A model generated the notes under the pieces. That model searched no databases. It was not told the DNA's origin and worked only from the letters and a program-made list of their open reading frames with translations. This document shows, piece after piece, positions 1-64,000 of a stretch of 64,000 nt of DNA (the stretch's first letter is position 1; each line of letters begins with the position of its first letter). The DNA comes from an endosymbiont of Galathealinum brachiosum. Its GTDB lineage: Bacteria; Pseudomonadota; Gammaproteobacteria; SZUA-229. The translations under genes and the position numbers were made by a program. The DNA is taken from contig QFXC01000007.1 of NCBI GenBank assembly GCA_003349885.1, positions 395,125 to 459,124 of the forward strand, given 5' to 3'.

Positions 1-84
1 AAATCTAGCAATTTAGGAATCCCTCAGCAGATTAAAACAAATACAGCTATTATTTAATAACCCCCATTCAGTAGATCTGAAAAA

Positions 85-507
85 ATGAAAACTTTAGACC
101 CTAAACTCAAAAACCTGATTTTGTTTTTTATATTCTCCCTGCTTACAATTAACACTGCTTACTCACAACAAACCGATAAAGTTGTTCTACATATTAATAA
201 CCCTTTAAAAATGACCATGCTGGTTAATAATGTAAAAAATTTACGCAAGATGTTAGGTAAAGACGCTGTAATTTCTATCGTAGCAAATGGGCCAGCAGTA
301 GCCAGATTTTCAACTGTATTTTCATCTCGTTTTCAACTTGATGAAATTCTCAAACAAAAAGCGAGTGTCAACGTATGCTCCTTTGCTTTAAAAAACAAAC
401 GCATAAAAAAAGAACAATTATTTGGCGGGGTAAATTACCTGGAGGATGGAGGTGTAGCTGAACTGGTAAAATTACAACAAAATGGTTTTTCTTACATTAA
501 ACCTTAA
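85..507 (+). CDS. Exported DsrE/DsrF-like protein
   Basis: A 140-residue protein with an N-terminal signal peptide (hydrophobic residues about 11-21, likely cleavage after AYS near residue 27), so the mature protein should be periplasmic. The mature part looks like the DsrE/DsrF-like sulfur-relay fold: a short beta strand (KVVLHIN), a GPAV turn, a single cysteine at about residue 98 in VNVCSFAL, and a family-typical C-terminal GGVAELVKLQQNGFSYIKP. In known DsrE-like proteins a cysteine at this position can carry persulfide. It converges with flgH and is not part of the flagellar operon. The exact function of these exported single-cysteine members is unknown; a role in periplasmic sulfur handling is inference. 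Confidence 0.75.
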   Translation: MKTLDPKLKNLILFFIFSLLTINTAYSQQTDKVVLHINNPLKMTMLVNNVKNLRKMLGKDAVISIVANGPAVARFSTVFSSRFQLDEILKQKASVNVCSFALKNKRIKKEQLFGGVNYLEDGGVAELVKLQQNGFSYIKP

Positions 508-560
508 ATATTTATTTTTTCTAAAAAAAGTCATCCCTGACCACTGCAAATCATGAACAA

Positions 561-1253
561 CTAAAAAGGCCACCATTTACCATTCATAAACTGACCAAAC
601 CAGCCCTGAGTATTCGCATCTGCCAGGAATCCTTCACCGCTATAAGCAATTTGCGCATCAGCCAACTTGGAAGATGGCAAGGTATTATCAGCTAATACAT
701 CCAATGGCCTAACAACACCTGCAATACGAATATATTCTTTACCCTGATTTAAGGTAAACCATTTCTCACCCTGCACAACCAGATTTCCATTCGGCAGAAT
801 ATCAACAACAGTTACCGTAATTTCACCAGTCAAACTATTACTTTGAGAACTATCCGCTTCACCAGAAAATTCACGCTCGGGTGCAACAGAAAACTCCAGA
901 ACATTATTACCCTTGAAAGTCGGTTGCACACCAAACAATGTTGGGTTCGCAGTTGTAATTTCATCTTCTTTCTTTGTACTGGTGCCAGCTTTTTTACTCG
1001 CACTGGTTTTTTCATTCAGGATAATTGTCAGTATGTCACCAATACGATATGGTTTTGGATCTTCATACAGAGAAATACTGCGCTCCTGGAATAAAGAACC
1101 ACTATTATAATTCATTGGTTTAGGTGCGATTGGTCTTACGATGGGTTCAAAATCCGCAAGCTCCTGAGGTTTTACATTGCAACCTGAAACAGACTGCATT
1201 GCTATAGCCAGTAATGAGTATTTTATTAACTGTAAGTTTTTCATTCTATTCAC
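561..1253 (-). CDS. flgH: Flagellar L-ring lipoprotein FlgH
   Basis: FlgH forms the outer-membrane L-ring bushing around the flagellar rod. The 230-residue product has a lipoprotein signal ending in SVSGC, with lipidated Cys at residue 25, and the family segments SISLYEDPKPYRIGDILTI, GEITVTVVDILPNGNLVVQG and a C-terminal GEGFLADANTQGWFGQF. A second Met at residue 4 could be the real start; both keep the lipobox. It lies 11 nt downstream of flgG. Unusually, it is the last flagellar gene here: flgI, flgJ, flgK and flgL, which normally follow, are absent, and a convergent DsrE-like gene comes next. Confidence 0.95.
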   Translation of the reverse strand: MNRMKNLQLIKYSLLAIAMQSVSGCNVKPQELADFEPIVRPIAPKPMNYNSGSLFQERSISLYEDPKPYRIGDILTIILNEKTSASKKAGTSTKKEDEITTANPTLFGVQPTFKGNNVLEFSVAPEREFSGEADSSQSNSLTGEITVTVVDILPNGNLVVQGEKWFTLNQGKEYIRIAGVVRPLDVLADNTLPSSKLADAQIAYSGEGFLADANTQGWFGQFMNGKWWPF

Positions 1254-1264
1254 CGTTATTAGTC

Positions 1265-2050
1265 TTACAAGTTATTATTCACATACTGCAGCATCTGATC
1301 TGTAGTAGAAATAACCTTCGAATTCATTTCATAAGCTCGTTGTGTTTCAATCATGTTTACAAGCTCTTCTACAACATTCACATTTGATGTTTCAACTGAG
1401 CCGCTTAACAATGTACCCAGCCCCGTTAATCCGGGTGTTCCGTTAGTGGGTGAACCACTGGCCGCAGTTTCTGTAAAAAGGTTATCACCTTCTGGCTGCA
1501 AACCTGCAGGATTAACAAAATCAGCTAACTGAACTGAGCCGATCTGAGTTGGAGTCGTATTACTTCCTGTTAAAACGGTAACCGTTCCATCCGCACCAAT
1601 AGTAATACTTTGTGTATCTGCGGGTATGGTTAACGCTGGTTGTAATAACAAACCCTGCGACGTCACAACCTGTCCATCCGCATCTATCTGAAATGTACCA
1701 TCACGGGTGTAGGACAATGAACCATCCTGTTGCTGTATCTGAAAAAAACCACGACCCTGAACAGCCATATCCAGAGGTTTACCGGTTTGTGTAATATTTC
1801 CCTGTGTATGTAATTTTTCTGTGCCAACTACACGAACACCGGTACCAATTGATAAACCAGATGGAGCACGTGTATCTTCAGTTGTATTACCACCGGCCTG
1901 ACGTTTATTCTGATAAATCAGATCCTGAAAAATAGCCTGATCTCTTTTAAAACCTGTTGTATTTACGTTAGCCAGGTTATTTGAAATAACAGATAAACGT
2001 GTTTGTTGTGCGTCTAAACCTGTTTTTGAAATCCACAATGCGGGGTTCAT
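1265..2050 (-). CDS. flgG: Flagellar distal rod protein FlgG
   Basis: FlgG builds the distal rod that crosses the periplasm. The protein is 261 residues, the usual length. It carries the N-terminal flagellar rod motif (SVISNNLANVNTTGFKRD, residues about 20-37) and the C-terminal heptad-rich helix (SNVNVVEELVNMIETQRAYE) that coils with the N-terminus in the rod. The central FlgE/F/G domain has the GRGFFQIQ element. It sits between flgF (41 nt gap) and flgH in the flgBCDEFGH operon and is probably transcribed from the sigma54-type promoter before flgB. Confidence 0.97.
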   Translation of the reverse strand: MNPALWISKTGLDAQQTRLSVISNNLANVNTTGFKRDQAIFQDLIYQNKRQAGGNTTEDTRAPSGLSIGTGVRVVGTEKLHTQGNITQTGKPLDMAVQGRGFFQIQQQDGSLSYTRDGTFQIDADGQVVTSQGLLLQPALTIPADTQSITIGADGTVTVLTGSNTTPTQIGSVQLADFVNPAGLQPEGDNLFTETAASGSPTNGTPGLTGLGTLLSGSVETSNVNVVEELVNMIETQRAYEMNSKVISTTDQMLQYVNNNL

Positions 2051-2091
2051 ATTATTCTCTCCAAACTACTCTTTTTATCTGTCATTATTAT

Positions 2092-2832
2092 TTAACTGTT
2101 ACGCAATAATTGTGCTGATGATTCATCTAGTGTTTTCGCTTCCTGCATTAATTTAATACCGGTTTCGAACTGACGCGCATTACTAATCAACTGAATCATC
2201 TGACCCACAGCATTTACATTACTTAGCTCTAACACACCTTTTTCAAGCTTTACGTCTACCGCAGCAGGTTCTTCACCTCCACCTCGTGTCAACAACAAAC
2301 CATCTGCATCTTTATATAAACTTTTCACATCCGGGTTTACCAGTTTAATTTTATCTGCAATAACCAGAGACTCTGCAGACTGACCTACGGGTAAAATACT
2401 AATTGAACCATCCGTACCAATTTCAATTTTTTCTGCTGGAGGAAGTGCAATAGGACCACCGTTACCTAACACAGCAAAACCCGTACCGGTTGTTAACAAA
2501 CCATTACTATCTAATCTTAAGTCACCTGCTCGGGTATAGGCTTCACCACCGCTAGGTGTCTGTACTGCAATAAACCCTTCACCATTAATGGCTACATCCA
2601 GTTCACGATCTGTCGTTGACAACGAACCCGGTTTTATATCTATGTCATCCGCATTCTGCTGTGCCATAACACGCGTGTTATAACCCGGACCACTTACATG
2701 CCAGCTGGTAAACGTATTAAAATGTGATTTAAAACCGGTTGTATTCGCATTAGACAAGTTATGCGATATAGCAGTTTGTGCCTGCATCGCCTGCCTTGCG
2801 CTATTCATTGCGGTGTATAACATTTTATCCAT
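2092..2832 (-). CDS. flgF: Flagellar proximal rod protein FlgF
   Basis: FlgF is a proximal rod component. The 246-residue protein has the N-terminal rod signature (AISHNLSNANTTGFKSHF, residues about 22-39), the internal GEGFIAVQTPSGGEAYTR element, and the C-terminal helix SNVNAVGQMIQLISNARQFE. Length and domain order fit the family. It is separated from upstream flgE by about 105 nt, the largest gap in the operon, in which no convincing promoter was found. Confidence 0.96.
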   Translation of the reverse strand: MDKMLYTAMNSARQAMQAQTAISHNLSNANTTGFKSHFNTFTSWHVSGPGYNTRVMAQQNADDIDIKPGSLSTTDRELDVAINGEGFIAVQTPSGGEAYTRAGDLRLDSNGLLTTGTGFAVLGNGGPIALPPAEKIEIGTDGSISILPVGQSAESLVIADKIKLVNPDVKSLYKDADGLLLTRGGGEEPAAVDVKLEKGVLELSNVNAVGQMIQLISNARQFETGIKLMQEAKTLDESSAQLLRNS

Positions 2833-2937
2833 TGTGAACCTCGGTTTTCTCTATAACACTGTGATCTAAAGTTAACACCTGCGAGAACGAAAATTGCATG
2901 TGTCAGCTTTAGCTCACAATTCTGTATAAATTACTTT

Positions 2938-4269
2938 TTATGTAATATTAATTATTGTTTGAGTAATTGTATTAGCCGTTTCAATTGCTTTTGAATTTGC
3001 CTGGAAATTACGTTGTGCCGTAATTAAATTTACCAGTTCTGCAGTCAAATCTACATTTGAAGTTTCCAGCGCACCGGTTTGAATTAAACCAAGATTACCT
3101 GTACCCGCTTCACCACCAATTACCGGGCCTGAATCAACGGTTTCAACCCAGGAAGTGTTACCTGTTTGACGTAAACCCTGGGGGTTATCAAATCGAGCCA
3201 ATGCAACTTTACCTAAAGCAGTAGTTTGACCATTTGTAAAACTCGCTCGAACAAGACCACTGTCATCAACTTCAAGACCTGCTAGTCGTCCGGTTGAAAA
3301 TCCATCCTGACTTAAAGACTGAACAGAAAAACCACCCTGCGCTTCCTGAGTAACTGTATTTCCCTGACTGGCAAAATCTATCGTTATATCGATAGGAGCC
3401 GCACCATTTGTTAATGTAAATGCATCAAAATTCAGTGCTCCCGCTGTTGTAGAGTTGGTCAAATCCAGTGCACCTGCCGAATCAAAATCCAGCACTGCTG
3501 GAGACAGAGCTCCGCCTGTTGTCATAGGAAAACCATCCAGTGTTGAACGTACATCCCACGTATTATTAAGATCATCACTCATAACATAATACATAGTTAA
3601 AATATGCGAATTACCCTGGGAATCAAATACAGTTGCAGAGGTTGAGTTATGAAAATTTGAAGTATTTGGCGCAACGGTTGTACCGGCCAGAATTGCCGCA
3701 TTAAATTCATCATCAATACCCCCTACAGCAGCAGGATCAATTGCAGGTGAAATCGCTGCAGGTAAATTTAAATTAATATCAACACCTGTTGTTGCCTGTG
3801 GGCTACCCACCGTATTGGGCACCTGCAAAGGAATCGTTCCTGTTAAACTGGTTGTGCCTACCACTCCCGTTATCGGGTCAACTGGAAATACCTGTAAAAT
3901 TTGTCCTGCACTATTAGCAACAAGGCCATTTTCATCCACCTGAAATGCACCTGCTCGTGTGTAAGATAAATCAGCGCTTGTCTGGTTATTTCGCATAACA
4001 AAAAAACCTTCGCCACTCACAGCCATATCCAGTGTATTTTCAGTAAATTCAAGATTACCCTGACCAAACTGTTGAGATACAGATGCTAGCTGTACACCCG
4101 CACCTATCGCATTTGACGTTGTACCTAAAGGTGATGCTGCAAAGATATCTGAAAATTCTGCACGTGAACCTTTAAAGCCGGTTGTTGAAACATTGGCTAC
4201 ATTATTACTGGTTACATCCAGGTCAGATGATGCAGCGTTTAAACCACTGAGTGAAATATTAAATGACAT
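2938..4269 (-). CDS. flgE: Flagellar hook protein FlgE
   Basis: FlgE polymerises into the hook that joins rod and filament. The 443-residue product has the N-terminal rod/hook motif (SNNVANVSTTGFKGSRAEF), the GEGFFVMRNN element, a variable central D2-type domain rich in Ala, Thr and Asn (about residues 150-320), and the C-terminal ETSNVDLTAELVNLITAQRN helix. Length is in the normal range. The cognate cap protein FlgD is encoded 25 nt upstream, in the usual order. Confidence 0.97.
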   Translation of the reverse strand: MSFNISLSGLNAASSDLDVTSNNVANVSTTGFKGSRAEFSDIFAASPLGTTSNAIGAGVQLASVSQQFGQGNLEFTENTLDMAVSGEGFFVMRNNQTSADLSYTRAGAFQVDENGLVANSAGQILQVFPVDPITGVVGTTSLTGTIPLQVPNTVGSPQATTGVDINLNLPAAISPAIDPAAVGGIDDEFNAAILAGTTVAPNTSNFHNSTSATVFDSQGNSHILTMYYVMSDDLNNTWDVRSTLDGFPMTTGGALSPAVLDFDSAGALDLTNSTTAGALNFDAFTLTNGAAPIDITIDFASQGNTVTQEAQGGFSVQSLSQDGFSTGRLAGLEVDDSGLVRASFTNGQTTALGKVALARFDNPQGLRQTGNTSWVETVDSGPVIGGEAGTGNLGLIQTGALETSNVDLTAELVNLITAQRNFQANSKAIETANTITQTIINIT

Positions 4270-4294
4270 ACTTGTATTCCTCGCTTTATCGTAA

Positions 4295-4966
4295 TTACTG
4301 GATTTGATTTACCTGATTAAAACTGACCGTTCCAAGATTTTCTAATTCGACTAACATTTCCTGACCCACACCACCTAACGTCAGACTTTGAACCTGATCA
4401 GTAAGCTGAGGAGTCAAAGACTCTGTGGTATTACCAAAGGTTGCTTCTACTTCAATTTGATAACGACCTGTAGGTGCTCGCTGTCCACTAAATGTGGAGC
4501 CATCCCAGTTGAACGGCACCAGTCCTGCAGGTTGTGGTCCCAGTTCAACTCGACCAAATAATTCACCGCTTGCGTCATAAACATTAACCGCAACATTGGA
4601 TGAACTTGAATCCAGCTCAACAGCTCCATCTAAAGTACCCGTTGAAGGCAAGTAACCCTGATCGTGCTCAACCAGTACCTGACGCCCTATAATATTGGAC
4701 GCCTGCAATGCCTGAGATGACTGAAGATTGGCTGCCAGATCATTAAATGAATCCAGTAAACCATTAATGCCATCAACTGCACCAAACTGTGCAATCTGGC
4801 TCATAAATTCATTATTATCCTGTGGCTCTAACGGATCCTGATTAGCAAGCTGCTCAGTCATTAATTTTAAAAAATCATCCTGACCCAGCTCTGTGTTACT
4901 TTCTTCTTCACTCGGGTCAGCATAGGTACGTAACCCTGGAATATTTTCATATGTATTAATTTCCAT
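4295..4966 (-). CDS. flgD: Hook-capping protein FlgD
   Basis: FlgD is the scaffold cap required for hook polymerisation and is removed after assembly. The 223-residue protein has the conserved N-terminal region LGQDDFLKLMTEQLANQDPL (residues about 27-46), followed by a FlgD-type Tudor/Ig-like C-terminal half containing VPFNWDGSTFSGQRAPTGRY. It is 12 nt downstream of flgC and 25 nt upstream of flgE, the normal order. Confidence 0.96.
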   Translation of the reverse strand: MEINTYENIPGLRTYADPSEEESNTELGQDDFLKLMTEQLANQDPLEPQDNNEFMSQIAQFGAVDGINGLLDSFNDLAANLQSSQALQASNIIGRQVLVEHDQGYLPSTGTLDGAVELDSSSSNVAVNVYDASGELFGRVELGPQPAGLVPFNWDGSTFSGQRAPTGRYQIEVEATFGNTTESLTPQLTDQVQSLTLGGVGQEMLVELENLGTVSFNQVNQIQ

Positions 4967-4978
4967 TATCTAATCCTC

Positions 4979-5404
4979 TTAACCCTGACCTAGTTGCAGG
5001 GTTCTTAATATTAATTCTTTTGTTGTACTCAATACTTCAACATTATTCTGATAACTACGTGATGCCGAAATCATATCTGCCATCTCAGCAACCGCATCAA
5101 TGTTCGGGCTGTAAACAAAACCATCATCATTTGCCAATGGGTGATTAGGACGAAAATGCGGAACAGCGGTTGTATCTTCCTGCATAATTTCACGCACCTT
5201 AACCAGGGCAACATCATTATTACCATTCATGTTTTTAGCTTCCTGTAATACCGATTCAAAAACCGGATGACGTGCCTGATAAACATCCGCCTCATTACCG
5301 GAAATAGTTTCCGCATTGGCAAGGTTTGATGACACGGCATTCAAACGCAACATCTGCGCACTCATACCAGAACCCGCCACATCAAATACATTAAATACTG
5401 ACAT
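4979..5404 (-). CDS. flgC: Flagellar proximal rod protein FlgC
   Basis: FlgC is a proximal rod subunit. The 141-residue protein has the N-terminal rod motif (RLNAVSSNLANAETISG), the conserved YSPNIDAVAEMADMISASRS segment and a C-terminal helix. Length equals the usual 135-150 residues. It lies 51 nt downstream of flgB. Confidence 0.96.
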   Translation of the reverse strand: MSVFNVFDVAGSGMSAQMLRLNAVSSNLANAETISGNEADVYQARHPVFESVLQEAKNMNGNNDVALVKVREIMQEDTTAVPHFRPNHPLANDDGFVYSPNIDAVAEMADMISASRSYQNNVEVLSTTKELILRTLQLGQG

Positions 5405-5455
5405 TACCTACTCCTACAAAAAAACTTAAATTAAGACTGAAATTAAACACTGTAT

Positions 5456-5851
5456 TTACTCGCCTCTGAAAGCTGTTTTCAGCCCTGAAATTTTACGCGT
5501 CAGAAACATTAACGTGGTTTGATAACGCACAGCATTTTCAGCGAAGGCTGCCTTTTCTTTTTGTGTATCAACCGTATTACCGTCAGCCGAACTCTGCTCT
5601 ACATCGCGAAACTGAATATCACCAGAGAATTTATCCTGCTGTGTATTGATATGTCCCTGATGAGTTGTTTTTAACATGGCACCATTCTGGCTTTGTGTAC
5701 TTTGTAAAATTTGATCAAAATCGATATCACGCGCTTTATAACCAGGTGTATCTGCATTCGCCAGATTTTCAGCTAATAACTGATTGCGACGCTCAAATAA
5801 TAAAAGTGCGTCATCATGTACTCCTAAAACTTTATCAATATTAACTGGCAT
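5456..5851 (-). CDS. flgB: Flagellar proximal rod protein FlgB
   Basis: FlgB is the first rod subunit gene of the operon. The 131-residue product has the rod signature NQLLAENLANADTPGYKARD and the C-terminal FAENAVRYQTTLMFLTRKIS helix. The start is supported by a purine-rich AAGAGGAAAA Shine-Dalgarno 6-7 nt before the ATG. A GG-N10-GC sigma54-type promoter lies just upstream, giving an expected leader of only about 15 nt. Confidence 0.96.
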   Translation of the reverse strand: MPVNIDKVLGVHDDALLLFERRNQLLAENLANADTPGYKARDIDFDQILQSTQSQNGAMLKTTHQGHINTQQDKFSGDIQFRDVEQSSADGNTVDTQKEKAAFAENAVRYQTTLMFLTRKISGLKTAFRGE

Positions 5852-5876
5852 TAAATTTTCCTCTTGCAGGTGTTAT

Positions 5877-5893
5877 TGCAAACATAATGCCAG
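5877..5893 (-). promoter_or_regulatory. Sigma54-type promoter of flgB operon
   Basis: The minus strand reads CTGGCATTATGTTTGCA, with GG and GC separated by exactly 10 nt, matching the -24/-12 sigma54 consensus (TGGCAC-N5-TTGCA) apart from positions between the invariant pairs. It is about 26 nt upstream of the flgB ATG. Rod and hook operons in polarly flagellated gammaproteobacteria are known to be sigma54 dependent. No activator site was identified. Confidence 0.75.
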
Positions 5894-5950
5894 TTTATTT
5901 TTTCCTTTTTTTTCAATCAGTTAGCAGGGTACAGACAATAGATTTTATAG

Positions 5951-5971
5951 AGAAGCGGCAAGGCTTGCCGC
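5951..5971. repeat. Perfect 8-bp palindrome upstream of flgB
   Basis: The core GCGGCAAGGCTTGCCGC (arms of 8 nt around a central G) lies between flgB and the cheR terminator. It has no U-tract. It could be a small dispersed palindrome or an operator for the flgB promoter about 70 nt away; the sequence does not decide. Confidence 0.4.
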
Positions 5972-6040
5972 CATGTGGCAAGGATAGTCATTCGTCTTAC
6001 GTCGTTAGCCCTAGGTCACAAAACAAATAAATAGTGCATA

Positions 6041-6072
6041 AAAAAAGGCTCCCCAAAGGAGAGCCTTTTTTT
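6041..6072 (-). terminator. Rho-independent terminator after cheR
   Basis: The stem AAGGCTC..CC / GG.GAGCCTT with a short AAA loop is flanked by an A-run at 6041-6046 (a U-run on the minus strand) and a T-run on the plus strand. It lies about 20 nt past the cheR stop, so it ends the cheV-cheR transcript and separates it from flgB. The symmetric runs would allow termination in both directions. Confidence 0.85.
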
Positions 6073-6093
6073 ATGACTTATGACTATTTTTTA

Positions 6094-6918
6094 TCAATAA
6101 CCCTTAAGCCGATAAACAACACCGGTGCTGGCACGCACCATTTCAAATCGATCACAGTACTGGGCAATAGACTCAGATGCACCCAGCATTAAAAACCCCC
6201 TCGGATTTAATGAATCAGCCATACGATTTAAAATATCTGTTTTAGACTCTGCAGAAAAATAGATAAGTACATTTCGACAGAATATGGCATCAAACTTTCC
6301 CAGTGAAGCATAACTTTGCAATAAATTGACTTCGCGAAAATTAACCCGACTGCGAATATTCGCATTAACCTGCCACTGATCACCTACGGGTGAGAAATAC
6401 TGCCGTTTACGCTCTTCTGACAAACCTCTGGCTAATGCAAGTGCATCATATTTAGCCAGTTTGGCGGCTGTTAATATTTCCTGAGATATATCGGTCGCAG
6501 TCACATCAACTCTAAAACCCGGGGTTTTCTTTGAATATTCATCAGTAATCATACTGATAGAATATGGCTCCTGCCCACTGGAACAAGCTGCCGACCAGAT
6601 ACGAATAGAATTTTTTTTCTGACTTTTATACTCTTCGTATATTGTTTGACTTAAAACCTGAAATGGGTAGGTATCACGAAACCACAATGTTTCATTTGTG
6701 GTCATGGCTTCAATCACTTTTGTACGCAAAGCAGAACTCATCGACTTATTAAGCGTATTAACCAGTTCCTGAAGCGTCGGGATATTATTATCTTTCATTA
6801 ACCGGTTAAGACGACTGGAAACCAGATAATGCTTATTTTCACCTAATACAATACCGCAGGCCTTTTCCAGAAATATCTGAAAATTTTTATATTCATCAGG
6901 GGAAAAGCTTGCGGTCAT
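6094..6918 (-). CDS. cheR: Chemotaxis protein methyltransferase CheR
   Basis: CheR methylates glutamates on chemoreceptors using S-adenosylmethionine. The 274-residue product has the CheR N-terminal helical domain (about 1-75) and the SAM-binding domain with IRIWSAACSSGQEPYSISM (about 108-125), VTATDIS and FCRNVLIYF (about 215-223), all family signatures. Upstream is cheV (76-nt gap); downstream is a strong terminator. Placement beside cheV and the flagellar rod operon is as in Pseudomonas and Vibrio. Confidence 0.96.
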   Translation of the reverse strand: MTASFSPDEYKNFQIFLEKACGIVLGENKHYLVSSRLNRLMKDNNIPTLQELVNTLNKSMSSALRTKVIEAMTTNETLWFRDTYPFQVLSQTIYEEYKSQKKNSIRIWSAACSSGQEPYSISMITDEYSKKTPGFRVDVTATDISQEILTAAKLAKYDALALARGLSEERKRQYFSPVGDQWQVNANIRSRVNFREVNLLQSYASLGKFDAIFCRNVLIYFSAESKTDILNRMADSLNPRGFLMLGASESIAQYCDRFEMVRASTGVVYRLKGY

Positions 6919-6994
6919 ATGAAATTAGGTCCACCTCATTTTTGAGGTTTAATGATTGATTTGATAGATTGTTGTAGATTCTACATCAATATGC

Positions 6995-7957
6995 CTAAGC
7001 ATCTGAAATATTTTCCATACCATCTGAAGGATCTTTATTATTCACAACATTAATCACTGAATGAGCCAGTTCATTGGGCTTAAACTTGGGCACAAAATGA
7101 TTGGCTCCTACTTTCTCAACCATACTATTGTTAAATACGCCACTTAATGAAGTGTGTAACATAACATAAAGATCCTGCATACGAGGGTCTTTGCGAATTT
7201 TAGTTGTTAATGTATAACCATCCATCCTCGGCATTTCTATATCTGAAATAACCAGAGCAATTTTCTCACTCAAAGGCACTCCGTCTTCAAGCATTTTTTC
7301 CAGTGCTTCATAACCTTCCTGACCATCATTTGCCATGGTGCATTCAATGCCTACTTTTTGTAATACCCTTTTAATCTGGTTACGTGCAACAGATGAGTCA
7401 TCAACAACAAGTATGTGTTTAGGTTTCTCATCGGTAAATTCAGAAGCGCCGTCCAGCACATCAACTTCAATTTCTTCATTCACGCCCATAATATCGGCAA
7501 ACACACGCTCTACATCGATAATCTCTATCATCTCATTATCGACATGAGTTACTGCTGTAAGATAACTACTTGCACCACTGCCTTTGGGTGGTGGCAAAAT
7601 TTCATTCCAGCCCATATTTGTAATACGATCAACACCCGCAACCATAAACCCCTGAATGAAGCGATTATATTCAGTCACAATAACAAAACTGTTTTCTTTA
7701 TCTACAATAGGCTCATTACTTATAGCCAGACCCAGATCAATTATCGGTATGGTGCGGTTTCTTAAATGTGCAACACCCACAATTCTGTGATTCGATTTTG
7801 GCATTCGCGAAAGCTTGGGGCAGCGAATTACTTCCTGCACCTTAAATACATTAATTCCATAACGCTGTTTACCTTGCAGCCTGAACAGCAATAACTCCAG
7901 TCGATTAGTTCCAGCTAACTGGGTACGACTATCAACACTATCTAATACACCGGCCAT
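6995..7957 (-). CDS. cheV: Chemotaxis coupling protein CheV
   Basis: CheV is a CheW-like adaptor fused to a response-regulator receiver. Residues about 15-165 form the CheW domain (FKVQEVIRCPKLSRMP, VAHLRNRTIPIIDLGLA). Residues about 180-310 form a receiver with the acidic pair VVDDSS, phospho-acceptor Asp in ISDIEMPRMDG, Ser/Thr in LHTSLS and Lys in VPKFKP, so all phosphorylation residues are present. The 320-residue length is normal. It probably forms an operon with downstream cheR. Confidence 0.96.
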   Translation of the reverse strand: MAGVLDSVDSRTQLAGTNRLELLLFRLQGKQRYGINVFKVQEVIRCPKLSRMPKSNHRIVGVAHLRNRTIPIIDLGLAISNEPIVDKENSFVIVTEYNRFIQGFMVAGVDRITNMGWNEILPPPKGSGASSYLTAVTHVDNEMIEIIDVERVFADIMGVNEEIEVDVLDGASEFTDEKPKHILVVDDSSVARNQIKRVLQKVGIECTMANDGQEGYEALEKMLEDGVPLSEKIALVISDIEMPRMDGYTLTTKIRKDPRMQDLYVMLHTSLSGVFNNSMVEKVGANHFVPKFKPNELAHSVINVVNNKDPSDGMENISDA

Positions 7958-8199
7958 TTATGACTCCCAACAGTGAATTTTAAATCATTCATTTTTATAT
8001 AACCCAGAAAAATATATACAAGTTTTTCATATAAATTAAATACATAGTTTTAAATAATTAAACTATACTCAAAATATCTGGCACACTAATTCACCAAATA
8101 TCTAACTGGGTTCACTTATGATATTAGTCTATATAGGGTGAAGTGCTAGTAAATTACGACAAACCTGTACAATTATTATAAATAGATCATGAGAGACGT

Positions 8200-9549
8200 A
8201 TGCCAAGTCCATTTATTCTGACCAAGCTTGTATTACCTATTCTTCAAGCCGCTTTAAATGCTGATATCAAGCAACTTGATCAGCTACAAAAAACTAACCC
8301 CGGATCCGCAGCCGCAATTGCAGATATAGTTGCTTTGATTAATAACTATAATCAAAGCATAGCCAACGCAGCCGCTTCCGGTGTCTCCTCACTTTCAGAA
8401 ACCTATGAAATTTTAACCAGAAACCTTCAATTACAGAAAGAAGCGACAAATATTAATGACGCGATTGCCAGTGTTGCTACGGCAACTGAAGAAATGGCTG
8501 CAACTGCTGCAGAGATATCCCAGTCATCAACCGCTACAGCTCAAAGAGCAACTGAAAGCTACAGCAAAACTGAATCAGGCAATATGGCCATATCATCTAT
8601 GATGGGTGATATGGATTTGTTAGAGGGTGCAATGTCATCCATGTTTGGTGAAGTACAGAAGTTCGCAGGGTTCACTGAAGAAATCAATAATTTAACCGCT
8701 ACGGTTCGTGATATCGCTAACCAGACTAACCTGCTCGCATTGAATGCCGCTATTGAAGCTGCTCGTGCGGGAGAAGCTGGTCGTGGATTCGCCGTTGTGG
8801 CAGACGAAGTTAAACAACTTGCGTCTAAAACAGAGAATGCGACTGTCGAGATTGAGTCAGTTACCAATACAATGAACTCACTCATGGGTGAAGTGAGTAG
8901 TTCAATGACATCGAGTCAGGATCGCCTTAATAAAAGCCTGGATAGTCTGGAAACAGTAGCAATGGCATTAGGTGATGTTACCGCTGTTGTTAATGACGTG
9001 ACAGAACAGGTACAGACGATTTCCACTTCCGCAGACGAACAACAGGCTGTTTCTGCCGAAATGGCTTCTAAACTGAATGAAATTACACTTGCTGTACAGC
9101 TAGAAAATCAACAGGTTGATGATATTTCACACCATGCGAAACAGCTGAATACCTCTATATTGAGCCAGTTTAATCATCTGTCGACATTAAATCAGGATCA
9201 AATTTTACTACAAACAGTAAAAGCAGATCATGTTACCTGGAAAATTCGCCTGGCTGCTATGGCAATGGGTGGAGACATTGTTCCTGAAGATGAACTGAAA
9301 GACCATACACAATGCAGATTAGGTAACTGGTATTACAGTAAAGGCGAGCAAAACTTCAAAACCAATGAAGCTTTCCAGAAAATGGAGCGTCCTCATGCTC
9401 GTGTTCATGAAATTGGCAAAGAAATTGCAGCATTAGCATTACAAGGGCAAACAGATGCTGCCTGTCAAAAAATTGTTGAAATGGAAGAACACAGTCAACA
9501 ATTGTTTGAACACATAAACGAATTATTAAATGAGGTTAATTCACCATGA
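8200..9549 (+). CDS. Soluble CZB-domain chemoreceptor (MCP)
   Basis: A 449-residue chemoreceptor without a clear membrane segment, so probably cytoplasmic. The signalling hairpin is clear at about residues 160-215, including the highly conserved tip [20 protein letters not shown] and [10 protein letters not shown]. The C-terminal 100 residues form a chemoreceptor zinc-binding (CZB) domain with candidate zinc ligands: His in KADHVTWK, Cys in [10 protein letters not shown] and His in PHARVHE. Related CZB receptors sense zinc or hypochlorous acid. The stop overlaps the flgA start by 4 nt (ATGA), so the two are translationally coupled, an uncommon pairing. Confidence 0.93.
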
Positions 9550-10286
9550 ACAACTGTTCTGCAAAATTGAGAAGATACGCTATCGTTAGCCTGTTTTTTA
9601 TTAGTTTCAGCTCGATGCCCAACTCAATTTTTGCAGAAACCAGCACCTCAAAAAGCTTACACAGTCATCAGAAAATTGCAGAAAGTGCCAGACAATTTCT
9701 TGACGCCAATATAGAAAAATCACAGTTTTCCCGAATTGATATAAAAATGAGCCAGTTAGATTCTCGACTCAAATTATCACAATGCCCACTCCCTCTTACC
9801 ACTACTCTGGCTCCAGGTAGCCGATTTGCCGGTAAAACAACGGTACATTTACGCTGCAACAGCACTAGCCCCTGGACAGTTTATGTAGGTGCCAAAATCA
9901 AACTGTATGGAAAAGTAATACAAACAGCAACACCATTAACAAAGGGACATATCTTAAGTAAGCATGATCTAATCGCCGCTGAAGAAGACTTAAGTGCTAT
10001 TAAATATGGATATTTTACCGATACAGAGTTTTTAATTGGTAAACAACTAAAACGTCGCTTACCTCAGAGAAAAATAATTAAAGCAAATTACGTAAAAGCC
10101 CCAACTCTGGTTAAAAGAGGCGAACTAGTCACTATTATTGCCGAAAATACGGGATATTCAGTAAAAATGACTGGAACAGCAATGGCTACAGGAGGCCATG
10201 GAGACCGGATTAGAGTCAAAAATAGCTCTTCGAATCGCATTGTAGAGGGCACAATCAAAGCGGCTGGTATTGTCAGCATAAATTAA
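9546..10286 (+). CDS. flgA: Flagellar P-ring assembly chaperone FlgA
   Basis: FlgA is a periplasmic chaperone for P-ring assembly. The 246-residue product has a signal peptide (hydrophobic stretch about 12-30), then a SAF-like N-terminal region with [12 protein letters not shown], and the C-terminal domain with [25 protein letters not shown]. The final [21 protein letters not shown] is typical of the family. The start overlaps the chemoreceptor stop, so it is probably cotranscribed with it. flgM and flgN follow from their own promoter. Confidence 0.93.
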
Positions 10287-10300
10287 TCTTAAAATAATCC

Positions 10301-10327
10301 TAAAGTTATTTTATATCTGGCCGATAA
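10301..10327 (+). promoter_or_regulatory. Sigma28 (FliA) promoter of flgMN
   Basis: TAAA at 10301-10304 and GCCGATAA at 10320-10327 are separated by exactly 15 nt. This matches the FliA consensus TAAAGTTT-N11-GCCGATAA with one mismatch (TAAAGTTA). It lies 47 nt before the flgM ATG. FliA-driven flgM expression is a known feedback step in the flagellar cascade. Confidence 0.9.
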
Positions 10328-10373
10328 AGACTGCGAGAGAGTATAAATCAGGTGTTTACACCCGGAGAGCATT

Positions 10374-10682
10374 ATGACAAACCCAATTAATCCAATTGGC
10401 AGATCAACAACAGGGTCTATCAGTAACAATACTGATAAGGCTCAAGCTAAAAACGCTACGGAAAGCAGTAACGCTCCCCGTGCCAGTACAGAAGATACTG
10501 TTAGTTTGTCCAGAGAATCGCAACAGGTTTCCGGCTTACAACAACAGTTAAAAAATGCCCCTGCAGTAGATCAGGCAAAAGTTGACTCTATTAAACAGGA
10601 AATTGCTAATGGCAATTACCCATTAGATGCAGAGAAGATTGCTGAAAACCTGATTAATCTGGAACAATCACTACTCGAATAA
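10374..10682 (+). CDS. flgM: Anti-sigma28 factor FlgM
   Basis: FlgM binds FliA until it is exported through the completed hook. The 102-residue protein has the usual low-complexity N-terminal half (Ser, Thr, Asn rich) and the conserved C-terminal FliA-binding region from about residue 60: VDQAKVDSIKQEIANGNYPLDAEKIAENLI. The start is preceded by CCGGAGAGCATT, a good Shine-Dalgarno. flgN begins 24 nt later. Confidence 0.95.
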   Translation: MTNPINPIGRSTTGSISNNTDKAQAKNATESSNAPRASTEDTVSLSRESQQVSGLQQQLKNAPAVDQAKVDSIKQEIANGNYPLDAEKIAENLINLEQSLLE

Positions 10683-10706
10683 CGTACAAAGCTAAACGGA
10701 AAACAT

Positions 10707-11150
10707 ATGACTGCTCTACTCTCTCTCTTACAGAACATTCAGCAAACCAGCCAACAGTTATTTGACTGCTTAAAGCAGGAAAAGCTTGCATTGGATCATG
10801 ACCAACTGGAAAGCTTGAATGAAATTTCCAGTCAGAAACAAATTCTTCTTGAGCAATTAGGTTTGCTAGATCAGCAACGTGCAGCCAGCTCACCTGGTAA
10901 AAACTTCAATGATTTTATCAGCAACAGCAATAATCAGGCACTAATTAAACAATGGGATACAACACGTAAACACATTGCAGAGTGCCAGCAACAAAATGAA
11001 ATTAATGGCCGATTAATAAGCAAACGTAGTCAGGTTAATCAGGATATTCTCAGCATTCTAAGTGGCCGTAATGAACAGGCCAGCGAAACTTATAATGCAC
11101 AAGGTAACCAGACAAGTAGTGCATCGTTATTAGGCGGGGTTAAAGCTTAG
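10707..11150 (+). CDS. flgN: Flagellar export chaperone FlgN
   Basis: FlgN is the export chaperone for hook-filament junction proteins FlgK and FlgL. The 147-residue, mostly helical and Gln-rich protein fits the family in length, predicted coiled coil and position immediately after flgM. The segment LESLNEISSQKQILLEQLGLLDQQR is typical. Sequence conservation in the family is low, so the call leans on context. Its substrates FlgK/FlgL are not encoded in this window. Confidence 0.9.
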   Translation: MTALLSLLQNIQQTSQQLFDCLKQEKLALDHDQLESLNEISSQKQILLEQLGLLDQQRAASSPGKNFNDFISNSNNQALIKQWDTTRKHIAECQQQNEINGRLISKRSQVNQDILSILSGRNEQASETYNAQGNQTSSASLLGGVKA

Positions 11151-11246
11151 TTTATCTTAAAGCTGGAGTGACTTCTGCCATTCTGTTGCGAACGTTATCA
11201 AATTCATAAACTGGTGAGAGCGTGCTCTGCTGAGGCATTTCTCCAT

Positions 11247-11282
11247 CGGGGAAAGGTCGCCGCTTTTTGCGCCCTGTCCCCG
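11247..11282. repeat. REP-like palindrome (CGGGGA...TCCCCG)
   Basis: CGGGGAAAGGTCGCCGC and GCGCCCTGTCCCCG form a stem around a T-rich loop between convergent flgN and recO. Weaker pairing extends outwards (CTGCTGAGG with CCATAGCAG). The ends starting GGGGA resemble the other short palindromes in this window and REP elements linked to RAYT transposases. It could also terminate the convergent transcripts. Confidence 0.5.
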
Positions 11283-11370
11283 AGGAAGATGTACCATAGC
11301 AGCGCGTAACTTTAGCAGAATCTTAAACTGTAAAACATCCACTTTCTACTAACTACTGTATCTTAACCAC

Positions 11371-12078
11371 TCACCGAAACAACTCCCGACTTTTAATCGG
11401 TTTGCCTTCCAGGTAATAATTTAAAACAACTCGCATTAAACGTTTGGCATCTTTAAGAGACTGTATGTTATCCAGTGTATTCTCATCCAGATCAATCAGG
11501 CTTTTACCTGATAATTTCAAAATATAAGATTCATCATGCACCGACGAGATAGCCACCGGACCATGCTCCAGATAATACGCATACTCATCATCAGACAGCA
11601 CCGCTTCTCCCGTTTCTGCATTGACCGATAGATTCAAACCAAAACCCAATTCCTCCAGTAACTGTTTCTCAAACAACCGGAGTATGGGTTCTATTTCATG
11701 TTTATCCGCCAGTAAACGAATCACCGACTCATAAAGACGATAAACACTTTCATGCACATCGTGTTTATGCAAAAGTTTTATAATTAATTCATTTACATAA
11801 AAAGCACTCGGTAGAGCTTTGCCGGTTAACGTTATTGTTTTGACTGTCTGAGGCTCTGCACCGGTTAATGTCGGCATCTCTCCTTTGCCTGACCAGCTAA
11901 CTATCAAAGGCCTAAAAGGCTGAAGTATACTTTTTAAACGGGATTTGGCTCCCCTGCTACCCCTGCTCATTAATGACAGTCGACCATAGTCAGGGGTAAT
12001 AACTTCTAAAATTTGACTGGTATCACGGAAAGCACGGTGATGGAGAATATAAGCTGGTTGATCCTGAACACGCATCAA
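11371..12078 (-). CDS. recO: DNA repair protein RecO
   Basis: RecO helps load RecA onto SSB-coated single-stranded DNA. The 235-residue product has the N-terminal OB-fold (QPAYILHHRAFRDTSQILEV, about residues 6-25) and a helical C-terminal domain. Length is normal. It is the last gene of the rnc-era-recO run, 57 nt after era; pdxJ, which often follows, is absent, and flgN converges instead. Confidence 0.95.
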   Translation of the reverse strand: MMRVQDQPAYILHHRAFRDTSQILEVITPDYGRLSLMSRGSRGAKSRLKSILQPFRPLIVSWSGKGEMPTLTGAEPQTVKTITLTGKALPSAFYVNELIIKLLHKHDVHESVYRLYESVIRLLADKHEIEPILRLFEKQLLEELGFGLNLSVNAETGEAVLSDDEYAYYLEHGPVAISSVHDESYILKLSGKSLIDLDENTLDNIQSLKDAKRLMRVVLNYYLEGKPIKSRELFR

Positions 12079-12135
12079 AAAGGCTTTGATGCAGGGGGCA
12101 ACAAGAAACAGACCCCGAGTTTATCCGCTGTATTA

Positions 12136-13035
12136 TTAATCTGCATCATAACCAAGGCTACGTAATGAAGCCTCGCTATCAGACCAGCCGGATTTAACTT
12201 TTACCCATAATTTCAAAAAGACTTTTCGATCAATCAGGTTTTCAATATCTTTACGTGCTTTAGTACCGATACTTTTCAACCTTGCACCTTTATCACCAAT
12301 TACAATTACTTTCTGACCTTTGGTTTCAACTAGAATTAATGCATGGATACGGGTTATTTTTTCTTCATCTTTATATTGTTCAATTTCTACTGTCGTCTGA
12401 TAAGGCAGTTCATTACCTAATTCCCTGACGAGTTTCTCACGAATAATTTCAGCGACCAGAAAACGCGTGCTTCTATCCGTAAATTCATCATCCTGAAAAT
12501 ATGCAGACGCTTCAGGTAATTTCGTTAACAGGTAATCTTCCAGCTGTTGTACGTTATGACCCTGGGTTGCCGATATAGGCATCACATTTGCAAAATCATA
12601 TTTTTCACTAATTTCTGCAATAAAAGGTAATAACTGATCTTTATCTGCAATTTTATCAACCTTGTTTACCAGCAAAACAACGGGGACATCTACCTGCTCC
12701 AGTTTTTTCAATACAAGCTCATCTTCATCAGTCCATTTCATTGCCTGCACTAGAAACAACACAACATCGACATCATGAATAACCGAACTGGCGGCACGAT
12801 TCATATAACGATTAATTGCGCGGTTACCACCACTGTGAATTCCCGGTGTATCAACAAAAATAAACTGCCCGTTATCAACAGTTTTAACACCCAGAATTTG
12901 ATGGCGGGTTGTTTGTGGTTTACGTGATGTAATACTGAGTTTTAAACCCAGCATATGATTCAACAAAGTAGACTTACCCATATTAGGTCTGCCTATTATT
13001 GCTACGTAACCGCATTTGAAATTTTGATCAGTCAT
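12136..13035 (-). CDS. era: GTPase Era
   Basis: Era binds the 3' end of 16S rRNA and acts in 30S maturation. The 299-residue protein has G1 GRPNMGKST (about 16-24), G3 DTPG, G4 NKVD and a C-terminal KH domain with VIVIGDKGARLKSIGTKARKDIE. Length matches the family. It lies 37 nt after rnc, the conserved gene order. Confidence 0.97.
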   Translation of the reverse strand: MTDQNFKCGYVAIIGRPNMGKSTLLNHMLGLKLSITSRKPQTTRHQILGVKTVDNGQFIFVDTPGIHSGGNRAINRYMNRAASSVIHDVDVVLFLVQAMKWTDEDELVLKKLEQVDVPVVLLVNKVDKIADKDQLLPFIAEISEKYDFANVMPISATQGHNVQQLEDYLLTKLPEASAYFQDDEFTDRSTRFLVAEIIREKLVRELGNELPYQTTVEIEQYKDEEKITRIHALILVETKGQKVIVIGDKGARLKSIGTKARKDIENLIDRKVFLKLWVKVKSGWSDSEASLRSLGYDAD

Positions 13036-13072
13036 GGTTTTTCTTCATCATTCTGCTTAGCTGAATAGCTAC

Positions 13073-13783
13073 TTAGTTTTTGTTAAATAATTCCTGAACT
13101 AGTGGAATTATTTTATCGGCAGCCTGTTGTTCCGCTTTTCTACGGTTACTCGCTTTACCTTCTGTCTCTAACTCAAGTTTCTCTATTTTACAATTTACTG
13201 TGAATTGCTGATTATGCGCTTTACCAACAATTTCTATTACATCATATTTTGGTAAACTAAATTTTCTTGATTGCAATAATTCCTGCAAGCGCGTTTTGGG
13301 ATCTTTAAGTGAATCAGCATCCAGTATATTTTCAAGCTGTTCGTTATAAAGTCGTAATATAATATCTCTGCAACATTCTAAATCACTGTCCATATAAACA
13401 GCACCAAATATTGCCTCTACTGTGTCCGCCAGTATCGAATTGCGACGAAAACCACCGCTTTTTAACTCTCCACTGCCTAAAATTAAATAATCACCTAATT
13501 TTAAATCCTGTGAAACCAGAAACAAACCTTCTTTATTTACAAGGCTCGCACGTAATCGACTTAAATCACCTTCTGAAGATCCGGGGTATCGTGTAAACAA
13601 ATCAGCTGCGATAACAAAATTTAAAATACTATCGCCTAAAAACTCAAGGCGTTCATTATTTCTGGCGCCTGCGCTTCTATGTGTTACAGCTTCATTTAAT
13701 AATTCAATTTTATTAAATTGATAGTTTATTAATTTTTCCAGTCTGGGTAAATCAGGCTGGTTTGAGTTTGATTTTTTAGACAT
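13073..13783 (-). CDS. rnc: Ribonuclease III
   Basis: RNase III cleaves double-stranded RNA, including rRNA precursors. The catalytic domain has the signature NERLEFLGDSILNFV (about residues 38-52) with the metal-binding Glu/Asp, and EAIFGAVYMDSD with the second acidic pair. The C-terminal double-stranded RNA-binding domain starts near residue 160 (DPKTRLQELLQSR) and ends NRRKAEQQAADKII. It is 5 nt after the DUF4845 gene, so in the same operon. Confidence 0.97.
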   Translation of the reverse strand: MSKKSNSNQPDLPRLEKLINYQFNKIELLNEAVTHRSAGARNNERLEFLGDSILNFVIAADLFTRYPGSSEGDLSRLRASLVNKEGLFLVSQDLKLGDYLILGSGELKSGGFRRNSILADTVEAIFGAVYMDSDLECCRDIILRLYNEQLENILDADSLKDPKTRLQELLQSRKFSLPKYDVIEIVGKAHNQQFTVNCKIEKLELETEGKASNRRKAEQQAADKIIPLVQELFNKN

Positions 13784-13788
13784 AAAAA

Positions 13789-14166
13789 CTATCTGATTAA
13801 AATATCCACTTCATATTCAAAATCAGCTACAAACTTGAGATTACCCCATATAGGGCCTCTTTCTTCATATTTAGCTGTCAGATGATAACCCTTGGCAATC
13901 TTCTTAAATTTGAATGCTGCCTTGTTATCAGCCAGATCATAGAGGTTATTAATTTTTAAGCGCTTTCGAAATAATTTACTAATTTTTTTAGCGCCCATTT
14001 TTTTAACTGTTGGATCAACCGCCATCGAATCCATAATGGTTTTAAGAGATTGATAATTTAAATACACGGGAATAATTCGCAACGCCATAATACCCTGCAC
14101 AGCGATAAACGCTATAATAATAGCCCAGGAAATCATGGTTAATCCCGACTGTTTCTTATTTATCAT
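13789..14166 (-). CDS. DUF4845 single-pass membrane protein
   Basis: A short protein with one N-terminal membrane segment (TMISWAIIIAFIAVQGIMAL) and a basic soluble remainder. The DUF4845 family is nearly always found between lepB and rnc; its function is unknown. An upstream in-frame ATG at 14181 overlaps the lepB stop (ATGA). The internal ATG at 14166 (MINKKQSG) has GAGGTG before it and gives the family-typical N-terminus, so it is preferred, but the longer form is possible. Confidence 0.88.
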   Translation of the reverse strand: MINKKQSGLTMISWAIIIAFIAVQGIMALRIIPVYLNYQSLKTIMDSMAVDPTVKKMGAKKISKLFRKRLKINNLYDLADNKAAFKFKKIAKGYHLTAKYEERGPIWGNLKFVADFEYEVDILIR

Positions 14167-14177
14167 TCCACCACACC

Positions 14178-14987
14178 TCATTCAATTGATTGTCCAATAC
14201 GCCCAAAACCAATACCGCTATCCCAGTGCATCCAGATCATAAACGCTTTACCAACAAGATGTTTTTCTGGCACCACACCCCAATAACGACTGTCATTACT
14301 GTTATCACGGTTGTCTCCCATCATAAAATAATGACCTTCCGGAACAATATACTCAGCATCAAGTCCGGGGCGTCCCGGTATGATTAAAATATTATGCTCT
14401 ATGCCCAACAGGTTTTCGACATATTCCTGCGCAGGATTAAATTCGCCCGGTCCACTGTATTCACCTACACGCTTACGATCTACCGTCTTACCATTTACAT
14501 AGAGCACTTTATTGTAATATGCAATGTGATCACCGGGAATACCGATCACCCGCTTGATATAATCTACTGACGGATCACGAGGATACTTAAATACAGCAAC
14601 ATCACCCCGTTCAGGTTTATCAACTTCGTAAATCACCTTATTGAATACTGGCACTTTTACGCCGTAAGCGAATTTATTCACCAGAATAAAGTCTCCAATA
14701 TATAAACTCGGTATCATTGATCCCGATGGAATACGAAAAGGCTCTACCAGAAACCCTCTTAACAAAAACACAATAAGTAAAACAGGAAAAAAAGATTTAG
14801 CGTATTCAACAATAACCGGCTCGTCATTACTGCCAGACGTACCACCATGAACACTTTCACCACTGTATTCATGTGGATTATTGATTTTTCGACGTGGCGC
14901 TAATGCAACAGCATCAAAAAGCCAGATAATGCCGGTAAGAACTGTTCCTGAAAACAGGAAAAATGCAAAATCGTAATTAATATTCAT
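14178..14987 (-). CDS. lepB: Signal peptidase I
   Basis: LepB removes signal peptides from exported proteins at the inner membrane. The 269-residue protein has two N-terminal membrane segments (about 6-26 and 65-82), the catalytic Ser in RIPSGSMIPSL (about residue 92), the catalytic Lys in VDYIKRVIGIPGD, and the C-terminal box GDNRDNSNDSRYWG. It is downstream of lepA (125 nt gap) and coupled to the DUF4845 gene. Confidence 0.97.
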   Translation of the reverse strand: MNINYDFAFFLFSGTVLTGIIWLFDAVALAPRRKINNPHEYSGESVHGGTSGSNDEPVIVEYAKSFFPVLLIVFLLRGFLVEPFRIPSGSMIPSLYIGDFILVNKFAYGVKVPVFNKVIYEVDKPERGDVAVFKYPRDPSVDYIKRVIGIPGDHIAYYNKVLYVNGKTVDRKRVGEYSGPGEFNPAQEYVENLLGIEHNILIIPGRPGLDAEYIVPEGHYFMMGDNRDNSNDSRYWGVVPEKHLVGKAFMIWMHWDSGIGFGRIGQSIE

Positions 14988-15112
14988 AGTTAACTCTGTT
15001 ATTTATTTTCTGTCTTTCCCAATAATTTTCGGGTAAGCCCATTAAAGTTATATCGCTATTATAACAATCCAGTTTTCACATGAATTGTTATGTTTTAATT
15101 TATGCAGTTTTA

Positions 15113-16903
15113 CTAACTGTCTACTTTTAGCACTGCTAAAAACGCTTCCTGAGGAATTTCGACTTTACCAAACTGCTTCATGCGTTTTTTACCTTTTTTC
15201 TGTTTTTCCAGTAATTTTTTCTTACGACTTACATCACCACCATAACATTTTGCCGTTACATTTTTACGTAAAGCTTTTACCGTACTACGCGCTATAATCT
15301 GCCGACCAATCGCAGCCTGAATAGCGATATCAAACATTTGTCTTGGAATAAGCTCACGCATTTTATCCGCAACTTCCCGGCCTCTTCTTTGTGAAGCTTC
15401 TGCATGAACAATCACCGCTAGTGCGTCTACTCTTTCCGAGTTAATCAGAATATCAACTTTGGTAAGTTTTGATTCCTGAAAATACTTAAATTCATAATCA
15501 AAAGAGGCATAACCACGGCTTACAGATTTTAATCTGTCAAAGAAATCCAGTACCACTTCCGACATAGGCATATCATAAGTCAATGCGACCTGAACTCCCA
15601 TGTATTGCATATTCGTCTGAACGCCACGTTTTTCAATACACAGGCTAATCACATTCCCGACATATTCCTGAGGTACCAGAATATTCGCCTGAATAATCGG
15701 TTCACGAATTTCTTCTATGTAATTCACTTCAGGCAGATCTGACGGATTATGAATCTGGATAATATTACCATCCGTTTTCAATACCTCATAAACTACGGTC
15801 GGTGCGGTGGTAATCAGGTTTAAATCATATTCCCGTTCCAGACGTTCCTGCACGATTTCCATATGTAACATACCAAGGAAACCAATACGGAAACCAAAAC
15901 CTAATGCGGTTGAAGATTCTGGCTCAAACTGCAGTGCAGAGTCATTTAATGTAAGTTTATCCAGTGCCTCACGGAAACTTTCAAAATCATCCGCTTCCAC
16001 CGGGAACATCCCCGCGAATACCCGCGGCTGAACTTCTTTAAAACCCTCTAAAACCTCTTCAGCAGGATTGTCAGTCAATGTAATCGTATCACCGACTTTA
16101 ACTGAATCTATTTCTTTAATGCCGGCTATGATAAAACCTACCTGACCACATTCCAGCACTGGTGTATCTTCACGCTTAGGTGTGAATATACCCACAAAAT
16201 CAACGCCAAAGTTCCTGCCTGTAGACATGATTTGCATCTTGTCACCCTTGCGGATAGCCCCGTCAATGACTCGAACCAGCGTAACAACACCCACATAGGA
16301 ATCAAACCATGAATCAACAATCAGTGCTTTTAGCGGTGCATCAGGATCACCTTCCGGGGCAGGTATTTCTTCTACCAGCCTTTCCAGCAACTCATCTATA
16401 CCGATACCCGACTTAGCACTCACCTGACAGGCATCAGTAGCTTCAATACCAATAATATCTTCTATTTCCTGAGCAACCCTGTCCGCATCCGCAGCGGGTA
16501 AATCAATTTTATTTAATACGGGCATCACTTCCAGTCCTAACTCAATTGCGGTGTAACAGTTCGCCACACTTTGTGCCTCAACACCCTGCGATGCATCCAC
16601 AACTAATAACGCGCCTTCACAAGCCTGTAGTGAGCGTGATACTTCATAAGAGAAATCGACATGGCCCGGTGTGTCAATAAAGTTAAGCTGATAGACCTCA
16701 CCATTATTAGCTTTGTAATCAAGTGAAACACATTGCGCTTTAATAGTGATACCGCGTTCGCGCTCCAGATCCATTGAATCCAGTACCTGCGCTTCCATTT
16801 CGCGCTCTGATAAACCACCACAAACCTGGATAAAACGATCAGCCAGCGTCGATTTACCGTGATCTATATGAGCGATGATAGAAAAATTACGTATATTTTG
16901 CAT
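15113..16903 (-). CDS. lepA: Elongation factor 4 (LepA)
   Basis: LepA is a ribosome-binding GTPase implicated in translation initiation and back-translocation. The 596-residue product has G1 [13 protein letters not shown] (about 11-23), G3 DTPGHVDF, G4 NKID, EF-G-like domains and the LepA-specific C-terminal domain ending [20 protein letters not shown]. Length is normal. It lies between the glutaredoxin-like gene and lepB. Confidence 0.98.
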
Positions 16904-16958
16904 GTTAATTGAATCTTAAATCTCTTATTTATCATCAGGTTACACTGAACAACCCGAT

Positions 16959-17201
16959 TTATTGATTATTTTCCAGCAACTGCAATATTGCAGCCTGATC
17001 TAAAAAATAATGGCAAATTTGTTTGTCCTCACAGGTAACCACCGGCACCAGTGAGCCATACTGTTCAATTAGCTGGGGATTTGAATCGATATCGACTTCA
17101 ATTATTCTGAAACTGTGGACCTGCTGCAGCTGGTATAGCTGCATTAACAGGTCTTCACAGAGATGGCATCCATAACGTGAATAGACGGTGAATTCGATCA
17201 C
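16959..17201 (-). CDS. Glutaredoxin-like DUF836 protein
   Basis: An 80-residue thioredoxin-fold protein with a CHLC redox motif (residues about 13-16) and a Val-Pro cis-proline (LVPVV) in the expected place. It belongs to the small glutaredoxin-like family (DUF836) commonly found between mucD and lepA. Its start overlaps the mucD stop by 4 nt. Its redox partner is unknown. Confidence 0.85.
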   Translation of the reverse strand: MIEFTVYSRYGCHLCEDLLMQLYQLQQVHSFRIIEVDIDSNPQLIEQYGSLVPVVTCEDKQICHYFLDQAAILQLLENNQ

Positions 17202-18613
17202 TCGTTACCGGTAATCTTCATCACAATAAACTGATCTGACCCCTGGCGATGAACCAGAACGGGAATCATACGGCCTGTGGGTAATTTGGCAACTTTTTTA
17301 CGAAAATCAGCCACATTTTTTACATTTTTGCGGTCAAGTTGCAGCAAAACATCTCCTGCCACCAGTCCTGACTGATCAGCGACACTTCCGGGCACCACAT
17401 TTCTTACAAGAACACCTCGCCCTAATGCCTGCATTGAGTCTTCATCCAGATCAATCACCTCAACCCCCATCTTGTTTGAAGACGAGGGTTTTGTTTCAGC
17501 CGCTGCAATGGGCTGACTCTCTGACGGCAGTTCTTCAATCTTCACCACCAGAATCATTTTTCTATCATTACGCAGAATATTAACATTAGCTTTTGAGCCA
17601 ACCGGCACTCTACCAACAAGAGGTGGCAAATCAGATGAGTCAAGAATGGGCTTTCTATTAAACGATAAAATCACATCCCCGGCTTTAAAGCCGGCTTTTT
17701 CTGCCGGGCTATTTTCAATAACCTGTGAGACTAATGCACCAACAGGTTTATCGAGATTAAAACTCTGTGCAATTTCATGGGTGATTTCCTGAATATAAAC
17801 CCCCAGCCATCCACGGCTAACCGTACCAGACTTTTTAAGCTGCTTTACAACATCCATAGCAACTTCAACGGGTATTGAAAATGACAGCCCCATAAAACCA
17901 CCGGTTCGGCTATATATCTGTGAGTTTATACCAATGACCTCACCATCAAGGTTAAACAGAGGGCCTCCGGAATTTCCCGGATTAATCGCCACATCTGTTT
18001 GAATAAACGAGACATAATTTGCTCTGGGCAAGCTACGACCTTTGGCACTGACAATACCCGCAGTGGCAGAGTGATCAAAACCAAAAGGTGAACCAATCGC
18101 CAGCACCCAGTCTCCCACTCGCAACTTATCTGAATTACCAATAGCTACAACGGGTAAATCATTTGCTTCAACTTTAAGCAGCGCAATATCACTAAACTCA
18201 TCACTACCAATTACCTTCGCAGATAATTCACGCTTATCACTCAGGCGAACCAGGATTTCATCCGCACCTTCAACTACATGGTGATTAGTAATAATGAAAC
18301 CATCTTCAGAAAGAATAAAACCAGAACCCAGTGAAGTTGATTCCTGTTTCTGACGAGGCATACCCTCACCCAGGAAGTGTTTAAATAATTCATTAAAAGG
18401 AGAGTCATCGGGAATTTGCAGCTCACCACCCAGCTCCTCTTTTAATTTGTTCCATGAGTTGGATGAAGACGACTTTTGTCGCGTACTGATATTGACGACC
18501 GCTTTACCATTTTCTTCAACTAGATCAGCAAATTCAGGTAACGAACTGGCCTGCAATTGCAAACTACTCAATAACAGGACAAGCAAAAAAAGTAACGGTG
18601 TTCTAACTAACAT
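17198..18613 (-). CDS. mucD: Periplasmic serine protease MucD/DegP-like
   Basis: A periplasmic HtrA-family protease/chaperone of the sigmaE regulon. The 471-residue protein has a signal peptide (about 1-22), the catalytic triad His in TNHHVVEGADE, Asp in SDIALLKVE and Ser in NPGNSGGPLFNLDGEV, and two C-terminal PDZ domains (about 265-360 and 375-465). Placement after rseABC identifies it as the MucD-type member. It ends in overlap with the glutaredoxin-like gene. Confidence 0.95.
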   Translation of the reverse strand: MLVRTPLLFLLVLLLSSLQLQASSLPEFADLVEENGKAVVNISTRQKSSSSNSWNKLKEELGGELQIPDDSPFNELFKHFLGEGMPRQKQESTSLGSGFILSEDGFIITNHHVVEGADEILVRLSDKRELSAKVIGSDEFSDIALLKVEANDLPVVAIGNSDKLRVGDWVLAIGSPFGFDHSATAGIVSAKGRSLPRANYVSFIQTDVAINPGNSGGPLFNLDGEVIGINSQIYSRTGGFMGLSFSIPVEVAMDVVKQLKKSGTVSRGWLGVYIQEITHEIAQSFNLDKPVGALVSQVIENSPAEKAGFKAGDVILSFNRKPILDSSDLPPLVGRVPVGSKANVNILRNDRKMILVVKIEELPSESQPIAAAETKPSSSNKMGVEVIDLDEDSMQALGRGVLVRNVVPGSVADQSGLVAGDVLLQLDRKNVKNVADFRKKVAKLPTGRMIPVLVHRQGSDQFIVMKITGNE

Positions 18614-18716
18614 AATGGCTCTCTATTTTTGTAACTGCTGCTTTCAAAGCAAATACATAACTAATATTTTTATAACCCATGCGCACCTGATGGAGCACCT
18701 ACAAAATATATTTTAT

Positions 18717-19145
18717 CTAAACTCGACGTATTAAATGAGGCTGAATTGATTTTTTTAAACCACTGCCCGACATCACTCTACGAACCAGAATCATCGCAAA
18801 AACAAAACCGCTAACAACAGAAGCAATAGTGATTAATTCATTAGAAAAAAAATACTCCACCAATATACCGAACATCATCATGAAAATCAGGGGAAATAAA
18901 TAAATTAGCAGGGAACCCTGCACTAAAGCATTTTCATCGATAGCAACCACCACCGTGTCACCCACTTTCACATCCAGAGTATTATCTACTGCAAACTGAG
19001 AGCTTCGATTACCCACCACTTTTGACAAGGTAGAAGTACCACAACCTGATTTCACAGAACAGCTTTGACAGGCTGACTTTCGCTGCGTCTCTAACAACAC
19101 CTGCTGTTCATTCACGTCAATAACAACGGCATTTTCTTCAATCAT
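18717..19145 (-). CDS. rseC: SigmaE regulator RseC/MucC
   Basis: RseC is an inner-membrane modulator of the sigmaE and redox-related systems. The 142-residue protein has the N-terminal Cys-rich cluster RKSACQSCSVKSGCGTS (about 22-38) and two membrane segments (about 80-98 and 104-122). Length and order (rpoE-rseA-rseB-rseC) fit. Confidence 0.93.
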   Translation of the reverse strand: MIEENAVVIDVNEQQVLLETQRKSACQSCSVKSGCGTSTLSKVVGNRSSQFAVDNTLDVKVGDTVVVAIDENALVQGSLLIYLFPLIFMMMFGILVEYFFSNELITIASVVSGFVFAMILVRRVMSGSGLKKSIQPHLIRRV

Positions 19146-19159
19146 TTAAAGACGCTCTT

Positions 19160-20131
19160 TTACTGAACAGGCTGCATAGAAGTAGCGATCATGCGAACAG
19201 TTGAAGCCGGCACCTCACCAATCGCAGTCACAAAAGTATCATTAACAAATGAGCTATACGCATTTACCGGGCCCATCCTGGACTGACCGACCAGTGTTTT
19301 CTGTTTTTCTTTAGCTGTCTCAATAAAGACAGAAACCGACGCCATGCCATCACTAAACACCATATGATACGCTGGCTGCTGTTGATTTGTTTTTATCGAA
19401 CGGGTTAAAACAAAACCCGCGGGCATTTTTTCTGCATACCAGCTTTTTGATTTTACATCCGTGCTTTTCGATAGCATCACTTTTTTAAACTCGGCCAGTT
19501 TAGAGTCATCAAGCCTGTTTGCCGGTGCTGATGTTAATAATTCAATATCGCTGTACATCAGTTGCTCTAGCACACGACCTTTGTTATTCAGTAAATCACA
19601 TTTTAATAACAAACCACTTTGTTTATCTAACCAGAAGGTATAACCATAACGGTGCTTGTCACGGGGAATCATATGCATGATTTGAGTGATTTTATTTGCA
19701 ACCCGCTCTTCGTTACCCAACTCAAGAAGATAAAGTTGTTTCAGTTTATCCCTGTTTTCAGGTAATGCGGGATGCAGTGGCCCTTTATCTTCAGCACCTG
19801 TTTTAGCCGATGAAACAGTAATTAATTTTTTACCCGGAAATATAGTGGTAACAGAACCGTTTTTACGAAAAATAATCTGATCTTCACCGGTCTGAGATTC
19901 CAGCGTCTGCCAGTTTTCACCCGCTGTCACACCCTGTTTAACTTTTATAGCCTGTAGTTTGTCATCCTGGCGAATAACCAGTGTGCCCTGATAATTCTGT
20001 GATTTTGTGGCCTGATCCATTTTATCAAGCCAGTGATCAACCGGGCTAGCATTTGCAGCTAGAGATAAAGAAAAAAATAAAAATAAAGAAAATGTTCTAA
20101 ACAAGCTCCAACCCCATAAAAAATATCTCAA
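19160..20131 (-). CDS. rseB: Periplasmic sigmaE regulator RseB/MucB
   Basis: RseB binds the periplasmic part of RseA and shields it from DegS, and senses mislocalised lipids/LPS. The 323-residue protein has a signal peptide (about 1-28) and a LolA-like N-terminal domain (WLDKMDQATKSQNYQGTLVI), followed by the C-terminal domain with a GMASVSVFIE segment typical of MucB. It is separated from rseA by 126 nt carrying a REP-like palindrome. Confidence 0.94.
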   Translation of the reverse strand: MRYFLWGWSLFRTFSLFLFFSLSLAANASPVDHWLDKMDQATKSQNYQGTLVIRQDDKLQAIKVKQGVTAGENWQTLESQTGEDQIIFRKNGSVTTIFPGKKLITVSSAKTGAEDKGPLHPALPENRDKLKQLYLLELGNEERVANKITQIMHMIPRDKHRYGYTFWLDKQSGLLLKCDLLNNKGRVLEQLMYSDIELLTSAPANRLDDSKLAEFKKVMLSKSTDVKSKSWYAEKMPAGFVLTRSIKTNQQQPAYHMVFSDGMASVSVFIETAKEKQKTLVGQSRMGPVNAYSSFVNDTFVTAIGEVPASTVRMIATSMQPVQ

Positions 20132-20186
20132 ATTGATTTATAACCCATGAACTTTACTCTGGTCACTTTTCTCAAGTTTCTCTACT

Positions 20187-20222
20187 CGGGGTCAGATCCG
20201 ACTTTTCACGGCTCTGCCCCCT
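20187..20222. repeat. REP-like palindrome between rseA and rseB
   Basis: CGGGGTCAGATCCG and CGGCTCTGCCCC form an imperfect stem around an A/T-rich loop. It lies within the rpoE-rseABC operon, where it could attenuate expression of rseB and downstream genes. It resembles the other GGGG-ended palindromes in the window. Confidence 0.5.
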
Positions 20223-20257
20223 GCTGTAATACCACCAAAAAACCTACGAAGACCTAT

Positions 20258-20905
20258 TTAATGTTTTTCCGACTCAGTCTCATGAGTTTTAACATCAGCC
20301 GCACGCACATAAGGCATCATACCCTGCATTGTAGACTGACTCGCATAACCGGAATGTTGCATCATATAGTTATTTAATAACTTTTGCTGCTCAGGTGTTT
20401 TTTCACTGATCCTTAAAGTAGATGCAACCTGCACATTACGTGAAATTTCAGAGCTCACTCTCTCTATTGGTGCTGACTCTATTGGTGATGACTGAGCTAA
20501 CTGCGCAGACTGCTCCACACCACCACTGTTCTGCACGGTATTAAATGTAACCAGAGTCACCATCGCAACTGAGGCTGCAACCGCCATACCGGTTAATGGT
20601 TTTACCCAGCCTGAAAAAAGCGCTGACAGACTAAACTGCGTTTTCTGCTTTGCAGAAACAGCTGCTTCATTGTAATCGGGCTCCTGCTCAATCGCACGAT
20701 GCACAGCTGAGCTAATGTCCATAAATGAAGACTGATCTAACTCTTCACGTAACACATCACCCATTAAACGATAACGCTGGGCAGCTTCCGCATCTGCAAT
20801 CGGGTCACGTTTTAAATCCTGCATATAAGACGCTAATTGCTGCTCATCTAAAGCACTGTCTAATAATGCGGATAACTGTTCGTCACGTTGTTGTTCTTTA
20901 TTCAT
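20258..20905 (-). CDS. rseA: Anti-sigmaE factor RseA/MucA
   Basis: RseA is a single-pass membrane anti-sigma factor that holds RpoE. The N-terminal cytoplasmic domain has the typical EQLSALLDSALDEQQLASYM start, then one membrane segment (about residue 104-124, VKPLTGMAVAASVAMVTLV) and a periplasmic part rich in Gln/Ser. Starts GTG 20914, ATG 20908 and ATG 20905 are all in frame; AGGTGAGT before them fits ATG 20905 best. It follows rpoE immediately. Confidence 0.93.
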   Translation of the reverse strand: MNKEQQRDEQLSALLDSALDEQQLASYMQDLKRDPIADAEAAQRYRLMGDVLREELDQSSFMDISSAVHRAIEQEPDYNEAAVSAKQKTQFSLSALFSGWVKPLTGMAVAASVAMVTLVTFNTVQNSGGVEQSAQLAQSSPIESAPIERVSSEISRNVQVASTLRISEKTPEQQKLLNNYMMQHSGYASQSTMQGMMPYVRAADVKTHETESEKH

Positions 20906-20914
20906 CATACTCAC

Positions 20915-21499
20915 CTAGGATTTACCATCTAGCAGTGGCTTAAGTTGCTTATCTATTGCTTCACGTGCACGGAAAATACGTGAACGTACTGTACCGATTG
21001 GGCAGTCCATGACTTCGGCGATTTCTTCGTAACTCAGGCCTTCCATTTCACGTAATGTCACCGCTTCTTTTAAATCAGAAGGCAGTTCACCTATTGATTT
21101 ATGAATAACCTGTTTAATTTCCTGAGCTAATAATTCTTTTTCCGGTGTGGCATATTCACGTAACCAGTCAGCTCCGTCATATTGCTCTGCATCCTGAGCA
21201 TCCACAGCCGATTCTGTTGCTCTGCGACTTGCAGACACCAGATAATTTTTTGCCGTATTAATCGCAATACGGTACATCCAGGTATAAAAAGCACTGTCCC
21301 CACGGAAATTTTTCAATGCACGATAAGCCTTAATAAATGCTTCCTGCGTTACATCCTGAACTTCATCACCGTTTCTCACAAAACGTGCAACCAGCTTGAT
21401 AATCCGATGCTGGTACTTCAATACCAGAATATCAAAAGCCTTCTTGTCGCCTTGCTGTACCCGCTCTACCAGAGCCTGATCAATTTCGCGCTCGCCCAT
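20915..21499 (-). CDS. rpoE: RNA polymerase sigmaE factor
   Basis: RpoE is the envelope-stress ECF sigma factor. The protein from ATG 21499 is 194 residues and begins MGEREIDQALVERVQQGDK, the canonical RpoE N-terminus; sigma region 2 (YQHRIIKLVARFVRNGDEVQ) and region 4 (LREMEGLSYEEIAEVMDCPI) follow. The frame is open 177 nt further upstream, to 21676, but GGAGGA lies 10 nt before ATG 21499, so the longer form is probably wrong. A sigmaE-like promoter lies upstream inside nadB. Confidence 0.96.
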   Translation of the reverse strand: MGEREIDQALVERVQQGDKKAFDILVLKYQHRIIKLVARFVRNGDEVQDVTQEAFIKAYRALKNFRGDSAFYTWMYRIAINTAKNYLVSASRRATESAVDAQDAEQYDGADWLREYATPEKELLAQEIKQVIHKSIGELPSDLKEAVTLREMEGLSYEEIAEVMDCPIGTVRSRIFRAREAIDKQLKPLLDGKS

Positions 21500-21714
21500 A
21501 CGGGCCTGTCCTCCACTCGACACCTGCTGCTTTTCCTGTGCCTGTTTTCTTAGATTATCTCTAACCTGTAATGTTCGTTTAGGCGTGATCACCTTATTTG
21601 GTGTAGTATCACTGCCAAACCCCAGAGTTAGATCTGGAACCATAACTGGGACAATACCTGATTCGCATACTGACATAAAGACTTACCCTAATAATATGTA
21701 TAAATGTATTAACA

Positions 21715-23325
21715 ATGTCCAACAAACTAAACAATAGACAAACCAAACGCTACGAAGTTCTAATTATTGGTGGTGGCGCAGCAGGTTTAACACTTGCGCT
21801 GAATTTACCGCCTCATATGAAGGTCGCGGTGATAACAAAAGACCGTGAAACAGAAGGCAGCACATACTATGCGCAGGGTGGTATTTCAGCCGTTTTACGT
21901 AGCAGTGACTCTTTTGAATCCCATATAGAAGACACCATGAATGCGGGGGGTGGCCTGTGTGATTTACAGGCTGCAACCTTCACCGTAGAAAATGGCCCGC
22001 AAGCGATTAGCTGGTTATCTGATCTGGGTGTGCCCTTTACAACAGATAAACATAAAGATGGTAAAAAGAGCTGGCACCTGACTCGCGAAGGCGGTCACAG
22101 TCATCGCAGGGTCATTCATGCTGCCGATGCCACAGGTCAGGCACTGGAAACCACACTCATAAATCATGTTAAACACAGTGACAATATCGACCTGCTAGAT
22201 CACCACATTGCTGTCGATTTAATCACCGGAAAAAAACTGGGTCTGGACCACAATCGCTGCATTGGTGCTTATGTGCTGGATAAAAACAATATGCATGTGG
22301 AAACCTATCAGGCGAAAAATGTAGTGCTCGCCTCAGGTGGCGCCAGTAAAGTTTACCTGTATACATCCAATCCGGATGGTTCAACCGGTGACGGTATTGC
22401 CATGGCAACGCGTGCGGGTTGTCGGGTCGCCAATATGGAATTTATGCAATTCCACCCAACCTGTTTATATCACCCTAAAGCCAAATCATTTTTACTCACT
22501 GAAGCACTCAGAGGTGAAGGTGGTCATTTACTGCTGCCGGATGGCACGCGTTTTATGCACAAGTTTGATGAACGAGGCGAACTGGCACCCCGTGATATCG
22601 TCGCCCGCGCAATCGACCATGAAATGAAACGCCTGGGTGTCGATTGTCTGTATCTGGATATCAGCCATAAATCCGCTGCTTTTATTCGCTCACATTTCCC
22701 GACTATTTATGCCAAGTGTAAAGAGTTTGGTATTGATCTGACCAAAGAACCAGCTCCGGTTGTGCCCGCTGCCCACTATACCTGTGGTGGTGTAATGACT
22801 GATTTACACGGTCAGACCGACATTGAAAATTTATACGCCATTGGTGAAACCGCATTCACCGGTTTGCATGGCGCTAATCGTATGGCGAGTAACTCATTAC
22901 TTGAGTGCCTGGTATTTGCTCGGGCGGCCGCGCAACATATCACCGAAAATGAAAATACAAAGTGTAAATGGGACTCAATAGAAGCCTGGGATGAAAGCCG
23001 GGTAACCAACTCGGATGAAGAAGTAGTCGTCTCTCACAACTGGGATGAACTCAGACGTTTCATGTGGGATTATGTTGGCATCGTACGCACCGATAAACGC
23101 CTGCAACGCGCCAAACGTCGAGTTGATTTGCTACTGCTGGAAATTGAAGAATACTATGGCAACTTCCGCGTAACCGCCGACTTACTTGAATTACGTAATC
23201 TGGCCGTAGTAGCAGATTTAATTATTCGCAGCGCTATGCAACGCAAGGAAAGCCGTGGGCTGCATTACACACTGGATTATTTGCAGATGGATGACGAAGC
23301 AGAGAATACGGTATTGACGCCTTAA
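21715..23325 (+). CDS. nadB: L-aspartate oxidase
   Basis: NadB oxidises L-aspartate to iminoaspartate in NAD biosynthesis. The 536-residue FAD enzyme has the Rossmann motif [13 protein letters not shown] (about 18-30), [12 protein letters not shown], the substrate-domain signature HFHPTCLY-like FHPTCLYHP, the [11 protein letters not shown] segment and the C-terminal [13 protein letters not shown] helix. Length is normal. It diverges from rpoE, the usual neighbourhood. Confidence 0.97.
21733..21760 (-). promoter_or_regulatory. Putative sigmaE promoter of rpoE operon
   Basis: On the minus strand GAACTT (21760-21755) is followed after exactly 16 nt by TCTATT (21738-21733). The sigmaE consensus is GAACTT-N16/17-TCTRA, so the -35 is perfect and the -10 partly matches. 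It would give a leader of about 225 nt to the rpoE ATG at 21499. SigmaE autoregulation is known; use of this site is inference. Confidence 0.45.
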
Positions 23326-23390
23326 ATTACCTGTAATATTACTTATTAAAACAAAGAACATTACTCCGTCATACATAGCCGAGAGGATGT

Positions 23391-23430
23391 ATTCCCGTCA
23401 TTCCCGAACGCTTGTGTCGGGGATGACAAA
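23391..23430. repeat. Partial dispersed palindromic repeat
   Basis: TCATTCCCGAACGCTTGTGTCGGGGATGA is an imperfect palindrome closely related to one arm of the repeat at 59546-59631. It lies between nadB and the rhodanese gene. Confidence 0.5.
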
Positions 23431-23458
23431 AATTTGAATTTGAATTAAATAATCACCC

Positions 23459-24295
23459 ATGACAAATACTCCCCCATTACCCCTGGTCATTGAACCCGAA
23501 GCACTCAATGCAATTCTAAACAATGAAAACCTGCTCATTGTTGATTTATCCAGCCCCAAACAATACCAGCAGGCACACATACCAGAAGCCGTCTTTTTAG
23601 ATTACGGCCATATTGTCGGCATGAATCAGCCCTACACCGGCCTATTACCCGAAGCCAAACAATTCGAACATATTATTAATTCTCTGGGCATAACCCCGAA
23701 TACGCAAATCGTGGCTTATGATGAGGAAGGTGGTGGCAAAGCAGCACGCCTGATCTGGACATTACACGCCATGAATCACAATAATGCCAGCATGTTAAAT
23801 GGCGGCCTGATAGCCTGGTATCGAGAAAAACACCCCCTCAGCAATAAAAGCGTAACCAGCCAGCCCAACCCGGGTGATAAACATTATAAAGTTGATTTCA
23901 ACTTGCAACCAGTCGTTGCCAGCACTGAATACATAATAGATAACCTTGAGAATAACGCTGTCGGTTTACTCGATGCTCGCAGTATTGATGAATTTACCGG
24001 CAATGCAAAATACGCACAGAAAACCGGACGTATCCCCGGTGCAAAGCATTTTGAATGGACGCGTGCAATGGACACCGAAGCTAACTACCGACTGCTCTCT
24101 AAAGAAACTCTACAACCCATGTTAGATGAACTGGGGTTAACGCAAGATAAAGAAATAATAGTGTATTGCCAGAGTCATCATCGCTCTGCATTGTCCTACT
24201 TAATGCTTAAATATCTGGGCTATGAAAAAGTAAGAGGTTACCCGGGGTCGTGGAGTGAATGGGGAAACCGGACCGATACACCGATTGAGAACTAA
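23459..24295 (+). CDS. Two-domain rhodanese sulfurtransferase
   Basis: A 278-residue tandem rhodanese. The N-terminal domain (about 15-130) lacks a catalytic Cys (AYDEEGGGKAARLIW). The C-terminal domain carries the active loop CQSHHRS with Cys at about residue 237. This is the thiosulfate/3-mercaptopyruvate sulfurtransferase architecture (SseA-like), but the loop is closer to thiosulfate sulfurtransferases than to the CGSGVT loop of mercaptopyruvate enzymes. No signal peptide, so cytoplasmic. It follows nadB but is separated by a dispersed palindromic repeat. Confidence 0.9.
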   Translation: MTNTPPLPLVIEPEALNAILNNENLLIVDLSSPKQYQQAHIPEAVFLDYGHIVGMNQPYTGLLPEAKQFEHIINSLGITPNTQIVAYDEEGGGKAARLIWTLHAMNHNNASMLNGGLIAWYREKHPLSNKSVTSQPNPGDKHYKVDFNLQPVVASTEYIIDNLENNAVGLLDARSIDEFTGNAKYAQKTGRIPGAKHFEWTRAMDTEANYRLLSKETLQPMLDELGLTQDKEIIVYCQSHHRSALSYLMLKYLGYEKVRGYPGSWSEWGNRTDTPIEN

Positions 24296-24510
24296 CAACC
24301 CCTTTGCATACCTTTACAGAAAAAACTCTAAGATTAATCTTCAAGACATAATCAGGGTCATATACTAATAGAGATTCAATTAGCCTGTTTTCTGATCAAT
24401 AACTATAAATATCCAGGCTGCATAAGTTGATCCTAATACATGACTACTATAGTATGGCATCCATAAAAACTAGATAGTCAATAATTTAAATTTTAATGGA
24501 TGAAACTCAA

Positions 24511-25341
24511 ATGAAAAACATCAGCAAATTACTGCTTTTATCGACCCTTTTAACTACCGCTACGGTTCAATCAGCAAGTATCGGCACATATGCAGCAGGT
24601 GGTCTTTTTGGCACTAGCGAAACGTCTGGTGGCATTGATCAAAGCACTGCTTCCGTTCAAGGTTCACGAAGCTTACAGGTAGTTCCAGGCTTTGGCACGT
24701 TAGGCGCATACTCATACAGAGCTGAAGCCGGCTTTGATACAAATGCCTTTGCTCCTGTGCTTAGAGCTGAAGCAATATATGATCGTCATACTGATGCATC
24801 AGATGACTGGTTTATCTCAGCAGAAGCATCTGCATTTCAGGTGTATCAAAACACCAGCAGCACATCTAATACTTACACCATCAGTCTCAATTTACATGGC
24901 ATTGTAGACAGCTCACCTTCCTCATTTATTGATGCCGACTTTTTTGTCTATTCAGGTGCCAATGTTTTTGCTGATAGCACATTATGTGGCAGCACTGCCA
25001 ATAGTTTAAATGATCTTGGTTACGCCTGCGGCTCTCAGATAGCATCTGAATTCGGTGGGTCGGGCTCTGAAATATCAGGTAATGGGGAAACGACTGTTCC
25101 TGGCATTGCCAGCTTTACAGTGGGTGCAGGCGAATTTTTCACTGTTTACGGAAGTCTTGAAGCGAGCACTTTTGGTGGCTCAGCAGATGCCTTCGGCACA
25201 TTCACTATGAAATTTGAGGATAACACCGACCTTCTCGCTGTAGGTCAGGTTTCAGCTGTTCCATTACCTGCTGCAGCCTGGTTGTTTATCTCTGGTCTTA
25301 TTGGCATAGCCACTTTTGCTAGAAGAAAAGCGACTGTATAA
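24511..25341 (+). CDS. VPLPA-CTERM exported protein
   Basis: A 276-residue exported protein with an N-terminal signal peptide (KNISKLLLLSTLLTTATVQSA) and a C-terminal sorting tail: VPLPAAAWLF, a hydrophobic segment and a final basic RRK. This is the VPLPA-type PEP-CTERM signal recognised by exosortase/archaeosortase systems. The body is a low-complexity, Ser/Gly/Ala-rich beta domain that I do not recognise. The start at 24511 gives the better signal peptide than the in-frame ATG at 24496. No exosortase is encoded here, so the sorting enzyme must lie elsewhere. Confidence 0.85.
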   Translation: MKNISKLLLLSTLLTTATVQSASIGTYAAGGLFGTSETSGGIDQSTASVQGSRSLQVVPGFGTLGAYSYRAEAGFDTNAFAPVLRAEAIYDRHTDASDDWFISAEASAFQVYQNTSSTSNTYTISLNLHGIVDSSPSSFIDADFFVYSGANVFADSTLCGSTANSLNDLGYACGSQIASEFGGSGSEISGNGETTVPGIASFTVGAGEFFTVYGSLEASTFGGSADAFGTFTMKFEDNTDLLAVGQVSAVPLPAAAWLFISGLIGIATFARRKATV

Positions 25342-25426
25342 TTTCCTGCTAATCAATCTAAAATTAAAACTGTTGTCAGTCAGTGAACGCAAAAAACAAC
25401 CGTGCTCATTAACTGACAAGTAATAA

Positions 25427-25975
25427 CTAAATATTCAATACATGCTCACGGTAATAAACCAGCTCATTGATTGAATCTTTAATGTCATCCATCGCCAGAT
25501 GTGATGAGTCTTTCTTAAAACCTTTAGCCACATCCGGTGCCCAACGCGCTGCAAGCTCCTTAAGTGTGCTTACATCCAGATTACGATAATGAAAAAACTC
25601 TTCCAGATCAGGCATATAGTTGGCTAAAAATCGACGATCCTGACAGATACTGTTACCACACATAGGCGACTTACCTGCTGGCACATATTGCTTTAAAAAC
25701 GCAATGGTCTGTTTTTCAGCATCCACATCTGAGTATGCACTGTCTTTAACACGCTGAGTTAAACCTGATTTACCATGCTGATTAGTACACCACTCATCCA
25801 TGCCATCGAGTAACTCATCACTCTGATGCACCGCTATCATTGGGCCTTCAGCCAGAATATTAAGGTCTTTATCCGTAACAATCGTCGCAATTTCAATTAT
25901 CACGTCGCTAGCTGGCTCGAGGCCGGTCATTTCAAGATCAATCCAGATTAAATTATCCGGGTTTACCTGTGACAT
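25427..25975 (-). CDS. orn: Oligoribonuclease
   Basis: Orn degrades 2-5 nt RNA oligomers and pGpG. The 182-residue protein has the DEDDh exonuclease motifs: [11 protein letters not shown] (D, E), then [11 protein letters not shown], and the C-terminal [15 protein letters not shown]. The frame is open upstream to 26017, but ATG 25975 ([16 protein letters not shown]) gives the family-typical N-terminus and length. The Gly-Cys change in GNSIGQDRRFL is a minor variant. Confidence 0.97.
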
Positions 25976-26112
25976 GGTTTTCTCCAAATTCTTTATTAAT
26001 ATACTTACAAAATACACAGTAGAACATTTTCTCTAGAAAAGCGATAATCAGCCCTAACATAAATGATTTACCCCGTAACCCCCGACCATATATAAATCAG
26101 TAGTAGGTATAC

Positions 26113-27351
26113 ATGCACAATTTTGCAGTTCTATTTTTAGTTTTTTTTGCTATATCCATCGTCGTTAAGTTCTGGCTTTCCCAACGTCATCTGACTCATA
26201 TTCAGAAACACAGAGCTCAGGTGCCAGATGCATTCAATGAAAAAATCACACTGGATGAACATCAGAAAGCAGCTGACTACACCTCTACTAAAGTTAAATT
26301 CGGGCGCTTACCTCTCATCTATGATGCGGGCATATTATTAGCGTGGACATTTGGTGGTGGCCTTGAACTGCTTGATCAGTTTGCACGTGGTTATGAGTTA
26401 GGCTCGGTTTATACAGGTATTCTGGTCATTCTTTGCATGATGTTTATTTCATCTTTACTCGACCTTCCCTTCTCGCTTTACAGCACCTTTGTTATTGAAG
26501 AAAAATTCGGCTTTAACCGCACCACAATCAAAATATTTATTATAGATATGTTTAAAGGCGGATTACTGGGTCTTATTTTAGGCGTGCCTCTCATCTGGGT
26601 TGTGCTCTGGTTAATGGAACAGGCAGGCGAGTTCTGGTGGTTATATACCTGGGTTGTGTTAACAACATTCAGCTTACTCATCGCCTGGGCCTACCCCACA
26701 TGGATAGCACCCATTTTTAATAAATTCTCACCTCTGGAAGAAGGTGAAACCTTAAACCGCATTACCGGTTTATTAAATCGTTGCGGTTTTAATAGTGATG
26801 GCATTTTTGTTATTGATGGCTCTAAACGCTCCAGCCATGGTAATGCCTACTTTTCAGGTTTTGGTAAAAACAAACGTATTGTATTTTATGACACCTTACT
26901 TGAATCATTAAGTGATGATGAACTTGAAGCAGTGCTGGCCCATGAACTGGGTCACTTTAAACGCAAACATATTGTAAAAGGCATGGCGATTTCCTTTGCA
27001 ACCACATTAGCGGGTTTAGCCATACTCGCCTGGTTAATGAAAGCAGACTGGTTTTACACCTCGTTGGGCATTAGTACTTCTTCTACCTATATGGCATTAT
27101 TACTGTTCACCATTGTGACACCTGTGTTTACATTTTTACTTAGCCCGATAATGAGCATGTTTTCACGTAAGAATGAGTTTGAAGCCGATGATTATGCAGC
27201 GGAACAATCTGAAGCAAAATATTTAATACATGCACTGGTTAATCTTTATAAAGAAAATGCCAATACATTAACACCGGATCCACTGTATTCAGCATTTTAT
27301 GACAGCCATCCCCCTGCGCCCGTAAGAATTGCGCATCTGGCTAACCACTAA
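26113..27351 (+). CDS. M48 (Ste24-like) membrane metalloprotease
   Basis: A 412-residue membrane protein of the Ste24/CAAX protease family. It has several transmembrane segments (about 3-18, 70-90, 100-118, 145-195, 290-310, 325-345) and the zinc motif HELGH in VLAHELGHFKRKH (about 277-281), with the third ligand in EFEADDYA. Eukaryotic relatives process prenylated proteins; bacterial members are thought to act in membrane protein quality control. Substrates here are unknown. It diverges from orn. Confidence 0.93.
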   Translation: MHNFAVLFLVFFAISIVVKFWLSQRHLTHIQKHRAQVPDAFNEKITLDEHQKAADYTSTKVKFGRLPLIYDAGILLAWTFGGGLELLDQFARGYELGSVYTGILVILCMMFISSLLDLPFSLYSTFVIEEKFGFNRTTIKIFIIDMFKGGLLGLILGVPLIWVVLWLMEQAGEFWWLYTWVVLTTFSLLIAWAYPTWIAPIFNKFSPLEEGETLNRITGLLNRCGFNSDGIFVIDGSKRSSHGNAYFSGFGKNKRIVFYDTLLESLSDDELEAVLAHELGHFKRKHIVKGMAISFATTLAGLAILAWLMKADWFYTSLGISTSSTYMALLLFTIVTPVFTFLLSPIMSMFSRKNEFEADDYAAEQSEAKYLIHALVNLYKENANTLTPDPLYSAFYDSHPPAPVRIAHLANH

Positions 27352-27389
27352 TAACTAGAAAAAAACAATTGGAAAAACAGGAATTAAAG

Positions 27390-27677
27390 ATGAAAAAAAT
27401 AATGAGTTTTCTTTTACTGACTTTATCTGTCAGCCTGAGCACAAACCTGTATGCCGCTGATGATAAACATCATGGCGGTAAAGATTTACATGACAAAAAA
27501 TGCACAAAGTGTCACGGCAGCAGTGTATATACCCGTGATGAGCGTATGGTAAAAACCATGTCAGCACTGGAGAGTCAGGTAGAAAACTGCATGAAAGGTG
27601 CAGCAAAAGCCGAATGGACTCAACCTGAAACCACATCTGTTGTTGATTTTTTAAATGATCGTTATTACAAGTTCTAA
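27390..27677 (+). CDS. Small periplasmic cytochrome c
   Basis: A 95-residue monoheme c-type cytochrome. Signal peptide KKIMSFLLLTLSVSLSTNLYA, then CTKCHGSS with the heme-binding CXXCH at about residue 37, and the C-terminal segment VVDFLNDRYYKF found in small cytochromes linked to rsgA/orn. The start at 27390 gives a cleaner signal peptide than the in-frame ATG at 27369. The electron partner is unknown. Confidence 0.85.
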   Translation: MKKIMSFLLLTLSVSLSTNLYAADDKHHGGKDLHDKKCTKCHGSSVYTRDERMVKTMSALESQVENCMKGAAKAEWTQPETTSVVDFLNDRYYKF

Positions 27678-27756
27678 ATAAACCGATGGTTTTATACACA
27701 ACTATCACTAGCCGGGTTAATCCTAACCCGGCACATACCATTGCAATTACCTGACA

Positions 27757-28773
27757 ATGGCAAAAAGACGCATCAACGATCAGCAACAACGACGCATTAA
27801 AAGCATTCAACAAAAACGTCGTGAAAAAGCCGCAGACAATCAACAGGAAAAATCAGACACACTTTCACAGCAAGGCTTAGGTCCTGAACAATCCGGTCTG
27901 GTTATTACCAACTATGGCCGCGCTCAAATAGTTGAAGACAAAGAAAAAAAATTACACCGCTGTGTTGCAAGGCGAAATCTGGGCACACTGGTTTGTGGTG
28001 ATCAGGTTATCTGGCAACCCGCACTCGCCGATAATAATGAAGGTGTAGTTGTCGCCGTTGAAGAACGTCAATCACTATTACAAAAACCGGGTTTTGGTGG
28101 CAAGTTAAAACCCATGGCCGCAAACATCGATCAGATCATTATTGTCTCTGCCGTGCAGCCAGACCCCAAACCTTATCTGATTGACCGTTATCTTATTGCC
28201 GCAGAAAACCTGCCGGCAACACCGATTATTCTCATCAATAAAATTGATCTGTTAGAAGAAAAAAACAAAGACAGCATTAGAAAACTGGTAAAAGATTATC
28301 AGAACATCGGTTATAAAGTGATTACCTCCAGTAAAGTAACTGATTGTGGTTTTGATGATTTGTTAGAAACCCTACAATCACACACCAGTATTTTTGTCGG
28401 TTTATCAGGCGTGGGTAAATCATCATTAATTAATCACCTGATGCCCGAATTAAATATTCGCGTAGGTGAGCTTTCCGCCGCAAGTGGTGAAGGCACACAC
28501 ACCACCACCAGTTCAACACTCTACACCTTACCCTGTGGCGGCGTATTAATTGACTCACCGGGTGTACGTGATTTCGGATTATGGAATTCAACAGCCGAAG
28601 ACATACTTCACGGTTTTATAGAATTAAGAAAATATATTGGTCACTGCAAATTCTCAAATTGCAGCCACCAACACGAACCAGGCTGCGCAATTCAGCAGGC
28701 ACTAAAAGACGGTGATATTTCACAGATGAGATTTAATAGTTATCTGAAAACAATTGAGGAATACACAAACTGA
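27757..28773 (+). CDS. rsgA: Ribosome biogenesis GTPase RsgA
   Basis: RsgA is a circularly permuted GTPase checking late 30S maturation. The 338-residue protein has a basic N-terminus, an OB-fold (about 55-120), then permuted G4 NKIDLL, G1 GLSGVGKSSLINHL and G3 DSPGVRDF, and a C-terminal zinc-binding region with Cys/His ligands (CKFSNCSHQHEPGC). Length is normal. Confidence 0.97.
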   Translation: MAKRRINDQQQRRIKSIQQKRREKAADNQQEKSDTLSQQGLGPEQSGLVITNYGRAQIVEDKEKKLHRCVARRNLGTLVCGDQVIWQPALADNNEGVVVAVEERQSLLQKPGFGGKLKPMAANIDQIIIVSAVQPDPKPYLIDRYLIAAENLPATPIILINKIDLLEEKNKDSIRKLVKDYQNIGYKVITSSKVTDCGFDDLLETLQSHTSIFVGLSGVGKSSLINHLMPELNIRVGELSAASGEGTHTTTSSTLYTLPCGGVLIDSPGVRDFGLWNSTAEDILHGFIELRKYIGHCKFSNCSHQHEPGCAIQQALKDGDISQMRFNSYLKTIEEYTN

Positions 28774-28855
28774 ACACTACTATATCACTGTAGGACTTAG
28801 TCTCAGCTGACGACAAAATAGCAGATTTAACGTAAGTAAATTAATATATGAAATT

Positions 28856-28993
28856 ATTACAGCCTGATATCTATCAACAGCTACGATATTCATGCTTTAT
28901 AAAAATGAATTAAAACTACAGGACAGTAACTGTCCTTTGCTTAAGAAAAAGCTGTGAAAATGTCCAGACTATGACCGACAGTCTATTGCAGAC
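28856..28993 (+). other. Two-copy intergenic element, copy A (Fnr-box promoter)
   Basis: A ~138-bp stretch aligns almost without gaps to 36046-36183 (see copy B). It contains CTGAT-ATCT-ATCAA at 28864-28877, 9 of 10 half-site bases of the Fnr consensus TTGAT-N4-ATCAA, and a conserved TTATAAAAAT with the -10 hexamer TATAAA at 28898-28903. The box centre is 30 bp from the hexamer centre, the spacing of class II Fnr promoters. It reads toward the 3' end of the downstream Crp/Fnr gene. No open reading frame is shared between the two copies, so a small RNA is possible. A GGACAG-TAAC-TGTCC palindrome follows in this copy. Confidence 0.5.
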
Positions 28994-29046
28994 AATCATT
29001 CATATACAACCAGGCACTAAACTAGCGCTAACACCCTGAATACTAT

Positions 29047-29784
29047 TTAGTTATTTTTACCTGAATACCATTTAAGTCCTTCTGTAGATGCAAGATTAAT
29101 ACGTCCACGAGATAGTTTTACACAGTTTTCTTTTTCAAATTCTTTTAAGATTCGGCTTACTACTTCACGTGTTGTACCTAATTCGTGAGCTAGATCTTGA
29201 TGGGTTATTTTTAATGCGGCTCCCTTATTGCGTTCAAACAATCCACCCAGCATGCAAGCCAGACGCATATTTAAATGATTAAAAGCTGTATCTTGAACAA
29301 GGTACATCGTTTCACATAAGCGATCAGTTAAAGATGTGAGCACATAATTACGAAATTTTTCTATACCATTCATCGCACCATTAAAATCATCTGCGCTTAA
29401 CACTAAAGCCGTGACATCTGTTTCTGTTTTTGCAACCGCATTGTACGCATGTTTCTGTAACATGCTGTTCAAGCTTAAAACACACAAACCACCGGCTTCT
29501 ACCCTGTATAGGGTGATTTCGCGTCCATCATCTGCTATTTGATAAATCCTTATAGTGCCTTTTAGGATAAGCATGAATTTATTACAGGCAGATGAGCCAT
29601 GAAACATAGTGGTATGGGGTTTAACATTTAACTTTTTTGCATTATTAATTGTTTCAACCCATGCAGGGTCATTAACATCACCAAGAAATGGATAAGCCTG
29701 TTTAAGCTCATTTTGTCTATCATTATGAATCTCCAGAGATTGATTCATTACCGGTTCAATTCTGGCTACATTGGGACTATGCAT
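29047..29784 (-). CDS. Crp/Fnr family regulator (paralogue 1)
   Basis: A 245-residue transcription regulator with a cyclic-nucleotide-binding-like domain (about 40-165) and a C-terminal winged helix with TTREVVSRILKEFEKENCV as recognition helix. No Cys cluster typical of Fnr is present, so it is not a classical [4Fe-4S] Fnr. It shares long identical stretches with the gene at 53617-54336 (LKGTIRIYQ, ADDGREITLYRV, RLACMLGGLFER). Start ATG 29784 has GAGGTG upstream; the longer GTG start at 29799 is weaker. The ligand is unknown. Confidence 0.9.
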   Translation of the reverse strand: MHSPNVARIEPVMNQSLEIHNDRQNELKQAYPFLGDVNDPAWVETINNAKKLNVKPHTTMFHGSSACNKFMLILKGTIRIYQIADDGREITLYRVEAGGLCVLSLNSMLQKHAYNAVAKTETDVTALVLSADDFNGAMNGIEKFRNYVLTSLTDRLCETMYLVQDTAFNHLNMRLACMLGGLFERNKGAALKITHQDLAHELGTTREVVSRILKEFEKENCVKLSRGRINLASTEGLKWYSGKNN

Positions 29785-30383
29785 ACAAACACCTCGCACT
29801 TTCTACATCAATTAACTTAATCATGCAATAAACCTGTTCTTGAGTTAGCCGAATTGAAATTCATGAGCTGCAAGCCAGATACAGTAGTAATTTTTATTAC
29901 ATTTAAAAAAGAAAACTAATGAATAACCACACTAAATACCAGAATATTGTTCGTTCATTTTCGTACGAATATTGTGACGGTTTTTTTAATAATAAAAACA
30001 AAGCCTTACATAAATAATTTTAAGAAGAAAACCTGAGCAGTAACAACTGAGAATTATTTACATTTTTGAATGATTACTATCTATCATCGCCCCAATTTTA
30101 GTTTATGTAGTAATTAAAATTTCACACGGTTTATATGGTCGATTCAGATGATTAGTCGGTTGGTACTACTTGTAGCTAAACAGCGTTATCCATAAAAAGA
30201 TAGTCGAACTCTAATATCCTTTTATGATCATAAAATTTGTTGAATTATTCTTTATAGATAATGGCGTACATTCAATTAATTACCCTTCATTTTATTGTTT
30301 TTTAAGCCTGTACACCTGACATACAATATTAGTTCTAAATTAACACTTCAAAAACACTGATGCTAATGCATGGAGGTGATATT
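29785..30383. other. Intergenic, probable divergent promoter region
   Basis: About 600 bases of AT-rich sequence between the Crp/Fnr gene and the membrane-protein gene. It holds a repeated GAATATTGT motif (29942-29975) but no ORF and no convincing promoter or terminator. It presumably carries the divergent promoters. Confidence 0.4.
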
Positions 30384-30764
30384 ATGGAGTCTCAACATTA
30401 TGCCAATCGAGCTGGCTGGACGATTATCCTGTACGGGGTATGCCTGTCCTTTATTACCGCCTTTACCCCTTTCTTCGAAGCGGGTTATCTGTTTCAGGAC
30501 AATATTCTGCTGGCCGGTTTATTCCCTTATCTGATATATGCCATTGCCGTGCCACTACTGCCCGGAACAATTACCACCGTTGCCGGTATTGTACTGGCCG
30601 CAACACATACCGGACTGGTTATAGGCGTACGTTTTCTTAATTACAATGAAGGCCTGATGTATAGCATACCGGTTATTCTGGCGGTACTGCTGATACCACT
30701 GGTCATCTTTGCCCTGATCAAAACCGATGTACACAAACACGACTCGAAGATGATTGGACATTAG
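30384..30764 (+). CDS. Small four-helix membrane protein
   Basis: A 126-residue protein with four predicted membrane segments (about 11-28, 42-58, 62-82, 94-116) and a short His/Lys/Asp-rich C-terminus. I do not recognise the family. The start at 30384 is supported by a strong GGAGGTGAT Shine-Dalgarno 4-6 nt before ATG; the in-frame ATG at 30360 would lie inside it. Base composition is richer in G+C than its AT-rich surroundings. It is followed by a long perfect palindrome that could act as a terminator. Confidence 0.75.
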   Translation: MESQHYANRAGWTIILYGVCLSFITAFTPFFEAGYLFQDNILLAGLFPYLIYAIAVPLLPGTITTVAGIVLAATHTGLVIGVRFLNYNEGLMYSIPVILAVLLIPLVIFALIKTDVHKHDSKMIGH

Positions 30765-30769
30765 TAATA

Positions 30770-30820
30770 AAATAAAGGGGACGGAGGGATTAAGATTTAA
30801 TCCCTCCGTCCCCTTTATTT
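30770..30820. repeat. Perfect 24-bp REP-like palindrome
   Basis: Arms of 24 nt (AAATAAAGGGGACGG... and its exact complement ...CCGTCCCCTTTATTT) flank a 3-nt centre. The perfect arms and GGGGAC ends match REP-type elements mobilised by RAYT transposases. It sits 6 nt after the membrane-protein stop and could also terminate its transcript. Confidence 0.7.
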
Positions 30821-31111
30821 CCTTTAATTTCTTACTTCATTAACATTAATAACGACTTATATTAGGCCACACTAAAGATCAATAACTGAAATAGTTGTAT
30901 TGAATCAAAACGTCTACATTACGTAGTCAATTAAAAGTAAGTTTGATAAAACTGGTATAGTTTATGGTTATCATGCTTATCGAGCCCCCCATAGTGACAA
31001 AAGCCGAAAGTACAACCTGAATAAACAGGATCAATGATAAGTAGTGGAGTTAAACTGGAGCAACACAACTTATCAGTGTTACTATGCAGCAGACAATAAA
31101 TCAGGTAAATC
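30821..31111. other. Intergenic region upstream of DUF2956 gene
   Basis: Non-coding. TTGTA-TTGA-ATCAA at 30895-30908 resembles an Fnr box (9 of 10), but no good -10 sits at the expected place, so its function is uncertain. Confidence 0.3.
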
Positions 31112-31450
31112 ATGGCTAAACATTCTAAAAAGAATAAAATTTCAGAACAAACAAAAGAAGATGCCACAAAAATAGCATTGGGCACTCAAAGACCGGGGCA
31201 AACGAGAGAACAGACAAAGTTAATCACTCAGGGAATACAAAAAGGTATAGAACAATACAAAAAGAAACACAAAGAAAAGGCTCGAGAGTTAGACAAGAAA
31301 CTAAAAAAAGTATCAACGAGTAAACCGTTACCCGAACCTACTATTGAGAATACAGTTGGGCCCTCAACGGTTAAGCATAACAAACTACCATGGATTTTAT
31401 TGATCTTAAGCTGGATTGGCTTCTTCGTTTATTTTGTTACAGGAAAGTAA
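31112..31450 (+). CDS. DUF2956 family protein
   Basis: A 112-residue protein with the DUF2956 signature TQRPGQTREQTKLITQGIQ (about 25-43), a Lys-rich helical middle (KKKHKEKARELDKKLKK) and a C-terminal membrane anchor (PWILLILSWIGFFVYFV). The family is widespread in gammaproteobacteria and has no known function. Confidence 0.85.
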   Translation: MAKHSKKNKISEQTKEDATKIALGTQRPGQTREQTKLITQGIQKGIEQYKKKHKEKARELDKKLKKVSTSKPLPEPTIENTVGPSTVKHNKLPWILLILSWIGFFVYFVTGK

Positions 31451-31565
31451 CTTGAAACGAATAAATTCCCATCGAGGCAACTCTGGTAACAAAGACCCTA
31501 AACACAACCTGAAGCTTTGTTTATATAGATTTTTTATGATGAGCACCCGATTAAACACTTAACTT

Positions 31566-32225
31566 TCACTTACCAAACAAACATTCTTCATGGTTATCTA
31601 ACCATAACGGGTATTTGAACATCGCTTTTGAAAACAACCGGCTTTGCAGATGTTGGTTTAACCAGCGCTGTAAATGCGTGTACGGGCCCTGTAAATACAG
31701 TTGTCGGTTTACCCGGGAAAACTGTCGAACAAAAGGCAATAAGGCATAATCGAGTAAGCTGGGTGTAGAGCCCATTAAGAATTCATGTTGTGTCAGGCGA
31801 ATTTCCAGACTTTGAATAAAAGGTTCACACAGTAGGCGACACTGCTCTTCATCATCACCGTGAAAACGTTTGGCACGTTTGTATTGTTCTAACTTCGGCT
31901 TAAAATTTTCATCATTATCTTTAATTATTTTAAGCATTTCCACGAGTGCATCTGTATCCTGCGAATAGAGTAAATTTCCAGGATCATTAAGCTTAAGCGC
32001 CCACAACATAATATCTAAACTTTCATCGATGACGGTTTTATTGCTCTTAGCTTCTAACACTAAAACAGGTACTGTACCTTTAGGGGATAGCGCTAACATT
32101 TCAGGTGGTTTATCTTGCATAACAATTGCACGCAACCTGACAGTTTGTTGAGCTAATAATATGCCGAGTCTTGCACGCATCGCGTATGGGCAGTTTTGCA
32201 GAGAATAGAGTATTGGCAATGTCAT
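31566..32225 (-). CDS. Glutathione S-transferase family protein
   Basis: A 219-residue protein with a thioredoxin-fold N-terminal domain starting LYSLQNCPYAMRARLGI (Cys near residue 13) and an all-helical C-terminal domain. The CPYAMRAR motif is typical of the glutaredoxin-2-like/GST branch. Cytoplasmic; substrate not predictable. It stands alone between the DUF2956 and U32 genes. Confidence 0.88.
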   Translation of the reverse strand: MTLPILYSLQNCPYAMRARLGILLAQQTVRLRAIVMQDKPPEMLALSPKGTVPVLVLEAKSNKTVIDESLDIMLWALKLNDPGNLLYSQDTDALVEMLKIIKDNDENFKPKLEQYKRAKRFHGDDEEQCRLLCEPFIQSLEIRLTQHEFLMGSTPSLLDYALLPFVRQFSRVNRQLYLQGPYTHLQRWLNQHLQSRLFSKAMFKYPLWLDNHEECLFGK

Positions 32226-32261
32226 AAGCTTATGATTTTAATCCGAACTCCAGTTTTCGAT

Positions 32262-32300
32262 TTCTCGTCCCCACGCTCCCCGTGGGAATACTGAGCGATG
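32262..32300. repeat. Short dispersed repeat (CCCACGCTCCCCGTGGG)
   Basis: CCCCACGCTCCCCGTGGGAATAC is a short palindrome of the CCCACGCT...CGTGGGAA type common in gammaproteobacterial intergenic DNA. It lies between the GST gene and the U32 gene. Confidence 0.5.
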
Positions 32301-32371
32301 CATTAATAAAACGGGACTGCCCCCTTTTATCCACGATAACGTTATTCAGAGATGGCAAGCCAACCATCATT

Positions 32372-34621
32372 TCACAAACCCTGACGATATTGTGCGTTAG
32401 TCGAAATGCTAACCATATTACTTAATTTCTGTGGTGCCTGATCATCACCGCTTAACAGGTTTTCAAAATATTTAACCAGTTGCGCTTTGTCTAACTCCGC
32501 TTTAGAGCCAGCGCCAATATTAGTTAAATCAATAAAAAATTCATCAAATAAATCGGCAAGGTCACTGACGATGTCCAGGTTTAAAAACTGTTCATGATTA
32601 TAAATACTGGGGTAGCCACCTTTTTGTTTATCGACGGCAAAAGAAACACCCTTTACATTCGTTATCGTCGTGGCTTTTGTACACTTCAGCATACAACCGT
32701 CTTCAATGGTTGGCTTTTTACAGCCTACGGTTTGCTGAAAGAAACACTGGCGACTGGTCATCATTAAAATCGGATGATAAATACTGTACAGCAGTTTGAA
32801 ATTATCCGGTCTTGCAATATTTTTTATTTGCATGCGATTAATTTCGTTTGAAATAAAAGCCCCGGCACAATTTAATTCTTCTTTCAACGTTAACAATGCA
32901 TAAGAGTTGGTGGTATTTAAAAATGGTCCCGCAATCCAATCAATGTCCATTTCAAATGCTTTATAAGCAATGCCGGTATTATTACTAACAATACGTTCAG
33001 GGCGAACTTGTTCAAGTAACCGCACAGATTCATCATAATCTTTACCAATTAATACCGCCGGAAACCAGGGTATCAGGCGAGGATTGCGCAAAAAAATATC
33101 GATGTGTTTATTGCAGCCTTTTTTAAGACTTTCTGGCAACTTGAAATACACATCAGCATCAGTTAGATCACACAGATGCATATCTTTTTCGTCGGCAATT
33201 AATATCGACAAAGCAGGTTTATCTGCCAATTTTTTATGTTTCTCTAACGGTGCTATGTCAACATTGGGAATAATGTCGACTGAATTATTTAATAATGAAG
33301 CCGCCTGATTTTTCAAAGCTGTCAGTTCTTTAAACGCAATAGTTAAACCATCATCCAGAGCGTTACATTCAAACCCGTCAATACGATAATCATTACTTGC
33401 AAAGTTTTTAAATCGTTTTTCCAGTGTTGTCTGATCGATGGCAGATTGACTTGCAGATATGAGCGGCGATTGTGTTTTCACGTGGTGAACTTTGTCACTA
33501 TCACCTATCGTCATCGTTAAACATAAAGGCGCATTTAACTGTCCTGAAAAAGTTAGTACTAACGGTTGTTTTGCAATACTCAAATATTTTATTTTTTCTG
33601 CAAGCTCGTCCCCGAGTTCATTTTTCTTTGTGAACAGTACCTGCTTCACATGCAGAACATCCTCCACCAACACAGCATTATTTTCTTTAATGGCATGGTT
33701 AACACTGTGATCACGAGGGTTATCAATAAACATATCTTTACTGAGATTGCCCTGTAAAAAAGAATTCGTAAAATCACGGTTAAATACGCGGTGCAAGTTA
33801 GAGTCGTCGGCCAACAGCTTTCCGGTTTCAACAAACTCGTCAACCTGCTTTCTCCAGGTATCGACTACGGTATAAACATAGTGTGCATTTTTAATACGAC
33901 CTTCAATTTTCAATGAGTCAACTTCAGCATCGACTAATGCCGGCAAATCAAAATAAGCAGAATTGTCTTTCAGGTTGAGTGGAAAACGATTGCCCGCCGC
34001 AGTCACTTCATATTCATCACGACATGCCTGACTACAACTTCCACGGTTACCTGAGTTACCCACGCTAACCGAGCTGGAATAACACTGGCCAGAAAATGCA
34101 ATACACAGAGCGCCATGCACAAAAACTTCGGTGAGCACATCGTGCCTGTGGGCGAGTGCCGTTAATGATTTTATTTCGTCAATATTTAATTCACGTGACA
34201 GATTAACCCGTGATGCGCCGATTTTTGCCAGAAATAATATCTGACCTTCATTAAGCGTCGTTAACTGAGTTGAAGCGTGAATACTCAGCGATGGAAAGTA
34301 TTTCTTTACCAGATTAAAAACACCCAGATCCTGTACGATGATGCCATCGATACCGGTGTTAACCAGCTTGTTCAGCAGTTTGATTAAGCTGCGTAACTCC
34401 TGCTCCAGAATGACGACATTTAAGGTCAAAAACACTTCGCAATCGTATTTGTGCGCTAAACGTAAGATGCCGGATAAGTCGTCAAAGGTAAGGTTAGAGG
34501 CACGGTTCCGCGCATTAAAATTATCCAGCCCACAATAAACCGCATTAGCACCGGCAATAACAGCTGCTTTAATGGCTTCAACATCGCCACCGGGCGCTAA
34601 TAGTTCAATATTTCTAGTCAT
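32372..34621 (-). CDS. U32 family protein (RlhA-like)
   Basis: A 749-residue protein of the U32 'peptidase' family, whose studied members are mostly RNA or cofactor hydroxylases (for example RlhA/YdcP for 23S rRNA C2501). The N-terminal TIM-like domain begins IELLAPGGDVEAIKAAVIAG and includes VHGALCIAFSGQCYSSS and GNRGSCSQACRDEYE, the Cys cluster likely to hold an iron-sulfur centre. Start ATG 34621 gives the family N-terminus; an upstream in-frame ATG (34693) adds 24 unrelated residues. The exact substrate cannot be assigned; it is longer than E. coli RlhA. Confidence 0.85.
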   Translation of the reverse strand: MTRNIELLAPGGDVEAIKAAVIAGANAVYCGLDNFNARNRASNLTFDDLSGILRLAHKYDCEVFLTLNVVILEQELRSLIKLLNKLVNTGIDGIIVQDLGVFNLVKKYFPSLSIHASTQLTTLNEGQILFLAKIGASRVNLSRELNIDEIKSLTALAHRHDVLTEVFVHGALCIAFSGQCYSSSVSVGNSGNRGSCSQACRDEYEVTAAGNRFPLNLKDNSAYFDLPALVDAEVDSLKIEGRIKNAHYVYTVVDTWRKQVDEFVETGKLLADDSNLHRVFNRDFTNSFLQGNLSKDMFIDNPRDHSVNHAIKENNAVLVEDVLHVKQVLFTKKNELGDELAEKIKYLSIAKQPLVLTFSGQLNAPLCLTMTIGDSDKVHHVKTQSPLISASQSAIDQTTLEKRFKNFASNDYRIDGFECNALDDGLTIAFKELTALKNQAASLLNNSVDIIPNVDIAPLEKHKKLADKPALSILIADEKDMHLCDLTDADVYFKLPESLKKGCNKHIDIFLRNPRLIPWFPAVLIGKDYDESVRLLEQVRPERIVSNNTGIAYKAFEMDIDWIAGPFLNTTNSYALLTLKEELNCAGAFISNEINRMQIKNIARPDNFKLLYSIYHPILMMTSRQCFFQQTVGCKKPTIEDGCMLKCTKATTITNVKGVSFAVDKQKGGYPSIYNHEQFLNLDIVSDLADLFDEFFIDLTNIGAGSKAELDKAQLVKYFENLLSGDDQAPQKLSNMVSISTNAQYRQGL

Positions 34622-35053
34622 GTGCGAATCACTTAATTCCGGGTAATGGCCTGCTGATCTTTTGTAATAGCTGAATATAACCTGCCTTCCCAATGTGGCT
34701 CTTATAGGCTGGCTTCTAACATATTCCCTCTTAACATATACCTAATGGGCATATCCTGAAGGGTAACGGGGGAACATTTTACCTGCTGAATTTTCGATGT
34801 ATAGTCATCCTATCGTTCAATATCACATAATTGAACGATAGTGAGCTATAACGAGCCATGATGGACCTGAGAGCATTGTCATGGAGCACTGCCATCGATT
34901 ATTGCAAAGGTGGGTTTAATATTGCTGAATTTGTAATGAGATAATACCAGATAGACTTCCCGGAATTAAACTCCGGAATTGGTTTCAATCACAGGTTCGA
35001 ATGTTTCAATGCAAAGCATAGAAGGTTGAGTCTTTTTAGTAAGCGTTAATCAG
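34622..35053. other. Intergenic region upstream of U32 gene
   Basis: About 430 non-coding bases. Besides the palindrome at 34810-34841 it holds a weaker hairpin near 34955-34978 (TTCCCGGA with TCCGGAA). No promoter could be assigned. Confidence 0.4.
34810..34841. repeat. Perfect 12-bp-arm palindrome upstream of U32 gene
   Basis: CTATCGTTCAAT and its exact complement ATTGAACGATAG flank ATCACATA. It lies about 190 bp upstream of the U32 start. It has no U-tract; a regulator-binding site or a small dispersed repeat are both possible. Confidence 0.5.
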
Positions 35054-35197
35054 CTAACGTTTTTCCAGGATGATTTTTGACGGAACAGGCTCTGGCTCAG
35101 GCTGGCTACAGCAAACAGGTATTGTACAACCGGAAATACTGATTAAAAATCCAAGGAGCAAGGTTATTGTCAAAAAACGTTGTTTTGTGCGTAACAT
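35054..35197 (-). CDS. 47-residue lipoprotein
   Basis: A 47-residue ORF coding for a basic start (MLRTKQR), a hydrophobic helix (TITLLLGFLISI) and the lipobox SGC, with lipidated Cys at about residue 24. The mature peptide is short and Pro/Glu-rich (PEPEPVPS) with two further Cys (CC). This is a typical small lipoprotein layout. No homologue is known to me. It follows the damaged DsrE-like gene on the same strand. Confidence 0.6.
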   Translation of the reverse strand: MLRTKQRFLTITLLLGFLISISGCTIPVCCSQPEPEPVPSKIILEKR

Positions 35198-35294
35198 AAA
35201 TGTATTCCAGCTTAATTTTCAGTGTATAAAAGAGCATAAAGAATAGTGAGAGTAACATAGTCTATCAATCACATTCGTATATACAGGATAAACC

Positions 35295-35326
35295 AAAAAA
35301 AAACGGCCGCCATAAAAACTGCCGTT
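35295..35326 (-). terminator. Terminator after DsrE-like pseudogene
   Basis: On the minus strand AACGGC pairs with GCCGTT around a loop and is followed by a run of eight T. It lies 25 nt past the end of the DsrE-like gene. Confidence 0.75.
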
Positions 35327-35350
35327 ATCTTTTCACTTCTTTAATATTAA

Positions 35351-35849
35351 TTAAAAAGTCATTACCTTGTCTGCACTGAGGAATAAATTATGAATAATCA
35401 CTGGATTAGCAAATATTCCATTAGTAAGCTGTGTAATTCCACGACTCATTGTGCATAACGTACAAATCACAACTTTTCCGCACATGCTCTCAAAGCCATT
35501 TAACAGGCCTTGAAGTGAAGCAGTTTTAACGCCATTAGGAGTGGCACAAGCAGGCTTTGGATTCGCTCTTGTATGAATATTATTATCAGGATTAATTAAT
35601 TCTACACCACTCGTTTGAACGCAAAGAGTGACATCATCAGCAGGTGCAGCGCCACCAGGGCTCATTAATAGATACATCCCAATTTGAAGTGCGATACAGG
35701 CTGGTTCCGGATCTTTTGTCGGATCTGTTATGAGTGCAACCATCTCCACTGGCAATATCTGCAGCTTAAACGGCACTACTTGTAAAACCGACAATGGTTA
35801 ATGATACAAGCACAGCAGCGCGTTTTAATTTACTTATTGTATTGAACAT
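35351..35849 (-). pseudogene. Exported DsrE-like gene, frameshifted
   Basis: ATG 35849 opens a signal peptide (FNTISKLKRAAVLVSLTIVG, then FTSSAV) but reads a TAA at 35768-35766 and then AADIASG. The mature part lies in the next frame: VALITDPTKDPEPACIALQIG, CVQTSGVELI, and the C-terminal FESMCGKVVICTLCTMS with a final LFLSADKVMTF, the ending typical of DsrE-like proteins with two Cys near CTLC. So a nonsense change and a frameshift separate signal and mature domains. An intact version would be an exported DsrE-like protein. A sequencing error near 35740-35768 is the alternative. Confidence 0.6.
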
Positions 35850-36269
35850 TTATATTTCACTTTATTTAATATTTACTCGTCATAGCAACTTTAATTAGTC
35901 TGCATCGAAAGACCGTCATACAAAAAGTAATATTATTTGTGAGTTAGAGCACACATAAGACTCTATTTTCAACATCACTAATGCCAGATACATAAGAAGC
36001 AGATTTATAAAAAATAAATTATAAACAAAATTAAAAAACAAAATCATTACAACCTGATAACTATAAAAATCTACGATATTTATTCTTTATAAAAATGAAT
36101 CATATCTATAGGACAGAAACCGTCATTAACTTTAAAAACATTGTAAAAACATCCGATCTACGACCGTCAATCTACTTATGACTTTATTTCTATCATCATG
36201 CACAACTTAAACCTTGCAGAAAAAATGTAGGCGTTAGCCATATCTGAAATTTGGACTGACGATGTTAAC
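35850..36269. other. Intergenic region carrying copy B element
   Basis: AT-rich non-coding stretch between nrtD and the DsrE-like pseudogene. It contains the repeated element at 36046-36183 and nothing else assignable. Confidence 0.45.
36046..36183 (+). other. Two-copy intergenic element, copy B
   Basis: Aligns with 28856-28993 almost without gaps for about 100 nt. Blocks CTACGATATT, CTTTATAAAAATGAAT and GGACAG-AAC-GTC are shared. The Fnr-like box is degenerate here (CTGAT-AACT-ATAAA at 36054-36067) but the -10 hexamer is kept. It reads toward the 3' end of nrtD. Confidence 0.45.
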
Positions 36270-37067
36270 CTAAGCGACTTCTTTTCTTTCGTGTCGTTCA
36301 TGCAGAAACTTTAATACTTCAGCACGGTAGTGATTAAACTTTTCATTATCGGCAAGAGCTAACCGGTTTCGTGGTCGTTCAAGATCGATCTTTAATATAT
36401 TACCAATGCCAGCAGCCGGGCCATTTGTCATCATTACAATTCTATCTGAGAGTAAAACCGCCTCATCCACATCATGGGTAATCATAACAACCGTATTGCC
36501 TAGTTCCGCATGAATTTCCATTACCGAGTCTTGCAAGTGGGCGCGGGTTAACGCATCTAATGCTCCGAAGGGCTCATCCATTAATAATATTTTAGGTTTC
36601 ATTGACAGTGCACGGGCAATACCGACACGCTGTTTCATTCCCCCTGAAATTTCCGAAGGTAATTTATCTTTTGCATGGCTCATGTGCACCAACTCTAAGT
36701 TATGATTAATCCAGTCTTTTATTTCAGCTTTTGATTTGGTCTGTTTAAAAACAGTATCCACCGCGAGTTCAATATTCTGGTATGCCGTTAACCAGGGTAA
36801 TAATGAATGATTCTGAAATACCACTGCCCTGTCTGGCCCGGGTTCATTCACCTCTTTTTCTTCTAACAATACTCCACCCGATGTGGCCTGATGCATTCCC
36901 GCGACAATATTTAATACGGTAGATTTACCACAACCTGAATGACCAATTAAAGAAACAAATTCACCTTTATCTATACCCAAACTGACTTTTTCTAATGCAC
37001 GGTAATAACCGTTATCTGTCGGAAAATCGATAGTAACTTCACTAATGTTTAAATATGCGTTTGACAT
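36270..37067 (-). CDS. nrtD: Nitrate ABC transporter ATPase NrtD
   Basis: The ATP-binding subunit of a nitrate/nitrite/taurine-type importer. The 265-residue protein has Walker A GHSGCGKST (about 42-50), signature SGGMKQRVGIARAL, Walker B ILLMDEPFGALD and the switch His in MITHDVDEA. It is third in nrtABD, 22 nt after nrtB. No NrtC-type fused ATPase is present. Confidence 0.93.
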   Translation of the reverse strand: MSNAYLNISEVTIDFPTDNGYYRALEKVSLGIDKGEFVSLIGHSGCGKSTVLNIVAGMHQATSGGVLLEEKEVNEPGPDRAVVFQNHSLLPWLTAYQNIELAVDTVFKQTKSKAEIKDWINHNLELVHMSHAKDKLPSEISGGMKQRVGIARALSMKPKILLMDEPFGALDALTRAHLQDSVMEIHAELGNTVVMITHDVDEAVLLSDRIVMMTNGPAAGIGNILKIDLERPRNRLALADNEKFNHYRAEVLKFLHERHERKEVA

Positions 37068-37089
37068 AACTCTATCCTTAAATAATAAA

Positions 37090-38046
37090 TTAACGAACTT
37101 CAGCAGTTTTATCCCATGACACTTTTCGCTGTAGTAACAACATAATCTGATCTAACATAAAGCCGATAAAACCGATTACAAATACTGCAACCATTATGCG
37201 AGCTAATGAATTAGAACTACCATTTTGAAACTCATCCCACACAAACTTACCTAGCCCCGGATTTTGAGCCAGCATCTCAGCGGCAATTAATACCATCCAG
37301 CCAATACCCAGTGATAAACGTAAACCGGCAAATATCATGGGAACAGATGAAGGTATGACAATTTTTGTAATATTCGTCATCCAGCTCAAACGTAATACTC
37401 GGCTTACATTTTTTAAATCCTGATCGATACTGGAAACACCTAAGGTGGTATTTATAATGGTTGGCCAGATACAACAAAGTGTTACGGTAATGGCTGAGGT
37501 TACAAATGATTTTGCAAACATCGGGTTCTCCGAGGTATAAACCGCAGAGACAATAATCGTAACAATAGGTAACCATGCCAGGGGTGATACGGGTTTAAAA
37601 ATCTGAATTAACGGATTGATTGCCTTATGCACCGTGCTGCTCAAACCACTAAACACACCAATCGGTATGGCAATGACACTGGCGATAAAGAAACCGGTTA
37701 ATACTGTAATTAAACTGGTGCCCACCTGATCAATAAAAGTCGGGTTACCGGTATAATTACGAATTTTTACTATAGCATGCGGATTTTTTTCCAGCTTTTT
37801 CACATTTCGATCAATCTGACGCTGGTAAAATTTTTCTGCTTTCTCACGTTCCTGTATATGCTCATCCACTAACACAATTGTTTGTGACCAAACCTGTGAA
37901 GGCCCGGGCACCTGACCCAATGAAGTTATAATGCTGGCTGCGCTAATATGCCATACCGCTAAAAAAACTAGAAAAGCAACAATGGGAATAACCAGTGCTT
38001 TTGTTTGTTTGTTGTTTAGTAAACTAAGACTTCTATAATTTGACAT
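37090..38046 (-). CDS. nrtB: Nitrate ABC transporter permease NrtB
   Basis: The membrane subunit of the nitrate importer. The 318-residue protein starts at ATG 38046 (MSNYRSLSLL), preceded by GGAAAG; the longer frame to 38130 adds 28 unlikely residues. It has about six membrane segments and the permease EAA-type loop (about 225-245: DLKNVSRVLRLSWMTNITK). An unusual charged insert (EREKAEKFYQRQIDRNVKK) lies between TM1 and TM2, as seen in NrtB-type permeases. Confidence 0.93.
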   Translation of the reverse strand: MSNYRSLSLLNNKQTKALVIPIVAFLVFLAVWHISAASIITSLGQVPGPSQVWSQTIVLVDEHIQEREKAEKFYQRQIDRNVKKLEKNPHAIVKIRNYTGNPTFIDQVGTSLITVLTGFFIASVIAIPIGVFSGLSSTVHKAINPLIQIFKPVSPLAWLPIVTIIVSAVYTSENPMFAKSFVTSAITVTLCCIWPTIINTTLGVSSIDQDLKNVSRVLRLSWMTNITKIVIPSSVPMIFAGLRLSLGIGWMVLIAAEMLAQNPGLGKFVWDEFQNGSSNSLARIMVAVFVIGFIGFMLDQIMLLLQRKVSWDKTAEVR

Positions 38047-38215
38047 GCTAGTCTTTCCATTCGATTCAGATAGAGAAGGCAACAAAGATCGTTTTAATAA
38101 AATACATCTTTTAAATATTCCAGTGAACATGATATTTATCCTGTTTTTAATTTAGTCTCATTCAATCAACCCACCTTTCTATCTGTGAACCGTATGAATG
38201 AGACTATTTATCTAT

Positions 38216-39604
38216 TTAGTTAACGGTATCCTTTCCTTTTAAACCGATTTTAAATTCCTTTAAATAATCGTTTGGTTTTTTTCCGTTATAAACGATGTCG
38301 TCAATAAAGTGTTTCTGCGGTGCACGAAAGCCATCTTCAGTAGAAAAATCAGGAAACTCTGTCGCTTTAATTTTTCCTTCTACAATTAACTCCTTGGCTG
38401 CTGTCGCATATATGTCAGGGCGATAAACACGTTTCGCTATATCCATATACCAGCTATCCGCTTTTGGTTTTGCAATTTGTCCCCAACGGCGCATCTGAGT
38501 TAAGTACCAGATAGCATCTGAGTAATATGGATAGGTTGCGTTATAACGAAAGAACACATTAAAGTCAGGTACTTCACGTTTATCACCTTTTTCATATTCA
38601 AACGTGCCTGTCATACTGTTTGCAATCACATCATAATCAGCACCTACATAATTACTCTGAGATAGAATCTTCACCGCTTCAGGGCGGTTTTTATTGTTTT
38701 CAGCATCTAACCATTTCGCTGCACGTATCATGGCTTTAACAACCGCTATATGCGTATTCGGATTTTTATCAGCCCAGGTTTTACTCACACCAAAAACTTT
38801 TTCAGGGTTGTTTTTCCATATTTCATAATCAGTTACCACTGGCACACCAATACCTTTAAATACCGCCTGTTGATTCCAGGGCTCACCTACGCAATAACCA
38901 TAAATTGTTCCAGCCTCCATCGTGCCGGGCATTTGAGGAGGTGGTGTTACTGATAACAGAGCATCTGCATCAATAGTGCCCGAAACATCACCTTTAGCCG
39001 GTGCGTAATAACCCGGGTGTATACCACCTGCTGCTAACCAGTAACGTAACTCATAGTTATGAGTTGATACGGGAAACACCATGCCCATATTGAATGGTTT
39101 GCCATCATCTTTAAATTTCTCAACCACCGGTTTTAATGCATCTGCTTTTATAGGGTGAACAGGTTTACCATTTTCATGTGGCACATGGGGTTTCATCTGC
39201 TTCCAGATATCATTCGAGACCGTAATCGCATTACCATTTAAATCCATACTGAATGCGGTAATAATATCGGCCTTTGTGCCGTAACCAATGGTTGCACCCA
39301 GGGGCTGACCCGCTAACATATGTGCACCATCTAACTGCCCATCGATCACTCTATCCAGCAGCACTTTCCAGTTAGCCTGTGCTTCCAGTGTTACGTATAA
39401 ACCTTCGTCTTCGAAATAACCTTTTTCATATGCAATAGCTAAAGGCGCCATATCGGTTAGTTTTATAAAGCCGAATTTAAGTTCTTCTTTTTCTGGCTCA
39501 GCCGCATAAGCACCGCTAAACCCAACACTACAAGCCATAACGGCTGTTAACGATATTTGTTTTAAAAATTTACGTCGTGAAAATATTTTATGTTTAAGAA
39601 ACAT
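38216..39604 (-). CDS. nrtA: Nitrate-binding protein NrtA
   Basis: The substrate-binding subunit of the nitrate transporter (NrtA/CmpA family). The 462-residue protein has a twin-arginine signal (FSRRKFLKQ, residues about 9-17) and then a two-lobe periplasmic binding fold: [48 protein letters not shown] and YCVGEPWN. NrtA rather than the cytoplasmic NasS sensor is indicated by the export signal and length. It is first in the operon, behind a terminator-containing leader and a sigma54 promoter. Confidence 0.94.
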
Positions 39605-39641
39605 CTTTCTCTCCCGTTATTTTAATTTTTCACAGGCAAAA

Positions 39642-39690
39642 AAAAGCGCCCTTCATACACAGTGTTAACCTGTATGAGGACGCCTTTGCC
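39642..39690 (-). terminator. Leader terminator of nrt operon
   Basis: On the minus strand GCGTCCTCATACAG... pairs with ...GTGTATGAAGGGCGC and is followed by a run of eight T, ending about 40 nt before the nrtA start. It is an intrinsic terminator inside the leader, preceded by GGGCAAAGGCG. This is the arrangement of attenuators relieved by ANTAR proteins; nasT lies just upstream. The ANTAR-binding hexaloops were not resolved. Confidence 0.8.
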
Positions 39691-39795
39691 CGCTTAATAG
39701 AAATAAAATTAAATTTAATAAAAGTTGATAGTCAGTAATTAAAACTAAACTATCGGTTGAATTACTAGATCGCCGTTGACCCTTAATAGTAACAA

Positions 39796-39812
39796 TGCAC
39801 GCACTGTGCCAA
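39796..39812 (-). promoter_or_regulatory. Sigma54 promoter of nrtABD
   Basis: TTGGCACAGTGCGTGCA on the minus strand has GG and GC separated by exactly 10 nt (39810-39809 and 39798-39797) and matches the -24/-12 consensus TGGCACG-N4-TTGCA well. Predicted start about 39785, giving a ~180-nt leader. Confidence 0.85.
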
Positions 39813-39863
39813 TTAGCAATCCCTTATAAAAAGGGTGTTTTAGGCCTTTATAAGCTTCATACA

Positions 39864-39909
39864 GAACAGATTTAGTGCAAGAAACATAAGTAGGCACTAA
39901 TGTTGTGCG
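39864..39909 (-). promoter_or_regulatory. NtrC-like sites upstream of nrtA
   Basis: GGCAC-TAATGTT-GTGCG at 39893-39909 has the GCAC-N7-GTGC half-site pair of the NtrC consensus, about 95 bp upstream of the -12. A weaker TGCAC-TAAATCT-GTTCT lies at 39864-39880, 29 bp away (about three helical turns). Two sites at this distance are typical NtrC enhancers. Confidence 0.7.
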
Positions 39910-40104
39910 TTAAAGAATTAATAAATTTAACAACAACGTTTATTTATATACCTCATAAATAAATCATGTCATTAAGAATATTTTCAATGTACTCAATCTA
40001 ATGGCTATATATTAGTGTTTTGAAAAAACTAAAGATTAAGAAGTAACAGATTATTTTTATAAGACAGGCTGAAGCCAATTATTTATGCTTTGTGTTGCCA
40101 TCTA

Positions 40105-40698
40105 TTAATTTAAAATATTTGACATCGATATAATATTACGCGACACATCACCTAACTTATTACCCGTATCCATCGCCATTCGACGCATTGCATTATACGC
40201 ATCGTCTTCATTCATATTATATGAATTCATCAACATACCTTTGGCTTTTTCAATATCTTTTCTATCACTTAACCGAGATTCAAGTGATTCAATGTTTTTA
40301 TTCAGACCTTCAATTTCTTCTATTTGAAACCGCGTTACTTTAAATCGTGCCAGACAAATTTCAATTAAACTCTGAATACGATTAGCTGCTATATTACCGG
40401 TTACACAAGAATCTGCACCCGCTAAAATAACATCCTGGGTGATATTTATTTCCGCAGTATTCGCCAAAACAATAACCGGGCAAATTACCTGCCCTTTAAA
40501 ATTACCCAGTTGTTGAAATAATTTTCTGTTAGGTGAACTCACCGATATAATCAATACATCAGGCGTATCTTTTTTTACATCATCGAACCACTGAGATTCT
40601 GTATCACAGGTTTTATTAATGGTATAACCTGCATCAACCAGCAACATAGCCGTTTTATTCTGGTGCTCTACACTTTCATAAATTAATGTAATATTCAT
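40105..40698 (-). CDS. nasT: ANTAR antiterminator NasT
   Basis: NasT binds leader RNA of nitrate assimilation operons and prevents termination. The 197-residue protein has an N-terminal receiver-like domain (about 1-120) and a C-terminal ANTAR domain with LESRLSDRKDIEKAKGMLM and AYNAMRRMAM. The receiver lacks the usual phospho-acceptor: where DxxxxD is expected the sequence is LIISVSSPN, so signalling is probably phosphorylation independent. The usual partner NasS is not encoded nearby. It faces the same direction as nrtABD, ending about 500 nt upstream of it. Confidence 0.9.
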   Translation of the reverse strand: MNITLIYESVEHQNKTAMLLVDAGYTINKTCDTESQWFDDVKKDTPDVLIISVSSPNRKLFQQLGNFKGQVICPVIVLANTAEINITQDVILAGADSCVTGNIAANRIQSLIEICLARFKVTRFQIEEIEGLNKNIESLESRLSDRKDIEKAKGMLMNSYNMNEDDAYNAMRRMAMDTGNKLGDVSRNIISMSNILN

Positions 40699-40887
40699 AA
40701 TTAACTCTGTTCAATAAACATATAAAAACCATAGCCACCCTCAACACATTAAAAACATTCACAAATGAGAATGGATAAATGAATTCTCAGAGCTCACTGC
40801 CTAATTACACACATAACCGTATTATCAGTAAACACAGCTTAAATACCGACATTGATATTCAGATAAAAAGTAATCGTTATATACCTA

Positions 40888-40904
40888 TACAAAACATGTG
40901 CCAA
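40888..40904 (-). promoter_or_regulatory. Putative sigma54 promoter of nasT
   Basis: TTGGCACATGTTTTGTA on the minus strand has GG-N10-GT, one base from the invariant GC of the -12 element. It is about 190 bp upstream of nasT. An NtrC-like site lies ~70 bp further upstream. Confidence 0.4.
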
Positions 40905-40964
40905 TTAATAAGTCATTGTTTTTAGTATATTTAATATTATTACGAAGTGAATAATTTCAGGAAA

Positions 40965-40981
40965 TGCGCCTCAAATGTGCA
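40965..40981 (-). promoter_or_regulatory. NtrC-like site upstream of nasT
   Basis: TGCGC-CTCAAAT-GTGCA matches the TGCAC-N7-GTGCA pattern with one mismatch. Confidence 0.4.
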
Positions 40982-41063
40982 CAAACAGGAGGCCTGCACA
41001 ATTATTGAAGCAATGAATAATTTACTATAAGACAAACCAGCTCTATGTAATAGCTGACGATAA

Positions 41064-41300
41064 TTATTGCGATACGAAGCAAACCATAAAACGACTAATA
41101 CCTCTCACAACAACCCCCCAACACACTTTTATGGCATCCACATGCACCAGATAAACCCCATTACGCAAACGAAACAAAAAATGCGTATGGCTAACAGTAG
41201 AACGACTCGGCTCAATAGTAGAAGCCGGTAAAAACGAATTAATATAATCAGACTTAACATCACTAAAATAAAGTTTAAACTGCTTCAAAGTAACCACCAC
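41064..41300 (-). CDS. Small hypothetical protein
   Basis: A 78-residue frame with a GTG start. The central part (SDYINSFLPASTIEPSRSTV, then SHTHFLFRLRNGVYLVHVDA) looks like real protein with coding-like T-rich third positions, but I do not recognise the family. The frame stays open upstream to about 41324 without ATG, so the true start is uncertain. The C-terminal 20 residues are less convincing. It diverges from the HigB-like toxin and shares its promoter region. Confidence 0.4.
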   Translation of the reverse strand: MVVTLKQFKLYFSDVKSDYINSFLPASTIEPSRSTVSHTHFLFRLRNGVYLVHVDAIKVCWGVVVRGISRFMVCFVSQ

Positions 41301-41333
41301 ACCCCTGTCATCAATAATACCTACCTATTGATC

Positions 41334-41355
41334 ATATTAACAAATATGTTAATAT
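41334..41355 (+). promoter_or_regulatory. Palindromic operator of higBA
   Basis: ATATTAACA and TGTTAATAT form a perfect 9-bp inverted repeat with a 4-nt spacer, ending 6 nt before the toxin ATG. Position and symmetry fit the antitoxin operator of higBA-type loci, which are autorepressed. Confidence 0.7.
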
Positions 41356-41361
41356 TTGATT

Positions 41362-41705
41362 ATGGATTGGGAAATCACCTATTACAATCAGGGACTCCAG
41401 AAAGAGATTTTAAAATTTCCTGCTGGTATACAGGCCAGATACATACACCTGACAGACAGGATGTGTATTTATGGAGCCAATCTGGGTATGCCACATCAGG
41501 GCACCTCTGAACAATGAAGGATGGATTATTTGAACTTCGCTTAAAATCAAAAGAAGGTATTGGCCGTGTTTTTTATTGCACACTGGTAAATAAACGCATT
41601 GTTATGCTGCATTCGTTTATCAAAAAAACCAGCAAAACACCTTCTAACGAATTCAAAGTAGCCATTGCACGCATGAAAGAGGTAAAAGCAAATGCGAACA
41701 CATAA
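41362..41705 (+). pseudogene. higB: HigB-like toxin, split reading frame
   Basis: Frame 1 from ATG 41362 codes for MDWEITYYNQGLQKEILKFP, IQARYIHLTDRMCIYGANLG, MPHQGTSEQ then TGA at 41515. A second frame begins at an ATG overlapping that stop (ATGA at 41514) and continues DGLFELRLKSKEGIGRVFYC, TLVNKRIVMLHSFIKK. Together they are one RelE/HigB-type (Gp49-like) toxin; the break falls between the conserved MPH and GLFELR blocks, where about 8 extra nt seem to be inserted. Either the toxin is inactivated or two coupled fragments are made. The antitoxin starts 14 nt before the toxin end. Confidence 0.7.
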
Positions 41706-41982
41706 AGAACTTAAACAACAAATGCTCGACAACCCGGACGTTAAGTCTGAATACGATTCACTTGAAGAAGAGTTTTCACTTTTTGATGAACTACTAAACG
41801 CCCGAATGAATGCAGGACTTACTCAAGCGGAAGTAGCTCATCGTATGGGAACAAAAACACCCGCAATTGCCAGACTAGAAGCAGGTGGAGGTAATAAAAA
41901 ACACTCGCCCTCAATATCTACATTACGCAAATATGCAGAGGCAGTAAATTGCCATATTGAAATTAGGCTTGTGCGTAATTAA
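41692..41982 (+). CDS. higA: HigA-like XRE antitoxin
   Basis: A 96-residue antitoxin with a helix-turn-helix (ARMNAGLTQAEVAHRMGTKT, about 38-57) and a C-terminal LRKYAEAVNCHIEIRL segment typical of toxin-linked XRE proteins. It overlaps the toxin by 14 nt, so is translationally coupled. The frame is intact though the toxin is broken. Confidence 0.88.
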   Translation: MRTHKELKQQMLDNPDVKSEYDSLEEEFSLFDELLNARMNAGLTQAEVAHRMGTKTPAIARLEAGGGNKKHSPSISTLRKYAEAVNCHIEIRLVRN

Positions 41983-42004
41983 ATTAAAATACAATCTCAT
42001 ACCC

Positions 42005-42096
42005 GTAGCCCGGATGCAGAAAAGTGAAATCGGGGCTTTTGACTTTAATTAACATAACTACAATTCCCGGATTTCGCTGCACTACATCCGGGCTAC
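42005..42096. repeat. Dispersed inverted repeat (GTAGCCCGGATG type)
   Basis: GTAGCCCGGATGCAG... at 42005 and ...CACTACATCCGGGCTAC at 42096 form a 92-bp imperfect inverted repeat. This sequence class is common between gammaproteobacterial genes and is probably a MITE-like element. Confidence 0.75.
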
Positions 42097-42213
42097 AAAC
42101 TACATTAATTTTTAACTAACACCCCTATTACAATAACAACTAAACTCACATTAACTTCCGATCTATCAGGTATGCTGACATTTTTAGTTTTTACTCTAAC
42201 CGCAATGATTTTA

Positions 42214-42672
42214 TTAAAAGCGACGAACAGTCAGAAATATCCCCACAATCATTAAAGCTAATCCTGTTAAACGCTGAGTAGAAACTGAATGTTGTAACGC
42301 ACCCAAAAGCCCGAAGTGATCAATCACTACCATAGATATTATCTGCCCTAACAACACAAAAGAAACGGCATTGCCAACACCAAATTTAGGTGCAACCCAT
42401 GTTATGCTAAGAATATAAAATATTACACACAGGCCTCCCATATAAAACAAGATGGGGATTGGCGCTTGAATTGGGGATTTAGATATACCGCCGGACAAAA
42501 ATAGATTTGCCAGTGAAACTACACCGCCAACCATAAATAAAATAGTTGTAGCCAATGCAGGGCTGTGAAGCTTTTCACCTAAGCTGCCATTTAACGCTGC
42601 CATGACAGGGATTCCAAACCCTGCTACACACATCAATAAAGCATAAAATACTGGCTGTTGAAAATAGTTCAT
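42214..42672 (-). CDS. YdcZ-family (DUF606) membrane protein
   Basis: A 152-residue protein with five hydrophobic segments of the DMT-related YdcZ/DUF606 family (NGSLGEKLHSPALATTILFM; APKFGVGNAVSFVLLGQI). Substrate unknown. Start ATG 42672 is backed by AGGAGG, 5 nt upstream; the longer start at 42693 overlaps the tautomerase gene. Lies last in a six-gene accessory group. Confidence 0.85.
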   Translation of the reverse strand: MNYFQQPVFYALLMCVAGFGIPVMAALNGSLGEKLHSPALATTILFMVGGVVSLANLFLSGGISKSPIQAPIPILFYMGGLCVIFYILSITWVAPKFGVGNAVSFVLLGQIISMVVIDHFGLLGALQHSVSTQRLTGLALMIVGIFLTVRRF

Positions 42673-42689
42673 TATGCCTCCTTCCGGTT

Positions 42690-42908
42690 TCATTCTGCCG
42701 ACGATGTTAACCCTTGCCTGCGCAGCTCTGTCACCTGGTCAAAGCCAATCCCCCAGTTATCCGTATTCACTTCATCAATAACAACGAAAGTAGTGGCTGG
42801 ATTTTTATTTAAAACATCGACCATCAATTGAGTACAGCCTTTTATGATCGCTTGTTTTTGTTCGTTAGTTACGCCTTCATCAGTAATTTTTACATTAATA
42901 TACGGCAT
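42690..42908 (-). CDS. 4-oxalocrotonate tautomerase-like enzyme
   Basis: A 72-residue protein with N-terminal Pro after the removed Met (MPYINVKITDEGVTNEQK), the catalytic base of the tautomerase superfamily. Substrate unknown. The end overlaps the YdcZ upstream frame by 4 nt, suggesting an operon. Confidence 0.88.
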   Translation of the reverse strand: MPYINVKITDEGVTNEQKQAIIKGCTQLMVDVLNKNPATTFVVIDEVNTDNWGIGFDQVTELRRQGLTSSAE

Positions 42909-42932
42909 GATTGTTACCTCTTAGTTTGACTA

Positions 42933-43607
42933 TTAAACAGTGATTTTTTTGTTTAGTGAATCTACATCGATATATTCTGATAGCACCTTCTCGAAAAATT
43001 CCACAGAATTAGCACCAGAAACCAAAGTATCCTCATTTATGATAAATGCGGGAATACTGTGTAATTTTAATGCTTTTTGTCGCTCAATTTTTTTCTCTAA
43101 CACCAGCGTCAATTCACTCGATGACAATGCTTTCTGAGTCGAAACTCTATCCATCCCTAGTTGCTCCGCGATATCCAGTAAAACATCCGTGTTACTAATA
43201 TCCAGACCTTGCTTAAAATAGACTTCGATCAAACTTTCATTAATAGCGTTTTGCTTATTAAATTGCTCAGCCAAATGTATTAATTTGTGCGCCTTTCGAG
43301 AATTGTAATAATGCGTGCGTTTAATAAAATCAATGACAATACCAGCGTTCTGTGCCGTCTTCACCAGAGACTCCTGATAATCTTTCAAGGTCGCTGATGA
43401 CCACTTTTGTTTGCGCTTAAAATAATTGACTATCGTTTCGCCTTCTTCAGGCATATCAGGATTTAGCTCAAACGGAAGATACGTTATGTGTGCTTCAACT
43501 TCATCTTCCAATCGTTTTAACGCGGTTTTAAAATTGTTGTACCCGATGGGGCACCAGGAACATACGACATCATGTATGGCTTCAATTTTAATTTTTACTT
43601 TAGACAT
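42933..43607 (-). CDS. FrnE-like DsbA-fold oxidoreductase
   Basis: A 224-residue protein with thioredoxin/DsbA-type fold and a CSWC motif at about residues 16-19 (IHDVVCSWCPIGYNNF), and HSIPAFIINEDTLVSGAN near the C-terminus. The FrnE family acts in thiol redox or polyketide tailoring. No signal peptide, so cytoplasmic. Part of the accessory group. Confidence 0.9.
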   Translation of the reverse strand: MSKVKIKIEAIHDVVCSWCPIGYNNFKTALKRLEDEVEAHITYLPFELNPDMPEEGETIVNYFKRKQKWSSATLKDYQESLVKTAQNAGIVIDFIKRTHYYNSRKAHKLIHLAEQFNKQNAINESLIEVYFKQGLDISNTDVLLDIAEQLGMDRVSTQKALSSSELTLVLEKKIERQKALKLHSIPAFIINEDTLVSGANSVEFFEKVLSEYIDVDSLNKKITV

Positions 43608-43704
43608 TCCTCTATTCCTTTTCTATTTTCTATGCTGGAGCAAGGAAGAATAGACACCAACTTACTGGAAACAGTTAATATCTAGTCCTATGATTAAATT
43701 TGAA

Positions 43705-44085
43705 TTAGATAATCGTGTACATTTTATTTACGATTTTCCACTCACCGTCTTCTTTCAAAAGCCCAAGAAAATCAATGAAATGTGCAGCCAGAAGTGGCAC
43801 ATCAACCTTAGCCATGGCCTGGTCACCAATAATTTCCAACGACATCGTATTAAATGCGTATTTCATGCCTTCATCTTTTGGTACCGGACGAGCAGCAACT
43901 GCCTGTAACCATTCATCACGGCTTTTTCGATAATTGTTTCCTTTGAGCCAGGCATCGCCATGAAAGAGTGGGCGGAGTTTTTCTACATCTCCCTCATAAA
44001 GCCCATCAAAGTAATCTTGTAAAAGAACATGAATGGTTTGGTGGTCCTGGCTGTAGCTAGTTTCTTGTTTGTTTGTATTTGTCAT
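43705..44085 (-). CDS. SnoaL/NTF2-like protein
   Basis: A 126-residue alpha-beta barrel protein of the SnoaL/nuclear transport factor 2-like type (VLLQDYFDGLYEGDVEKLRPLF, HGDAWLKG, HFIDFLGLLKEDGEWKIVNK). Such domains are enzymes or ligand binders; activity cannot be read. Lies between the SDR and FrnE-like genes. Confidence 0.85.
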   Translation of the reverse strand: MTNTNKQETSYSQDHQTIHVLLQDYFDGLYEGDVEKLRPLFHGDAWLKGNNYRKSRDEWLQAVAARPVPKDEGMKYAFNTMSLEIIGDQAMAKVDVPLLAAHFIDFLGLLKEDGEWKIVNKMYTII

Positions 44086-44141
44086 TGTTCTTTTCCTTAT
44101 TTATTAAGTGCTATAAAGCTAATATTTTTGATTTCAGTTGA

Positions 44142-44906
44142 TTAACCGTAGTTGTGACCTGCTGCATGTCCACCGTCGACACGTAATGTGGTGCCTGTGA
44201 TGAAGTCATTTTTGACAAGCATTGCCACAGCATCCGCCATATTTTCAGGCTTACCGATTCGATTAAGTAGATGCAGACCGGCAAGGACATTAGCGTCTTC
44301 TATGCCTTGTTTGGCATGCAAGGGTGTCTCAATAATCCCTGTCGCAATGGTCGCAACACGAATATTATCTGGCCCAAGTTCAGCCGATAGCTGATGCGTT
44401 AAACTGTGAAGTGCTGCTTTGCTAGCCACCGCCCCAGAAGCTGGGAAACCTGCAATTGCGTGTTCAATAAGCGTTGTTCCGATATTTACAATCGATCCAC
44501 CACCGCGTTTTTTCATTTCTGGAACTGCGGCTTGCGCTGCAAAATAACTGCCTTTGAAATTAATAGCGAAAAAGCGATCGAGCTCACCTTCTTCTGTATC
44601 AAGAAACGACTTTGGGTTAAATACGCCAGCATTATTGACAAGAATATCTACGCCACCGAACGCTTCCACGGCCTTAGCGACAAGCTCTTCACCCGTTGCT
44701 TTTTTAGATACATCCCCAGTGACATATGCCAAATTACCTAACGATTTGAGTTCATCATAAGCAGATAAAAGATCAACTTGTGTACGTGCATTCATTACCA
44801 CATTCATACCGTCTTCTAGCAGACGCTTAGTAATGGCGTAACCGATACCGGTAGATGCACCGGTTACGATTGCAGTGAGAGTCTGATTGTTTGTTATTTG
44901 TGTCAT
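44142..44906 (-). CDS. Short-chain dehydrogenase/reductase
   Basis: A 254-residue classical SDR with TGASTGIGYAI (about 15-25), NNAGVF (about 90-95), and catalytic Ser/Lys region: GGGSIVNIGT with SGAVASKAALHSL; the usual YxxxK Tyr is replaced in this stretch (AVASKAAL, Val/Ala in place of Tyr), which would be unusual for a catalytic SDR. The NAD(P) motif is intact. It diverges from the LysR gene. Confidence 0.9.
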   Translation of the reverse strand: MTQITNNQTLTAIVTGASTGIGYAITKRLLEDGMNVVMNARTQVDLLSAYDELKSLGNLAYVTGDVSKKATGEELVAKAVEAFGGVDILVNNAGVFNPKSFLDTEEGELDRFFAINFKGSYFAAQAAVPEMKKRGGGSIVNIGTTLIEHAIAGFPASGAVASKAALHSLTHQLSAELGPDNIRVATIATGIIETPLHAKQGIEDANVLAGLHLLNRIGKPENMADAVAMLVKNDFITGTTLRVDGGHAAGHNYG

Positions 44907-45086
44907 GTTTTAGTCCTTCGTTTTAAGCGCTTAAGCTTTCAGTTAGTGGTTTCCGTATCTGTCCGTGCATCCATTGTTTTTTACGATACGCTTAAAATAT
45001 CATTGTGATAAGATCACAAATACGCAAATCATTATTGCGTTATGTGAATAAATAGACTTTATCCTTAGCAAAGCAGGAGACAAGAT

Positions 45087-46025
45087 ATGGATCAGCTGGG
45101 TGCAATCATGCTATTTAATAAAGTGGTCGAAACAGGCTCTTTCTCGGAAGCCGGTCGACAATCGAATTTGGTGCCATCCAGTGTTTCGCGTCGCATTGTT
45201 GATCTTGAAGGTTGGGTGGGGGCAACGTTGTTTCACCGTACCACCCGTAAACTAAACCTGACTGAAGTAGGTCGACTATTTCACGAACGAACGCGCAGCA
45301 TCATGCTGGATTTGGAAGAAGCTCGTATTATGGCAGCTGAACTCGAAGACAAACCCGCGGGCGTCGTGCGCATCACCCTGCCCGCGAGTCTTGAACAACA
45401 TATTGTTGTGGCAACTGCCTTGTTTCAAACGCGATGGCCAGAGGTGAGCTTTGGGCTCACCTCCACTGATAGAAATGTTGACCTGGTCGCTGAAGGTTAT
45501 GATATTGCGATTCGCACCGGACAGCTTAAAGATTCCACCCTACACGCGCGCAAGTTCGCCACGGTACCCCGTTGGCTTTGCGCTAGCCCACAGTATCTGG
45601 CATCTGCGCCTCACCTCGCCCACCCTGATGATATTGAAAACCACAACTGTCTCGCACTAAGACGTAACCCGGGTGATAATATTTGGCAGTTCAAAGACGG
45701 TGATGAAATTGTCGATGTTAAGGTTCACGGCGAGTTTACGGCCAACAGCGGCAACATGCTAGTAACTGCAGCTCGCCTCGGTAGCGGCTTGATTTTGTCG
45801 CCCGAGTGGATCTTAGGTCCGCCCATCGCACGTGGCGAACTGGTAAAACTGCTACCCGCTTACCCAGCGTACCCTCCCGCCTCTGCACTGTATGCAGTCC
45901 ACCCTTATCAGCGCTTTATTCCGCCCAAAGTAAAAGTGTTCATCGACTTTTTAATCGAACAATTTAACGAAGATTATGACTGGTCAGCAGATCCAGCAGA
46001 AACACTTCCAGCGGCTTTGATGTGA
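45087..46025 (+). CDS. LysR family regulator
   Basis: A 312-residue LysR-type regulator with an N-terminal winged helix (VVETGSFSEAGRQSNLVPSS) and a C-terminal effector domain (GYDIAIRTGQLKDSTLHARK). Start supported by GCAGGAGACA. It diverges from the SDR operon, which it probably controls. Clearly higher GC than the surrounding chromosome. Confidence 0.93.
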   Translation: MDQLGAIMLFNKVVETGSFSEAGRQSNLVPSSVSRRIVDLEGWVGATLFHRTTRKLNLTEVGRLFHERTRSIMLDLEEARIMAAELEDKPAGVVRITLPASLEQHIVVATALFQTRWPEVSFGLTSTDRNVDLVAEGYDIAIRTGQLKDSTLHARKFATVPRWLCASPQYLASAPHLAHPDDIENHNCLALRRNPGDNIWQFKDGDEIVDVKVHGEFTANSGNMLVTAARLGSGLILSPEWILGPPIARGELVKLLPAYPAYPPASALYAVHPYQRFIPPKVKVFIDFLIEQFNEDYDWSADPAETLPAALM

Positions 46026-46350
46026 CCCACCGTTTTTTTGATTCGGCAAATGTCCGATTTGTGATCTGGCTACTGTCTTCTTAAGGTCTGTTTTGCAATG
46101 AGTTAACCCCGGTAACGCATTTTCTTTCAATAACTGCATTGAGGTGAATAAAGAAAACGCTCAACCCTCAAATCAAAAGTAAATATAAATTTAATGAATA
46201 ATAATGCAAAAAAAACCAATTGTAGGAGTTAACAAATCTGCAACATGGATTGACGATTTAGAGCGCGATGCGAAGCAAGCAGTAAAATAACTAATAATTA
46301 AAGTAATTAAAGGAATTAAAGGGGTCGGTGACAAATGATAATGTTAATAA
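46026..46350. other. Intergenic region after LysR gene
   Basis: Mostly non-coding. A 28-codon frame at 46204-46290 (MQKKPIVGVN..., ending LERDAKQAVK) has no recognisable partner. It is followed by the palindrome at 46318. A stretch similar to 46255-46300 occurs at about 41048-41095 (CGATRCGAAGCAA). Confidence 0.3.
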
Positions 46351-46374
46351 TTATCAATTGTCACCGACCCCTTT
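46318..46374. repeat. REP-like palindrome (AAAGGGGTCGGTGACAA)
   Basis: Arms of 17 nt (AAAGGGGTCGGTGACAA and its exact complement) surround an inner TGATAAT/ATTATCA pair. GGGG-ended, similar in kind to the other REP-like palindromes here. Confidence 0.7.
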
Positions 46375-46647
46375 ATTCTCTTTATTCATCGTTCTGGCAG
46401 GCATGTTTGTAGAAATTTTCGCTACAGTTCAGAAGATGAAAAAGGCCATATCTTTAATGAATACAAAAAACCTGCTGACTGGCATGCCTGTACTGATACT
46501 GCAGTAGGAGAAGGATGGCAGACTGTTCATCTTAATGCGCGAGGTTTGGAGCGATATGTGCTTGAAGTAAAAACAATGGATGAAAAAACGAATGCAGGGA
46601 CAATGAAATTATATGATTCATTTAATATAAAAATATTAAAAAAATGA
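46351..46647 (+). pseudogene. 3' remnant of unknown gene
   Basis: An open frame without a usable start, ending TGA at 46645. It codes for RNFRYSSEDEKGHIFNEYKK, PADWHACTDTAVGEGWQTVH and LNARGLERYVLEVKTMDEKT, which look like real protein, but the 5' part is missing and the palindrome at 46318-46374 sits where it should begin. The family is not recognised. Confidence 0.5.
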
Positions 46648-46678
46648 ATTGCTCCAACCTCTTTATTTTAATTAATTG

Positions 46679-46709
46679 GTGCCAGAGCACACACTTGTGC
46701 TCTCGCCCT
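46679..46709. repeat. Short palindrome (GGTGCCAGAGCACA)
   Basis: GGTGCCAGAGCACACA and TGTGCTCTCGCC form a short imperfect palindrome, closely related to the one at 51134-51181. Confidence 0.55.
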
Positions 46710-46740
46710 ATTCATTAACTGTTTGTATTTTTTTATTAAT

Positions 46741-48033
46741 TTAACCAAAACTATCTGACGTGATACTGTCATACCAGCCTTTTGCATAACGCGCTTCCTG
46801 TTTGCGGAAAGCGGCATCTGCTTCTATAGGGCTAACGCCACCTGAGCCTTTAACTTTGTATATACCTTTATCATGACTGTAACGATAAACTGCCGCGACT
46901 GAAATGCCGTAGTCTGGTGATACCAGGCTATAACAGGTGTTAACATAAGATGGCTCGGGCATTTTGTTGCCATATATTGCAGAGACAATAGCGGCGGCAC
47001 AGACTTTGCCCTGACTGTTTGCGGCGAAGCCCGATTTTGGCATTTTTCCGGCAATGGATGCATCACCAATAATGTGAATATCCGGGTATTGTTTTGATTC
47101 AAATGTTCTCTGGTTAACCGGGCACCAGCCATCACCATTGGTTAGCTCTGCCGTGTGTGTAATTAAACCCGCTTTTTGTGGCGGTATAAAATTAATTACT
47201 TCTGCTTTGTGTTTGTCACCCATTTCTGTGTGAATGGTTTTGTTTTTTGCTTCAATATAATCAATACGCCCGCCATCATCTGCACCAACCCATTCGATCA
47301 TGCCGGGGTACAGTTTTTTCCAGCCCTGCATAAATAAAGCCTGTTTTGAAAATTTTGATTTTGCATCCAGAACTAGAATTTTTGATTTAGGTTTATGCTG
47401 CTTCAGGTAATGTGCAATTAAACTAACCCGCTCATATGGCCCCGGTGGGCAACGAAATGGATTACCCGGTGGTGCGATAATAACACTGGCGCCATCTCTC
47501 ATTGAAACTAGCTGGTTACGTAATAGCGTTGTTTGTGAACCACCTTGCCAGGCGTGCGGAATAATTTTTGCGTCAGCAGCTGTCATGCCTTCAACATCAT
47601 CCCATTTAAAATCGATACCCGGTGAAAGCACCAGTTTGTCATAGAATAATTTTTTACCATCACCCAGCGTTACATATTTTCCCACGGCATCTATGTGCGT
47701 CACCCTGTCGTGCACAACATTAACCCCTCTTTTTTCATGTGCCTGATAACCATGGCTAATGCTATCTATATCTCTTATGCCACTCAACACGGCATTACTA
47801 AACGGGCAGGTTTTAAAACGCGTTGATGGTTCTATAAGTGTTATTGACAGGGAAGGATCAAAAACATTCAGATATTTTGCACAGGTTGCCCCACCAAAAC
47901 CACCACCCACAACAAGCACCCTTGCTGATGCTTTCTGGCTTTTGGAAAAAGCAGATAACGGACTCATGCTCGCCAACATAAAACCGGTATTAGCCAATAA
48001 CTTTATAAATCGTCTACGATCATATGTGTTCAT
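46741..48033 (-). CDS. fccB: Sulfide dehydrogenase flavoprotein FccB
   Basis: The flavin subunit of flavocytochrome c sulfide dehydrogenase, which oxidises sulfide to sulfur in the periplasm. The 430-residue protein has a Tat signal (DRRRFIKLLA), FAD motif VVGGGFGGATCAKYL (about 40-54), the redox-active Cys positions in FRCPPGPYERVSLI and GWCPVNQRTFES, and the C-terminal CYSLVSPDYGISVAAVYR. It lies 12 nt after the cytochrome gene fccA. Substrate sulfide is inferred from the family. Confidence 0.93.
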   Translation of the reverse strand: MNTYDRRRFIKLLANTGFMLASMSPLSAFSKSQKASARVLVVGGGFGGATCAKYLNVFDPSLSITLIEPSTRFKTCPFSNAVLSGIRDIDSISHGYQAHEKRGVNVVHDRVTHIDAVGKYVTLGDGKKLFYDKLVLSPGIDFKWDDVEGMTAADAKIIPHAWQGGSQTTLLRNQLVSMRDGASVIIAPPGNPFRCPPGPYERVSLIAHYLKQHKPKSKILVLDAKSKFSKQALFMQGWKKLYPGMIEWVGADDGGRIDYIEAKNKTIHTEMGDKHKAEVINFIPPQKAGLITHTAELTNGDGWCPVNQRTFESKQYPDIHIIGDASIAGKMPKSGFAANSQGKVCAAAIVSAIYGNKMPEPSYVNTCYSLVSPDYGISVAAVYRYSHDKGIYKVKGSGGVSPIEADAAFRKQEARYAKGWYDSITSDSFG

Positions 48034-48045
48034 GATGATCTCCCG

Positions 48046-48345
48046 TTACTTACTGGAAAAAAACTCAGCGATAAGCTGAATTTCCTGTTCGCTATAACCA
48101 TTAGAATGCCTGCCCATCACTGTGGATGGTCTGGCACCGCTTTGAAATTCTTTTAATGACTCTGAAATAAATTTTGCCGATTTACCGTTAATGGCGGGTA
48201 TTGCACCGGGGCTTTTACCATCGGTTCCATGACAGGCGGCACATGAGTTAGCGAGCATAGCACTCGGGCTAATTTCAACAGCCATACTCATATTTGAAAC
48301 CGGTAAAAAATATAATAATATTGCTAATGTTTTTTTATTAAGCAT
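48046..48345 (-). CDS. fccA: Sulfide dehydrogenase cytochrome FccA
   Basis: A 99-residue periplasmic monoheme cytochrome c with a signal peptide ([19 protein letters not shown]) and [13 protein letters not shown] (CXXCH about residue 34). It resembles the heme subunit of FccAB and precedes fccB by 12 nt. Start 48345 is preferred over the in-frame 48357 for signal-peptide fit. The small size indicates a single-heme FccA. Confidence 0.88.
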
Positions 48346-48853
48346 GTTTGCCTCCAATACACCTTTTAACTTAAATTAAATCGACTAAAGAACAACCAAC
48401 CGTTTTAATGTAAGACACTCATTATTATTTAATTCAACGATAGAGAGAATTTTATGCGCGTTATTACGGGCAATAAATTTAGGCACGTTCATTAATGAGG
48501 TGACTGCCTGAAAGAGCTATAACTGAATTTCTTCAACCAGCTGGTTTTATTGTTAACCATGTAATTACTCTATCAGTTATTTTAATAATAATTAACACAT
48601 GCACACCGGTATTGATAAACATCAACTGATAGTGGTTAATACGGAGCAAGCATGGTGTCAGATCACAGTATTTACTTATATTAGTGGAAACTGAAATCCG
48701 ATTCGGATTTCCTGATCCGGCTTTCTTCAGAGATAAAAAACTGCCATTTAGAATGCCCAGCACAATATTTAAACCGGGGATAATCAACGCGCTTTTTTCA
48801 AAGCGTTAGCTACAATAAGTAATACTAAATAATACAATAAAGGATTAATGATT
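48346..48853. other. Intergenic region between fccA and sulfatase
   Basis: About 500 bases of divergent control region. Holds the palindrome at 48693-48711. No ORF or tRNA seen. Confidence 0.45.
48693..48711. promoter_or_regulatory. Palindromic operator-like site
   Basis: GAAATCCGA-T-TCGGATTTC is a perfect 9-bp-arm palindrome about 140 bp before the sulfatase start. It could bind a regulator of the sulfatase or of fccAB. Confidence 0.4.
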
Positions 48854-50941
48854 ATGAAGCTTAAAAATACCTTAAGTGTAGCCGTAGCCATCTTTACAAT
48901 AGGTTTTACCAGCAACTCTGCATTTGCTGCAGGCGGAGGGGGCCCGATCGTTAAGTCTGACCCGAGTAAACATTTTCATCCGAAAGGCAAAATGCCATCA
49001 AAGTACACCAGACAGATTTTTGCAGAGGCACGCAAAAAATTACCGTTTTCTGATAAGCAGGATTTTGAAGAAGAAGAAAAGGGATTTATTGCCGCCCCAA
49101 AGTCTAAAAAAATTATGGCTGATACCGGTCATGTGGCCTGGGATATGGAACGTTATGAATTTCTGGCAGACGGCGATAAGTACAACAGTATTCACCCCTC
49201 TATGTTGCGCATGTCTCAGCTAAATATGAACTACGGTTTGTACAAAGTTGTTGATGGTGTTTATCAGGTGCGTGGTTTCGATTTAGCCAACATCACATTT
49301 TTGCAGGGTAAAACCGGCTGGATTGTTTTTGACCCGTTAACTGCAGCAGAAACTGCCCGCGCAGCCAAAAAACTGCTTGATGAACACGTAGGTAAACAAC
49401 CCATTGCTGCGGTTATTTATTCGCACTCCCACGCAGACCACTGGGGTGGCGTGCGCGGCATCGTTGATGAGAAAGATGTCAGGGCTGGCAAGATTGAGAT
49501 CATTGCACCGCGTGATTTCATGCAATATGCCGTTTCTGAAAATGTTTATGCCGGCAACGCCATGAGCCGTCGCCTGTTCTACCAATACGGTGTGTTGTTG
49601 CCCGCCAGCCCTTATGGTCACGCGGGTCAGGGGCTTGCGCAGAATGTCGCTGCCGGTAATCTTGGCCTTATTCCACCAACGCGTATTGTAGAAAAAGACT
49701 TTGAGGTGTTTGAGGTTGATGGCATCAAGATGGAATTCCAGAACACGCCGGGCACCGAGGCGCCTTCTGAAATGAATACCTGGATACCGAGCATAAAGGG
49801 CCTGTGGATGGCTGAGAATGTTGTCGGCTCGGTGCACAATATTTATACCCTGCGTGGTGCTCAGGTACGCGACTCACTGCGCTGGTCAAAATACATTGAT
49901 GAAGCACTGCACAAATATGGTCAGGATGCCGAAGTTATGTTTGCGTCGCACCACTGGCCTCGTTGGGGTAACAAACGGATTCAGACAGTGCTTAGAGACC
50001 AGCGTGATATATATGCTCACATGAACAACGAGGTGCTGCATCACGTTAACCAGGGCACCACCATTAATGAAATTCACAACGTTTATAAATCACCAAAAAG
50101 TCTGGATAAAGGCTGGACCACCGGTTTCTATCATGGCTCCAGGGAGAACAATAGTCGGGGCATTGTTAACTACTACCTTGGTCACTGGGATGCTAACCCG
50201 GCAACTTTAATTCCCCTGTCACCACGTGACTCTGCGCCACTGTTTGTTGAAATGATGGGTGGCTCGAAGAAAATTATAACCAAAGGTAAAAAGCTATATA
50301 ACAAGGGTAAGTACCATGAAGCCGTTGAAATTCTGAACAAGCTGGTGTTTGCTGAACCCAAAAATCAGGCCGGCAAAGATTTGCTCGCAGATGTTTATGA
50401 ACAACTTGGTTACCAGCAGGAAAACCCCGGACTACGTAATGCTTTTCTCGCCGGTGCCTTTGAATTGCGCTCCGGCATTCCGGGTGGCGCATCACCGAAA
50501 ACCGGCGGACCCGACGTGATTCGTGCTATGTCGACTGGCCTGTTTCTCGACTTCATCGGCATTCGCATGGACAGCAGTAAAGCCGTGGGCAAAGCATTCA
50601 CGATTAACCTGATAACACCGGACAATGGCGAGAAATATCTGGTTGAACTCAGCAATGAAACACTAACCAATATCGAAGGTTACACTGCTGACGATGCCGA
50701 TCTGACAATCACCATCAATCGTTCTGACCTCGAACAGACCATGATGGGCGTCAAAAAACTTACCGATCAGATTAAGGACGGCACAGCTAAGGTTAAAGGT
50801 GATAAAAAGATTTTAGATCAGCTTGCATCGATGCTAATCGCATTCGAACTTGGTTTCGAAATTCTACCTGGCACTAAGGGAAAAACTGAGAAAGTAGAGA
50901 TGAATGACTTTGAGGCCAACGTAACAGTAACCAATGAGTAA
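48854..50941 (+). CDS. SdsA1-type alkylsulfatase
   Basis: A 695-residue secreted metallo-beta-lactamase-fold enzyme of the SdsA1/BDS1 alkylsulfatase type. Signal peptide (LKNTLSVAVAIFTIGFTSNS), zinc motif SHSHADHWGG (about 197-206), then EAPSEMNTWIP and SHHWPRWG supplying further metal ligands, and a C-terminal SCP2-like domain (about 565-690). The family hydrolyses alkyl sulfate esters. Start 48854 fits AAAGGA better than ATG 48848. Composition is near 50% GC, higher than its surroundings. The physiological ester is unknown. Confidence 0.92.
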   Translation: MKLKNTLSVAVAIFTIGFTSNSAFAAGGGGPIVKSDPSKHFHPKGKMPSKYTRQIFAEARKKLPFSDKQDFEEEEKGFIAAPKSKKIMADTGHVAWDMERYEFLADGDKYNSIHPSMLRMSQLNMNYGLYKVVDGVYQVRGFDLANITFLQGKTGWIVFDPLTAAETARAAKKLLDEHVGKQPIAAVIYSHSHADHWGGVRGIVDEKDVRAGKIEIIAPRDFMQYAVSENVYAGNAMSRRLFYQYGVLLPASPYGHAGQGLAQNVAAGNLGLIPPTRIVEKDFEVFEVDGIKMEFQNTPGTEAPSEMNTWIPSIKGLWMAENVVGSVHNIYTLRGAQVRDSLRWSKYIDEALHKYGQDAEVMFASHHWPRWGNKRIQTVLRDQRDIYAHMNNEVLHHVNQGTTINEIHNVYKSPKSLDKGWTTGFYHGSRENNSRGIVNYYLGHWDANPATLIPLSPRDSAPLFVEMMGGSKKIITKGKKLYNKGKYHEAVEILNKLVFAEPKNQAGKDLLADVYEQLGYQQENPGLRNAFLAGAFELRSGIPGGASPKTGGPDVIRAMSTGLFLDFIGIRMDSSKAVGKAFTINLITPDNGEKYLVELSNETLTNIEGYTADDADLTITINRSDLEQTMMGVKKLTDQIKDGTAKVKGDKKILDQLASMLIAFELGFEILPGTKGKTEKVEMNDFEANVTVTNE

Positions 50942-50981
50942 ATAAGCACAAATTTCAGAGAAGAATTACGGGGACAAATTA

Positions 50982-51045
50982 CGGGGACAGTATACCTATC
51001 ATGAATAAACATGGTCGGATTCATGAAATCAATATACTGCCCCCG
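50982..51045. repeat. REP-like palindrome after sulfatase
   Basis: CGGGGACAGTATA and TATACTGCCCCCG form outer arms; CATGAAT and ATTCATG form inner arms. A partial CGGGGACA copy precedes it (50970). Confidence 0.6.
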
Positions 51046-51133
51046 ATTTATTTAACCGGGCAATCAGGGCATTGCAGACTTGATGGTGTATTCATGCAGC
51101 CATTACATTTTTTAACCAGTTTCTTAATAAATG

Positions 51134-51181
51134 GGGCCAGAGCACAATTATTTCTGATATTAGTGTGTGTGCTCTGGCACC
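51134..51181. repeat. Palindrome GCCAGAGCACA/TGTGCTCTGGC
   Basis: Perfect 11-bp arms with a 21-nt spacer. Shares GCCAGAGCACA with 46679-46709. Confidence 0.6.
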
Positions 51182-51520
51182 GATTAATTTCCAAAAAGAG
51201 CATTGCATTAATTTTTAATCAATGGCTGTAAATTAAAGATACCTCTGGCATGAATACTTGCTATATTTTAGGTATTTCAACTTAGTATCTGAAATAAGTT
51301 GCCGATAATTAGTAAAATCGGAGTCTAACCCGTGAATTACGCTCCCCGTTTCTTTTGAACAACATTTAAGTTTAAGCTATTTATCCAGAGACATATCGAA
51401 AGCTATCAATAGCTTATACAGGTTTTAACCGAATACCCCTCACTATATACAGAGCAAAACCTGTAAAAAATACTAGAATATGAATAATCCGACTTAGTTT
51501 TTGGTTATTGCTGTTTATAT

Positions 51521-53479
51521 ATGTCTAAATATTTATTCATACTTGCTATCTTAGCTTCAGTACCAGCGCAGGCAGATGAACTTGATAAATACTTTACCAT
51601 GTCACTTCAGGAGTTGATGCAGGTAAATATTACCGGTTCGACTCGTACTGTACAGAGCCATGTTCGTGTCCCCTCTTCAGTTACTACCTTTACCCAGGAG
51701 CAAGTTAACAGACTGGGTGTCGATACACTTGAGCAATTACAGAACTACGTTCCGGGTTTTCAGTCCACTAGAACAGCTGACAATGTTCTTTTTAATGCTA
51801 CAACGACTCGAGGTTTTTCAAGAGGTGTTCTTGTTTTACTTGATGGACAAAGATTAAGCTCTGAATTTAATACCGGTATCGATGTAACTACAGCACACAT
51901 TCCACTTGAACACATTAAACGTGTTGAGTTCGTTAGAGGCCCCGGATCATCAATTTATGGTGCGAACGCTTTTTCAGCAGTCATAAACCTAATTTCGGTT
52001 GATGATGTTAATAAAGCCACACTTAGAGCTGGCGAAATTAATAAGAAAGCAACCATTCAGATTACATCGAATGAATCTGAGTTTAAATATTCAGGCTTTC
52101 TTAAAGGTGTCGATGATAAAGGCGAAACGTATACAGATCCATTCAATACGCTTCCAAATAATACGACCGAAACAAGTGATCCTTTTGAAACTGTCGATCT
52201 TTATTTACAGGCTCACTATAAAGATTTTTCAATATATTTATCTCACACGCATCATGAACTAGAAGACTATTACTCTTTAAACCGACTCTCTAACGATAAC
52301 TGGAGAGAAACAGATCATAGCTACTTACGTTTAACATATGATTTTTCTAGCTCAGAGAATTATCATTCTCAAATTGCGGTAAGTTATTTACAATCCAGAG
52401 ATAATCTATTTGGTGAAGTAAGCCCTGTTACTCCGCCGTTTACGATTGACCCTCTATTTGCTGAAGGTGATATAGAAGAACAAACCACTGCTTTCGAATG
52501 GTTTAATACATACAATTTTGACAATGATCATTCATTACAGTTTGGTCTGGAATACAGAGATGCTGATATAAAAACTGCTACTATTAGTTATAACTACGAC
52601 ATCATTAACTTTAGCTCACCTTTTTATAATCCTGATTACTACACCTTCCCACTAGCCGATGAAAGCGCAAGACAAACCTATGGCATTTACACGCAATATC
52701 AGGGTCAGATCATAGATAATTTATTTTTAACATTGGGTATTCGGTATGATGAATATTCAGACGTTGGATCTTCTAGCAACCCTCGCACCGGTTTAGTTTA
52801 CGAATTTTCTGATAACACAAGTGTAAAGTTTTTATACTCAACCGCATTCAGAGCGCCTTCACGTAATGAATTAGATTTGCAAAACAACGGCATATTAGTC
52901 GGTAACCCTAACCTTGAACCTGAAACGATTGAAACATTTGAGGCCGTTTTAATTAAACAGTTTTCAAACCAGACGATTCAATTTTCTTTATTTAGAAACA
53001 ATATTGAAGATATTATCGTTTCAAGCTCTCAACCTGATGGTTCAATCATTAGAGACAATAAAGACGATGCCAGATATGAAGGAATTGAGACCGAGTATAA
53101 TGCTTTATTCTTTAAAAATTTACAGACGAAGTTTTCATATACTAATATATTCACATCTCCGGATGTTTCCTTCAGGTCATCTAAACAACTGGCATCAATT
53201 ATCTTAAATCACAACCGTCGTTTATTTAATCTCAATTTTGATAGTTATTATCATTCTGAAGTAGAAAATGATTTCAGCGGAACCAGAGTAAAGCTATCTT
53301 CATATGTTGTTTCTAATATAAAACTATCGTACTCACTACAAAAGAATATGAAATTTTATCTACAGGTAAAGAATCTGTTTGATAAAGAATACTTTTCCCC
53401 ATCGGGTGGTTCATCATTTACTGTCAATGTACCCAATCATGGCCGTGAAGGTTATCTGGGTATTGAGTATGAATTTTGA
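51521..53479 (+). CDS. TonB-dependent outer-membrane receptor
   Basis: A 652-residue outer-membrane active transporter. Signal peptide about 1-18, plug domain (about 45-165: RVPSSVTTFTQEQVNRLGVD, then VRGPGSSIYGANAFSAVINL), and a beta-barrel ending in an aromatic residue (GREGYLGIEYEF). The architecture resembles siderophore/cobalamin (CirA/BtuB-like) receptors. The ligand cannot be inferred; no riboswitch or Fur box was identified. Confidence 0.92.
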   Translation: MSKYLFILAILASVPAQADELDKYFTMSLQELMQVNITGSTRTVQSHVRVPSSVTTFTQEQVNRLGVDTLEQLQNYVPGFQSTRTADNVLFNATTTRGFSRGVLVLLDGQRLSSEFNTGIDVTTAHIPLEHIKRVEFVRGPGSSIYGANAFSAVINLISVDDVNKATLRAGEINKKATIQITSNESEFKYSGFLKGVDDKGETYTDPFNTLPNNTTETSDPFETVDLYLQAHYKDFSIYLSHTHHELEDYYSLNRLSNDNWRETDHSYLRLTYDFSSSENYHSQIAVSYLQSRDNLFGEVSPVTPPFTIDPLFAEGDIEEQTTAFEWFNTYNFDNDHSLQFGLEYRDADIKTATISYNYDIINFSSPFYNPDYYTFPLADESARQTYGIYTQYQGQIIDNLFLTLGIRYDEYSDVGSSSNPRTGLVYEFSDNTSVKFLYSTAFRAPSRNELDLQNNGILVGNPNLEPETIETFEAVLIKQFSNQTIQFSLFRNNIEDIIVSSSQPDGSIIRDNKDDARYEGIETEYNALFFKNLQTKFSYTNIFTSPDVSFRSSKQLASIILNHNRRLFNLNFDSYYHSEVENDFSGTRVKLSSYVVSNIKLSYSLQKNMKFYLQVKNLFDKEYFSPSGGSSFTVNVPNHGREGYLGIEYEF

Positions 53480-53616
53480 TAAAAACGAACCCGATCAAAA
53501 AACAATTATTACTAATATTAGGGTTTATTCTTCCCTGCTCCTGACTTACCATTATTGAGTAATTAGAAAGTCAGAATTTAACCTGGGCCAAAGAACTATT
53601 CTAACTAATATTTGAA

Positions 53617-54336
53617 TTAGTTAGAATTTGCAATCCATTCAAGTGCTTCTGCTGAAACAAGTTCAATCGAACCTCTTGATAGTTTTATGCAGTTTTGTTT
53701 TTCAAAATCTTTTAGAATACGGCTAACCACTTCTCTGGTGGTACCAATTTCAAATGCAAGTTTTTGATGGGTTATTTTTAATACTGAGTCATTAGCTCTT
53801 TCAAAAAGAATGCCCAACATACATGCAAGTCGCAGATCCAGGTTATTAAAAACCGTATCCTGTATCATGCAGGTCGTTTTATACAAACGCTCTATTAAGC
53901 AGGAAATAATATATTCACGAAATGGTTTAATTGTGTCCATTAGAAATCTGAATGATTGCGGACTAATAGCCAATGTCTCTACATGTGATTCTGTTGTGGC
54001 CACAGCATTGAAGGTTTTATTTTCTAATAACAGATTAAGATTAAGCAAACAAACTTCGCCCGCCTGCACACGATAAAGAGTTATCTCTCTACCATCATCG
54101 GCGGTTTGGTAAATTCTAATTGTTCCCTCAAGAATTAACATGAAATTATTAAAGGATGAATCATCACCAGAAAAGGTCACTTTAGGATCTGTCTCTATTA
54201 AACGTGAATCCCCAATGATTTCAATCCATTTCTTATCTTTTATTTCTGAAAGCTGAGGATAAACTGATTCTATTTTTTGAAAACGACATGATTTTGAAAT
54301 CACATTTTGTGATTTACAATTATTTAACGAACACAT
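53617..54336 (-). CDS. Crp/Fnr family regulator (paralogue 2)
   Basis: A 239-residue regulator closely similar to the gene at 29047-29784 (LEGTIRIYQ, ADDGREITLYRV, RLACMLGILFER), with the C-terminal helix TTREVVSRILKDFEKQNCI. The N-terminus has several Cys (MCSLNNCKSQ, SKSCRF), unlike the paralogue. Start ATG 54336 is chosen over the TTG frame at 54348. It converges with the TonB receptor gene. Effector unknown. Confidence 0.9.
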   Translation of the reverse strand: MCSLNNCKSQNVISKSCRFQKIESVYPQLSEIKDKKWIEIIGDSRLIETDPKVTFSGDDSSFNNFMLILEGTIRIYQTADDGREITLYRVQAGEVCLLNLNLLLENKTFNAVATTESHVETLAISPQSFRFLMDTIKPFREYIISCLIERLYKTTCMIQDTVFNNLDLRLACMLGILFERANDSVLKITHQKLAFEIGTTREVVSRILKDFEKQNCIKLSRGSIELVSAEALEWIANSN

Positions 54337-54586
54337 ACAACCACCCAAAAATATTAAAATTTATTTTTTTATTATTATGCTTTTATAATTTTATTATTTT
54401 TTATCAGGCAATTACTGCTAACGCCTTTATTACATACCTATATAAAACAGAGTACGTATTATGATTTTATGATATTAGCTGGGTTCATTATAAGCAATAA
54501 AACACAAATGTAATCACTCGTTCGAATTAACTACTGAATATAAGAAAAAGATTAACTACCCCCCTTAATTCAATTCATTTTTTATT

Positions 54587-55735
54587 TTATCCCTCATCAT
54601 TGACGGTTACACAAACTCTGTTTCTACCTTCTGATTTGGCAGCATATAAAGCTTTATCTGCATCTTTTAACAAATAATCTATATCCACATCACCACAGTG
54701 TGTCGCCACTCCAAAACTGGATGTGATTTTTATGATGCGATTATCATAAGCCATCTCTAACAATTCTATATTTTCTCTTATGCGTTCGGCTATCTTTATG
54801 GCTATTTCACTGGTGGTTTTCGGTAAAACAATAACAAACTCTTCACCGCCAAGCCGGCTACAGACATCACCCGTTCTTGAATTATCTAATAAAACTCCGG
54901 CAATTTTCTGAAGCACAAAGTCACCGCCATCATGCCCGTATGTATCATTCACTTTTTTAAAATAATCGATATCGATATTGATGGCACTAAAACACTCACC
55001 TGAACGGTTGGTAGATGCGAGTGATACAGTCAGTGTAATATCCATGCCGCGTCGATTATATAACCCCGTTAATGGGTCATATAATGCAAGCTGTGTTAAT
55101 TTTTTGTGCTCAGCAACCATAACTGATGTTAGAAACCCTATTCCAACCAGTACAAATCCAGTAGAGCTACCGATAAGTGAGATACCGTAGGCCAGGCCGG
55201 GGTCTTTGATAATTAAGATGCCATAAACCTGAAGTGGAACAATTACTATTACGAGTAATGCAGCTGCGCTGATGATTGCATTGCCTATGTTTTGTCTTTC
55301 GCGAGCTCGCTTGAAAGACATATAAAATATTACCGGATAGATTACAACCGTATATGCTGCCAGAAAAATAATTCTATGCGCATCATTATCAACCAGGAAA
55401 CTTGAAAGGATAATAGCAACATGCAAAATACTAATTACTTTTCTATATGACACCTTTCCTGCCCACTCCGCTATGGCGAGCAGCAGAAAATAACTAACTA
55501 GAATATAAAAAACAACTGATATGGCCAGATCATCGCTTATATTCGTAACTTCTTTTAACCAGAGCCCAATCCAGCCTACAACACCCAGGATGAAGTAAAG
55601 ATTAAAATACCTTAAAGAAATAATGGGTATCTCATCACTATCAATTTTTCTGGCGACTAATATAAATGCGGTTATTGATGAAATCATCAATATAAAAAAT
55701 GCATTCACATAAACCTGTAGGTCATACTCAATCAT
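54587..55735 (-). CDS. Membrane diguanylate cyclase (GGDEF)
   Basis: A 382-residue protein with seven or eight N-terminal membrane segments (about 8-205) and a C-terminal GGDEF domain: ALYDPLTGLYNRRGM, DIDYFKKVNDTYGHDGGD and the active motif CSRLGGEEFVIVL. Predicted to make c-di-GMP; no I-site was confirmed. The sensor region is not assigned. Confidence 0.92.
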   Translation of the reverse strand: MIEYDLQVYVNAFFILMISSITAFILVARKIDSDEIPIISLRYFNLYFILGVVGWIGLWLKEVTNISDDLAISVVFYILVSYFLLLAIAEWAGKVSYRKVISILHVAIILSSFLVDNDAHRIIFLAAYTVVIYPVIFYMSFKRARERQNIGNAIISAAALLVIVIVPLQVYGILIIKDPGLAYGISLIGSSTGFVLVGIGFLTSVMVAEHKKLTQLALYDPLTGLYNRRGMDITLTVSLASTNRSGECFSAINIDIDYFKKVNDTYGHDGGDFVLQKIAGVLLDNSRTGDVCSRLGGEEFVIVLPKTTSEIAIKIAERIRENIELLEMAYDNRIIKITSSFGVATHCGDVDIDYLLKDADKALYAAKSEGRNRVCVTVNDEG

Positions 55736-55996
55736 AGTATTGACAGTTTCAGTTAGAATATTATTGATTATAGCTACATTTACTATTTTTTAAGATAATA
55801 CTACACACAGATTTAAAAAGATTGAGCTCTAGACCTAAAGCCTGAGACCAGACGTTGACATTTTCTTACATTAGCGTAACAAGGTATTTGACACGATTTT
55901 TTAATGCACTGCATAGCTAATAATTTAAAACTTACGGCTCGCTACGCATCACGTTACAAATCGTCAGCTGAAGATAACTCCTACTGATGATGATTA

Positions 55997-56467
55997 TTAT
56001 TTATTTTTATTACGTTCGCGTTTTTGTTTAAAAAAATACTGTAATACTTCTCTACACTCATCTTCCATCACACCACCGGTTACTTCAATTTTATGATTAT
56101 GAATCGGATCATGTATCAGGTTTATTGCGCTGCCCGTTGCGCCTGTTTTCAAATCACTTGCACCAAACACTAACTGTTTTACCCGGGCATGTATCATGGC
56201 ACCCACACACATAGAACAGGGTTCTAATGTGACATACATTGTGGTGTCGATTAATCGATAATTATTTAAAACCTGACCTGCATTTCGAATCGCCATCAAT
56301 TCTGCATGAGCTGAAGGGTCGTGTGACTGTATTGGCTGGTTCCAGCCTTCGGCGATGAGTTGATCGTTTTTAACAATGATTGCACCGACGGGGACTTCAT
56401 CTTCATCGGCGGCTTTTCTGGCTAACTGGATGGCTTGTTGCATCCAGTACTCATGATTGATACCCAT
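55997..56467 (-). CDS. tadA: tRNA adenosine deaminase TadA
   Basis: TadA makes inosine at the wobble position of tRNA-Arg. The 156-residue protein has the zinc motifs HAELMAI (about 53-59) and PCSMCVGAM, and VPVGAIIVKND. Start ATG 56467 is preferred; a GTG at 56479 is in frame. It lies between the two GGDEF genes but is not obviously cotranscribed with them. Confidence 0.95.
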   Translation of the reverse strand: MGINHEYWMQQAIQLARKAADEDEVPVGAIIVKNDQLIAEGWNQPIQSHDPSAHAELMAIRNAGQVLNNYRLIDTTMYVTLEPCSMCVGAMIHARVKQLVFGASDLKTGATGSAINLIHDPIHNHKIEVTGGVMEDECREVLQYFFKQKRERNKNK

Positions 56468-56576
56468 GCTAAAAAACACTCATTAGTTCTGCATTCATCT
56501 TTTACTTTGTTCACACGCTATATGATTAGTTGTAGTTTAGTCTCTTAACAATATAACTGCTAATATCCTTAATCGC

Positions 56577-57722
56577 CTATACAAGTACAACCTGATTTTT
56601 TCCCAGCCCTTTAGCTCTATATAGCGCATTATCCACTCTTTCCAGGCAATCTTCCATATTTAAATCTGCCTTACCTGTTACCTTACCAACACCAATAGAT
56701 AAGGTCACAACTTTTGAAATGCTCGAATTATTATGCTCTATCGATAGCTCTTCTATATTTTTTCTACATTGTTCAGCGACACTTATACCATCCGTTGTAT
56801 CATTCAATATGATTGCAAACTCTTCGCCTCCAAATCTAAAGACAGTATCCATTGGCCTATGAACAGATTTAACTAATGCATCTGCAACTATTTTCAAACA
56901 ACGATCTCCTTGAATATGGCCATATGAATCATTATAATTTTTAAAAAAATCGATATCTAAAATTAAAAGATAGAATGCATCACCATCTCGCTGGGACCTT
57001 CTCCATTGTTTCTTTAATTCATTATCAAAATATCTTCGATTACCAATTCCCGTCAGACCATCTGTATTTGATATATCAAGATATTCAGTCGTTTGTTTTT
57101 CAGAAACTGCCAGTTTAGTTATTTGCCTGGTATAAATCAGAACAAACATAAAAGTAAGAACCATACCAACAGCCAAAAGATCTGACTTTAATTTAGTGTT
57201 CTTTATGTCATCTGATTGTATTTCATCTATGTGTGCAGTTGAAATTTTCACTAACTCAATACCTTGATGACGTATACCAGAGGTGCTCTTGTGAAATAGC
57301 AAAACAAGTTCATTAAAATCATCTGATTTCTTATTCGTCTTTCTACTTACACTCTCGGCAATCAGTTGATTCCCAATACTTAATATCTGGTTAGATTGTG
57401 AAGTAATTTTGTGAACTATTTTAAGTTCATCCGCATTAAGTTCCTTGGTTAATACCTGACTGATTAAGCCGGTAAGGCTATCAACACGACTGAAAAATTT
57501 ATTCCTGTCTATTTCATCATTAAGCAATAAGAACAATAGAAGGTGCCCTTCAGCTCTTTTTGCATAGCTACTTATTTCATTTGAAAGATTAATAAGCTCT
57601 ATATGACGATTTATTTCAACATCATTATGTGTATCTTCGATATTTTGAAACCAGAGAAAAGAAGCAAAAAGAGTTACTAATATTAGCGATAGCGCTACTG
57701 ACAGGCCTTGTTTGGTTAGCAT
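56577..57722 (-). CDS. Periplasmic-sensor diguanylate cyclase (GGDEF)
   Basis: A 381-residue protein with two membrane segments (about 9-27 and 178-197) enclosing a helical periplasmic sensor, and a cytoplasmic GGDEF domain (LDIDFFKNYNDSYGHIQGDR and active motif FRFGGEEFAIIL). Predicted to produce c-di-GMP. Confidence 0.92.
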   Translation of the reverse strand: MLTKQGLSVALSLILVTLFASFLWFQNIEDTHNDVEINRHIELINLSNEISSYAKRAEGHLLLFLLLNDEIDRNKFFSRVDSLTGLISQVLTKELNADELKIVHKITSQSNQILSIGNQLIAESVSRKTNKKSDDFNELVLLFHKSTSGIRHQGIELVKISTAHIDEIQSDDIKNTKLKSDLLAVGMVLTFMFVLIYTRQITKLAVSEKQTTEYLDISNTDGLTGIGNRRYFDNELKKQWRRSQRDGDAFYLLILDIDFFKNYNDSYGHIQGDRCLKIVADALVKSVHRPMDTVFRFGGEEFAIILNDTTDGISVAEQCRKNIEELSIEHNNSSISKVVTLSIGVGKVTGKADLNMEDCLERVDNALYRAKGLGKNQVVLV

Positions 57723-57861
57723 CTAACTTATAAATCCTTAAACATGGCAATTAATAAGTATATTGCTTTATCTAATAGATTTATATCCCTCGAACAGGGT
57801 GTTTTCTGGCTAGCTGGATGATTTATAACATCCGGCGTTCGTGATTGTAATGCATATTTTA

Positions 57862-57902
57862 TTGTCATCCTGAACGTTAGTGAAGGATGACAATATTGTC
57901 AT
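57862..57902. repeat. Short palindrome after guaA
   Basis: TTGTCATCC and GGATGACAA form arms around TGAACGTTAGTGA in a 31-nt core (57864-57894), which could act as terminator for guaA. Confidence 0.5.
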
Positions 57903-59483
57903 TTATTCCCACTCAATCGTGCCGGGAGGTTTACCTGTAATATCATAAACCACACGTGAAATACCATCCACTTCGTTTACGATTCTGCGGCACACCAGAT
58001 CAAGAAACTCATAGGGTAAGTGCGCCCAGCGAGCCGTCATGAAATCAATTGTTTCAACGGCACGTAAAGAAACCACCCACTGATAACGGCGACCATCACC
58101 CGTTACACCTACAGACTTAATCGGTAGAAAAACCGTGAATGCCTGAGACACTCCATGATACAACTCGTGTTTGTATAATTCTTCTATAAAGATGTGGTCA
58201 GCTAAACGTAAGGTATCTGCATATTCTTTTTTAACTTCACCCAGTATACGCACACCTAAACCCGGGCCCGGGAATGGGTGACGGTAAACCATGTCGTATG
58301 GCAAACCTAGTTCAACACCAATTTCACGCACTTCATCTTTAAACAGTTCACGTAAAGGCTCACACAGTTTTAACTTCATGTAATCCGGTAAACCACCTAC
58401 ATTGTGATGTGATTTTATTAAATGCGCTTTTCCAGTTTTAGAACCTGCTGATTCAATTACATCCGGATAAATTGTGCCCTGTGCTAACCATTTTGCATTT
58501 TTTAATTTTGCAGATTCTTCTTCAAAAATATCAACAAATAAATTACCGATAATTTTACGCTTATCTTCAGGGTCTGTTTTGCCTTTTAGTGCAGTCAGGA
58601 ATCGATCTTCTGCATCGACACGAATCACTTTTACACCCATGTGTTCGGCAAACATTTTCATTACCTGATCACCTTCCTGATAACGTAATAAACCATTATC
58701 AACAAATACACAGGTTAAACGATCACCGATTGCCCGGTGTAACAATGCGGCTACTACCGATGAATCTACGCCACCGGATAAACCTAATAAAACTTCATCG
58801 TCACCGACGAGCTCGTTAATTTTTTTAATCGAATCTTCTACAATATTATCTGCTGTCCATAAATTGCCGCAGCCACAAATATCATGGGCAAAACGTTCTA
58901 TAATTCTTTGCCCCTGATTCGTGTGAGTCACTTCAGGGTGAAATTGTACGCCGTAGAATTTTTTCTCTTCATTAGCAATGCCGGCAACCGGTGCAGAATC
59001 AGTTGATGCCATAAGTTTGAAACCATCTGGCATTTTAACGACATGGTCGCCATGGCTCATCCACACATCAAGAATGCCATAACCTTCGTCGGTAACATGA
59101 TCTTCAATATCTTTTAATAAAGCGGTGTGACCACGGGCGCGAACTTTGGCATAACCGTATTCATGATGATCTGCATTTTCAACCATACCACCCAGTTGTG
59201 CGGTCATAGTTTGCATGCCGTAACAGATACCTAAAACAGGAATACCTAATTCAAAAACAATAGCCGGTGCGAGTGGTGACTCGCCTTCGGTTACAGATTC
59301 GGGACCACCTGAAAGAATAATGCCTTTTGGCTTGAATGCTTTAATATCTTTGTCACTAACATCCCATGCATATAACTCACAATAAACACCGGCTTCGCGA
59401 ATTCTGCGGGCGATAAGTTGAGTGTATTGAGAACCGAAGTCGAGAATTAAAATACGATCTGTATGAATGTTTTGTGATGTCAT
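57903..59483 (-). CDS. guaA: GMP synthase
   Basis: GuaA converts XMP to GMP using glutamine and ATP. The 526-residue protein has a class I glutamine amidotransferase domain (GICYGMQT with catalytic Cys, about residue 87) and an ATP pyrophosphatase domain ([19 protein letters not shown]). Length is normal. It is downstream of guaB, separated by a repeat. Confidence 0.98.
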
Positions 59484-59500
59484 GTATTTATCTTAATAGA

Positions 59501-59690
59501 TGTTTGACACGGAGACACAGAGACTCTGAGAAAATAAATTACGCGTCATTCTCGAATGCTTGTGTCGGGAATCCAGTGTCTTTACATTTAACAAAGGTCA
59601 CTGGATTCCCGCTAGAGGCATGCGGGAATGATTAAGCCATATGACTTAAACATTCCCGCGCCTCCGCGCCTCTGCGTCTAGTTTTTAAAT
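59501..59690. repeat. Nested inverted repeats between guaB and guaA
   Basis: TCATTCTCGAATGC... (59546) and ...GCATGCGGGAATGA (59631) form ~33-nt arms of a MITE-like repeat. Around it lies an outer pair (GACACGGAGACACAGAGACT with CTCCGCGCCTCTGCGTC). Both classes are common intergenic repeats. Confidence 0.7.
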
Positions 59691-59691
59691 A

Positions 59692-61170
<1,479 letters not shown>

Positions 61171-61365
61171 TTAATCGGACGATTATATAAGAAAACACTT
61201 AATAATTCATCCCAAATTTACAGATGATTTAGATTACACCTGCCGACAAAATACACTTGTATCCAGTCAACTCTGGGGTACAATCCACCGACTGATTATA
61301 AAATCAGGTAGGGATTTTTGAAAATATGGAAATATAATATAAAAAAAACATTTATGAGGTTATTT

Positions 61366-61689
61366 ATGAACCACGCTAAAATCTTTGCCGGCATAGCGCT
61401 GGCAACTGTACTACTGTCTGGCTGTGCCACTTCTGGCTCTTCAGGCAACTCTGCTGCTGCAACTAAAGAGGGCTATAACGCCGCTTTAGTTAACGCAAAT
61501 AAATCACTTAAAGCTGCTGCACAAGCTAATTACGTATGGCGCGATAGTGGAAAAATGCTTAAAAAAGCTGATAAAGCCGCTAAAAAAGGTGACTTTGAAA
61601 CAGCCACCAAACTGGCTAATCAAGCAAAACGTCAGGGCGATATGGCACTGGCACAATCTAAAGAGCAGGCAGGAGCCGGTCCTCGATAG
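61366..61689 (+). CDS. Small helical lipoprotein
   Basis: A 107-residue lipoprotein. Signal AKIFAGIALATVLLSGC with lipidated Cys at about residue 20 (LSGC), then a Lys/Ala-rich helical mature part (KKADKAAKKGDFETATKLAN). Start ATG 61366 has GAGG upstream; ATG 61318 is an extension. Similar small lipoproteins near guaB/xseA are known in gammaproteobacteria without assigned function. Confidence 0.8.
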   Translation: MNHAKIFAGIALATVLLSGCATSGSSGNSAAATKEGYNAALVNANKSLKAAAQANYVWRDSGKMLKKADKAAKKGDFETATKLANQAKRQGDMALAQSKEQAGAGPR

Positions 61690-61721
61690 ATTAAAAAATA
61701 AGGTCAAACAAGCTAAAAATC

Positions 61722-61754
61722 GAGCCGGGTCTGTAGCTAGCCCGGCTTTTTTTT
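61722..61754 (+). terminator. Terminator after lipoprotein gene
   Basis: GCCGGG and CCCGGC pair around a short loop and are followed by a run of eight T. Confidence 0.9.
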
Positions 61755-61820
61755 GGGCTGATTTTTGTTTGCTTCGTAAGAAACTCCTCACCAGCGGACA
61801 TCTCATCTCTTTTAACAATC

Positions 61821-61944
61821 AAGTCGTTAGTCATAAGTCGTAAGTCCACAGCGGCACACCTGCGGAGCTCAATATTTTTGTGCTTGTGCTTGTGCTTGTG
61901 TTTTTGATTTTGACTTACGACTTACGACTTACGACTAATGACTT
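61821..61944. repeat. Heptamer-built inverted repeat
   Basis: AAGTCGTTAGTCATAAGTCG at 61821 and repeats of GACTTAC (61912-61944) form an imperfect inverted repeat about 25-30 nt per arm, spaced by ~65 nt containing a TGTGCT tandem (three copies). It sits between the terminator and xseA. Confidence 0.65.
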
Positions 61945-61998
61945 ATACCTAAAGACTTCTACCTTGGCTTATCCCCCAATACAGCTTAAGATCCCCCC

Positions 61999-63336
61999 AT
62001 GCCAAATACCGAGAACAAAGAAAAAACGATTTATAGCGTTTCAGAACTAAACCGCACTATACGCGGCTTACTGGAAAGCCAGTTTCCCCTACTGTGGATT
62101 GAGGGTGAAATTTCTAATCTGGCACAACCGGCTTCCGGGCATATTTATTTCACACTGAAAGACTCTAAAGCTCAGGTGCGTTGCGCTATGTTTAAAGGGC
62201 GCAAACAGCTGGTTAAATTCAAACCCGCCAATGGCCAGCAGATTTTAATTCGCGCAAAAGTCGGTTTATATGAAGCACGGGGTGAGTTTCAACTTGTTGC
62301 AGAACATATGGAAGAAGCAGGTGACGGCGCCCTGCGAAGAGAATTTGAAGAACTTAAAACCAGACTGGCTACTGAAGGCCTGTTTGATGAAGCACTAAAA
62401 CAACCGCTTCCTGAATTACCAAAATGCATTGCAGTTATTACCTCAGGCACCGGCGCGGCTATTCGAGATGTATTAAGCGTACTCAAACGGCGTTTCCCAT
62501 CTATTCCAGTGCAGATTTATCCTGTTGCGGTACAGGGTGAAAAGGCAGCACCTGAAATAGCAAAAGCCCTTTATCGAGCATCTAAAAGTAAAAGCTGCGA
62601 TGTTATTTTACTTGTCAGGGGCGGTGGCTCACTTGAAGATTTATGGGCCTTTAATGAAGAGCAGGTTGCACGGGCCATCGTGCTTTGTGATGTTCCGGTT
62701 ATTAGCGGTGTTGGCCATGAAGTTGATGTCACCATTGCAGATTTTACTGCAGACTTTAGAGCAGCAACACCATCCGCGGCAGCTGAACTGGTTAGCCCGA
62801 ACCAGCAAACCTATCTACACAAATTTCAATCATTTCAACGCCAGTTAATGCGCCAGATACAGGGTGATTTGAACCGACTAAATGAACAGTCACAATGGTT
62901 ACAAAACCGCCTGAAAATGCAACACCCCAGCAGTCAGTTAATGCAGCAAAGCCAGCAACTCGATGGCTTAATTGATAATTTGCGGGATGCTTTTCAAGCT
63001 ATCGTTAGCGAGAAAAAGCACGATTTAAAATACACTGTACAAAGCCTGATCAATAACCGCCCCGACCAGTTTATTGATTATCAGAAAATTCAACTTGAAG
63101 ATTTATCCAGTCGGCTAGTTTTTTCGTCTCAGCTAAATATTGAGAACAAACAGCAACAACTGGCAAATTTGTCACGCACCATGCAGGCCGTTAGCCCACT
63201 TAACACTTTATCTCGAGGTTATAGCATTACCCGTGATACCAATGGTGAAACAGTTACTAATGCAAGACAGCTGCGTAAAGGTGACATCATTAGTAGTGAA
63301 TTTGGCAAAGGGAAAGTAACAAGCCGTGTAGAATGA
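61999..63336 (+). CDS. xseA: Exodeoxyribonuclease VII large subunit
   Basis: XseA is the catalytic subunit of ExoVII, which degrades single-stranded DNA. The 445-residue protein has an N-terminal OB-fold (about 12-105: FPLLWIEGEISNLAQPASGH), a catalytic middle domain (LVRGGGSLEDLWAFNEEQVA; PVISGVGHEVDVTIADF) and a long C-terminal coiled coil. Length is normal; xseB is not in this window. Confidence 0.97.
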   Translation: MPNTENKEKTIYSVSELNRTIRGLLESQFPLLWIEGEISNLAQPASGHIYFTLKDSKAQVRCAMFKGRKQLVKFKPANGQQILIRAKVGLYEARGEFQLVAEHMEEAGDGALRREFEELKTRLATEGLFDEALKQPLPELPKCIAVITSGTGAAIRDVLSVLKRRFPSIPVQIYPVAVQGEKAAPEIAKALYRASKSKSCDVILLVRGGGSLEDLWAFNEEQVARAIVLCDVPVISGVGHEVDVTIADFTADFRAATPSAAAELVSPNQQTYLHKFQSFQRQLMRQIQGDLNRLNEQSQWLQNRLKMQHPSSQLMQQSQQLDGLIDNLRDAFQAIVSEKKHDLKYTVQSLINNRPDQFIDYQKIQLEDLSSRLVFSSQLNIENKQQQLANLSRTMQAVSPLNTLSRGYSITRDTNGETVTNARQLRKGDIISSEFGKGKVTSRVE

Positions 63337-63534
63337 AAAATATAAGCTATACTTTTCAATTAGTTACAAACAATCATCAGACAAAAAACAACAAACACAA
63401 TATTAAAACTCGCAAAATCCAACAAATACGGGTAAATTATCGGGTTTGATTGATCCGGATCCTAGAAATCTGGACTATTTAATAGAATAATGTGTGATTT
63501 AAACGCACCAGAACAAAATAATCGGAGATTTTCG

Positions 63535-63966
63535 ATGCCAGCAAACTCGGCACCTATACACGGCTTCAAACCCTATAAAGCAAAAAAGGGTGAAGAATAC
63601 ATGAATGAAAAACAGCTTGAGCATTTTCGCGATATTTTAAATGCGTGGAAAGAAGAGCTGATGCATGAAGTTGATCGCACAGTAGATCACATGAAAGACG
63701 ATGCAGCCAATTTTCCAGACCCTGCTGACCGCGCTTCTCAGGAAGAAGAATTCAGCATTGAATTACGTACCCGTGATCGCGAACGTAAGTTAATTAAGAA
63801 AATTGACGAATCATTAAACGAAGCTGATACCGGTGAATATGGTTATTGTGAAACCTGTGGTGTTGAAATTGGTATACGTCGATTAGAAGCTCGCCCGACA
63901 GCAACACAATGCATCGACTGTAAGAGTCTTGATGAAATAAAAGAAAAACAGAATAAAGGCAAGTAG
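63535..63966 (+). CDS. dksA: RNA polymerase-binding protein DksA
   Basis: DksA acts with ppGpp on RNA polymerase. The 143-residue protein has the coiled-coil region with the tip motif FPDPADRAS (Asp residues and Ala), and a four-Cys zinc finger (CETCG...CIDCKS). Start ATG 63535 has CGGAGA upstream; a frame open to 63490 adds 15 residues. The coiled-coil core is nearly identical to E. coli DksA. Confidence 0.96.
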
Positions 63967-63979
63967 CCCCATTCTGAAA

Positions 63980-64000
63980 AAGCCGGGTTTTACCCGGCTT
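63980..64000 (+). terminator. Terminator after dksA (cut by window end)
   Basis: AAGCCGGGT and ACCCGGCTT pair with a TTT loop. The U-tract lies beyond the window. Confidence 0.8.

Follow-up and report, generated by a model that had tools for sequence, protein, structure and literature searches.

Two intergenic stretches, about 7 kb apart in a 64,000-nt piece of an endosymbiont genome (the window), resemble each other closely, which raises the question of what they are and what, if anything, they control. A sequence-only reading had proposed a pair of Fnr/Crp-regulated small RNAs or promoter relics. We consider it highly probable that the two, here called A and B, both represent, in diverged form, the non-coding control region found ahead of some PEP-CTERM genes, and that they are now relics. 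The repeat is real, and our best reading of it is largely ordinary: decayed upstream regions of the PEP-CTERM regulon.

The repeat and its further copies

Copies A and B are 76% identical over a 148-nt alignment, and the repeat is far above chance: in BLAST searches of their own 3.77-Mb genome the core (77% identity over 130 nt) gave E = 3.5e-21 and the extended 148-nt match E = 1.1e-23. The sequence-only reading had matched these intergenic stretches rightly, with correct coordinates for both, and inspection of the open reading frames (ORFs) bears out its statement that the copies have none in common. The 3′ end of rsgA lies 65 nt from copy A, with no gene between A and the rsgA stop. The features referred to below are as follows.

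28838–28985, minus strand: copy A, probably a decayed PEP-CTERM-type upstream control region, leftward-reading, with the downstream gene gone; 148-nt alignment to B
36028–36174, minus strand: copy B, probably a control region as in A, upstream of a frameshifted secreted ORF
28946–28991, minus strand: upstream module (TGTC..CATGGTC..GGACATTTTTACA), common to regions 330–380 nt upstream of PEP-CTERM genes
28872–28888, minus strand: decayed motif 1-like 17-mer TATCGTAGCTGTTGATA in A, a predicted PrsR enhancer; the homologous block is at −151 of PEP-CTERM ATGs
36062–36078, minus strand: motif 1-like 17-mer TATCGTAGATTTTTATA in B, ranked 10 of 127,968 positions by position weight matrix (PWM)
35971–35986, minus strand: sigma-54-like site TGGCATTAGTGATGTT in B, −24 (GG) intact, −12 GC changed to GT
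35351–35849, minus strand: frameshifted ORF after B, with signal peptide MFNTISKLKRAAVLVSLTIVGFTSSAV and then an out-of-frame body with weak DsrE similarity

The element is not confined to A and B: a genome-wide search found further partial copies, mostly linked to PEP-CTERM genes (counts beyond the retrieved stretches of this genome come from database genome searches). The 3′ half of A (28946–28991) also matches C7:110211 (E = 1.7e-9), C7:211295 (E = 2.0e-8) and C8:462052 (E = 3.8e-8) in BLAST of its own genome, and a longer version of these 3′-half copies matches one more place, C8:453635. The 5′ block, TGATAACTRTAAANNNCTACGAYATT, searched genome-wide with up to three mismatches, occurs at five places only: A, B and the PEP-CTERM upstream regions at C7:110002, C8:448144 and C11:54160. 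The reversed control gave 0 matches. All copies outside the window except C8:462052 lie upstream of genes that end in sequence like VPVPAAVWLFGSGLIGLVGFARRKKA, which is the PEP-CTERM (VPLPA-CTERM) sorting signal; the C8:462052 copy of the 3′ module has no PEP-CTERM gene nearby. Separately, phrases such as CGACCCAAAGCGGACG and GGAACTAGCCATAAGCGG recur in intergenic L003, L005, L033 and L034, mostly beside PEP-CTERM genes. They may belong to a dispersed repeat, whose ends are near-inverted at C8:461931–462231.

Searches of other genomes returned little. Copy A had no BLAST match in four congeners, nothing like A was found at the congener rsgA loci, and a longer related element was absent from 95 relatives, those four included. 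Plasmid and phage collections gave no match or a chance AT-rich one. For the upstream core, a degenerate 32-nt pattern run against 84,980 genomes and IMG/VR retrieved one Synergistales match with dissimilar flanks, which we rejected as chance.

Homology to PEP-CTERM control regions

The conserved 43-nt block of A and B, read in the opposite orientation, matches a segment exactly 151 nt upstream of PEP-CTERM (VPLPA-CTERM) ATGs. For 23 PEP-CTERM genes, the upstream 400 nt were scanned with the 34 positions of the block at which A and B agree (21 VPLPA-CTERM genes in the genome score above cut-off). L112 scored 26 of 34, L100 24 and L101 23, all exactly at −151, and a fourth gene, L106, scored 19, likewise at −151; the same scan of both strands of the window (128,000 positions) reached a maximum of 22 apart from A and B. 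On the minus strand the block reads TGTCGTAGTCCTTTACA in the PEP-CTERM genes, 17 nt ending in TTTACA, and in six genes a sigma-54 site such as TGGCTTAAATATTGCA follows 62–66 nt after it, usually ~53 nt before the ATG. These pairs come from a structured search, which was used because de novo motif expectation maximization settled on no single motif for the 23 upstream regions.

According to Haft et al. 2006 (PMC1569441), a 17-nt motif 1 ending in TTTACA stands upstream of proteobacterial PEP-CTERM genes, separated from a sigma-54 motif 2 by 62.8 ± 10.6 nt (range 32–92); the response regulator PrsR is proposed as the activator, and some sites precede genes other than PEP-CTERM genes. By its length, ending, spacing and context, the arrangement in this genome appears to match that pair: the 43-nt block spans the 17-nt motif 1, which is predicted to be a PrsR enhancer and stands before a sigma-54 promoter. 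RpoN dependence has been demonstrated experimentally for one PEP-CTERM gene (PMC9850573). PrsR itself (TIGR02915) is encoded at C13:16069–17400, with 695 bits against a cut-off of 502.6, and would be the protein that binds the block. A VPLPA-CTERM gene also lies inside the window (24496–25341), with no convincing motif 1/sigma-54 pair upstream.

An intact region runs, on the minus strand, from the upstream module through ~125 nt to motif 1, a 62–66-nt spacer, the sigma-54 −24/−12 elements and, usually ~53 nt further on, the ATG. The 3′-half module of A aligns with the PEP-CTERM upstream module, and its order and orientation are those seen there; together with the block match, this marks A and B as shortened homologues of PEP-CTERM upstream regions. 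Because their similarity extends beyond motif 1 into the spacer, it argues for common descent over convergent evolution of the site. Both copies lack ~125 nt of the middle found in PEP-CTERM upstream regions, and since they share this shortening, they would stem from one common shortened ancestor rather than separately and directly from PEP-CTERM genes.

State of the copies and competing explanations

The position homologous to motif 1 is present in both copies; its last six letters are TTTATA in B, TTGATA in A and TTTACA in the PEP-CTERM genes. Scored with a motif 1 PWM built from six PEP-CTERM genes, A and B excluded, the site in A ranks 74 of 127,968 and is weak on its own. In nhmmer, a profile of four PEP-CTERM regions matched A at E = 0.055 and B at E = 2.6, which were still the top two matches in the window. 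The strongest motif 1-like PWM score in the window, at 39836 (+), was rejected as a control region, having no convincing gene downstream. In B, 75 nt separate motif 1 from the sigma-54-like site, which lies ~120 nt from the ATG at 35849; the ORF loses its frame after the signal peptide, near 35770–35795, and has no PEP-CTERM tail. Copy A has no sigma-54 site (GG-N10-GC, 32–92 nt after motif 1) and no PEP-CTERM gene downstream. Several points weigh against our preferred reading: the weak motif 1 in A, the nhmmer values, the missing tail of the ORF after B, the C8:462052 module with no PEP-CTERM gene and the shortened middle common to A and B. With the −12 element broken in B and no sigma-54 site in A, we file both as relics and not as working members.

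An alternative we regard as rather unlikely is that PrsR/sigma-54 control is still live at B, and perhaps at A, with B driving the minus-strand secreted DsrE-like ORF and the frameshift being an assembly error or tolerated. The tenth-ranked motif 1-like site, a spacer inside the published 32–92 range, a perfect −24 element and the published sites that precede non-PEP-CTERM genes (PMC1569441) all suit this view of B, whereas the −12 GC reading GT and the ORF out of frame past its signal peptide speak against it; for A, neither a sigma-54 site nor a gene is present. If B is a relic, as we prefer, weak residual PrsR/sigma-54 activity could persist there.

The upstream module raises a related possibility. 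Retained in A and B as well as in the PEP-CTERM copies, it contains an imperfect dyad, TGTC-N12-GACA, with a T run and ACA after it, and lies 330–380 nt upstream of the ATG. It falls outside the published motif pair and is the one loose end of some interest; that it serves a PEP-CTERM sub-regulon as a further enhancer or regulator site, so far undescribed, with B adding a secreted DsrE-like protein to that sub-regulon, we think unlikely.

Insertion of a non-autonomous mobile element, MITE-like or REP-like, at both places is to our mind about as doubtful. The copies are dispersed, and the one at C8:462052 has near-inverted ends (GCTTATGGCTAATTCC / GGAACTAGCCATAAGC), but A and B do not have ends of that type, and the alignments revealed no terminal inverted repeats or target-site duplication at either. 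The motif 1 block keeps a fixed distance from PEP-CTERM start codons, copy number is low, and none was found in the relatives searched.

Very improbable is the pair of Fnr/Crp-regulated small RNAs transcribed rightward, for which A offers a one-mismatch Fnr box and a TATAAA that B retains. The window holds 5 instances of TTGATN4ATCAA at up to one mismatch, where 5.5 are expected, and the box is absent from B and all homologues. In A it lies at 28864–28877, where the motif 1-like site overlaps it, and its ATCAA half-site is private to that copy; the others have GTAAA or ATAAA, the complement of the motif 1 end TTTACA. TATAAA is indeed identical in A and B, as had been noted, but alignment shows that the homologous PEP-CTERM-linked copies do not retain it. 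Fold z-scores (−1.3 and −0.2) are within chance, neither a terminator nor a sigma-70 promoter was found on the plus strand, and Rfam gave nothing at A or B at gathering or relaxed thresholds. Given a chance-level box and no sign of a small RNA, the neighbouring Crp/Fnr gene, which had been said to make direct control testable, is not evidence of control by its protein. The other proposal, promoter relics, was essentially right about relics and wrong about promoter type and strand: judged by motif and spacing, the control site is of the predicted PrsR/sigma-54 PEP-CTERM type, leftward on the minus strand, and not a rightward Fnr class II promoter.

Two other features of the window were seen in passing. 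A second Crp/Fnr paralogue at 53620–54345 (C7:448744–449469) is 51% identical to the one at 29047–29799. An inverted repeat, AAAGGGGACGGAGGGATTAA ... TTAATCCCTCCGTCCCCTTT (30775–30820, ~20-bp stem), lies just past the plus-strand ORF 30360–30764 and draws spurious weak miRNA matches in Rfam.

Origin and comparison with known systems

In the most likely history of the relics, a gene was duplicated together with its upstream region, or that region was copied on its own, and gene loss came later. A would have lost both its gene and its sigma-54 site; B retains, in front of the frameshifted secreted ORF, a site resembling motif 1 and a sigma-54 site that is damaged. The place where A sits here is taken, in two congeners (L125, L126), by a secreted DsrE-family gene that is intact (Pfam E = 3.2e-8) and convergent to rsgA, and the B-facing ORF is distantly similar to the congener gene (E = 0.002 in a two-sequence comparison). 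A and B could thus come from two DsrE-like paralogues, A's gene lost since; as the upstream regions of the congener DsrE-family genes hold no A/B block, this stays a suggestion. Remnant PEP-CTERM tails of 35–38 aa lie beside intact PEP-CTERM genes at L123 (C8:448416–448490, minus strand) and L122 (C11:207828–207878, minus strand), which points to birth and loss of genes within the family.

The analysis removes a tempting, unsupported Fnr/small-RNA claim and indicates that 'repeats' between genes, with boxes that mimic regulatory sites, can be what remains when members of a multi-copy secreted-protein family are born and die out. The PEP-CTERM copies also form a small set of natural variants for the predicted PrsR enhancer.

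Among known systems, an Fnr class II promoter shares with A a fortuitous CTGAT-N4-ATCAA and differs in that the box, at chance frequency, recurs in no homologue. Set against the PEP-CTERM cis-regulatory region of the PrsK/PrsR regulon (PMC1569441), the A/B block shares homology with the region around motif 1 in the PEP-CTERM genes of this genome, and B likewise has a motif 1-like site, an in-range spacer and a recognisable sigma-54 −24 element. The differences are that A lacks motif 2 and a gene, and that in B the −12 element is broken and the ORF it faces is frameshifted and has no PEP-CTERM tail. The RpoN-dependent pepA promoter of Aquincola tertiaricarbonis (PMC9850573) is alike in layout, with the experimentally mapped −24/−12 of a PEP-CTERM gene and a predicted enhancer upstream; unlike A and B, it is functional and stands before an intact gene.
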